IMG/VR virus record: IMGVR_UViG_3300018422_000002
Coordinates: 64,001 to 93,372 of that record
Direction: 5' to 3' (one strand)
Length of the DNA: 29,372 nucleotides
DNA from: a virus
Position 1 is the stretch's first letter; every line of letters starts with the position of its first letter. The notes below the pieces were generated by a model that saw nothing but the letters and a program-made list of their open reading frames with translations, was not told where the DNA came from and made no database searches. This document shows positions 1 to 29,372 of the stretch, piece after piece. The translations under genes and the position numbers were made by a program.

Positions 1-146
1 ATCGGGCTCTCCTTCTGGACGTACAGGATGGCCGCCGTCACCTGCGTCGCGCCGAGGTCCAGGTCGTTCTCGATGTCCTGCCGATACACCACCTGACCCG
101 GTCGATCGGTGATGTACTTAATGATGTTCTGACGGTAGATCGCCAC
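1..146 (-). CDS. Partial CDS, winged-helix-like N-terminus (C-terminus beyond window)
   Basis: The first about 48 residues of a minus-strand protein are present and the rest lies beyond base 1. A GTG start at 146 is chosen because a strong GAGGAG ribosome binding site sits 5 nt upstream and no other start in frame has one. The visible stretch includes VVYRQDIENDLDLGATQVT followed by AAILYV, a helix-turn-helix spacing like that of small winged-helix proteins. A DNA-binding role is therefore plausible, but too little is visible to assign a family. It is the last gene of the block that begins after the terminator near 2806. Confidence 0.6.
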   Translation of the reverse strand, partial: MAIYRQNIIKYITDRPGQVVYRQDIENDLDLGATQVTAAILYVQKESP

Positions 147-172
147 GTGTTCTCCTCGTCGGCTCGACGTCG

Positions 173-1075
173 TCAGTGCATCTTAGGGAACGTGTCCGAC
201 GTCAGCTTGTTCGGCGGACGAAGGATCTGCGCCGTGTCGCCCTTCCGCCACAGGTTCCAGGCCTTCACGATCTGGTACAGCTGGCCCGCGCGACGGAACC
301 GAACGCCGTGCGTGAGTTGTTTTGCCGTGCAGTTACGTAGGACCAAGATCGGATTACCCGTCGTGAGGTCGGCGCCGCTGATCAGCTGCTCGAAGAACTG
401 GTCGCGTGCCTTGACGTCGACGTGTCCGGCCTCGACGTACGCCGCACCGAGGGCACCCTGCGGTGCCCGCCCGATACCTCGGAACACGCGGTGAGCGCAG
501 TTGATGGCGTTGTGGATCTCGGGCTCCGACTCGATCAGCGCGTTGACCTCGAGGACCGAGGGAGAGAACGAGTTGAGCATCAACCCACCACGCCACCGCA
601 GCAGTGTGTTGGCGATCGTGGTCGCGCGGGACGCGCTGCTGACCTGGGCCAACTGCATCTGGTTGGCGATGGACCGAGGTCGACCCACGTCCGTGACCAG
701 CTGCGCCCGAGGGTCGATGTCCCTGACGACCAGCATGTCCTGCGTGGTGCCGCTGAGCACGATCGCCAACAGCCGGTGTTGTCCGTCACGGACGAAGCCG
801 TCGTGGTCGATCTGGATCGGTGCGCCGGTCCAGAGCCACTCCTTGTTCCCCATGTCCCGCGCGTACTTCTTCACCGTCTCCAACGTGACGCGCCGGTTAC
901 GAACCTCGTTCACGTGATGCAACATCTTGATCAACGCGTCGACCGTCAGCTTGGCGGGCTGAAAGTTCTCGGTACCCTCGGGCAGCAGCCCGTGGATCAA
1001 CATCGTCGTCGCGACGCGAGGCGTCACGCGGACGACCTCGATGCTGTCCTGAAGCCTCTTCGGCGGTCGGGTCAT
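173..1075 (-). CDS. ParB-like (DGQHR) domain protein
   Basis: Protein of 300 residues. The ATG at 1075 is preferred over an upstream extension because AGGAG lies 6 nt before it. Residues about 40-105 form a ParB/sulfiredoxin-like N-terminal domain: a conserved VTLETVKKYARDM region, then VRDGQHRLLA at 95-104, which is the signature of ParB-like nucleotide-binding or nuclease domains. The C-terminal half is helical and not recognised. ParB-like proteins of this type are common in actinobacteriophages, where they are usually orphan (no ParA) and their role in replication, regulation or DNA cleavage is mostly unproven. No ParA is visible here. The next gene upstream is the DUF932-like protein, 32 nt away, so co-transcription is likely. 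Confidence 0.75.
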   Translation of the reverse strand: MTRPPKRLQDSIEVVRVTPRVATTMLIHGLLPEGTENFQPAKLTVDALIKMLHHVNEVRNRRVTLETVKKYARDMGNKEWLWTGAPIQIDHDGFVRDGQHRLLAIVLSGTTQDMLVVRDIDPRAQLVTDVGRPRSIANQMQLAQVSSASRATTIANTLLRWRGGLMLNSFSPSVLEVNALIESEPEIHNAINCAHRVFRGIGRAPQGALGAAYVEAGHVDVKARDQFFEQLISGADLTTGNPILVLRNCTAKQLTHGVRFRRAGQLYQIVKAWNLWRKGDTAQILRPPNKLTSDTFPKMH

Positions 1076-1107
1076 GATCTCTCCTAGTTCCTTGGTCTGA
1101 TCGGTGG

Positions 1108-2178
1108 TCAGGCTCGTGCCATGACGAGCTGCATGGTGTTGTTCACGTACCTGGCGGCGTCGCCCTCGAGCGGACTGGTGAACTCGGACTGCGCCGTGCG
1201 GATGGCCGTGGCACGTCCCCACTGTAGGTACGTGCTCATGGCGTTGACGGCACCCCAGCCGGTGTCGCGGAACCCAACCGTCTCGTCGTGCTCGAAGTGG
1301 TTGACGATGGCGGCGACCTGCTGCTCGACGGTCTTGAGTCGGTTCGGCAGTACGCGACGTGCGATCTGTCGCAGGTCGTCGCTGGTCACGCGGACCGACG
1401 CGAGCTGCGCGACGGTGCGCTCGAAGTTCTCCTGGTAGCGTGCCGCTCGTGTGAGCGTCTGGTGAGCCTCCTCCAGCTTCTTGTGTGGGTCGCCGACGTG
1501 TCGGATGGTCCAGCTCTGCGGTGCGGCTGGGTCGAACGACGGTAGCGTCAGCATGTTCATGCAGCGACCACGCATCATCGTGACCGCGATCGTGATGCCC
1601 TTGGACAGGTCGTGCGACGTCTGCAGGATCACGTACATGTCGTGAGGATCCTCGACGCCGTCGAGCTCGATCGCGCTGTGTAGGTGCTCGGGCAGCTGGA
1701 CGACCATGAAGCCCTTCTTACCGCCGCTGAGCGCGCCCGCCGCGACGTAGCGTGGGTTCAGCGCGTCCATGAACTCGAACGCCTCGCGGAACTGCACCGG
1801 CCGATAGTCCGTGGACACGTAGCTGAACCACTCGCCGGTGTCCTGGTGCACCACGGCGAGCCGCGACGGCTCCTGGGTCCAGTAACCCGGTGCGGTGGTC
1901 ACCGTGCCGTCGACCGCGTGATAGAGCGGAGCACCGGTCACGTCGAGCAGCTGCTGACGAACGGGGGCGTCGCCGTCCTCGTTGTCGTCGTCGTCGGTGT
2001 CGTGGTCGTAGATCGATGCGTGTTCCGTCCAGAAGCCGGACGGTCGCAGCTCGACGTCGAAGTCGATGCCGCCGAGGCGCGCGGCCTCGGCCGAGTCGAC
2101 GTCGGGGTCGTCGATCACGGTTCCGATCTTCACCCAGGGCACCTGTCGTGCCGAGAAGCTCTGGTCAAGTGTCGTCAA
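1108..2178 (-). CDS. DUF932 / TIGR03299-like phage-plasmid protein
   Basis: Protein of 356 residues starting at a TTG (2178) with AGGAG 6 nt upstream. It opens with a short acidic stretch (DTDDDDNEDGD, about residues 60-70), then the pattern typical of DUF932 phage/plasmid proteins: RLAVVHQDTGEWFSYVSTDY, then GALSGGKKGFMVVQLPE, and later TSHDLSKGITIAVTMMRGRCMNML. The family is widespread on plasmids and phages. Its biochemical function is not established, although such genes often sit beside replication or ParB-like genes, as here. A 12-bp palindrome (2198-2209) lies just upstream of its ribosome binding site. Confidence 0.75.
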   Translation of the reverse strand: MTTLDQSFSARQVPWVKIGTVIDDPDVDSAEAARLGGIDFDVELRPSGFWTEHASIYDHDTDDDDNEDGDAPVRQQLLDVTGAPLYHAVDGTVTTAPGYWTQEPSRLAVVHQDTGEWFSYVSTDYRPVQFREAFEFMDALNPRYVAAGALSGGKKGFMVVQLPEHLHSAIELDGVEDPHDMYVILQTSHDLSKGITIAVTMMRGRCMNMLTLPSFDPAAPQSWTIRHVGDPHKKLEEAHQTLTRAARYQENFERTVAQLASVRVTSDDLRQIARRVLPNRLKTVEQQVAAIVNHFEHDETVGFRDTGWGAVNAMSTYLQWGRATAIRTAQSEFTSPLEGDAARYVNNTMQLVMARA

Positions 2179-2197
2179 TCTAAGCTCCTAGTTATCG

Positions 2198-2209
2198 TGA
2201 TCATGATCA
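2198..2209. promoter_or_regulatory. 12-bp perfect palindrome upstream of the DUF932-like gene
   Basis: The sequence TGATCATGATCA is a perfect inverted repeat within the 62-nt gap before the TTG start at 2178. Its position about 20 nt upstream of the start suggests a protein-binding site. It could also be chance, as no second copy was found nearby. Confidence 0.3.
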
Positions 2210-2240
2210 ACGTATCACACGTCGCGACGCGCGCAGATCG

Positions 2241-2456
2241 CTATCGATACGCACGACGGACGTGATTACCGCAGGGACAGTCTACCTCCTCGAAGTCCGT
2301 TCGACCGGCGGCGACGTGACGTTCGTGCGCACGCTCGAGCTGCTCGGGTGAGAGCCACGACGCGCAGTTGGCGGTGGCGGGGTTATGGGGGTTCGCACGA
2401 TGCGGCTGACGTAGCACGACCTGCTGGATCGGCACGGTCCTACGTCGATACGTCAC
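2241..2456 (-). CDS. Small Cys-containing protein, unknown
   Basis: Protein of 71 residues. Its GTG start (2456) shares four bases with the TGA stop of the preceding gene, so it is probably translationally coupled to it. The sequence is basic, with Cys in ATANCASWL-like context near residue 32 and a C-terminal DCPCGNHVRRAYR tail. Three Cys plus His could bind zinc, but no known zinc-finger family is recognised. Confidence 0.6.
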   Translation of the reverse strand: MTYRRRTVPIQQVVLRQPHRANPHNPATANCASWLSPEQLERAHERHVAAGRTDFEEVDCPCGNHVRRAYR

Positions 2457-2677
2457 GTGTCGATCCGCTCGCCGTTCCAGTACTCGTACCCGAGGTGAAC
2501 GACGATCCTAGCGTCGATAACGGGCACGATCTCGGGCGCGCTGTACTGGTCGTCGAGCTCGACCTCTACCGCGCCACGCGGTGCGCCGGCACCACTCGTC
2601 CCCTGAACGAGCTGCTCGACGAAGTACTGCTCGTCGACGTCGTCCGGTAGCAGTACGCGCAGATCCATCGTCTTCAC
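2453..2677 (-). CDS. Small acidic protein, unknown
   Basis: Protein of 74 residues starting at GTG 2677, with GGGAG 7 nt upstream. It is acidic and looks folded, with alternating hydrophobic residues (LRVLLPDDVDEQYFVEQLV, then EIVPVIDARIVVHLGYEYW). The length and pattern suggest a compact alpha/beta protein, but no family is recognised. It is the first gene after the AT-rich, operator-rich gap at 2690-2800, so it is probably the first cistron of the downstream transcription unit. Confidence 0.6.
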   Translation of the reverse strand: MKTMDLRVLLPDDVDEQYFVEQLVQGTSGAGAPRGAVEVELDDQYSAPEIVPVIDARIVVHLGYEYWNGERIDT

Positions 2678-2695
2678 GCAGGTCTCCCATCGTCA

Positions 2696-2736
2696 GGTCT
2701 AGCGGTCGTCGGTCTAGCGGTCGACCGGCGCCGGTC
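2696..2736. promoter_or_regulatory. Operator-like repeats: tandem 13-mer plus 14-bp palindrome
   Basis: Two exact direct copies of GGTCTAGCGGTCG (2696-2708 and 2711-2723, 15-bp period) abut a perfect palindrome GACCGGCGCCGGTC at 2723-2736. They lie between the AT-rich gap and the start codon at 2677, in the leader of the downstream unit. This is a typical architecture for a repressor site. The small HTH protein encoded at 2849-3121 is a natural candidate ligand, which is inference. Confidence 0.45.
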
Positions 2737-2739
2737 AAC

Positions 2740-2800
2740 GGATTGATCCTATCATAATATTGTGTCAGATCCGGTCTTAATGATAACGGTCTAATAACGG
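2740..2800 (-). promoter_or_regulatory. AT-rich promoter-like gap
   Basis: This is one of the few AT-rich intergenic stretches in a GC-rich window. It sits directly after a terminator and before the first gene of the next unit. On the minus strand it carries -10-like hexamers (TATTAT, TATGAT), but no convincing -35 at 17 bp. A promoter is expected here from position and composition; the exact start cannot be assigned. Confidence 0.4.
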
Positions 2801-2833
2801 AAAAACGACCCGGTCCGTGGGAGAACCGGGTCG
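2801..2833 (-). terminator. Rho-independent terminator
   Basis: The arms CGACCCGGT (2806-2814) and ACCGGGTCG (2825-2833) form a perfect 9-bp GC-rich stem with a 10-nt loop. On the minus strand the stem is followed by five T residues (complement of 2801-2805). It lies 16 nt past the stop of the HTH gene and ends the long upstream transcription unit. It is the clearest intrinsic terminator in the window. Confidence 0.85.
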
Positions 2834-2848
2834 CCTACCCGTGGCTAG

Positions 2849-3121
2849 CTACGCCACGACGTGCCAGATGTGACGCTCGGTGCCGGTGGCCGCACGCGAC
2901 ACGCGGTTTTCACGCCGCAGTCGCCAGAGCGACAGGTACACCAGCTGTGGCTGGAGTCCGAGCTCGGTGACGAGCTGCTCCTTGGTCCTCGGGCCGCCGT
3001 CACGCAGCGCGTCCAGCACGCGGGTGTCGCGCTCGATGGTCTGCGGCGAGCGTGGCCGACCGCGCCGACGTGGCTCGGACGCCTGAGGTGCGTCCGAGAA
3101 GTCCATCACTGGGTCGGTCAC
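2849..3121 (-). CDS. Small winged-helix/HTH DNA-binding protein
   Basis: Protein of 90 residues from a GTG start (3121), with GGAGG 7 nt upstream. The N-terminal third is basic (PRRRGRPRS, an AT-hook-like RGRPR patch near residues 19-24). Residues about 30-80 form a compact wHTH: TRVLDALRDGG, then TKEQLVTELGL, QPQLVYLSLWRLRRENRV and a basic wing. This resembles small phage transcription regulators. It is the last gene before the terminator at 2806, and the repeat/palindrome cluster at 2696-2736 lies just beyond, so autoregulation or control of the next unit is plausible but unproven. Confidence 0.75.
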   Translation of the reverse strand: MTDPVMDFSDAPQASEPRRRGRPRSPQTIERDTRVLDALRDGGPRTKEQLVTELGLQPQLVYLSLWRLRRENRVSRAATGTERHIWHVVA

Positions 3122-3156
3122 CGGTGTCCTCCGTGTGTCGTTTTGTTCCTTAGTGA

Positions 3157-4380
3157 TTAAGCCGATACTAGCAGGTTAGCGTCCCGACGTACGGTCACGT
3201 GCTGTTCGACGAGGCGCTCACGCTCGCCGATCAACGTGCCGACGATCGAGCCTGGGTGGCCGTCGAGGCTCGCCTTACACCACTCACCGATCCACCTACC
3301 ACAGATGACGGTTATTCCCTTGCCCCAGGTGGCACGTAGGTTCGCCTGGTTCTTAAGCGGTCGGATGCGCCAGTCGTCGGGAAAGCCCATGACACGTGCC
3401 GCCTCACGGTGCGTGATGGTCCGAGGTTCCCACGGGTGGAGTACCATGTCGAGCGCCGATCCCATGATGACGCGACCGCGTCGCTCGGCGTCCCAGCGCG
3501 TGATCGACGCGAACCCCATGTGCCACTTCTTAGCGAGCAGCTTGGGAAGCATGTGATCCCACGACGGTGGTAGCTTGCCGGTCGTCTCGTACGCACGCTG
3601 CGCGACGCGTCCGATGGACCAGCCGGCGGGCCACCCACCGTCCTCGGCCACGTACTCCATGAGGTCCAACGCGCGGGTGATCGGCAGTCCACGGTGCACC
3701 GCGTGACCGTCGAACGTCGTGCAGTCGCCGCGCGCTCCCTCGGTCCACCACGTGGCCGGTCGTCGGTACGGCTGGGACTCCCAGGTTAGTGGGTGGTTGG
3801 CGAGGTCCGACCAGACGTCCTTCAGCAGCGGACGCCGTCGCAGCGTCGGGTACTCGACGCCGAACGGTACCCGCGACAGCACCATGAAGTAGCGCGGACG
3901 TCGCGCCGCACCACCGAGGTCGATCGCGTCCTGCATGACGTGGTAGAGGTCGTAGCGGAGACCGGTGAGCTCCTCCAGCTTGGCGCGCAGCGCCTGCATG
4001 AGCGGTCGCCCGCCGGTGTACGCCTGGCGGACGGACTCCATGATCATGATCTGCGGCCTGATCCGCGCCGTGTAGTCGATCAGCACATGCATACACTGGT
4101 TGATCTTAGAGTCCATGCCTCGGTGGCGGTTGTCAGTCATGGGACTGAAGCCCGAGCACGGTGGGTTGGCCGCCACCACGTCGGCGTACGGCGCGTGCCA
4201 CTCGTCCGGCGTTGTCGCCTGCGCGGTCCACGCGTCGCCGAGCAGCGGTCGGTTGCCTAGGCAGTTGCCCATGCCGAAGCCGCCGACCTGCTCGACCTTG
4301 TGAACGAACGTGAAGCCCGCCTGGACCATGCCGAGGTCGAATCCGCCCGCGAACGACTGACAGGCCACAAAGGTGTACAC
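3157..4380 (-). CDS. C5-cytosine-specific DNA methyltransferase
   Basis: Protein of 407 residues from GTG 4380 (AAGG upstream). The order of motifs fits the m5C methyltransferase family: motif I FAGGFDLGMVQAGF (10-23, SAM binding), motif IV ANPPCSGFSP (71-80, catalytic Cys75), motif VI MESV (114-117) and motif VIII AARRPRYFMVL (158-168). A late TWGKGITV stands where the GNxV of motif X is expected. Motifs IV and VI deviate from the usual GPPCQ and ENV, yet the catalytic Cys and Glu are present. Roles could be self-protection, evasion of restriction, or a first step in further cytosine modification. It follows the dUTPase-like and glycosyltransferase genes in the same direction, separated from the former by 9 nt. 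Which sequence it methylates cannot be told. Confidence 0.85.
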   Translation of the reverse strand: MYTFVACQSFAGGFDLGMVQAGFTFVHKVEQVGGFGMGNCLGNRPLLGDAWTAQATTPDEWHAPYADVVAANPPCSGFSPMTDNRHRGMDSKINQCMHVLIDYTARIRPQIMIMESVRQAYTGGRPLMQALRAKLEELTGLRYDLYHVMQDAIDLGGAARRPRYFMVLSRVPFGVEYPTLRRRPLLKDVWSDLANHPLTWESQPYRRPATWWTEGARGDCTTFDGHAVHRGLPITRALDLMEYVAEDGGWPAGWSIGRVAQRAYETTGKLPPSWDHMLPKLLAKKWHMGFASITRWDAERRGRVIMGSALDMVLHPWEPRTITHREAARVMGFPDDWRIRPLKNQANLRATWGKGITVICGRWIGEWCKASLDGHPGSIVGTLIGERERLVEQHVTVRRDANLLVSA

Positions 4381-4389
4381 GGTGTTACC

Positions 4390-4857
4390 TTAGCTTGCGG
4401 ACGACGTATCGATGCAAGCACACATGGCGGGTGCCAGTGAGTCCGCCGGTCGACAGATCGTCGCCCGGTCGTCGTACGCACGACCACAGTTCCAACACTT
4501 ATCGGACACACCGTCGTAGACACCACGTTGACGGTTCCGGTTGACCTCCTGCTTCGCACGGTACGCGTGCTGCCACTCGGCGTCGGTGACGTCCAGCACG
4601 CACAGGAGGTTCGCCAGGAAGTGCGCTACGTCGACGAGCTCACCGAGCGCGGCGTCTCGGTTGACCCAGCCGCGTGGTGTCGCCCACGGCTTCCAGCCGA
4701 CCTCCTGCATGAACTCGGACAGTTCCACCACGGCCGCCGAGTGGTTCTCGGTCACGTAGTCGGCGAGCTCGTCCGGGTCGGTGATCGGAAAGCTACGCTG
4801 GAAGTACTCCTCCTGCAGCGCCCGCGTCGACGCCAGCCAGTTCCACGTTCCCGTCAA
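4390..4857 (-). CDS. All-alpha NTP pyrophosphatase (dimeric dUTPase/dCTPase-like) with Cys-rich tail
   Basis: Protein of 155 residues, starting at TTG 4857 with AAAGG 7 nt upstream. Residues about 40-115 match the all-alpha dUTPase/MazG fold: ELSEFMQEVGWKPW (45-58) and ELVDVAHFLANLL (73-85) supply the acidic metal ligands, and the AKQEVNRNRQ stretch (101-110) matches the KxxxNxxRQ substrate-binding motif. Enzymes of this type hydrolyse dUTP and/or dCTP to the monophosphate; in T-even phages such an activity removes dCTP so that a modified cytosine is used. The C-terminus adds a CWNC...C...CAC cluster (Cys 121, 124, 135, 146, 148), possibly a zinc knuckle, which the basic family lacks. It overlaps the end of the glycosyltransferase gene by 65 nt, an unusually long overlap. 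Substrate choice (dUTP or dCTP) is open. Confidence 0.75.
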   Translation of the reverse strand: MTGTWNWLASTRALQEEYFQRSFPITDPDELADYVTENHSAAVVELSEFMQEVGWKPWATPRGWVNRDAALGELVDVAHFLANLLCVLDVTDAEWQHAYRAKQEVNRNRQRGVYDGVSDKCWNCGRAYDDRATICRPADSLAPAMCACIDTSSAS

Positions 4858-6301
4858 GATTCAACCTTTCCTCGATCGTTCGTTCCAGAAACCTATCGGT
4901 CCAGCGGCGGTAGAGTAGGTCCCGCTGGAGGTCGACCAGTCGACGCCACGTGTCCTCGTCGTTAGTGATGAACCGCGCACGCTCGGTGAACTCGGCGGGA
5001 GTCTCGACGCGAAGCCACGTCGCCAACGCGAGGTCCTCGGTCGTCCAGTCGTCGCGGACGGAGTACAGGTCGACGCCGCCGTACGTACCAACCTGGTGCG
5101 TACCGGGTGCCCGTCGACGACTGGGTAACGTCCAGCCCTGCTCGTCGACCTGCTCGACGTAGAAGCAGACGCTGTTCGCGGCCCAGCACTGGTACGCCTT
5201 CGCGACGCTCCAGCCAGACTCGACGATGGGCAGCGACAGCGTCACGCGGAACCGCTCGAGCAGCCCGTAGAACTCGTCCGGCGTCGTCTCACGCACGGTG
5301 TCGTCTGGCACGTCCGCCAGGCTGGCGGCGTCCCACTTACCGTAGACCTCGGCGTCGGTGAACGCCGCGAGTAGGTAGTCGTTCACGAGCTTCGACCGAC
5401 GACGACCCTCGCCGAGGACCGACGCCTTCGTGCTGGTCGTCGCGATCCCGGCGGGGACGCGCTGGTCGAACGACGGTGTGCCCAGCTGTTCCCAGTCGTC
5501 CGGCAGGATCATCAACTCGAGGTCCGCGTGACGGTACGTGTGCTGCGCGTTCCACAGCTCGTGCTCGCCGGCCTCGTTGGGTCGCTCGAGCGTGACTCCC
5601 CGGAACCCGAGCGCCTCGGGCGCGCGGTGATCACCGTAGCGCTCGTGTCGCTGTGAGCGCTTGAACGTGTACTGCGCGAGCATCTCGTCGGTACCGGAGG
5701 GCCACTTGACGTCGCGTGCCTTCAGGTAGTTGCGTGGGTCCGGGACGAGCCAGACGACCGGTGCACGGCCGAGCGTCTTGTCGCCGAGCGCGTTCAGTCC
5801 GCGCACCAGGTAGCGGCAGTACGTCTGCATCGAGTCGTAGACCCGGTTGCCGTCGAGGTTGGGGTTCGTGAACGTCTCGTACCACGTCCGGTTCGCCTGC
5901 GGGATGCGCAGCTGCGTCGGCGCGTGCTGGCCGACGTGCAGCACCATCCCGTCGAGGTCGCTGATGAGCTCCACCAGCTCGTCCTCGAACCCCGACACCT
6001 CACTGCACCACCACGCCGGTTTCGCGGTCCAGTACGGCTCGAAGGGCGTACGGTAGTACCCGTCGGTGCGCGGGGCGAGCGCGACGGCTCGTTCCCGCGC
6101 ACCGAACCACGGGTTGCTGACGTTCGGTAGGTCGAGCGGCCGCTCGCCGGCGTCGTTGTGCCCGACGACGACCCACTCGACGTCCGGACTACGACGGGCG
6201 AGTCGCGCGAGCAGCTGCGGCTTCTCCGCGTCTCCCTGGAAGCCCCACCTTCCTGACTCGAACTTCATGGTCCGACCTAGGACCGCGTAGCCGATCCTCA
6301 C
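4793..6301 (-). CDS. GT-B-like glycosyltransferase, candidate DNA-modifying enzyme
   Basis: The GTG at 6301 is chosen because it shares GTGA with the stop of the preceding gene and yields a first beta strand MRIGYAVLGRTMKF. That gives 502 residues. The N-terminal half resembles a Rossmann-like GT-B domain (VEWVVVGHNDAGERP at about 41-55, LDGMVLHVGQHAPTQL around 116-131). The C-terminal half has SGWSVAKAYQCWAANSVCFY at about 362-381, which matches the donor-binding segment of phage GT-B enzymes in which an aromatic/Gly-rich loop precedes a short-helix W/F-rich motif. The likely reaction is transfer of a sugar from a nucleotide donor. Its position next to the nucleotidyltransferase-kinase, the dUTPase-like gene and a cytosine methyltransferase suggests modified DNA bases as acceptor. 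A role on lipid or protein cannot be excluded. Confidence 0.65.
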   Translation of the reverse strand: MRIGYAVLGRTMKFESGRWGFQGDAEKPQLLARLARRSPDVEWVVVGHNDAGERPLDLPNVSNPWFGARERAVALAPRTDGYYRTPFEPYWTAKPAWWCSEVSGFEDELVELISDLDGMVLHVGQHAPTQLRIPQANRTWYETFTNPNLDGNRVYDSMQTYCRYLVRGLNALGDKTLGRAPVVWLVPDPRNYLKARDVKWPSGTDEMLAQYTFKRSQRHERYGDHRAPEALGFRGVTLERPNEAGEHELWNAQHTYRHADLELMILPDDWEQLGTPSFDQRVPAGIATTSTKASVLGEGRRRSKLVNDYLLAAFTDAEVYGKWDAASLADVPDDTVRETTPDEFYGLLERFRVTLSLPIVESGWSVAKAYQCWAANSVCFYVEQVDEQGWTLPSRRRAPGTHQVGTYGGVDLYSVRDDWTTEDLALATWLRVETPAEFTERARFITNDEDTWRRLVDLQRDLLYRRWTDRFLERTIEERLNLDGNVELAGVDAGAAGGVLPA

Positions 6302-6510
6302 GTCGTCGCTCGCAACCCGTCGACGATCCGCAGCGCCCAGTGAAGATAGCACCTCTCGGCGATGATGTGTTGTCCGTCACCGTCGACGCCGCTCACGGTG
6401 TACACCGTCGTGCCCGGCTGGTTGTCGAACTCGACGATCCAGTAACAGGTCTCACGCGCGGCGATGACGGCGCTCGCCGGTCGTCGGTAGTCCTCGGGAA
6501 TCTTAGTCAT
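6298..6510 (-). CDS. Small protein, unknown
   Basis: Protein of 70 residues with an ATG start (6510) and GAGGAG 4 nt upstream. It has beta-rich patterning (CYWIVEFDNQPGTTVYTVSG, then IIAERCYLHWALRIVDGL). It overlaps the preceding gene by 8 nt and the glycosyltransferase start by 4 nt, so it belongs to that operon. No family is recognised. Confidence 0.65.
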   Translation of the reverse strand: MTKIPEDYRRPASAVIAARETCYWIVEFDNQPGTTVYTVSGVDGDGQHIIAERCYLHWALRIVDGLRATT

Positions 6511-6793
6511 GCTGCTCCTCGTCGATCAACCACGCGAGCTGATCGCGTAGCTGACGCACGGTCTTAGCGGACAAATGAATCGTGGCCTCCTCGGTCGGCG
6601 ACGTTGGGTCGTTGCGGTCGGTGGGCTGGTCGACACGTAGCCAGACGGATGGCTCAGCTGTGGCCGCTGACGACGCGTAGACGCGGACGCTGCCTCCGCA
6701 CGGTCGATCGCCGTAGGACGCGAGCAGTTCTGGTAGGTGTGGAAAACCGCGTAGTGAGTAGTTAGGAACTAGGTGACTGAGCGCGTCGGTCAC
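6503..6793 (-). CDS. Small protein, unknown
   Basis: Protein of 96 residues from GTG 6793, with a strong GGAGGAGGTG upstream and a 4-base overlap with the stop of the nucleotidyltransferase-kinase gene. The middle (GSVRVYASSAATAEPSVWLRV) looks like a beta hairpin and the C-terminus (KTVRQLRDQLAWLIDEEQHD) a helix. No family is recognised. It is coupled to the modification-gene cluster by its overlaps. Confidence 0.65.
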   Translation of the reverse strand: MTDALSHLVPNYSLRGFPHLPELLASYGDRPCGGSVRVYASSAATAEPSVWLRVDQPTDRNDPTSPTEEATIHLSAKTVRQLRDQLAWLIDEEQHD

Positions 6794-8307
6794 GTCACCT
6801 CCTCCAGCAACCGCGTCCCACGAGCGACCAGGATCTCATCCATCGGCGCGGCGTGAAGCGCGGCGCTCCCGATCAACGTCAGCGCGGCGATACGACGCAC
6901 GTCGTCGAGGTCGACGTGGAACCGACTGACGACCGCGTCCTCGAGCGTCGCGCGGTGCTCCGCGCCCTGGGTCCACCGACGAAAATCACCATACGCCGCG
7001 CGTCCCCAGTGGAAGTGCGTTCCGCCGAGCAGCTTACCTAGGTCGTACCGTAGATCACCCCACGTCGTCTCACCGGCGAAGTCCTCCCGCCAGTCGATGC
7101 CCACGAGGTTGCCGTTCCAGTCGTCGTCCCACCAGATGACGTTGGCGAACGTCAGGTCACCGTGAAACGTACCGGGTACACACCCGTCGACGAGGGCCTC
7201 CCAGTCGACGCGCGTCACGGCGTCGAGCGCGATCGACCGTAGCGTCGGGTCGAGGGACATGATGCGCGAGAACGTCTTATCGCGGTAGAACCTCATCGTG
7301 AGCTCACGCCAGTCCGGTGGACGCTCCTGGAGCTGCGTACGTGTGGTCCACAGGTGATCGTCCCACCAGTCGAGCAGCGACGACACGGCGAACCTACTAC
7401 AGTGCTCGTAGAGCGTCGCACCGTCCACGAACTCGTACGCCATCATCGTCGAACCGACCGGCTCGACGACCGGCGGCACCACGACGTCGAGCAGCTTAGC
7501 GCGCTCGTAGCGCCACGTCACCTTCTGACGGTCGACGTGCCACTTAACGACGCGTCGCTGCCGTGGCAGGACGTACGTCACCTGGTCGGGCTTAAGGGCG
7601 TCGTAGCCGGTCCGCGACGCGAGCGCGGACCGGTAGGCGGCCTCGTCGCCGACGTCGAGCCAACGGATGTGACGTAGCTCGAGCGGTACGCCCTCGTCTA
7701 GGATCGCCTGCAGTCCGCTGGACAGCTGAACCTCACCGGCGACCTGGTCGGCGTCGACGAGACCGGCCCAGAACCGCTCCAGGTCGTCCTCCGCGACGCG
7801 AACGAACGCGGTGGACGCCAGCGAGCCCGGTACAACGTCCGGCGTCTTGTCGTGGATCTCGAGGACGTACTGCTGCGACTCGTCTGGGACGGCGCGACAC
7901 CAGCGTGCGGCCGGCGTACCCGCCGGGATCGGCGCGACCGCCAGCCACGACGCGTCACCGTCCCAGAGGCAGTCGTCCGGCTCCCACAGCGTGTCGCAGG
8001 CGGTGAACACCAGGTCGCCCTCGACCTCGGAACGCGCCATGAGCAGCGACGCGCCGGGACCGCGACCCCACTCGACCTCCTTGACGAACGTCACGTCGAG
8101 GTCTGGGTGCGCGAGCCGTACGTACTCCTCCACCTGGTCGGCGCGGTAGCCGGTCACGACGACCAGCTTGGCCCCGGCGGGCGCCAGCTCGAACTGGTGG
8201 GACAGTACGGCCCGACCATCTAAGGGCAATAAAGCTTTAGGTAGTTCGTCACCAATGCGACCTAGACGTGAACCACGACCAGCAGCTAGTACAACGAATG
8301 TTACCAC
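6790..8307 (-). CDS. Bifunctional nucleotidyltransferase - APH/choline-kinase-like phosphotransferase
   Basis: The start is taken as GTG 8307, which overlaps the HNH stop by 7 nt and puts the first strand at residue 4. That gives 505 residues. Residues about 4-230 are a sugar-phosphate/choline-phosphate nucleotidyltransferase: VVLAAGRGSRLG (5-16) then ELPKALLPL, and an ACDTLW metal-binding motif. Residues about 245-505 are an aminoglycoside/choline-kinase-type phosphotransferase, with FHGDLTFANVIW (381-392, catalytic HGD and Asn) and GIDWRED as the metal motif. The order resembles LicC and LicA roles fused: phosphorylate a small alcohol or sugar, then activate it as an NDP derivative. The nearby glycosyltransferase is a natural consumer of such a donor. 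The actual substrate is unknown. The first about 30 codons are AT-rich, unlike the rest of the gene but like the neighbouring HNH gene. Confidence 0.75.
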   Translation of the reverse strand: MVTFVVLAAGRGSRLGRIGDELPKALLPLDGRAVLSHQFELAPAGAKLVVVTGYRADQVEEYVRLAHPDLDVTFVKEVEWGRGPGASLLMARSEVEGDLVFTACDTLWEPDDCLWDGDASWLAVAPIPAGTPAARWCRAVPDESQQYVLEIHDKTPDVVPGSLASTAFVRVAEDDLERFWAGLVDADQVAGEVQLSSGLQAILDEGVPLELRHIRWLDVGDEAAYRSALASRTGYDALKPDQVTYVLPRQRRVVKWHVDRQKVTWRYERAKLLDVVVPPVVEPVGSTMMAYEFVDGATLYEHCSRFAVSSLLDWWDDHLWTTRTQLQERPPDWRELTMRFYRDKTFSRIMSLDPTLRSIALDAVTRVDWEALVDGCVPGTFHGDLTFANVIWWDDDWNGNLVGIDWREDFAGETTWGDLRYDLGKLLGGTHFHWGRAAYGDFRRWTQGAEHRATLEDAVVSRFHVDLDDVRRIAALTLIGSAALHAAPMDEILVARGTRLLEEVT

Positions 8308-8756
8308 AACTTTTTCGCCTTTCCTCGTTGCATAGCATCTTGTTTCATCCAAATGTCATAACGTCCATGACACGGACTGCAAAGTTCAAGATAATCATTA
8401 CGATCATCTGAGAGCCACTTACCGGTAGAGTAACACTTAAACTTTTCATGCCCGGTAATTAAGGCAAGATCTCTAGCTTGTTGATCGCAGTGTTCACATT
8501 GACCGTTCCAGCGCTCAGCGCGTAACTTCTGGTGAACGGTCTTATAATGTAAATTTCTTAAAGCTGTAGAAAATTTAGGATGATTTACACCACGACGGCA
8601 GTTCTCTTTTTGCCGTTGAGCTACATCAGCTCGTCGTCTTAATGGGTTCTTATCACCGAGCATATCAGGACGTTTTACACCACGTGTGTTGTGGCCGCTG
8701 ATAAATCGTCGTTTAGGCTTAACGATCTCACCGCAGCCACAATCACACGTGGACAT
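8301..8756 (-). CDS. HNH homing-type endonuclease
   Basis: Protein of 151 residues with an ATG start (8756) and AGGAG 7 nt upstream. It opens with a Cys-rich CDCGCGEIVKPKRRFISGHN element as in many free-standing phage homing endonucleases. Residues about 75-140 are an HNH/zinc domain with CEHC, ITGHEKFKCYSTGKW, NDYLELCSPCHGRYD (the two CxxC pairs frame the site). The gene is clearly more AT-rich than its neighbours and uses different codons, a sign of recent arrival. It sits between a ssDNA-binding-like gene and the nucleotidyltransferase gene, and its stop overlaps the start of the latter. Confidence 0.85.
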   Translation of the reverse strand: MSTCDCGCGEIVKPKRRFISGHNTRGVKRPDMLGDKNPLRRRADVAQRQKENCRRGVNHPKFSTALRNLHYKTVHQKLRAERWNGQCEHCDQQARDLALITGHEKFKCYSTGKWLSDDRNDYLELCSPCHGRYDIWMKQDAMQRGKAKKLW

Positions 8757-8764
8757 ATTAACTC

Positions 8765-9511
8765 CTAGTAGGGCAACTGAGGAGGCGTGGGCGGACCCGC
8801 GACCGGCTCAGAGGTAGCGTTCGTCGGCTCGTACGACGGCGAAGGCACGGCCTCGGTAGGCGCGGGTGCTGGCTGGTATGTAGGCTCCGGCGACGCGACG
8901 GGCGCCGGTGGCTGCGGGACCGACTGCACCTGCGGGGTCGGTGGCACCGGCGGTGCCGCCGGTGCGACCGGTGCCGCCGGAGGCGGCGGTGCCGGTGCGG
9001 TAGGTCCCGCGACCGCCGGACGCGGTGGAAGAGGTGCCGGACCGGCGGTCGGCGCGACCGGACCACCGGGACCGGGTGGCGGAGCCATGGCCGGGGCGCC
9101 GGTGTACGGCTTGACCGCCTTGACCTCGTTGCGCGTCTCGCCCTGCCACTCGCGGTGACCGATGGTCAGTCGCGCGCGGCGGCCGACCAACGCCGTGGCG
9201 ACCGGCTCGAGGCTGCCGACGCTGCCGAGCGACGCGAAGAACGCCTCGTCGAGGCCGAACGCCTTCATGTGCCGAAAGAAGATCGCGACGGCCGTCGGGT
9301 TGTCGCCCGAGAACACGAACTGGTTGATGATCGGACGGCGCTCGTACGGACCCGAGACGACGCGCATCGTGGTCTTGATCATGGGCTTGCCGTTCTGCGA
9401 CGTCACGGCGTCGGTCTTGGCGACCTCGACGTCGTAGTCCCCCTGCGGCAGGGCCTCGAAGGACGCGCCCTTCGCGTCCTGGATGGCCTTCGTGAAATCG
9501 ATCGTCGTCAA
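8765..9511 (-). CDS. DUF669-like ssDNA-binding protein with Pro/Ala-rich tail
   Basis: Protein of 248 residues from TTG 9511, whose TTGA overlaps the stop of the Sak4-like gene. Residues about 20-130 follow the DUF669 pattern of phage recombination/ssDNA-binding proteins: QGDYDVEVAKTDAVTSQNGK, then TTMRVVSGPYERRPIINQFV and IFFRHMKAFGLDEAFF. The rest, about 110 residues, is a low-complexity Pro/Ala tail ending in PPQLPY. Such tails in SSB-like proteins are flexible linkers whose terminal motif contacts partners. Adjacency to the Sak4-like ATPase supports a role in single-strand annealing or strand exchange. Confidence 0.65.
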   Translation of the reverse strand: MTTIDFTKAIQDAKGASFEALPQGDYDVEVAKTDAVTSQNGKPMIKTTMRVVSGPYERRPIINQFVFSGDNPTAVAIFFRHMKAFGLDEAFFASLGSVGSLEPVATALVGRRARLTIGHREWQGETRNEVKAVKPYTGAPAMAPPPGPGGPVAPTAGPAPLPPRPAVAGPTAPAPPPPAAPVAPAAPPVPPTPQVQSVPQPPAPVASPEPTYQPAPAPTEAVPSPSYEPTNATSEPVAGPPTPPQLPY

Positions 9512-10353
9512 GAACTGATTCCTTCCTCGTGGGTCGCGACGGCCGGCTCGAGTACCGGAACGCCGTTGGTCTCAACACTATCGGTCGAGATAGTGATGCC
9601 GAATATCTCTCGCATCCAGTCCTCGATGTCGCTGCCCGACGTGCCGACCGGTGGCCGATGGATCGTCAGGTACTGCCCGAGCCGCCCCTGAACACGCTCG
9701 CCGGCCTCGTACTCGGGGTGCGGCGAGATCCACAGACGACGCACCTCGTTGGTCGGCTGACCGTTCTCGTCGTACTCCCAGTCGGGGTACATGTACCCGA
9801 CCAGGTCCATCCAGTACGGCAGCGCGACGCCGATCTGCCCCTGCATGAACGGCACCCACTTGTTGTCGGTGTGCCGTTGACGGGTCTCCGCGATGAACAC
9901 CACGCACCGTACCTGGATCTGCGGTAGCAGCGTCAGGTCGCGGTAACCTCGGATCTTATCGTCCATCTTAGACAGGAGCACGCCCCAGTCCTGCATGCGC
10001 ATGGCCTCGGTGCCGACCAGGTTCTGCTTCAGTCGACGCTGAAGCTCGGTGATCGAGTCGACGACGACCGAGACGAAGGGCGTCTGGTACTGCGTGATCC
10101 ACCGGTAGACGGTCTCGACCGTCTCCCACCGCTGAACCTGGACGACGCACGCGTCCCAGGTACCGTCGTGTGCTGGCGGCGGTCCCGTGTCCGGGTCCCA
10201 GTACACCTTGCGGACCGCGATGAAGCGCCAGCTGCCCTCGGCGTCGAGCACGAGGATCGGCTTAGGCGCGGTGCCCGACAGCGTGGACTTACCGAGCTTT
10301 GAGCCGGCGTGAATGAGGACCGAGATGCGCTGGTGGGTGTCAAAGATCGTCAC
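9508..10353 (-). CDS. Sak4-like RecA-family ATPase (phage recombinase)
   Basis: GTG 10353 is chosen because it overlaps the endolysin stop by GTGA and gives MTIFDTHQRISVLIHAG; the protein is 281 residues. Walker A is AGSKLGKST (16-24). A Walker B-like strand is FVSVVVDS near residue 95, followed by ITELQRRL. The compact size and the CVVFIAETRQRH and MDLVGYMY motifs further along agree with Sak4-type single-strand annealing ATPases of phages. Its gene partner, the DUF669-like protein, follows with overlapping stop/start. Together they probably handle ssDNA during replication-linked recombination. Confidence 0.75.
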   Translation of the reverse strand: MTIFDTHQRISVLIHAGSKLGKSTLSGTAPKPILVLDAEGSWRFIAVRKVYWDPDTGPPPAHDGTWDACVVQVQRWETVETVYRWITQYQTPFVSVVVDSITELQRRLKQNLVGTEAMRMQDWGVLLSKMDDKIRGYRDLTLLPQIQVRCVVFIAETRQRHTDNKWVPFMQGQIGVALPYWMDLVGYMYPDWEYDENGQPTNEVRRLWISPHPEYEAGERVQGRLGQYLTIHRPPVGTSGSDIEDWMREIFGITISTDSVETNGVPVLEPAVATHEEGISS

Positions 10354-11219
10354 TCGTTCTCCGCGTTCTGCCCGGTGACCGTGACGGTACCGGTGATCAT
10401 GATGTTGTCCTGGACGGCGTCGGTGACGAGCTGCCGTACCTGCTCGACCGTGAGGTCCGCATCGGTGGACAGCGCGGCGACGGCCTGCGTCAGCGCGGCC
10501 ACCGACTGGACGAGCCCCGAGATCCTCACGGACGCGACGGTCAGCCACTCGGCGGCGGGGTGCGTCTCCGTGGAGCCGTCCGCGTAGTGCATGGTGCACT
10601 GCTGCATCCAGATGGCGTTCGTGTCGGCGGCGGTCAGTGGCATGTCTTCCTCACTCTTGAGTCCGGCGAGCTGTCGTGCTCGCGGAATGATGACGTTGAG
10701 TAGCTGTGTGATCCGACGGTCACCGGGACAGACCTTACCTCGTGCGGTGGACCAGATCTCGCCGCCGGACACGCGACCACCGTATGCGTACCCGGCCCAG
10801 TTGCCGTCGATCCCCTGTCGGTGGTAGGCGATTCCACGACCTCCGGGTCGCGAGCTGGGACACGGAACCAGCGGGATCCCGTGCGTCCGGTGAACCCACA
10901 CGAGGACGCGGGCGATGGCCTCGATCTGCTGCGAGGTGAAGCCCGGTACCGCGTGTCCGTCGTTCACGTTCCACGCGCCGAACTCGGGACCGTGGTCGTC
11001 GACCTCCACGGCGACGACGCGGTGGTTACCGTCGGCGTTCGCCGCTGACCGGTACCGCGTGTCCCGAGACTGCCAGACGTAGCCGTCCGCGTTCACCGAG
11101 AAGTGCGCGGCCGACGCGGGCGGGTTGCCGGCGATGGTGTGAACGCAGACGACGTCGTACGTGGTCATCGGCGTGGTGCCGACCAGCCTACTGTGATCCG
11201 CACCTGGCATGAGTGCCAC
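10350..11219 (-). CDS. Endolysin, N-acetylmuramoyl-L-alanine amidase (PGRP/Amidase_2)
   Basis: Protein of 289 residues from GTG 11219, with GGGAGG upstream. Residues about 20-190 form the amidase: CVHTIAG with His27, GIAYHRQGIDGNW with the second His, and TARGKVCPGDRRI with the zinc Cys. VAVEVDDHG and GGRVSGGEIWS are typical of actinophage lysins. It would cut the peptide-sugar bond of peptidoglycan at lysis. The C-terminal about 90 residues are helical and probably guide binding or oligomerisation. No signal peptide is visible, so a holin or host export route is expected. It lies among replication genes rather than in a lysis cassette; no obvious holin of normal size is adjacent. Confidence 0.85.
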   Translation of the reverse strand: MALMPGADHSRLVGTTPMTTYDVVCVHTIAGNPPASAAHFSVNADGYVWQSRDTRYRSAANADGNHRVVAVEVDDHGPEFGAWNVNDGHAVPGFTSQQIEAIARVLVWVHRTHGIPLVPCPSSRPGGRGIAYHRQGIDGNWAGYAYGGRVSGGEIWSTARGKVCPGDRRITQLLNVIIPRARQLAGLKSEEDMPLTAADTNAIWMQQCTMHYADGSTETHPAAEWLTVASVRISGLVQSVAALTQAVAALSTDADLTVEQVRQLVTDAVQDNIMITGTVTVTGQNAENE

Positions 11220-11220
11220 G

Positions 11221-11664
11221 CTACGTCCTCCCTCCCGGCGTGACGCACGCCTCGCAGTACCAGTCGCTGTGGTTCGCGACGCTCAACGACACCGGTCGAC
11301 GAACGAGGTACACCGACGTACCGGTCACGTCGTGACCACAACCGGACGCGCGACCGCGTCCTACCTTGTTGATCTTCGTAATGATCTTATCATCGTGAAC
11401 CTCGATCGTCCGCTCGAGCAGAAACCACGGATCGGGACAGAGCACGTGGACGTGAGTCTGGCGGTTGTCGACCGGTGGACCGACGCGCGCCAGCACGATG
11501 TCGTCGCCGACGTAGATGACGCCACCGCAGGCCGGACACATGCCGTCCTGCCGTGCGACCGTCGACTCACCGATCACGTCGGGTGATCCCCACTCGCGCT
11601 CGTCGAGCAGCGCGACCAGTAGCGCGCGGAGTCGTCGTCGCCTGCTGAACCTACGAAACGTCAC
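11221..11664 (-). CDS. Zinc-ribbon-like protein, unknown
   Basis: Protein of 147 residues from GTG 11664, three bases after the preceding stop. It begins with an Arg-rich helix (RRFSRRRRLRALLVALL), then CPACGG (43-48), and later HVHVLCPDPW, GCGHDV and YCEACV. The paired Cys/His motifs suggest one or two zinc ribbons of DNA- or RNA-binding type. No family is recognised. It lies in the recombination gene block and is coupled to its neighbours by close spacing. Confidence 0.65.
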   Translation of the reverse strand: MTFRRFSRRRRLRALLVALLDEREWGSPDVIGESTVARQDGMCPACGGVIYVGDDIVLARVGPPVDNRQTHVHVLCPDPWFLLERTIEVHDDKIITKINKVGRGRASGCGHDVTGTSVYLVRRPVSLSVANHSDWYCEACVTPGGRT

Positions 11665-11665
11665 G

Positions 11666-11842
11666 CTACACGTCCCCGTACCGGACGATCACGGTGTCGG
11701 CCACGTGCTCCCAGGCCTCGCGGATCTCCTTCGCCTGCTCGTTCCACGTCGGCAGCGCCGCACCGGACACCAGCGAGCGACCGCCGGACGCCTCGAGGTA
11801 CGCCTCGTACGCCACCTGACCGAGCGAACTAACCTCACTCAT
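11666..11842 (-). CDS. Small protein, unknown
   Basis: The ATG at 11842 with AGGAG 5 nt upstream is preferred to an upstream ATG without a ribosome site, giving 58 residues (MSEVSSLGQVAYEAYLEASG at the start). It overlaps the Cas4-like nuclease gene by 8 nt and ends two bases before the zinc-ribbon gene. The sequence is helical with Trp pairs (LPTWNEQAKEIREAWEHVAD). No family is recognised. Confidence 0.65.
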   Translation of the reverse strand: MSEVSSLGQVAYEAYLEASGGRSLVSGAALPTWNEQAKEIREAWEHVADTVIVRYGDV

Positions 11843-13247
11843 CCTTGCTCCTAACATCGTAGCGTGCACGAGAATCGACCTCGTGATAGAGCACGTCGAT
11901 CATGTCCTGCGCGCCCGCCGAGCCGTCGTCCAGTAGGTTGCACACCGCGAAGAAGTCGCAGTCCCACTTACACTCACCACGGGGCGACGGGTAGACGACG
12001 TCCAGGTGATCCGCGCCGCGCTCGAGCGCGTCGATCGTGTTCAGGACGTCGCGCGACGCACCCAGCAGTCGACGCCGGTACGACGCCAGCTCGTACGGGT
12101 TGTGCCGTACCTCAACGCGGTCGTAGAACGGCGGCGTGGCTCGACTGGTGCGCTGCGACCGCTTGAGCATGTTGTAGAGCGCGCCGTCGCAGCGGGCCTC
12201 GCCCTCGTCGGACTGTAGGAACTCGAGTAGCATGTAGTGCATCATCTGCTCGTTCTGCGGCAGCGTCACCGCCGGCGACCTCAGGTCGCCGACCGTCTTA
12301 TGGTCCAGAAAGAGGTTCACGTCGTCGGTCACGCGCTTGATGCGGACGTCCAGCTTACCGATCAACGTCACCGGTCGTGGTTCACCGCGCACGTCGACGT
12401 CGCCGACCGACGCGGCCAGCGGTGCCTCGGACGCCAGTACGCGCAGCTCGGCGTCCGCACCGGTCTCGTCGAGCCACTGGACGTAGCCCTCGACCATGGC
12501 GCGCTCGAGGTTGGTCGACGCCGCGAACTCCTTGGCAAGGCCGGCGAGCTGCTCGTCCTCGACGCCGCGCTCGCGCGCCAGCTCCACGACGCGCGTCCAG
12601 TCGTCGACGATGACGCGCTCGAGCGCGTCGCGCGGATCGACGCGCGGCGTCCCCTCGGGCACGTACCAGCGCTCCAGCGCGCGGTGCACGCGGTCACCGA
12701 CCGCCCGGACGCCGACGAACGTCTCGGTGCGCAGCGCCAGCCGGCGGTACCACGCTAGCCACCACTTGCGACGACAGCGCTTCCAGGTCTGAAGCTCGCT
12801 GTTGCTGACTGGGTAGCTACCCTCGGGGACGACGTACGTCGAGGTCGGCTCGACGACGGGAACGTCGACGACCGGTGCGACGCGGGCGGGCGTCGACGGT
12901 AGTTCAACGAGCACGTCCTCGACGTCGTCGTCATCCGTGAGGACGGTGATCGGACGTGCGTCCTCGTACATCGCCGGTCGCTTAGTCACCGGGTTGACGG
13001 CGTCGGTCACGGTCACTCCGCCACCCGCGTGATATCGTGGGTCGAAGTTCGGTGCCAGCCGGTTGAGGACCCGCGCGATCGCCTCCCGGTCCCCGGGCTT
13101 CCAGGACTCGTTACGCTCGATGTTACTCAGTCGCGCGGTCGACTTACCGGTGAAGCCGGCGAGCTGGCTGAACGCGATCCGCGAGAGCTTGTGCTGGGTC
13201 CGGACCTCCTCGACCATGGGTCCGGTGAGCTCGCTGGGTTGAAACAA
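11835..13247 (-). CDS. Cas4/RecB-family PD-(D/E)XK nuclease with N-terminal HTH and Fe-S-type cysteines
   Basis: Protein of 470 residues from TTG 13247, with AGGAG 6 nt upstream. Residues about 12-65 look like an XRE-type helix-turn-helix (LSRIAFSQLAGFTGKSTARL, SNIERNESW). After an acidic linker, residues about 145-440 form a PD-(D/E)XK nuclease: SNSELQTWKRC (148-158), GDRVHRALERWY, IGKLDVRI (296-303) and LFLDHKTVG (312-320) with the catalytic Asp and Lys. Cys158 with Cys426, Cys430 and Cys436 is the four-Cys layout that binds an iron-sulfur cluster in Cas4 and AddB. Such phage enzymes are 5'-3' ssDNA exonucleases. The HTH fusion is unusual and could direct it to a site or regulate its own gene. 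It precedes the SNF2 helicase operon partner. Confidence 0.8.
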   Translation of the reverse strand: MFQPSELTGPMVEEVRTQHKLSRIAFSQLAGFTGKSTARLSNIERNESWKPGDREAIARVLNRLAPNFDPRYHAGGGVTVTDAVNPVTKRPAMYEDARPITVLTDDDDVEDVLVELPSTPARVAPVVDVPVVEPTSTYVVPEGSYPVSNSELQTWKRCRRKWWLAWYRRLALRTETFVGVRAVGDRVHRALERWYVPEGTPRVDPRDALERVIVDDWTRVVELARERGVEDEQLAGLAKEFAASTNLERAMVEGYVQWLDETGADAELRVLASEAPLAASVGDVDVRGEPRPVTLIGKLDVRIKRVTDDVNLFLDHKTVGDLRSPAVTLPQNEQMMHYMLLEFLQSDEGEARCDGALYNMLKRSQRTSRATPPFYDRVEVRHNPYELASYRRRLLGASRDVLNTIDALERGADHLDVVYPSPRGECKWDCDFFAVCNLLDDGSAGAQDMIDVLYHEVDSRARYDVRSKDE

Positions 13248-13256
13248 GATGTGCTC

Positions 13257-15212
13257 CTAGCTGGTCAGGTTGAGGTCGGCGTCGAGGTCGATCGCGGTGT
13301 CGAGCACCAGCGCCTCCTGGTGATCGAGGAACGACGTGTCGGCGTCGCCGTGCGCGCGCAGCAGCGCGGCGCGGTCGCGGGTGATCTCGTCGAGGCGCAG
13401 TAGCTTCTCGTGAAGTCGCGTCACCTGGTCCTCCTCGACGGTGTCCCTGGTCACGACGTCGATGATCCGGACCGAGTCGTGTACCTCGGAGCCGACGCGG
13501 TGGTTACGGTCCTCCTTCTGCTTCTCGTCGACGAGCGACCAGGACCGCTGCACGTTGATGAGCGTGTCGGCGGCGGACATGTTGAGGCCGACGCCACCGG
13601 CCTTGCCGGTAAACACGAGCGCGCGGATCCGGCGCGCGTTCAGCGCCTCGAGCGCGCGGTGACGGTCGATCGGTGCGACGTCGCCGGTGATCTTCGCGTG
13701 GCGGACGCCGAGCTTGTCCAGTCGCGCGCAAATGAGGTCGATCAACCCGAGGTGCTCGGCCGCGATCAGCGCGGGCGCGCCCACGTAGTCCGGCGACGTG
13801 AGGCCGAGCTCCTCGACGATCTCCTCGAGGACGTCCAGCTTTGGTGACGGTTCGCGCATGGTCACCTGCCACGACGACAGGTCGTCGACGTCAAGCTTCT
13901 CGACCGACACGGACGCCGACGCGAACTGCATCAGGCGCGTCTTCGCCACGAGCTGGTTCGCCGCCAGTAGGAGCTGGCCGTCCGGCAGTCGCGTGCGCAG
14001 CTGCGTGGCCAGCTCGCGGTACGCCTTGGCCTGCGCGGCCGACATGTCGACGTAGCGGACCTCGCGGACCTTCGGCGGCAGCTGCGGCAGGACGACCGCC
14101 TTCAACATGCGGCGGAACCTTGGGTCGAGGATCTTAAAGAACTCGTCGCGCGTGTCCGGTCGCACGCCGACGACGTCCATGCCACCGAACGCGTTCCAGC
14201 TCATGAGGCAGAACCGGTCAACGTGCGTGGACCGGACCGGGTACTCCCTCGGCGCGACGAGGTGCATGATCGACCACAGGTCGCCCGGGTGATTGGCGAT
14301 CGGCGTGCCGGTCAGCGCCCAGCGGTAGTGGACCGAGTCGGCGTGACCGACGTACCAGATGGCGCGCGTCTGCTTAGCCTTCGGGTCCTTGACGCGGTGG
14401 GCCTCGTCGAGCACGACGGTCTGAAAGTTGAAGTGGTTGAGCTCCTTCTTATGGACCTCGCAGCGTGCCGCGCTGAGCCCCTCGAGGCCGTGCGCCGGGT
14501 CGCACACGCGGCAGCGCGCTAGCTTGACCGAGCCGTACGGCGCGAGCCGCGTGAACAGCCGAACGGACTCGATGTTGATGACCACCAGCGCGGTCGGGTC
14601 ATCGAGGGCCGCCTTGAGGACCTTACGACGCTGCGCGGCGGAGCCGTCGACGACGTACGGCGTCGCCTGAGGTAGCCACGTTGTAGATTCGTTCTGCCAG
14701 TGTTGCTTGACCGAGTTGGGACAGATCACCAGTGCCGGTAGTCCGGTGCCGTCGAGCTCGTCGTGCGCGCGGATCATCGAGAGGGTCTGTGGACTCTTTC
14801 CCGCCCCCATCTCGTCACCGAGCAGGCCGCTACCGGCACGCAACATGAACGCTACGCCGGTCAACTGAAAGTCATACAGGTTTGGGCCAGCTGACGTCTT
14901 CCACGACCGCAACACCTGAAGTTCGGGTGAGTTGTCCTCGATCGGCTCGAGCCGCGAACGCAGCTCGAGGGCTGGCTGGACGTGCTGGTTGTAGTAGTCC
15001 CAGGACCAGTCACGAAGAGCGTCGTCGACGGTCAACGCGTCACCGAACACGCCGCGCGCGGTCACCATCGACGCCCACGTCAGTGGGACGGTCCAGACCT
15101 TGCCGGTCGCGTCCCAGCGCGCACCGGGGATCTGCCGGACGAGTTGCTTCTGGTTCCACTGGGTCCTGAGTCGGACGACGCCTACGTCGGCGTCGAGCTC
15201 AGCGTGTGCCAC
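13257..15212 (-). CDS. SNF2/DEAD-like helicase with HARP-like N-terminus
   Basis: Protein of 651 residues from GTG 15212. Residues about 10-70 (IPGARWDATGKVWTVPLTWA) resemble the HARP annealing domain of SMARCAL1-type helicases. Motif I is GDEMGAGKSPQ (132-142), motif II DEAH (269-272) and motif III LTGTP. A Cys-rich insert, CRVC...C..H (234-254), precedes the DEAH box. The C-terminal RecA fold has FTGKAGGVGLNMSAADTLI and QRSWSLVDEKQKEDRNHRVG, motifs V and VI. This is a DNA-stimulated translocase, probably for fork remodelling or annealing. It lies with the Cas4-like nuclease and the RuvC-like resolvase. Confidence 0.9.
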   Translation of the reverse strand: MAHAELDADVGVVRLRTQWNQKQLVRQIPGARWDATGKVWTVPLTWASMVTARGVFGDALTVDDALRDWSWDYYNQHVQPALELRSRLEPIEDNSPELQVLRSWKTSAGPNLYDFQLTGVAFMLRAGSGLLGDEMGAGKSPQTLSMIRAHDELDGTGLPALVICPNSVKQHWQNESTTWLPQATPYVVDGSAAQRRKVLKAALDDPTALVVINIESVRLFTRLAPYGSVKLARCRVCDPAHGLEGLSAARCEVHKKELNHFNFQTVVLDEAHRVKDPKAKQTRAIWYVGHADSVHYRWALTGTPIANHPGDLWSIMHLVAPREYPVRSTHVDRFCLMSWNAFGGMDVVGVRPDTRDEFFKILDPRFRRMLKAVVLPQLPPKVREVRYVDMSAAQAKAYRELATQLRTRLPDGQLLLAANQLVAKTRLMQFASASVSVEKLDVDDLSSWQVTMREPSPKLDVLEEIVEELGLTSPDYVGAPALIAAEHLGLIDLICARLDKLGVRHAKITGDVAPIDRHRALEALNARRIRALVFTGKAGGVGLNMSAADTLINVQRSWSLVDEKQKEDRNHRVGSEVHDSVRIIDVVTRDTVEEDQVTRLHEKLLRLDEITRDRAALLRAHGDADTSFLDHQEALVLDTAIDLDADLNLTS

Positions 15213-15265
15213 GGACGGTGCTCCTCAGTCGTTAGGTTCCTGAGAAAGACCGTACCACGCGGTCA

Positions 15266-15775
15266 CTACACTCCGGTGTTGGTCAAGATGCGATCGAACA
15301 GCGACGCGCGGTGGACTGCGAGCACGGTAAGAGCGTGGCGCGTCGCGTCGTTCGCGTCGTGCGCGTCGCGTCGCTCTACGTCCGACGGTAGAGCCCAGAG
15401 CCCGGTGCTACAAAGAACGGCGTCGCTGACGAGCGCCTTGGCGTCGGCGGGGGCCTGCAGCCGGAACGTCCACTGGTGAAGTCGTGCCAGCTGGTCGACG
15501 ACGCCGATCACCTGCAGCGGTACCGGCTGCGCGGACATGTGCACCGGTCCACCGCCTCCACCGACGTACCGCTCACAGCCGACCAGGACGGTGTTCAACG
15601 TCGTGCAGAGAAACGGAAACCGCAGCGCGAAGTCGTCGAGCACCTGCGACGGCGTGCCCTGCTGGACGTGCACGCGAAATCCGTCACCACGCACGATCGC
15701 GAGCCCGGTGGACGGCCCCGGGTCGACGCCGATGGCGAACGTGGTGCGGGCGCGAAAGCTACGGTCATCGTTCAC
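15266..15775 (-). CDS. RuvC-like Holliday junction resolvase
   Basis: Protein of 169 residues from GTG 15775, with TGGAG upstream. It has the RNase H-fold acidic residues of RuvC: IGVDPGPSTG (Asp18), VGCERYVGG (Glu69) and DANDATRHAL (Asp140 and Asp143). The length matches RuvC. It resolves branched recombination or replication intermediates, probably before packaging. It overlaps the 73-residue gene upstream by 11 nt and sits 53 nt before the SNF2 helicase gene. Confidence 0.8.
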   Translation of the reverse strand: MNDDRSFRARTTFAIGVDPGPSTGLAIVRGDGFRVHVQQGTPSQVLDDFALRFPFLCTTLNTVLVGCERYVGGGGGPVHMSAQPVPLQVIGVVDQLARLHQWTFRLQAPADAKALVSDAVLCSTGLWALPSDVERRDAHDANDATRHALTVLAVHRASLFDRILTNTGV

Positions 15776-15986
15776 TGTGACTCCAGTGTCGTGTGCTGGA
15801 TCGTCCTACCGCCGCGAACACCCACTGCCACGACAGCGGCACGTCGCACCGACGCATGCCGAGGGCCTCCCCGATCCGGTAGGCGATGCTGTGCGCCTCG
15901 TCGTACGCGGTGGTCACGCGGTCGCCCAGCTCGATCCGGTCGAGCTCGGTGTGGCCGGTCCACGGGGAGTAGCCGGTCCAGGACAC
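15765..15986 (-). CDS. Small protein, unknown
   Basis: GTG 15986 is chosen because AGGAGG lies 5 nt upstream, giving 73 residues. The sequence has a helical core (DRVTTAYDEAHSIAYRIGEA) and Trp-rich surroundings. A longer reading extending to 16244 lacks a ribosome site and crosses another gene, so it was rejected. It is coupled to the RuvC-like gene by an 11-nt overlap. No family is recognised. Confidence 0.65.
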   Translation of the reverse strand: MSWTGYSPWTGHTELDRIELGDRVTTAYDEAHSIAYRIGEALGMRRCDVPLSWQWVFAAVGRSSTRHWSHSER

Positions 15987-16004
15987 GATACCTCCTAGGT
16001 ACGC

Positions 16005-16042
16005 GGTGTTCGGTGTTCGGTATTTATCGAACACCGAACACC
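16005..16042. other. Perfect 15-bp hairpin with an internal 7-nt repeat
   Basis: The arms at 16005-16019 and 16028-16042 are perfectly complementary and enclose an 8-nt AT-rich loop. Each arm contains a 7-nt unit (GGTGTTC) twice. The stem overlaps the TAG stop of the DUF4406-like gene and precedes the ribosome site of the 73-residue gene. No T-run follows on the minus strand, so it is more likely an mRNA stability element, attenuator or protein-binding palindrome than a simple terminator. Confidence 0.6.
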
Positions 16043-16383
16043 TACGACTGAAACTCAAGCGGAATGCCGCACGCGGCGGCCACCTGGACCTCGAGCCGCG
16101 CGCCGACCGACGCCTCCCAGCCGCGCAGTACGAACACGACGTCGCAGTACAGCAGCAGGTGTACAAGGTCGGCACGTAGGTAGCACGCGACGCCGTGATC
16201 ACCGGTCGAGGTGGCACCCGCGTGCGATCGAGGACACAGTCCATCGTGGTTCATCGGCGCTAGGTCGTGAGGCACGACAACGGTAGTGCCGGGACCCGAC
16301 AGTAGCTCCTGCGTCGCGCGAAACTCAGGCTCGTTGTGGTCAACGTAGCCGGACATCGGCCCGCAGACGTAGATCGTGGTCAC
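16042..16383 (-). CDS. DUF4406 / nucleoside 2-deoxyribosyltransferase-like protein
   Basis: GTG 16383 is chosen because it shares GTGA with the stop of a 27-residue membrane ORF, giving 113 residues. It begins TTIYVCGPMSGYVDHNEPEF, the nucleotide-binding loop typical of nucleoside deoxyribosyltransferase-like DUF4406 proteins. CYLRADLVHLLLYCDVVFVLRGWEASVGARLEVQ then matches the central strand and the catalytic-loop region. Family members salvage or exchange bases in nucleosides, and some have unknown substrates. A nucleotide-metabolism role fits the neighbouring PolA and dCMP enzymes. A stable 15-bp hairpin covers its stop codon. Confidence 0.7.
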   Translation of the reverse strand: MTTIYVCGPMSGYVDHNEPEFRATQELLSGPGTTVVVPHDLAPMNHDGLCPRSHAGATSTGDHGVACYLRADLVHLLLYCDVVFVLRGWEASVGARLEVQVAAACGIPLEFQS

Positions 16384-16463
16384 CGGTGCACCCGGTTCCA
16401 TAGGTGAATCAGCACGAAGGTCAACACTAGCGCGATCGTCTCGGCGACCAGGGCGCCGATCAC
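16380..16463 (-). CDS. 27-residue single-pass membrane peptide
   Basis: GTG 16463 with GAGGAGG 6 nt upstream opens a 27-residue ORF: MIGALVAETIALVLTFVLIH is nearly all hydrophobic, followed by LWNRVHR. Both ends overlap the neighbouring genes by 4 nt, the same coupling seen throughout the operon. It predicts one membrane segment with a short basic tail. A role in lysis (small holin-like) or membrane attachment is possible but unproven. Confidence 0.6.
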   Translation of the reverse strand: MIGALVAETIALVLTFVLIHLWNRVHR

Positions 16464-16645
16464 GATCGTCCTCCTCGCGCCTCGTCGGACCACGTGAGCG
16501 TGATCGGTCCTACGACGTGCGCCGCCTCACGGACCGCGCGAAGCACCTCGATCGACACCTCGTCTGGTCGGCGCCACCCCGTGATAGGACACGGTATCGT
16601 GATGCACGGCTTCAGCGGTGGCAGTACGTCGATCATCTTCATCAT
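16460..16645 (-). CDS. Small protein, unknown
   Basis: The ATG at 16645 overlaps the PolA stop (ATGA), giving 61 residues: MMKMIDVLPPLKPCITIPC at the start, then a helical region (PDEVSIEVLRAVREAAHVVG). It has two Cys close together. No family is recognised. It is translationally coupled to PolA on one side and to the membrane peptide on the other. Confidence 0.6.
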   Translation of the reverse strand: MMKMIDVLPPLKPCITIPCPITGWRRPDEVSIEVLRAVREAAHVVGPITLTWSDEARGGRS

Positions 16646-18435
16646 TCTGACGCCGCCCATCCTGGTCCGACGTCGATCGACGACGTGATCGGAACGTTGA
16701 GCAGCTTATCGTCGTTCATGACGTCCTTGATCGTCACGAGCACGTCGTCGAACTGCTCGTTCGGTACGCTGTAGTTCTGCTCGTCGTGAACCGGAAAGAG
16801 CATAAACTCGCCGAGTCCCGCCTGGTCCGCCTCGACGATCTTCATCTTAAGAATCTCACCGGCCATGCCCTGCAGGTCGTAGTTGACGAGTGTGTACAGC
16901 TTACCGGCGTCGGCGACGTGCTTGCGGTTGGTCAGCGGCGAGCGCACGTAGGCCTCGCCCTCGTCGTTCAGTCGCGCGAGCGCGTCGCGCTCGACCTGTC
17001 GGATCCAGCGGGGGACGGCTGGATACATGGCGTCGAACCGCTGCATGAACTCGTACGCCTCGTTCTCCGGTACACCGGCGGTCGCGGCGAACTTCGGGAT
17101 GCCCGCGCCGTAGATCTTGGCGTAGCCACCGTTCTTGATCAGCTGTCGTCGCGGATCGCTCTTCTTAAAGTTAGGATCGGCGAAGATGTCGCGTCCTAGA
17201 TTCACAAAGAAGTCGCCCTCTGACCTAAACGCCTCGATCATTCGTTCGTCGTTCGACATGTGTGCCATGGCGCGCATCTCTATCTGCGAGAAGTCGGCCT
17301 TGACCCACGAGTGTCCTGGGTCGGCGACGAAGCAGCGACGGATCTTCGTACTCGCCTTCCCGCGCACCGGTACGTTCTGGATGTTGGGGTTGGACGACGA
17401 CATACGACCGGTCCGGACGCCGCTCGACCCACCCGGCTCGAACGGACTCTTACCCATGCCACCGACGGTGTTGATCGACGGGTGGATGCGACCGTCGCGC
17501 TCGGACATGTCCAGGTAGTTCTGCAGGTAGGTCGTCACCATCTTCTGCGCCTGGCGACGGCCGAGGACGGTCTGCGCGAGGGGATGATCGATCGCGCCGA
17601 GGACGTGCTTGTCGAGGCTGAGACGGCCGGCCTCCGTGTACTGTGTGAACTCGATCCCCTCGGCCTGCAGGGCCTCGATGACCTTGACGTTCGAGCCGGC
17701 GTAGACGCCGTACTGGGCGTGACACCAGGCCTCGGCCTGCTCCATGTACTCGGACAGCTCGTCGGCAAACGCCCGCGTGTACTCGCGGTCGACCAGCACG
17801 CCGCGTCGCTCCATGCGCTCGCAGACCCACGCGACCGCCAGCTCCAGGTCGTACGACGCCGGGGCCTCCCGCTGGACCAGCGGGTCGAGGACGTCGTCAA
17901 GCTGGTATGTTAGGATCGTGTCCAGCGCGCCGTACGACCAGTACGGCTCGTAGTCGAGCGGGATGGTCGCCCAGGTCCAGCCGCTCTTAGTCATTACGTC
18001 GGACAGGTCGTCCTGGAACATGGCGGCGCGTGGGTCGACGTGTCGCTTGGCTAGGCTCTTAAGTGCCAGTGAACCGGTGGACTCGATGACGTGTGCCTTG
18101 AGTCGCGTGTCGTGCGACCTGGTCTCGGGAAGACCGACGCCGAGCGCGTTGCGCAGCATCGCGTCGTCGAAGACCAGGTTGTGGGCGACGTAGTCGCCCT
18201 CGAACCGGGTCAGTAGCTCGACGACCAACGCGGACCAACCGGGATGCTCGATCGGGATCGCGTACGCCTGACGCGCGTCGCCGAGCTGGACGAGCCGCGC
18301 GCGGTCGGTGTCCTTGGACAGTCCGGTCGACTCGGTGTCGATCGCGACGCGGTCGAGCGTGGACAGCCAGCGCTTACACTCGTACGCGGTCTCGACGTCG
18401 TCGACTAGGTGAACTCTAACGCCATCAAGTGACAA
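16642..18435 (-). CDS. Family A DNA polymerase with 3'-5' exonuclease domain
   Basis: Protein of 597 residues from TTG 18435, with AGGAG 6 nt upstream. The exonuclease domain has IDTESTG (32-38, Asp33 and Glu35), AHNLVFDDAML (84-94) and YGALDTILTYQL (168-179). The polymerase has motif A KADFSQIEMR (379-388, Asp381), the O-helix RQLIKNGGYAKIYG (430-443) and motif C VHDE (548-551). At the O-helix position equivalent to Phe762 of E. coli Pol I this enzyme has Tyr438, as T7 polymerase does. There is no 5' nuclease domain, as in T7-type phage polymerases. It is the replicative polymerase of this phage. A small ORF lies just upstream. Confidence 0.95.
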   Translation of the reverse strand: MSLDGVRVHLVDDVETAYECKRWLSTLDRVAIDTESTGLSKDTDRARLVQLGDARQAYAIPIEHPGWSALVVELLTRFEGDYVAHNLVFDDAMLRNALGVGLPETRSHDTRLKAHVIESTGSLALKSLAKRHVDPRAAMFQDDLSDVMTKSGWTWATIPLDYEPYWSYGALDTILTYQLDDVLDPLVQREAPASYDLELAVAWVCERMERRGVLVDREYTRAFADELSEYMEQAEAWCHAQYGVYAGSNVKVIEALQAEGIEFTQYTEAGRLSLDKHVLGAIDHPLAQTVLGRRQAQKMVTTYLQNYLDMSERDGRIHPSINTVGGMGKSPFEPGGSSGVRTGRMSSSNPNIQNVPVRGKASTKIRRCFVADPGHSWVKADFSQIEMRAMAHMSNDERMIEAFRSEGDFFVNLGRDIFADPNFKKSDPRRQLIKNGGYAKIYGAGIPKFAATAGVPENEAYEFMQRFDAMYPAVPRWIRQVERDALARLNDEGEAYVRSPLTNRKHVADAGKLYTLVNYDLQGMAGEILKMKIVEADQAGLGEFMLFPVHDEQNYSVPNEQFDDVLVTIKDVMNDDKLLNVPITSSIDVGPGWAASE

Positions 18436-18444
18436 GAAGCGCTC

Positions 18445-18546
18445 CTACGGTAGGTCGTCGATCGATGCCACGACGACGTCGGCGCTCTTCAGCAGGCCGA
18501 CGCCGTCGGTGTTTCGATATCCTACCGCGTAGATCACACGTGACAT
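18445..18546 (-). CDS. 33-residue ORF between the deaminase and PolA genes
   Basis: An ATG at 18546 sits one base after the deaminase stop and opens a 33-residue ORF (MSRVIYAVGYRNTDGVGLLK, then SADVVVASIDDLP). It ends shortly before the ribosome site of PolA. It looks protein-like (alternating beta then helix), but the ribosome site is weak. It could be a leader peptide or a small functional protein. Confidence 0.45.
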   Translation of the reverse strand: MSRVIYAVGYRNTDGVGLLKSADVVVASIDDLP

Positions 18547-18547
18547 T

Positions 18548-19411
18548 TTATGGAAACACTATGACGTCAAGACCGCACGTCATGATAAACTCGATCGTGG
18601 TCTTGGGGTCACGATACCAGTCCTGCGGTAGCACTCGTGTAACTACACGTCTTAGACCTGAGTTTGACAGAAGCTTAGCGCAACCAAAGCACGGAGCGGT
18701 CGATATGTACGCGCTACCACCTTCGTGAAGTGATCGATCACTCTGCATAAGTGCGTTGGTCTCAGCGTGTGCTGCCACACAGTTGTCGTAGTCCTTAGGT
18801 GCGAGTCTGGTGGTTGCACGTGGACAAAAGCCGTCGCACATCTCGGTCTCAAGTTGAATTCCGGCAGGCGGTCCGTTGTATCCTTGGGCGGTAACTCGGT
18901 TGTAGCTAGTCACAATGACGCAACCGGCTTGTCTACGAACACATCGGGATCGTGCACCAATGATCTCGGCACTCTCGATCCACGTCTCATCCCACGATGG
19001 CCGCAGCGGCTTACTTCGTGGACCTCGTGCACGTCCCTTTTCAGCCATGTCGCGGTTGTTGTCAGCAAGTGTTCCGCCAATTAGGTGATCTGGATCAACG
19101 CACATTGGTACGTCACACTTATGCATAACGATCGGTGGCTTTGCACCGTGTACTAACTCGTAGACGAGTCGAGTAACGGCCTGCGTTGATTCGTTCTTAA
19201 GGTTGATTACCGGATAACCACTCTGATACTTTTTCTTAGGTTTCGTCCGTGCAGCAAGCCACTTAAGACAGCCGGTTGAATCACGTACACATTGCCCGTA
19301 AGCGAACAGATGTTCGAGCGTTAGCTCCTCGCGTTGTAAACGTCGACGTGTGTTGATTGACGCACGTGTTCGATCGAGTGAGAATACACCTTCTTGTGTG
19401 ATCTTACTCAC
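18548..19411 (-). CDS. HNH endonuclease domain fused to dCMP deaminase
   Basis: Protein of 287 residues, GTG 19411 overlapping the stop of the hydroxymethylase-like gene. Residues about 1-130 are an HNH homing domain: VMHKCDVPMCVDPDHLIGG then TLADNNRDMAEKGR (His97, His109, Asn118-119). Residues about 140-287 are a zinc deoxycytidylate deaminase: HAETNAL (215-221, zinc His and catalytic Glu) and PCFGC (240-244, zinc Cys). Deaminases convert dCMP to dUMP, feeding thymidylate or hydroxymethyl-pyrimidine synthesis. The gene is more AT-rich than its neighbours. One explanation is a homing endonuclease captured in frame upstream of the deaminase. The fusion's activity cannot be judged from sequence. 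Confidence 0.85.
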   Translation of the reverse strand: MSKITQEGVFSLDRTRASINTRRRLQREELTLEHLFAYGQCVRDSTGCLKWLAARTKPKKKYQSGYPVINLKNESTQAVTRLVYELVHGAKPPIVMHKCDVPMCVDPDHLIGGTLADNNRDMAEKGRARGPRSKPLRPSWDETWIESAEIIGARSRCVRRQAGCVIVTSYNRVTAQGYNGPPAGIQLETEMCDGFCPRATTRLAPKDYDNCVAAHAETNALMQSDRSLHEGGSAYISTAPCFGCAKLLSNSGLRRVVTRVLPQDWYRDPKTTIEFIMTCGLDVIVFP

Positions 19412-20283
19412 TCATCGTCCTCAGTCTGTGTGACGCCCAGTGCGACGAGCTGCCGGACGTACCACGGGTTGAGCGCGACGTCGATCGGTCGCGCCACGCC
19501 GTAGATCAACGCCTCGGCGACCTCGGTCGGGTACTCGGTAAGCGGTGACGACGAGATCACGCCACGTGGGTAGTCGGCCGGCCCAGGACGATCGTCGGGG
19601 CACCGCACCAGCTGGTGGGTCGCCACGAGGTCGGTCTCATACACGTGAAGACTACCGACGTGACACGTGAACCGGCCGGCGGCGACGCCCAGCTGATCAG
19701 CGAGTGACAGTTGAAGCTGCGAGAACATAAACACGTCGTATGGCGTGCCGCGCCAGACGTCCTGCGAGCGCATGGTGACGATGAGTCGAAGCTCGTCCTC
19801 GCCGTCCTCGGCGCGCTGACGCAGCAGGAACTGGAGCGACAGCGTACACGGTCGGTCGCCGTCGTGTGTCAGGTCCTCCTCACGCCAGATCGACAGCACG
19901 GCGCGACGCGTGTCGGGGTGCGCGTACAGCTCGTGGTACACCGCGTCGATCTGTTGACGAAGACGCGGACCGTACGACCCGTAGGTCAGCTCCTCCGGAC
20001 GCACCAGCACGTCGACGTACGACGGCGACGCTCGGAGCAGCAGCGCGGGGTCGCCGTCGCCGGACAGCAGCTGAAGAGCCTCGACGGCCGCCAGCCGGGT
20101 GTTGATCCCTCGGTTGACGCCGATGGGCAGCATGACGCCGGTCGGGTCGGCGAACGAGTAGGTCGCCGTGGTCAGCTCGCGGGTCGCGAGCCCACGTGAC
20201 GTCACCGACACGCCGTGGTTGACGACCTCGTCGACGAGCTCGACGTAGCCGTTGCGTAGGTCACCGAGGTCGACGTAGGTCAC
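19408..20283 (-). CDS. Thymidylate-synthase-family enzyme, predicted dCMP hydroxymethylase
   Basis: Protein of 291 residues from GTG 20283, overlapping the kinase stop by 4 nt. It follows the TS fold: YGSYGPRLRQQIDAVYHEL (101-119), RRAVLSIW, RPCTLSLQFLL (144-154, nucleophile Cys146), MRSQDVWRGTPYDVF (171-185) and GSLHVYE (210-216, His213 and Tyr215). In TS the residue two before the FN/YN helix is Asn, which binds dUMP; here it is Asp183. In T4 dCMP hydroxymethylase and in engineered TS, Asp at this site selects dCMP. So the likely product is 5-hydroxymethyl-dCMP (or 5-methyl-dCMP), a precursor for modified DNA. Flanked by a dCMP deaminase and a dNMP kinase, this supports a modified-cytosine pathway. 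Confidence 0.75.
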   Translation of the reverse strand: MTYVDLGDLRNGYVELVDEVVNHGVSVTSRGLATRELTTATYSFADPTGVMLPIGVNRGINTRLAAVEALQLLSGDGDPALLLRASPSYVDVLVRPEELTYGSYGPRLRQQIDAVYHELYAHPDTRRAVLSIWREEDLTHDGDRPCTLSLQFLLRQRAEDGEDELRLIVTMRSQDVWRGTPYDVFMFSQLQLSLADQLGVAAGRFTCHVGSLHVYETDLVATHQLVRCPDDRPGPADYPRGVISSSPLTEYPTEVAEALIYGVARPIDVALNPWYVRQLVALGVTQTEDDE

Positions 20284-21269
20284 GTCATCACCACCGGACG
20301 TTGAACGTTCAACAACGACTCGAGGTACGCACGTCGGTCGTGGTGCCTAAATCTGCGCTGGTACTGTGGGTGCGCGACCTTGCGGTTCGGTACGTGCACC
20401 CTACGCAGCGCACGCTGCGCGTTGATCCCGAGCCCGACGACGTCCGGGCGGTCGAGCACCTTCCACAGCGCGCCGACGTCGTCCACGTCGCAGGCGTTGA
20501 CCACGCCGACGTCACGGAGGGTCACGCCGTGCTGGGCGACGGTCAGCTCGTTCATGACCAGCGTGGTCAGCAGGTACGCGCCGGACGTCCCAGGCACCGG
20601 CGAGAACGCGGGCCAGCTGCCGAACTCACGGACGTCGTGCGACGGCGTACCGCGTCGGTCGCCGGCCAGCAGCAGCGACGGACGCGGCGGACCGACGTAC
20701 GTGACGTACGGATTCAGCGGTCGTGCGTCGCGGTCACGACGTCCGGCGACGTCGACGACGTTGGCGACGGTAGCCGCGTAGTTCGATCGACCAGGATCGG
20801 ACACGTCTACGGTGACGACCGGTAGCAGCGATCGAGCGACGGCGCGGTCGAACGCGACGCGCGTCGGTCGAACGCGGTCGAGGTCGAGCTGGTCGTCGCC
20901 ACGCGCTCGGCCGCAGGTCTCGAGCCAGTCGGGGTTGGCGGTGCAGTAGACGAGCTGTGCGCCTCGGGACCGCAGGAACAGCTCGACGTAGAGCCGGACG
21001 TCCTCGGTCATGTCCGTGTGACGACCAAGTAGGTCTGGGTAGACGGACTCACCGACGTGCCAGCGGTCGATGACGTAGTGGACGCCGGTGCCGGGACGGT
21101 AGTCGAGCAGCGGCTCGACGTACTCGGTCAGTGGGTGGTCTACCGGTGGTCCGCTGTGAAGGTACCGAACGTCCGCGTTTGGCTCACCGTGTCGTAGCGC
21201 GGCGATGAGGCGACCGGCGAACGTTGACTTGCCGCTACAGTCTTGCCCGTCCAACAGGATTAAAGTCAA
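20280..21269 (-). CDS. dNMP kinase fused to UDG-superfamily-like domain
   Basis: Protein of 329 residues, TTG 21269; its GGAG ribosome site lies inside a 12-bp hairpin (21274-21304). Residues about 1-175 are a thymidylate/dNMP-kinase-like P-loop fold: GQDCSGKST (8-16) and the DRWHVGESVYPDL segment (68-80). Residues about 195-320 look like a uracil-DNA-glycosylase-superfamily fold: SLLLAGDRRGTPSHD, FSPVPGTSGAYLL, VGVVNACDV, VVGLGINAQRAL and HPQYQRRFRH (300-309, in the motif-2 position). A kinase next to a dCMP hydroxymethylase could convert hm-dCMP to the diphosphate, as T4 gp1 does. The glycosylase-like part may act on mispaired or unmodified bases. The link between domains is inference. Confidence 0.7.
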   Translation of the reverse strand: MTLILLDGQDCSGKSTFAGRLIAALRHGEPNADVRYLHSGPPVDHPLTEYVEPLLDYRPGTGVHYVIDRWHVGESVYPDLLGRHTDMTEDVRLYVELFLRSRGAQLVYCTANPDWLETCGRARGDDQLDLDRVRPTRVAFDRAVARSLLPVVTVDVSDPGRSNYAATVANVVDVAGRRDRDARPLNPYVTYVGPPRPSLLLAGDRRGTPSHDVREFGSWPAFSPVPGTSGAYLLTTLVMNELTVAQHGVTLRDVGVVNACDVDDVGALWKVLDRPDVVGLGINAQRALRRVHVPNRKVAHPQYQRRFRHHDRRAYLESLLNVQRPVVMT

Positions 21270-21273
21270 GGTC

Positions 21274-21304
21274 GATCTCCGTAGCTCGTTGGGCTACGGA
21301 GATC
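21274..21304 (-). promoter_or_regulatory. Hairpin sequestering the ribosome binding site of the kinase gene
   Basis: GATCTCCGTAGC (21274-21285) and GCTACGGAGATC (21293-21304) form a perfect 12-bp stem with a 7-nt loop. On the minus strand the GGAGATC Shine-Dalgarno of the TTG start at 21269 lies in the 3' arm and is fully paired. Translation of the kinase gene is probably blocked unless the stem is opened by ribosome passage, a protein, a small RNA or RNA processing. Confidence 0.6.
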
Positions 21305-21341
21305 CTACCAAGCTACGCCGGGAAGGTCGTGTGCGCGATCA

Positions 21342-21542
21342 TCACTCGTTGAAGTATTGGTCGTTCCGCGTGTCGTAGCACGACGTGCATACCTCCCACG
21401 TATGTGATATCTTCCTCGAGTATGGATCGTACTCGCTCTTAGCGGTCCAGCTGTGTTGAGTGGTTGAGTCAGGACACGTGCACCGTTTGCAGTCGACGGT
21501 GACCGTCTCCCCGACGGTCTTTCCCGCGTGCGTTGAGCACAT
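21342..21542 (-). CDS. Small multi-Cys zinc protein, unknown
   Basis: Protein of 66 residues from ATG 21542, with AAGGATGACG upstream. It contains CSTHAGK at the start, CKRCTCP and CTSCYD, so probably two zinc-binding sites. No family is recognised. It precedes the hairpin that guards the kinase start. Confidence 0.6.
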   Translation of the reverse strand: MCSTHAGKTVGETVTVDCKRCTCPDSTTQHSWTAKSEYDPYSRKISHTWEVCTSCYDTRNDQYFNE

Positions 21543-21548
21543 CCTACG

Positions 21549-21782
21549 TCATCCTTCTTTGTCGTCGATCAAGGTCGCACGCTGCCTAAAGTCGCAGTCG
21601 CTCGTGCCACAGACGGCGTACGGCCACTCCTGGGCGGACACCTTGAGCTGGTCACCGCTGAGCGAGTGACTGCCGAGCGGCAGCGCCTCGAGCAGCAGCT
21701 TAAGTCGTAGCTCGTGACGACCGCACGACGGACACGGGTGCTCGCGCAGCTGCTCGTCGACTCGCTCAAACCTATCGTCCAT
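21549..21782 (-). CDS. Small zinc-ribbon protein, unknown
   Basis: ATG 21782 (GGAG about 7 nt upstream) opens 77 residues; a GTG three bases earlier is an alternative. It has HPCPSCGRHELRL near the start and AVCGTSDCDFRQ near the end, a CxxC...CxxxxC zinc-ribbon layout. No family is recognised. It is the first gene after the tRNA cluster and its 13-bp hairpin. Confidence 0.65.
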   Translation of the reverse strand: MDDRFERVDEQLREHPCPSCGRHELRLKLLLEALPLGSHSLSGDQLKVSAQEWPYAVCGTSDCDFRQRATLIDDKEG

Positions 21783-21800
21783 CACGTTCTCCAGATATGG

Positions 21801-21832
21801 GACTGGCCCGGCATCTCCTTGCCGGGCCAGTC
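21801..21832. terminator. 13-bp GC-rich hairpin at the end of the tRNA cluster
   Basis: GACTGGCCCGGCA (21801-21813) pairs perfectly with TGCCGGGCCAGTC (21820-21832) around a 6-nt loop. It lies 10 nt beyond the 3' end of the last tRNA and just before the ribosome site of the next gene. No T-run follows on the minus strand. It is therefore either a weak intrinsic terminator or a 3' processing/stability element for the tRNA precursor. Confidence 0.6.
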
Positions 21833-21841
21833 AACTGGTGT

Positions 21842-21914
21842 TTAGGTGAGCTGGACTTGAACCAGCAACATACGGTTTTCAGGACCGTCGCTCTGCCTAC
21901 TGAGCTATCGCCTA
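21842..21914 (-). tRNA. tRNA with anticodon read as UGA and C at position 33
   Basis: On the minus strand a full cloverleaf folds: acceptor TAGGCGA/TCACCTA with one C-A mismatch, D-arm GCTC/GAGC with a GG loop, anticodon stem ACGGT/ACCGT, variable loop ATGTT, T-arm GCTGG TTCAAGT CCAGC, and discriminator A. The seven-base anticodon loop is CCTGAAA. In the perfect register the anticodon is UGA and position 33 is C instead of the near-universal U. Shifting by one gives GAA (Phe) but breaks the anticodon stem. The Ser-type long variable arm is absent. No CCA is encoded. Identity is therefore uncertain. Confidence 0.6.
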
Positions 21915-21940
21915 GGTAACCGTCCTCAGCACGTCGGTAC

Positions 21941-21994
21941 AGGTGCGTGGGCTCCGTCTCGAACACGTGTCTTAGTCCACTAGACCACAGGAGC
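21941..21994 (-). tRNA. tRNA 5'-half (acceptor 5' strand plus D-arm), partner of the 3'-half at 22072-22115
   Basis: This minus-strand half starts GCTCCTG at 21994, one base after the CCA of the tRNA-Met. It has TGGTCTAGTGGACTAAGAC, a normal D-arm with GTCT/AGAC, then CGTGTTCGAGAC. No T-arm or matching acceptor 3' strand follows it: the next hairpin region does not pair with GCTCCTG. The 7-nt acceptor strand pairs instead with the 3'-half upstream (CGGGAGC, with one G-U). The anticodon stem of the joined molecule is not convincing in the normal register, so this is the weaker of the two permuted pairs. Confidence 0.4.
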
Positions 21995-21995
21995 A

Positions 21996-22070
21996 TGGTG
22001 GCGGGGGCCGGACTCGAACCGACATCTCCCGGGTTATGAGCCCGGTTCTCTACCGTTAAGATACCCCGCA
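21996..22070 (-). tRNA. tRNA-Met(CAU), initiator-like, CCA encoded
   Basis: A full cloverleaf is read on the minus strand. The acceptor has six G-C/C-G pairs (GCGGGG with CCCCGC) and a U-C mismatch at 1-72. The D-arm is closed by TCTT/GAGA, the anticodon stem is CCGGG/CCCGG with loop CTCATAA (CAU), the variable loop is 5 nt, and the T-arm is GTCGG TTCGAGT CCGGC, followed by A and an encoded CCA. The 1-72 mismatch and the three consecutive G-C pairs next to the anticodon loop are hallmarks of bacterial initiator tRNA. The C11-G24 pair is elongator-like. It lies exactly between the two halves of the candidate permuted tRNA, with single-base spacers. Confidence 0.85.
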
Positions 22071-22071
22071 C

Positions 22072-22115
22072 TGGAGCTCCCGGCTGGATTCGAACCAGCG
22101 CCTCAAAGTTCACGT
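22072..22115 (-). tRNA. tRNA 3'-half (T-arm, acceptor 3' strand, CCA), partner of the 5'-half at 21941-21994
   Basis: The T-arm GCTGG TTCGAAT CCAGC is canonical and is followed by the acceptor 3' strand CGGGAGC, discriminator U and encoded CCA (22072-22074). The upstream 75 nt contain no acceptor 5' strand that pairs with it and no recognisable D-arm at the right distance. The complementary strand GCTCCTG instead lies downstream, beyond the tRNA-Met gene. The 5' border of this half is uncertain. Confidence 0.4.
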
Positions 22116-22183
22116 CCCACGTCGTTAGACCCGACGATCGACGGTGTGTCTGCGTCTCGTAGCGTTCGTCTGCGTCTTGCCTG

Positions 22184-22215
22184 GCGGCTGCCTCTACCAG
22201 TTGGGCTACACCGGC
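22184..22215 (-). tRNA. tRNA 5'-half (acceptor, D-arm, anticodon 5' strand), partner of the 3'-half at 22312-22346
   Basis: The minus-strand half begins GCCGGTG (22215-22209), then TA, a D-arm GCC/GGC with an AACTGGTA loop containing the conserved GG, a purine at 26, and GCCGC as the 5' side of the anticodon stem. No 3' half follows that matches GCCGGTG. The exact complement CACCGGC ends the half at 22313-22319, which lies upstream on the same strand. Positions 32 onward run into a GACGCAGACGAACG repeat shared with the other half. Confidence 0.5.
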
Positions 22216-22311
22216 GAACGGTGACCCCGCTGCGATGAATTCAACGGGGGCACCGGTTCCTCGTCTCCGGAGCAAGTGGTGACGGAGGTGATCCCTAGCC
22301 AAAGGAGATCG
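22216..22311 (-). other. Spacer between the permuted tRNA halves, with a 16S 3'-tail-like sequence
   Basis: This 96-nt minus-strand segment separates the 3'-half from the 5'-half of the candidate permuted tRNA. It holds a strong hairpin, GGTG-C-CCCCG/CGGGG-T-CACC, with a 15-nt loop, in its downstream half. Nearer the 3'-half lies GGATCACCTCC (22294-22284), an exact 11-nt match to the 3' end of bacterial 16S rRNA, the anti-Shine-Dalgarno. No protein or complete tRNA was found here. Confidence 0.5.
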
Positions 22312-22346
22312 TGCCGGTGGAAGGACTCGAACCTCCACTGTACCGC
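22312..22346 (-). tRNA. tRNA 3'-half (anticodon 3' strand, variable loop, T-arm, acceptor), partner of the 5'-half at 22184-22215
   Basis: Read on the minus strand: GCGGT (anticodon 3' strand), ACAGT (five-base variable loop), GGAGG TTCGAGT CCTTC (T-arm), CACCGGC (acceptor) and discriminator A. With the downstream half GCCGGTG...GCCGC it completes a class I tRNA: 7-bp acceptor, D-arm, 5-bp anticodon stem (one G-U), 5-nt variable loop. In the linear order a weaker alternative exists: GACGGTG at 22414-22420 with a poor D-arm and a 28-nt anticodon loop, with one acceptor mismatch. The permuted pairing is better on every helix. Confidence 0.5.
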
Positions 22347-22366
22347 GTCGGCGGTCTACGTCGTTC

Positions 22367-22384
22367 GTCTGCGTCTGCGTCTGC
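22367..22384 (-). repeat. Three GCAGAC units next to the tRNA 3'-half
   Basis: On the minus strand the hexamer GCAGAC occurs three times in a row, then GAACGACG. A 14-nt word from it, GACGCAGACGAACG, recurs at 22163-22176 just after the 5'-half. The two copies therefore flank the outer ends of the candidate permuted tRNA. They could be recombination scars or targets of processing. Confidence 0.55.
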
Positions 22385-22525
22385 GCTACGTAGAACAGAC
22401 TACCGACCGTCGTCACCGTCGTCGTGATGCCGCGTAGCTAGATCGACTACGAACGACGATAGGACCGACCGGCGACGTAGTTCGTCACCGGACGGTCCTC
22501 GTTGGACGGCGTTCGTCGGTAGTCG

Positions 22526-23047
22526 TTACGCGTCCGACCGCCGCAGATACGACAGCGTGATGACGGCGGCGACGACGGCGAGCAGTAGTACGCCGAACGC
22601 AACCAGCGGACCGACGTACGGCGATCCGCCGGACAACCTGACGTCGTTCGGGCCGCTGCCCACGGCGAGCGCGGCCACGTCGGTGGTCGTAGTCCGTCGC
22701 ACGTACGGGGTCGTCCACGTCGTGGTCGCGTTCGTCACCGACGTGCCCGGTGGCGTCGTCAACTTGACCGTGGTCGTAGGCCTGACGACCGTCCTCGACG
22801 TCGTCGTGCTCGTGGGCCTGACGGTCGTCCTCGTCGTCCTCGTCGCGGTCGTCGCGGTCGTCGCGGTCGTCGGTACCGGCGTGGTAGTCATCACCGGCGG
22901 TGGCGGCGAGGTCGTCGTCGATGCCTCCGTGATGATCGGTGACTCCTCGGCCGTCGGCTGGGCGGCCTCGGCGTACGCGACCCCGCCGAGCACGCTCGCG
23001 CCGACCAGCGCGAACGTGACGATGAGACCGCGAGCGAACTCCCTCAT
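22526..23047 (-). CDS. Thr-rich stalked membrane protein (signal peptide, C-terminal TM)
   Basis: ATG 23047 with AGGAGG 8 nt upstream gives 173 residues. Residues about 1-30 are a signal peptide (FARGLIVTFALVGASVLGGV, then AYAEAAQ). Residues about 35-115 are a Thr/Pro/Ser/Val-rich stalk (for example TTTPVPTTATTATTATRTTR), which resembles mucin-like or glycosylated cell-surface linkers. The C-terminus has a hydrophobic helix (VGPLVAFGVLLLAVVAAVI) and RRSDA. It is a type I membrane protein exposed outside the host cell. A role in superinfection exclusion or surface change is possible. No LPXTG motif is visible. Confidence 0.75.
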   Translation of the reverse strand: MREFARGLIVTFALVGASVLGGVAYAEAAQPTAEESPIITEASTTTSPPPPVMTTTPVPTTATTATTATRTTRTTVRPTSTTTSRTVVRPTTTVKLTTPPGTSVTNATTTWTTPYVRRTTTTDVAALAVGSGPNDVRLSGGSPYVGPLVAFGVLLLAVVAAVITLSYLRRSDA

Positions 23048-23820
23048 CACAGGTCCTCCAGGAGGTAGTCGAACACCGGGCGAGCGACGTCGACGTCCTC
23101 GACGTCGACCGACGACGCGCGCTGACGCGCCTCCTCGACGGCCGTGCGCAGCGCCTCGATCCGCTGGAGCAACCGGGTCTTTCGCTCGAGCGGCAGTGCG
23201 CCTGACCGACGGATGAGCGTCCAGAAGCCGTCCACGACGTCCTCGGTGAACGTCTCAACCTGCGCCGGATGACGGTCGGTCGCCTCGTACTTGACGTGGT
23301 TCCTCAGGACCTTCTTGGTCCGGTGCGTGGTGATCGGCTCGGCCACGTTGGCGGCGACCGCCTCGTCGTAGTTCCACGCGACGCCGGGATCCAGCGTCGG
23401 CAGCTCCTTGACGTACTTGCGCACGTCGTCCAGCTCGCGCGTCAGGTACAGCAGGAACTGCGCTGGTACGTCGGTAAGCAGCGTCCGGTAGACCGGCTCA
23501 CCGGTCGTGCTAACCGCGCCGGTTGGGACCATAACGTCGGCGCGGGCAAACTGGTTGCCTCGGTCGACCGTCGCCATCAGGTTCCAGTCGCGCGCGACGG
23601 CCTGGACGAGCGCGTTGAGCGCCGCGTCACCGTTCAGCTGGACGTGCTTGTTCTCGGCGGGAAGCTGATCGCCGTCGTCGTTCTTCGGTTGGTAGGTCCG
23701 CGTCAGGCCCTCGTACAGCTCGGGTCGCGCCGACGCGCGGTGCGCGGCGGTCAGCTGCTCCGTCTTGAGTCCCTGGACCCCCTTCCGCAGCGCGACGAAC
23801 GTGTGAAGTGGCTTGGCCAT
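23047..23820 (-). CDS. Conserved-looking actinophage protein, unknown
   Basis: ATG 23820 (MAKPLHTFVALRKG) has GAGGAG 6 nt upstream; 257 residues. The first part (KTEQLTAAHRASARPELYEG) is helical. Later motifs include HVQLNGDAALNALVQAVARD, PAQFLLYLTRELDDVRKYV, then VLRNHVKYEATDRHPAQVE near residue 195, and a long charged helix at the end. I recognise this as a phage-type conserved protein but cannot give a function. It shares its stop with the start of the Thr-rich membrane protein. Confidence 0.65.
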   Translation of the reverse strand: MAKPLHTFVALRKGVQGLKTEQLTAAHRASARPELYEGLTRTYQPKNDDGDQLPAENKHVQLNGDAALNALVQAVARDWNLMATVDRGNQFARADVMVPTGAVSTTGEPVYRTLLTDVPAQFLLYLTRELDDVRKYVKELPTLDPGVAWNYDEAVAANVAEPITTHRTKKVLRNHVKYEATDRHPAQVETFTEDVVDGFWTLIRRSGALPLERKTRLLQRIEALRTAVEEARQRASSVDVEDVDVARPVFDYLLEDL

Positions 23821-23911
23821 GCGTCTCTCCTCATCGGGTCTCTCATCTGCGTCTAACGGGATCGAGGCCGCGCCGTTCTGCACGACGCGACCTCGACGTC
23901 TGGTCGACCGC

Positions 23912-24820
23912 CTAGTTGCCGTCGCCGACGATGACCGGTGAGCCGTACGGCACCGGGATCGCCTTGATCTTGCCGGACTTGATGGCGTCGTTCAACGCCT
24001 GCTGGCGCTTGTACTCCAGGTAGGCGTTGATGCCGCCGGGGAAGCTCGCGGCGGCATCCTTGTCGATGTTCGCGGCGTCGGCCACGATCTGCGCCGCGCT
24101 CCGCTGCGCCTCGGCGTCCGCGATCTCGGGACGGACCCCGGGCTGCTGCAGGACGACCTCGGTCACCTTGAAGACGGTCACACCGCCGGTCAGCTTCCTG
24201 AGCATGTCCGGCAGCTTCGTTCGGACGTCCGTCTCCCACCGCGCGCGTGCGTTGCCGTCGGTCCGCAGCTCGGCGAGCGTGCTCGCCAGCGCGCTGTCGT
24301 CCACGATGCGATCGACCGCGAAGCCCATGTACTGCTCGAGAAAGTTGCTCCAGCCCTCGCCGTACGCCTCGTTGCCGGCGGTGTTGTAGACCGGCTTACT
24401 CGGGTCCTTGGTACCGAACTTCTCGTGGAAGTACTGCGCGGTACCGCCGGGCCACACCTTACCGTCCGGGTCGGTGAACCTGGCGCAGCTCAGCGTCAGG
24501 CTGAACTTGACCGTGCCGGTGACGCGCAGCTGCTGGGTGTCCTTGGACACGGCGGTCAGCGGCGCGGTGTCGGCCGTCTTGGCGTCGCTGAACGTGAAGT
24601 CCCGGCCACCGGTCGGGTAGTAGTACTGCAGGTCGCCCCAGTCCTGCGCGTCGCGGGCGCTGCCGGCGAAGCACTCGAAGAACGAGCGCGACTCCACGAC
24701 GCCGCCCTCGTACTGGAGGGCCACCTCGGATGCGCCGGTCGTGACGTACGAGCACGCGGACAGCGCGGCGAGCGCCGCGCCTCCCAGCGTCGCGAGCGCG
24801 ACGCGTCTGGTCAGCTTCAC
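23912..24820 (-). CDS. SPFH/Band-7-like lipoprotein
   Basis: GTG 24820 shares GTGA with the stop of the preceding membrane-protein gene and gives 302 residues. The N-terminus KLTRRVALATLGGAALAALSACS is a lipoprotein signal with an LSAC lipobox. The next 200 residues fit an SPFH/prohibitin-like fold: SEVALQYEGGVVESRSFFEC and RVTGTVKFSLTL, then a charged helical region (AEAQRSAAQIVADAANIDKD) typical of the SPFH tail. Such proteins form membrane rings or scaffolds. Phage versions are known from actinophages but their role is unclear. With the next gene it forms a membrane pair. Confidence 0.7.
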   Translation of the reverse strand: MKLTRRVALATLGGAALAALSACSYVTTGASEVALQYEGGVVESRSFFECFAGSARDAQDWGDLQYYYPTGGRDFTFSDAKTADTAPLTAVSKDTQQLRVTGTVKFSLTLSCARFTDPDGKVWPGGTAQYFHEKFGTKDPSKPVYNTAGNEAYGEGWSNFLEQYMGFAVDRIVDDSALASTLAELRTDGNARARWETDVRTKLPDMLRKLTGGVTVFKVTEVVLQQPGVRPEIADAEAQRSAAQIVADAANIDKDAAASFPGGINAYLEYKRQQALNDAIKSGKIKAIPVPYGSPVIVGDGN

Positions 24821-25110
24821 TTCTTCTCCTTCTCTCCTACGATCTGGTCGAAGTAGCCGGTCAGTTGCTCCTGGACGATGTCCAGGAACGCGAGGCCGAC
24901 GTCGTCGTTCACGCTCGAACGCCACAGGTTGACGGTCTTCTGTAGCTTGTGGATCGCCAGCACCGCGTCGTGGCGCTCGCGCACGATCCGGTTGAACTCA
25001 CGACGCCGAGGTGTCGTGGTACCGCTGGCGGCACGCACGACCTTGATCAACACGACGCCGACGATCATCAACACGACGGCGGCACCGGCCACGCTCAGTA
25101 CGGGTCCCAA
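24817..25110 (-). CDS. Small membrane protein with coiled-coil C-terminus
   Basis: Protein of 97 residues from TTG 25110, AGGAGACAAG upstream. The N-terminal helix GPVLSVAGAAVVLMIVGVVLI is a single membrane segment, followed by basic residues and a helical segment (RIVRERHDAVLAIHKLQ...) that could form a coiled coil. It overlaps the SPFH-like gene by 4 nt and may act with it in the membrane. No family is recognised. Confidence 0.65.
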   Translation of the reverse strand: MGPVLSVAGAAVVLMIVGVVLIKVVRAASGTTTPRRREFNRIVRERHDAVLAIHKLQKTVNLWRSSVNDDVGLAFLDIVQEQLTGYFDQIVGEKEKK

Positions 25111-25163
25111 CTTGTCTCCTAGGTCGTCTGGTCGTCGGTCGCGTTAGATCGTAGCGCGACGCG

Positions 25164-25349
25164 TCACGGCGTCGGTGACGTACCTTCGTCGGTTGTTCCC
25201 GCCACCTGCCGCAGTAGCGGCAGTACCAGATCGTCGACGATCCACTCGTGGAACGAGCGCGACTCGTCGTCGCTGTGCTGGTACGCGTGTGCCAGCTGAT
25301 GAAGCACCAACACCAGCGACTCGCGGTCCGGAAGATCCCTACGCGTCAC
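25164..25349 (-). CDS. Small protein, unknown
   Basis: GTG 25349 with AGGAG 8 nt upstream is preferred over an upstream start, giving 61 residues. The middle (SLVLVLHQLAHAYQHSDDESRS then FHEWIVDDLVLPLLRQVAG) is a helical His-rich region. It overlaps the preceding gene by 11 nt. No family is recognised. Confidence 0.6.
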   Translation of the reverse strand: MTRRDLPDRESLVLVLHQLAHAYQHSDDESRSFHEWIVDDLVLPLLRQVAGTTDEGTSPTP

Positions 25350-25650
25350 GTTCACGTCTCCTCTCACGTCGTTCGTCGAGCCAGCAGTCGATGTTCGTCC
25401 TTCCCCACCGGAGCTGCCAGATCAACCAGCGCGGGTCGACGTAGCGGACGACGTACGGCAGCACTAGTACGTCGCAGGTGTCGCAGCGGTTGAACCGCAG
25501 CCGCCAGAACATGCCCTCGTAGAGGGTGCCCTCTCGGCCGCCGACCAGGCGACCGTCGTCACAGTGGTCCACCTTGGCGGACCGCAGCCCGCCGCCGGCC
25601 CAGCCGGGACAGCGATGCATCTTGTCGTAACACGGTCGACTGAGCCTCAC
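25339..25650 (-). CDS. Small protein with CxxC motifs, unknown
   Basis: Protein of 103 residues from GTG 25650, overlapping the preceding stop by 4 nt. It has CYDKMHRCPGW and CDTCDVLVLP, hence a possible zinc site, with many Trp and Arg residues and a basic tail (DERRERRRERDA). It may bind nucleic acid. No family is recognised. Confidence 0.6.
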   Translation of the reverse strand: MRLSRPCYDKMHRCPGWAGGGLRSAKVDHCDDGRLVGGREGTLYEGMFWRLRFNRCDTCDVLVLPYVVRYVDPRWLIWQLRWGRTNIDCWLDERRERRRERDA

Positions 25651-25802
25651 TTGAGGTAGTCCTGCCAGTACTCACTCGGTGACGTCGGCTCCTCGCCGAG
25701 CACCCAGCGCAGTGCCTGGACGACGTCCTCGGCCTCGCTGCTAGTCTCACTGATCGGCAGCAGGGCATCGACCTGCGCGACGATCTCCTGGAAGGTCCTC
25801 AT
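25647..25802 (-). CDS. Small helical protein, 51 residues
   Basis: An ATG at 25802 opens a 51-residue frame (MRTFQEIVAQVDALLPISET at the start, ending SEYWQDYLK) that overlaps the next gene by GTGA. It is short, acidic and helical and carries normal codon bias. A GTGAG stretch serves as a weak ribosome site. No family is recognised. Confidence 0.6.
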   Translation of the reverse strand: MRTFQEIVAQVDALLPISETSSEAEDVVQALRWVLGEEPTSPSEYWQDYLK

Positions 25803-25806
25803 GATC

Positions 25807-25950
25807 TCACTTCTTTTTCTTCTCAGAAGGTGGTGGCGGCTTCTCTGCGACGCCGAGGCACAGCTCGGTGTGCTCGACCGGCGGGTAGCTACCGCGCGTG
25901 GTCCGGTACGGGTGAGGATCGTGAACGGTCGTACGTCCGCAGTTGCTCAT
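25807..25950 (-). CDS. Small Pro/Lys-tailed protein, 47 residues
   Basis: ATG 25950 opens 47 residues: MSNCGRTTVHDPHPYRTTRG near the start and a PPPPSEKKKK end. It is followed after 4 nt by the start of the 51-residue protein. The Lys-rich tail and Pro run suggest a charged flexible end. No family is recognised. Confidence 0.55.
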   Translation of the reverse strand: MSNCGRTTVHDPHPYRTTRGSYPPVEHTELCLGVAEKPPPPSEKKKK

Positions 25951-25956
25951 CGTCTC

Positions 25957-26139
25957 TCACGTTGACCTTCGAGCCACGCGTCGGGCGCGTGCGTCGGCAC
26001 GACGTTGACGTCGGCGCGCGTCGTCGCGTACGTAGTTGATCGCCGCCCAGTAGTACGTCGTGTGATCGTAGAACGGGTCCCGCGTGACGCGACGGTGGTA
26101 GCGCATGAACATCAGTCGTCGCGCCGTTCGTCCCTTCAC
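25957..26139 (-). CDS. Small basic protein, unknown
   Basis: GTG 26139 with GGGGTG upstream opens 60 residues. It is very basic, with Arg-rich ends (KGRTARRLMFMRYHRRVTRD at the start and a DARRRQRRADARARRVARRS end) around an aromatic core (PFYDHTTYYWAAINYV). A nucleic-acid-binding role is plausible. A different-frame reading of the same region lacks the aromatic residues and was rejected. Confidence 0.55.
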   Translation of the reverse strand: MKGRTARRLMFMRYHRRVTRDPFYDHTTYYWAAINYVRDDARRRQRRADARARRVARRST

Positions 26140-26145
26140 TACGGT

Positions 26146-26358
26146 TCACCCCGGACGGTTCGTGGTACGGGCTAGGCCGGCCTGACAGGTGTTCAGGTGG
26201 CCCAGCAGCGACCGCGACGACACCCAGTGGGGCTTACCGTGCGGACACCGCACGCGGTCGACCAGCTCACGTCTTACGTTGGCGCGACCACGCGCGAGCG
26301 TGGTCCAGTCGCCGGTCTTGCGGTGCTGACCACTTCCCTTGTTGTGTCCTCGTGACAT
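26146..26358 (-). CDS. Small basic protein with CxH...H...C pattern, unknown
   Basis: ATG 26358 has AAGGAG 7 nt upstream; 70 residues. It begins SRGHNKGSGQHRKTG and contains RCPHGKPHWVSSRSLLGHLNTC, a C-H-H-C pattern that may be a small zinc finger. It is the first gene after Ro60 on this strand. No family is recognised. Confidence 0.65.
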   Translation of the reverse strand: MSRGHNKGSGQHRKTGDWTTLARGRANVRRELVDRVRCPHGKPHWVSSRSLLGHLNTCQAGLARTTNRPG

Positions 26359-26386
26359 AGATCTCTCCTTGGTTGTGTTAACGCCG

Positions 26387-28042
26387 TCAGACGTCGCCTC
26401 GTGCGAAGTCCGAGATCAACTCCGGCGTCGCCGTGTCAAAGCCCACGACGTCCAGCGACAGCGGATCGGCCGGGTCCGCGACGGTCAGCTCGGTCGCGGT
26501 CATGCCGACCACGATCAGCCGCGCCGCGATGCCGGTGCGCTCGCGGTACCGCCGCAGCGCCTCGTGTGGGTGCACACGACCGGCCCAGGTCTCGTTGTCC
26601 GTGTAGATCACGAACGTGTCGACCTCGAGGCCGTACTCCAGCGCGTACAGCATCGGCAGCGCGCAGTCCGTGCGACCGAACGGTAGCGACTGGACGTGTC
26701 GAATCACGTCGTCGAGTCGCTGACGCGTCGAGATCGCCAGCGGCGCCACGGCGGGCGTGGACCGGTAGCCGTATGTGCTCGTCGGACCCACGCCGGTGAA
26801 CGCCAGCAGCTCGTAGCTGCTCTCCACGTTCGCCGTGACCAGCGCGAGCGCGGCGGACGCGTCGCGCGGCGTCAGCGGCGTCTTGGCGATCTGGGACTGA
26901 GTCATCGAGCCGGACACGTCCAGCGCGAGCAGTAGCCGGCGCCCGGTCGGCGTCACGGCACCGAACGCGGCGTAGAACGCGGCGTCGAGCGCGTCCACGA
27001 TCGGACGCGACGGCGTCCACGTCGAGCTGCCCCGGTCCGAGCGACCGGACGCGTAGGTGCGCTGCGCGACGAGCAGCGACAGCGGGTGCACGCGACCACG
27101 GCGCAGCCGCTCGACGTCGGTAAGTAGCCGCACGACGTGCGGCGTCCAATTACCGGTCGCCGTGACCATGCCGAGCCGCGTGAGACGTGGTAGCTGTCGC
27201 ATGAGCGCGGTCGCCGGTACGCCGACCTCGAGCAGCGCATCCCAGACCTCGGTGGTGTTGATGACCTCGTCCGACAACGTCTCCCACGGCAGACGGTAGG
27301 TGCGCACGAGCTGGGCGGCACGTCGCCGGTTCGTCTCGCGGCGGACGCGCTCGTAGCCCTCGACGAGCCACAGCGGGTCGTCGGTGGGCAGCGGCGACGT
27401 CAGGTCCAGGTCGTGACGACCGGTCGTCCAGCCGAGCAGGAAGTCACGCGCGTCGTCGCCCGGCAGCGGCCGGGGGTGCGCCTTCCGCAGCACGTCGCGG
27501 TGCGTCCACCCCTCGCGCTGCCGGTACTTGACGAGCTGGTAGGCGACGTCCTCGACGGAGCCCTCGAGGTACCACCTACCGACGCCTCGACGCAGCGTCG
27601 GACCCCAGCCTCGGAACTGCTGGACGTAGTTCAGGAACGTGAACAGGTGCGTCCCAGTGCGCGCGACGCGTCGCAGCTGGGAGAGCGCGTACCAGCGGGC
27701 GCTGGCGTCGCCCTCCGACGCGGCCACGGCGAGCGCGAACAGCGCGGGCTCCGGGCGCGGCGCGCGGCCGGACTCGGACACCTCGACGATCACGTCGACG
27801 AGCTGCCGGTGGTGCGTGCTCGCCGCGTCGACGACGACCTGGGCGTTCTCGAGCGTGAGCTCACGCTCGCCGACGTGGTACGTACCACCGGCGACGCCCA
27901 GCACGAGAAAGCGACGCAGCCGCTGGAGCGCGTCGACGGTGAACGAGAAGCCGCCCGCGTGGTTCGGAACCTGGCGCGGGTCGGCGGCGCGGGACTGCGG
28001 CGTGGTGCGCGTGGACACGCGGCGCAGCGGATCGGTGGTCAT
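26387..28042 (-). CDS. rsr: Ro60/TROVE-domain RNA-binding protein
   Basis: The ATG at 28042 is chosen because AGGAG lies about 9 nt upstream; 551 residues. A longer reading upstream runs into the structured RNA units. The TROVE domain begins near VPNHAGGFSFTVDALQRLRR and continues with TYHVGERELTLENAQVVVD, then ARWYALSQLRRVARTGTHLF and GWTHRDVLRKAHP. The C-terminal von Willebrand-like domain has a MIDAS: DVSGS (375-379), Thr458 in FGRTD and Asp482 in YTDNE. Ro60 proteins form a ring that binds misfolded RNA and Y RNAs, and in bacteria they tether exonuclease PNPase. Four Y-like RNA units lie immediately upstream (28070-28448). This is one of the better-supported functional calls in the window. 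Confidence 0.9.
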   Translation of the reverse strand: MTTDPLRRVSTRTTPQSRAADPRQVPNHAGGFSFTVDALQRLRRFLVLGVAGGTYHVGERELTLENAQVVVDAASTHHRQLVDVIVEVSESGRAPRPEPALFALAVAASEGDASARWYALSQLRRVARTGTHLFTFLNYVQQFRGWGPTLRRGVGRWYLEGSVEDVAYQLVKYRQREGWTHRDVLRKAHPRPLPGDDARDFLLGWTTGRHDLDLTSPLPTDDPLWLVEGYERVRRETNRRRAAQLVRTYRLPWETLSDEVINTTEVWDALLEVGVPATALMRQLPRLTRLGMVTATGNWTPHVVRLLTDVERLRRGRVHPLSLLVAQRTYASGRSDRGSSTWTPSRPIVDALDAAFYAAFGAVTPTGRRLLLALDVSGSMTQSQIAKTPLTPRDASAALALVTANVESSYELLAFTGVGPTSTYGYRSTPAVAPLAISTRQRLDDVIRHVQSLPFGRTDCALPMLYALEYGLEVDTFVIYTDNETWAGRVHPHEALRRYRERTGIAARLIVVGMTATELTVADPADPLSLDVVGFDTATPELISDFARGDV

Positions 28043-28069
28043 CGGTCGAGAGCTCCTAACGTGATACGA

Positions 28070-28159
28070 CGACGGCGTCGCGAGCGAGTGTGACGGTGAC
28101 CGGTTGGAATCATCTTGGAAGGGTGATAACCGACCACCTGGCGGCCCGCGACGCCGTCG
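28070..28159. ncRNA. Structured RNA unit 1 (Y-like RNA, next to Ro60)
   Basis: A perfect 13-bp terminal stem (28070-28082 with 28147-28159) encloses AGCGAGTG...GCGGCC. The second helix is GGTG/CACC, then a symmetric AC/AC loop, then CGG/CCG, and an apical hairpin ATCATC...GGTGAT. Strand is unresolved: on the minus strand the AC/AC loop becomes tandem G-U pairs and transcription would run into the Ro60 gene, but the apical stem is better paired on the plus strand. The sequence of its terminal stem is unrelated to those of units 2-4, yet complementarity is kept. Confidence 0.75.
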
Positions 28160-28168
28160 AACGTGGGT

Positions 28169-28245
28169 GGAACGAGCGAGTGATTGACGACCGGTGTTTT
28201 GTGTACCAGTTACAGTGGTTAACCGACCGTCGAGCGGCCCGTCCC
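28169..28245. ncRNA. Structured RNA unit 2 (Y-like RNA)
   Basis: It has the same AGCGAG...GCGGCC frame. The terminal stem GGAACG/CGTCCC is short, and its one A-C pair becomes G-U on the minus strand. The second helix GACG/CGTC replaces GGTG/CACC of unit 1 at the same position, followed by the AC/AC loop and CGG/CCG. On the minus strand the apical hairpin is ACCA/TGGT with a 7-nt loop. This unit has the weakest terminal stem of the four. Confidence 0.65.
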
Positions 28246-28253
28246 TAAGGCTA

Positions 28254-28329
28254 GCGCGGTGAGCGAGTGGTTGTCGACCGGGTTTACACCTCAGAATGGT
28301 TAACCGACCGAACGAGCGGCCCACCGCGC
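28254..28329. ncRNA. Structured RNA unit 3 (Y-like RNA)
   Basis: The terminal stem GCGCGGTG/CACCGCGC (8 bp) frames AGCGAG...GCGGCC. The second helix is TCG/CGA, then AC/AC and CGG/CCG. The apical hairpin TTA-ACC...GGT-TAA has one bulged base and a 7-nt loop. All inner helices agree with units 1, 2 and 4 in position. Confidence 0.75.
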
Positions 28330-28357
28330 GTCGCCTATACGCTGTTGAGTTGTCGTC

Positions 28358-29372: not shown

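Follow-up and report, generated by a model that had tools for sequence, protein, structure and literature searches.

A predicted dCMP 5-hydroxymethylase, listed as thymidylate synthase, in a freshwater actinophage lineage

Introduction

In bacteriophage T4, the dCMP hydroxymethylase gp42 (PDB 6a9a and 6a9b) owes its dCMP specificity to Asp179, while Asp145, three residues before the catalytic cysteine, activates the water that leads to the hydroxymethyl group, and the D145N substitution abolishes activity (PMC6400193, available text). According to the same text, the K133R/A176S substitutions switch MilA, the Streptomyces CMP 5-hydroxymethylase (5jnh, 5b6d, 5jp9), from CMP to dCMP. The available text of the MetaGPA study (PMC8670742) describes thymidylate synthase (TS) homologues on cytosine-modified contigs that carry Asp at position 177, differ at position 147 as the second residue distinguishing modified from unmodified contigs, and co-occur with dCMP deaminase. 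The switch from Asn to Asp, the reading of it as a marker for cytosine modification in phage DNA and this co-occurrence have thus already been published, with a carbamoyltransferase as the partner enzyme studied.

Here we analysed a 29,372-nucleotide stretch of viral DNA (the window), spanning positions 64001-93372 of a virus record 93,372 bases long (IMGVR_UViG_3300018422_000002), in which a TS-superfamily protein of 291 residues resembles these enzymes and the partner is a glycosyltransferase candidate resembling T4 DNA beta-glucosyltransferase (BGT) instead. By this 291-residue protein, the nearest annotated phages are the lake metagenome phage DSL-LC01, two uncultured records with identical scores, and Gordonia phages. 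DSL-LC01 has a predicted host in the Actinomycetia (PMC10611076, available text), and its annotated gene order is that of the window, with thymidylate kinase, thymidylate synthase, deaminase and DNA polymerase I. The kinase-like, dCMP deaminase and PolA genes found near our gene are a set common to freshwater actinophages. The dCMP-type enzymes of DSL-LC01 and of Gordonia phages Forza and Phendrix are still annotated 'thymidylate synthase', and the terms 'thymidylate synthase' and 'hydroxymethyl' are absent from the available main text on DSL-LC01 (PMC10611076). When the first 25 kb of the window were used in a near-DNA search, no phage record matched, and a literature search, with most subscription papers outside its reach, returned no description of DNA modification in this actinophage lineage.

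Results

The GTG start codon of the hydroxymethylase candidate (Table 1) and the TGA of the upstream gene overlap, as do the candidate's own TGA and the GTG of the gene downstream; these GTGA junctions on both sides are arranged as in a coupled operon. The encoded protein belongs to the thymidylate synthase superfamily, as had been proposed, with the TS fold and a PF00303 score of 80.2 bits against a Pfam cut-off of 24.3. The 93-kb record holds no other TS homologue, and a search of this record for ThyX returned no match. Just upstream of the operon lie genes for tRNA-Ser(tga) (21842-21914, minus strand) and tRNA-Met(cat) (21996-22070, minus strand). Elsewhere in the window, the product of 26387-28390 (minus strand), which is kept in locus L005, matches the RNA-binding protein family phrog_850 (8.7e-91) and is presumably Ro60/TROVE-like.

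Table 1. Features of the window discussed in the text
Feature	Coordinates	Strand	Evidence
C5-cytosine DNA methyltransferase homologue	3157-4380	-	PF00145 3.1e-19; PC and ExV catalytic motifs kept
All-alpha NTP pyrophosphohydrolase (dUTPase_2/MazG type); candidate for removing dCTP/dUTP	4390-4857	-	PF08761 3.9e-9; phrog_18650 1.8e-31
GT-B-like protein resembling T4 BGT; candidate hydroxymethylcytosine-DNA glycosyltransferase	4793-6352	-	AF2/VIA; hhalign
Nucleotidyltransferase (sugar/polyol-phosphate type); candidate maker of activated sugar	6790-8352	-	NTP_transf_3 3.6e-16
Family A DNA polymerase; likely user of modified dCTP	16642-18435	-	PF00476 3.8e-67
dCMP deaminase with N-terminal HNH endonuclease domain	18548-19411	-	PF00383 7.2e-14; HNH_3 1e-5; phrog_174 6.4e-37
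Predicted TS-superfamily dCMP 5-hydroxymethylase	19408-20283	-	PF00303 1.9e-22; MilA best structure and PDB sequence match; residue panel
P-loop deoxynucleoside-monophosphate kinase-like protein; candidate hydroxymethyl-dCMP kinase	20280-21269	-	phrog_761 and YorR profile matches

In the 291-residue protein, Cys146 is the predicted nucleophile, Asp183 the predicted cytosine-binding residue and Asp143 the predicted water-activating residue, with Glu68, Tyr104, Arg126 and His213/Tyr215 as further active-site residues. MAFFT alignments place Asp183 in one column with Asn177 of E. coli TS, Asp179 of T4 gp42 and the Asp of MilA, and the phmmer alignment to MilA also pairs the two Asp residues. These alignments confirm the original prediction that Asp183 is the equivalent of the dUMP-binding Asn, as in T4 dCMP hydroxymethylase, and Cys146, R172-S173-Q174-D175 and H213-V214-Y215 were likewise found where they had been placed. 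Asp143 lies three residues before Cys146, at the water-activating position of the T4 enzyme, and the cysteine is followed by Thr147, which counts towards a dCMP hydroxymethylase because position 147 differs between modified and unmodified contigs. Where dUMP thymidylate synthases have Asn177, Leu143, Trp83 and a C-terminal tail, the window protein has Asp183, Asp143, Val and the terminus QTEDDE without a tail like that of E. coli TS, EcThyA and other TS rows ending in AV or AI; Ser211 stands where E. coli TS has Asp. With T4 gp42 it shares the two Asp residues, the Cys-Thr pair, a Glu (60 in T4, 68 here), a Tyr (96 and 104) and the missing tail, but it is about 45 residues longer, is encoded in a different operon and is very distant in the tree.

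One active-site position departs from the T4 enzyme. Gly102, two residues before the catalytic Tyr, occupies the place of T4 Ser94 in lieu of the proposed Ser/Thr signature, and 79 of 80 relatives (the best 80 of 500, see below) also have Gly there. Although Ser94 is part of a proposed hydroxymethylation signature, T4 S94A keeps about 25% activity (PMC6400193, available text) and the SPO1 gp29 protein has Ala, and we therefore do not take this position as defining.

We compared these residues with a panel of control enzymes. Thymidylate synthases of E. coli, SPbeta, PMBT1 and Kardesai combine Leu143 with Asn177; SPO1 gp29, a dUMP hydroxymethylase by annotation, and its Kuttervirus homologue have Asp143, Asn177 and Cys-Asn; T4 gp42 and MilA have Asp143, Asp177 and Cys-Thr; and RB69 and AfhB have Glu143 and Asp177, with Asn, Val and Phe at window positions 175, 179 and 215. 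E. coli TS positions 143, 147, 169 and 177 suffice to sort these controls by likely product, and the window protein agrees with the T4/MilA class at every diagnostic position. The Tedan and RHph_I1_9 rows fitted no class cleanly, and the Pseudoxanthomonas phage PW916 enzyme (L010:3280-4098) is annotated as a deoxyuridylate hydroxymethyltransferase, yet carries the dCMP-type Asp.

Two further phage enzymes annotated as thymidylate synthase, from Microbacterium phage Nicky22 (L017:4004-4903) and Salmonella phage ZCSE2 (L020:2971-3855), carry Asp177 together with Ile/Leu143, both active-site Trp residues and the TS tail, a pattern likely to be that expected of dCMP methylases. Such an enzyme would share the dCMP specificity and make 5-methyl-dCMP by folate hydride transfer, and the Asn-to-Asp change alone is described as converting a TS into a dCMP methylase (PMC8670742, available text and titles cited there). 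The window protein, however, has Asp143 and Ser211, lacks Trp83 and the tail, and finds its best structural match in the hydroxymethylase MilA, which leaves methylation a small chance. The earlier choice of hydroxymethyl- or methyl-dCMP rather than dTMP can accordingly be narrowed to hydroxymethyl, on the strength of Asp143 and the missing Trp83 and tail, unlike Nicky22 and ZCSE2, while its dCMP part stands on Asp183, Thr147, Asp143 and the operon.

Going by the PF00303 and PHROG names, the protein would be an ordinary thymidylate synthase, with the adjacent dCMP deaminase supplying its substrate, and that deaminase and the thymidylate-kinase-like neighbour would suit plain dTMP synthesis equally. 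Nonetheless, the dUMP enzymes of the panel keep Asn where the window protein has Asp183, Asp143 and the absent tail point the same way, and the NCBIfam TS equivalog models that it matched score far under their cut-offs, making this reading very improbable.

An AF2 model of the protein, built from 23 sequences, reached a mean pLDDT of 93.9. Among the VIA matches listed, the best were four MilA entries (Z 27.0-27.6), followed by AfhB 9iqc and 9iqu (22.9-23.1) and then thymidylate synthases (about 21); structures of the T4 dCMP hydroxymethylase were not among the matches listed, which excludes nothing. MilA was also the best PDB sequence match (phmmer 1.1e-15; profile 1.8e-40) and carries the same Asp/Asp/Thr set. 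As the nearest solved structure among the matches listed, MilA raises the question of a CMP hydroxymethylase that uses a ribonucleotide and serves metabolite synthesis, not DNA. This has a negligible chance: Lys133 and Ala176 of MilA are Arg126 and Ser173 here, which count for dCMP use because the same residues switched MilA from CMP to dCMP, and MilA serves an antibiotic pathway, whereas the window gene sits in a phage operon between dNMP-kinase-like and dCMP deaminase/PolA genes.

The RB69/HY126 enzyme AfhB, titled in the PDB as a dCMP hydroxylase with FAD, is likewise a TS-superfamily protein with the dCMP-type Asp and a near structural match. RB69-like phages make 5-hydroxy-dCMP with such an enzyme (PMC13390438, available text), and a 5-hydroxy-dCMP synthase in the window, whose 5-hydroxycytosine product would then be glycosylated, could draw on the nucleotidyltransferase and the glycosyltransferase candidate. 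Four active-site positions speak against it. The RB69-type set, which we defined from RB69 and 9iqu and which is not a published one, comprises Glu at Cys-3 and Asn, Val and Phe at 175, 179 and 215, whereas the window protein keeps the T4/MilA state at all four (Asp143, Asp175, Gly179 and Tyr215). In the tree of our small panel (46 rows), the hodC rows moreover form their own clade (support 100/99), and we judge this reading very unlikely, if a little less so than ordinary dTMP synthesis.

In the same tree, the 27 rows of actinophage type come together as one group (98/98), and the dCMP-hydroxymethylase signature set is not one clade, with three changes on long branches. An IMG/VR viral scan with the single protein found one locus; a scan with an alignment gave 500 confirmed relatives, of which the best 80 were examined. 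Asp143 and Asp183 occur in all 80 of these best 80 of 500, which argues that Asp183 is not there by chance. Both residues lay outside the scan patterns, which spanned P145-T147 and R172-D175, so conservation within these two spans is partly built in. Homologues of the kinase-like neighbour were found in 80, of PolA in 77 and of the dCMP deaminase in 75 of the same 80 loci (best 80 of 500), a count that takes in BLAST hits at 1e-4 from any part of a locus of at most 10 kb and does not imply adjacency in each locus.

The kinase-like protein matches phrog_761 thymidylate kinase (2.1e-4) and, by profile, SPbeta YorR 2axp (5.1e-22), and weak Thymidylate_kin and UDG matches appear in 12 and 3 of 20 family members, respectively. 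Its C-terminal 150 residues or so form a conserved domain that weakly resembles the uracil-DNA glycosylase superfamily, and a kinase-UDG fusion beside a hydroxymethylase would be odd. The HNH-bearing deaminase of the window is longer than those of DSL-LC01 and L005.

Elsewhere in the window, the GT-B-like ORF has no Pfam, PHROG or NCBIfam family match. Its AF2 model reached a pLDDT of only 62.5, and the top VIA matches were four T4 BGT structures (1j39 and 1qkj among them; Z 18.4-19.1), followed by T4 alpha-glucosyltransferase (AGT; 16.8) and other GT-B proteins (about 16); in BFVD, a protein named DNA beta-glucosyltransferase ranks second. A weak hhalign match between its family and a four-member BGT alignment (74.5%, E 2.7e-5, 143 columns) covers the C-terminal half, against 0.1% for another GT-B protein and 0.2% for the TS family as controls. 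A PDB hmmsearch with the family gave nothing useful (one calpain row, E 0.56), and comparison of the family with PHROGs found no relation to BGT. By eye, D-x-R and R-x-x-K motifs can be aligned with T4 BGT, the family's invariant Asp188-x-Arg190 resembling BGT Asp100-x-Arg102. BGT Asp100 has a catalytic role, and PDB entry 1nzd is titled as the D100A mutant. The product is about 150 residues longer than T4 BGT, has 12% identity to it and has no sequence-family match. It is a candidate DNA beta-glucosyltransferase; since it models best onto T4 BGT, the DNA may carry glycosylated hydroxymethylcytosine.

The neighbouring nucleotidyltransferase matches NCBIfam sugar-1-phosphate nucleotidyltransferase models under their cut-offs, and its C-terminal half looks phosphotransferase-like by eye. 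The NTP pyrophosphohydrolase has an uncertain true start and overlaps the BGT-like ORF over 4793-4857. These three genes and that for the C5-methyltransferase homologue recur together in four IMG/VR loci (L108, L109, L110 and L111). Five records were found with the BGT-like gene (one of them a second time, through the nucleotidyltransferase); the two long ones contain the hydroxymethylase, and it is absent from the three records of 6.5-12.2 kb. We then searched 36 records, namely those of 34 of the 80 hydroxymethylase loci, selected for contig span or closeness, and two reached through the BGT-like gene. The BGT-like protein is present in 9 of the 36 (7 of the 34), and the hydroxymethylase thus has a much wider distribution, although absences carry little weight where records are short fragments.

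Enterococcus phage nattely (L019:1998-4356) encodes, close together, a dCMP-hydroxymethylase-type protein and a protein with 41% identity to T4 beta-glucosyltransferase, both unannotated. In L129, L130 and L132, the gene beside distant BGT-like genes is, by eye, one that we take to be of the reversibly glycosylated polypeptide/UDP-arabinopyranose mutase type. Outside the window in the same record, GT2-type transferases, an NAD epimerase, a UDP-glucose dehydrogenase and a GT-B protein (L009:7692-14711, corresponding to G000 54692-61711) follow tail-like genes; because they may decorate virions, we do not use them as evidence for DNA glycosylation. hhalign gave no profile match between this GT-B protein and the BGT-like family.

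C5-methyltransferases cannot methylate a cytosine that is already substituted at C5. The C5-methyltransferase homologue is nevertheless found in 28 of the 36 records (26 of the 34), which is hard to square with full replacement of cytosine. Given its conservation with intact catalytic motifs, replacement may therefore be partial, the enzyme may act in another place, or it may serve another function.

Discussion

Taken together, our results identify the 291-residue protein as a predicted folate-dependent dCMP 5-hydroxymethylase, a reading to which we assign a probability of about 0.87. Counting against it are Gly102, the scattering of the signature set over the tree, the co-occurrence of the C5-methyltransferase and the fact that every activity is predicted. 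In the proposed reaction, Cys146 would attack C6 of dCMP, Asp183 would bind and protonate the cytosine ring, where the Asn of TS reads uracil, and methylene-tetrahydrofolate, activated via Glu68, would give the carbon. Water activated by Asp143, instead of hydride, would then add to the exocyclic methylene to yield 5-hydroxymethyl-dCMP. The adjacent kinase-like protein may phosphorylate this product while the NTP pyrophosphohydrolase and the dCMP deaminase drain dCTP and dCMP, and the phage PolA would build hydroxymethylcytosine into the viral DNA. Less surely, the BGT-like protein could then add a sugar that the neighbouring nucleotidyltransferase would supply.

From residues, fold, gene order and conservation, we infer that the virus probably carries hydroxymethylcytosine-modified DNA. 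The gene had been called the clearest clue to modified cytosine in this genome; the dCMP-type enzyme agrees with that view, but it is not the sole clue, as the BGT-like ORF offers another. More tentatively, and at somewhat less than even odds, these mostly uncultured actinophages may build glycosylated 5-hydroxymethylcytosine in the manner of T4, with a dCMP hydroxymethylase, a kinase, an NTP pyrophosphohydrolase and a highly diverged BGT relative with its own nucleotidyltransferase, and the adjoining C5-methyltransferase homologue may have this modified, or partly modified, DNA as its substrate and not plain sites of the host type.

Although this kind of enzyme is already known, the actinophage lineage and the BGT-like cassette are possibly new. 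Our findings add a lineage of freshwater actinophages, with dCMP-type enzymes still listed as 'thymidylate synthase', to those in which genome-wide cytosine modification is likely. If real, the BGT-like candidate would shield phages of this lineage from restriction and lay them open to defences directed at glycosylated bases.
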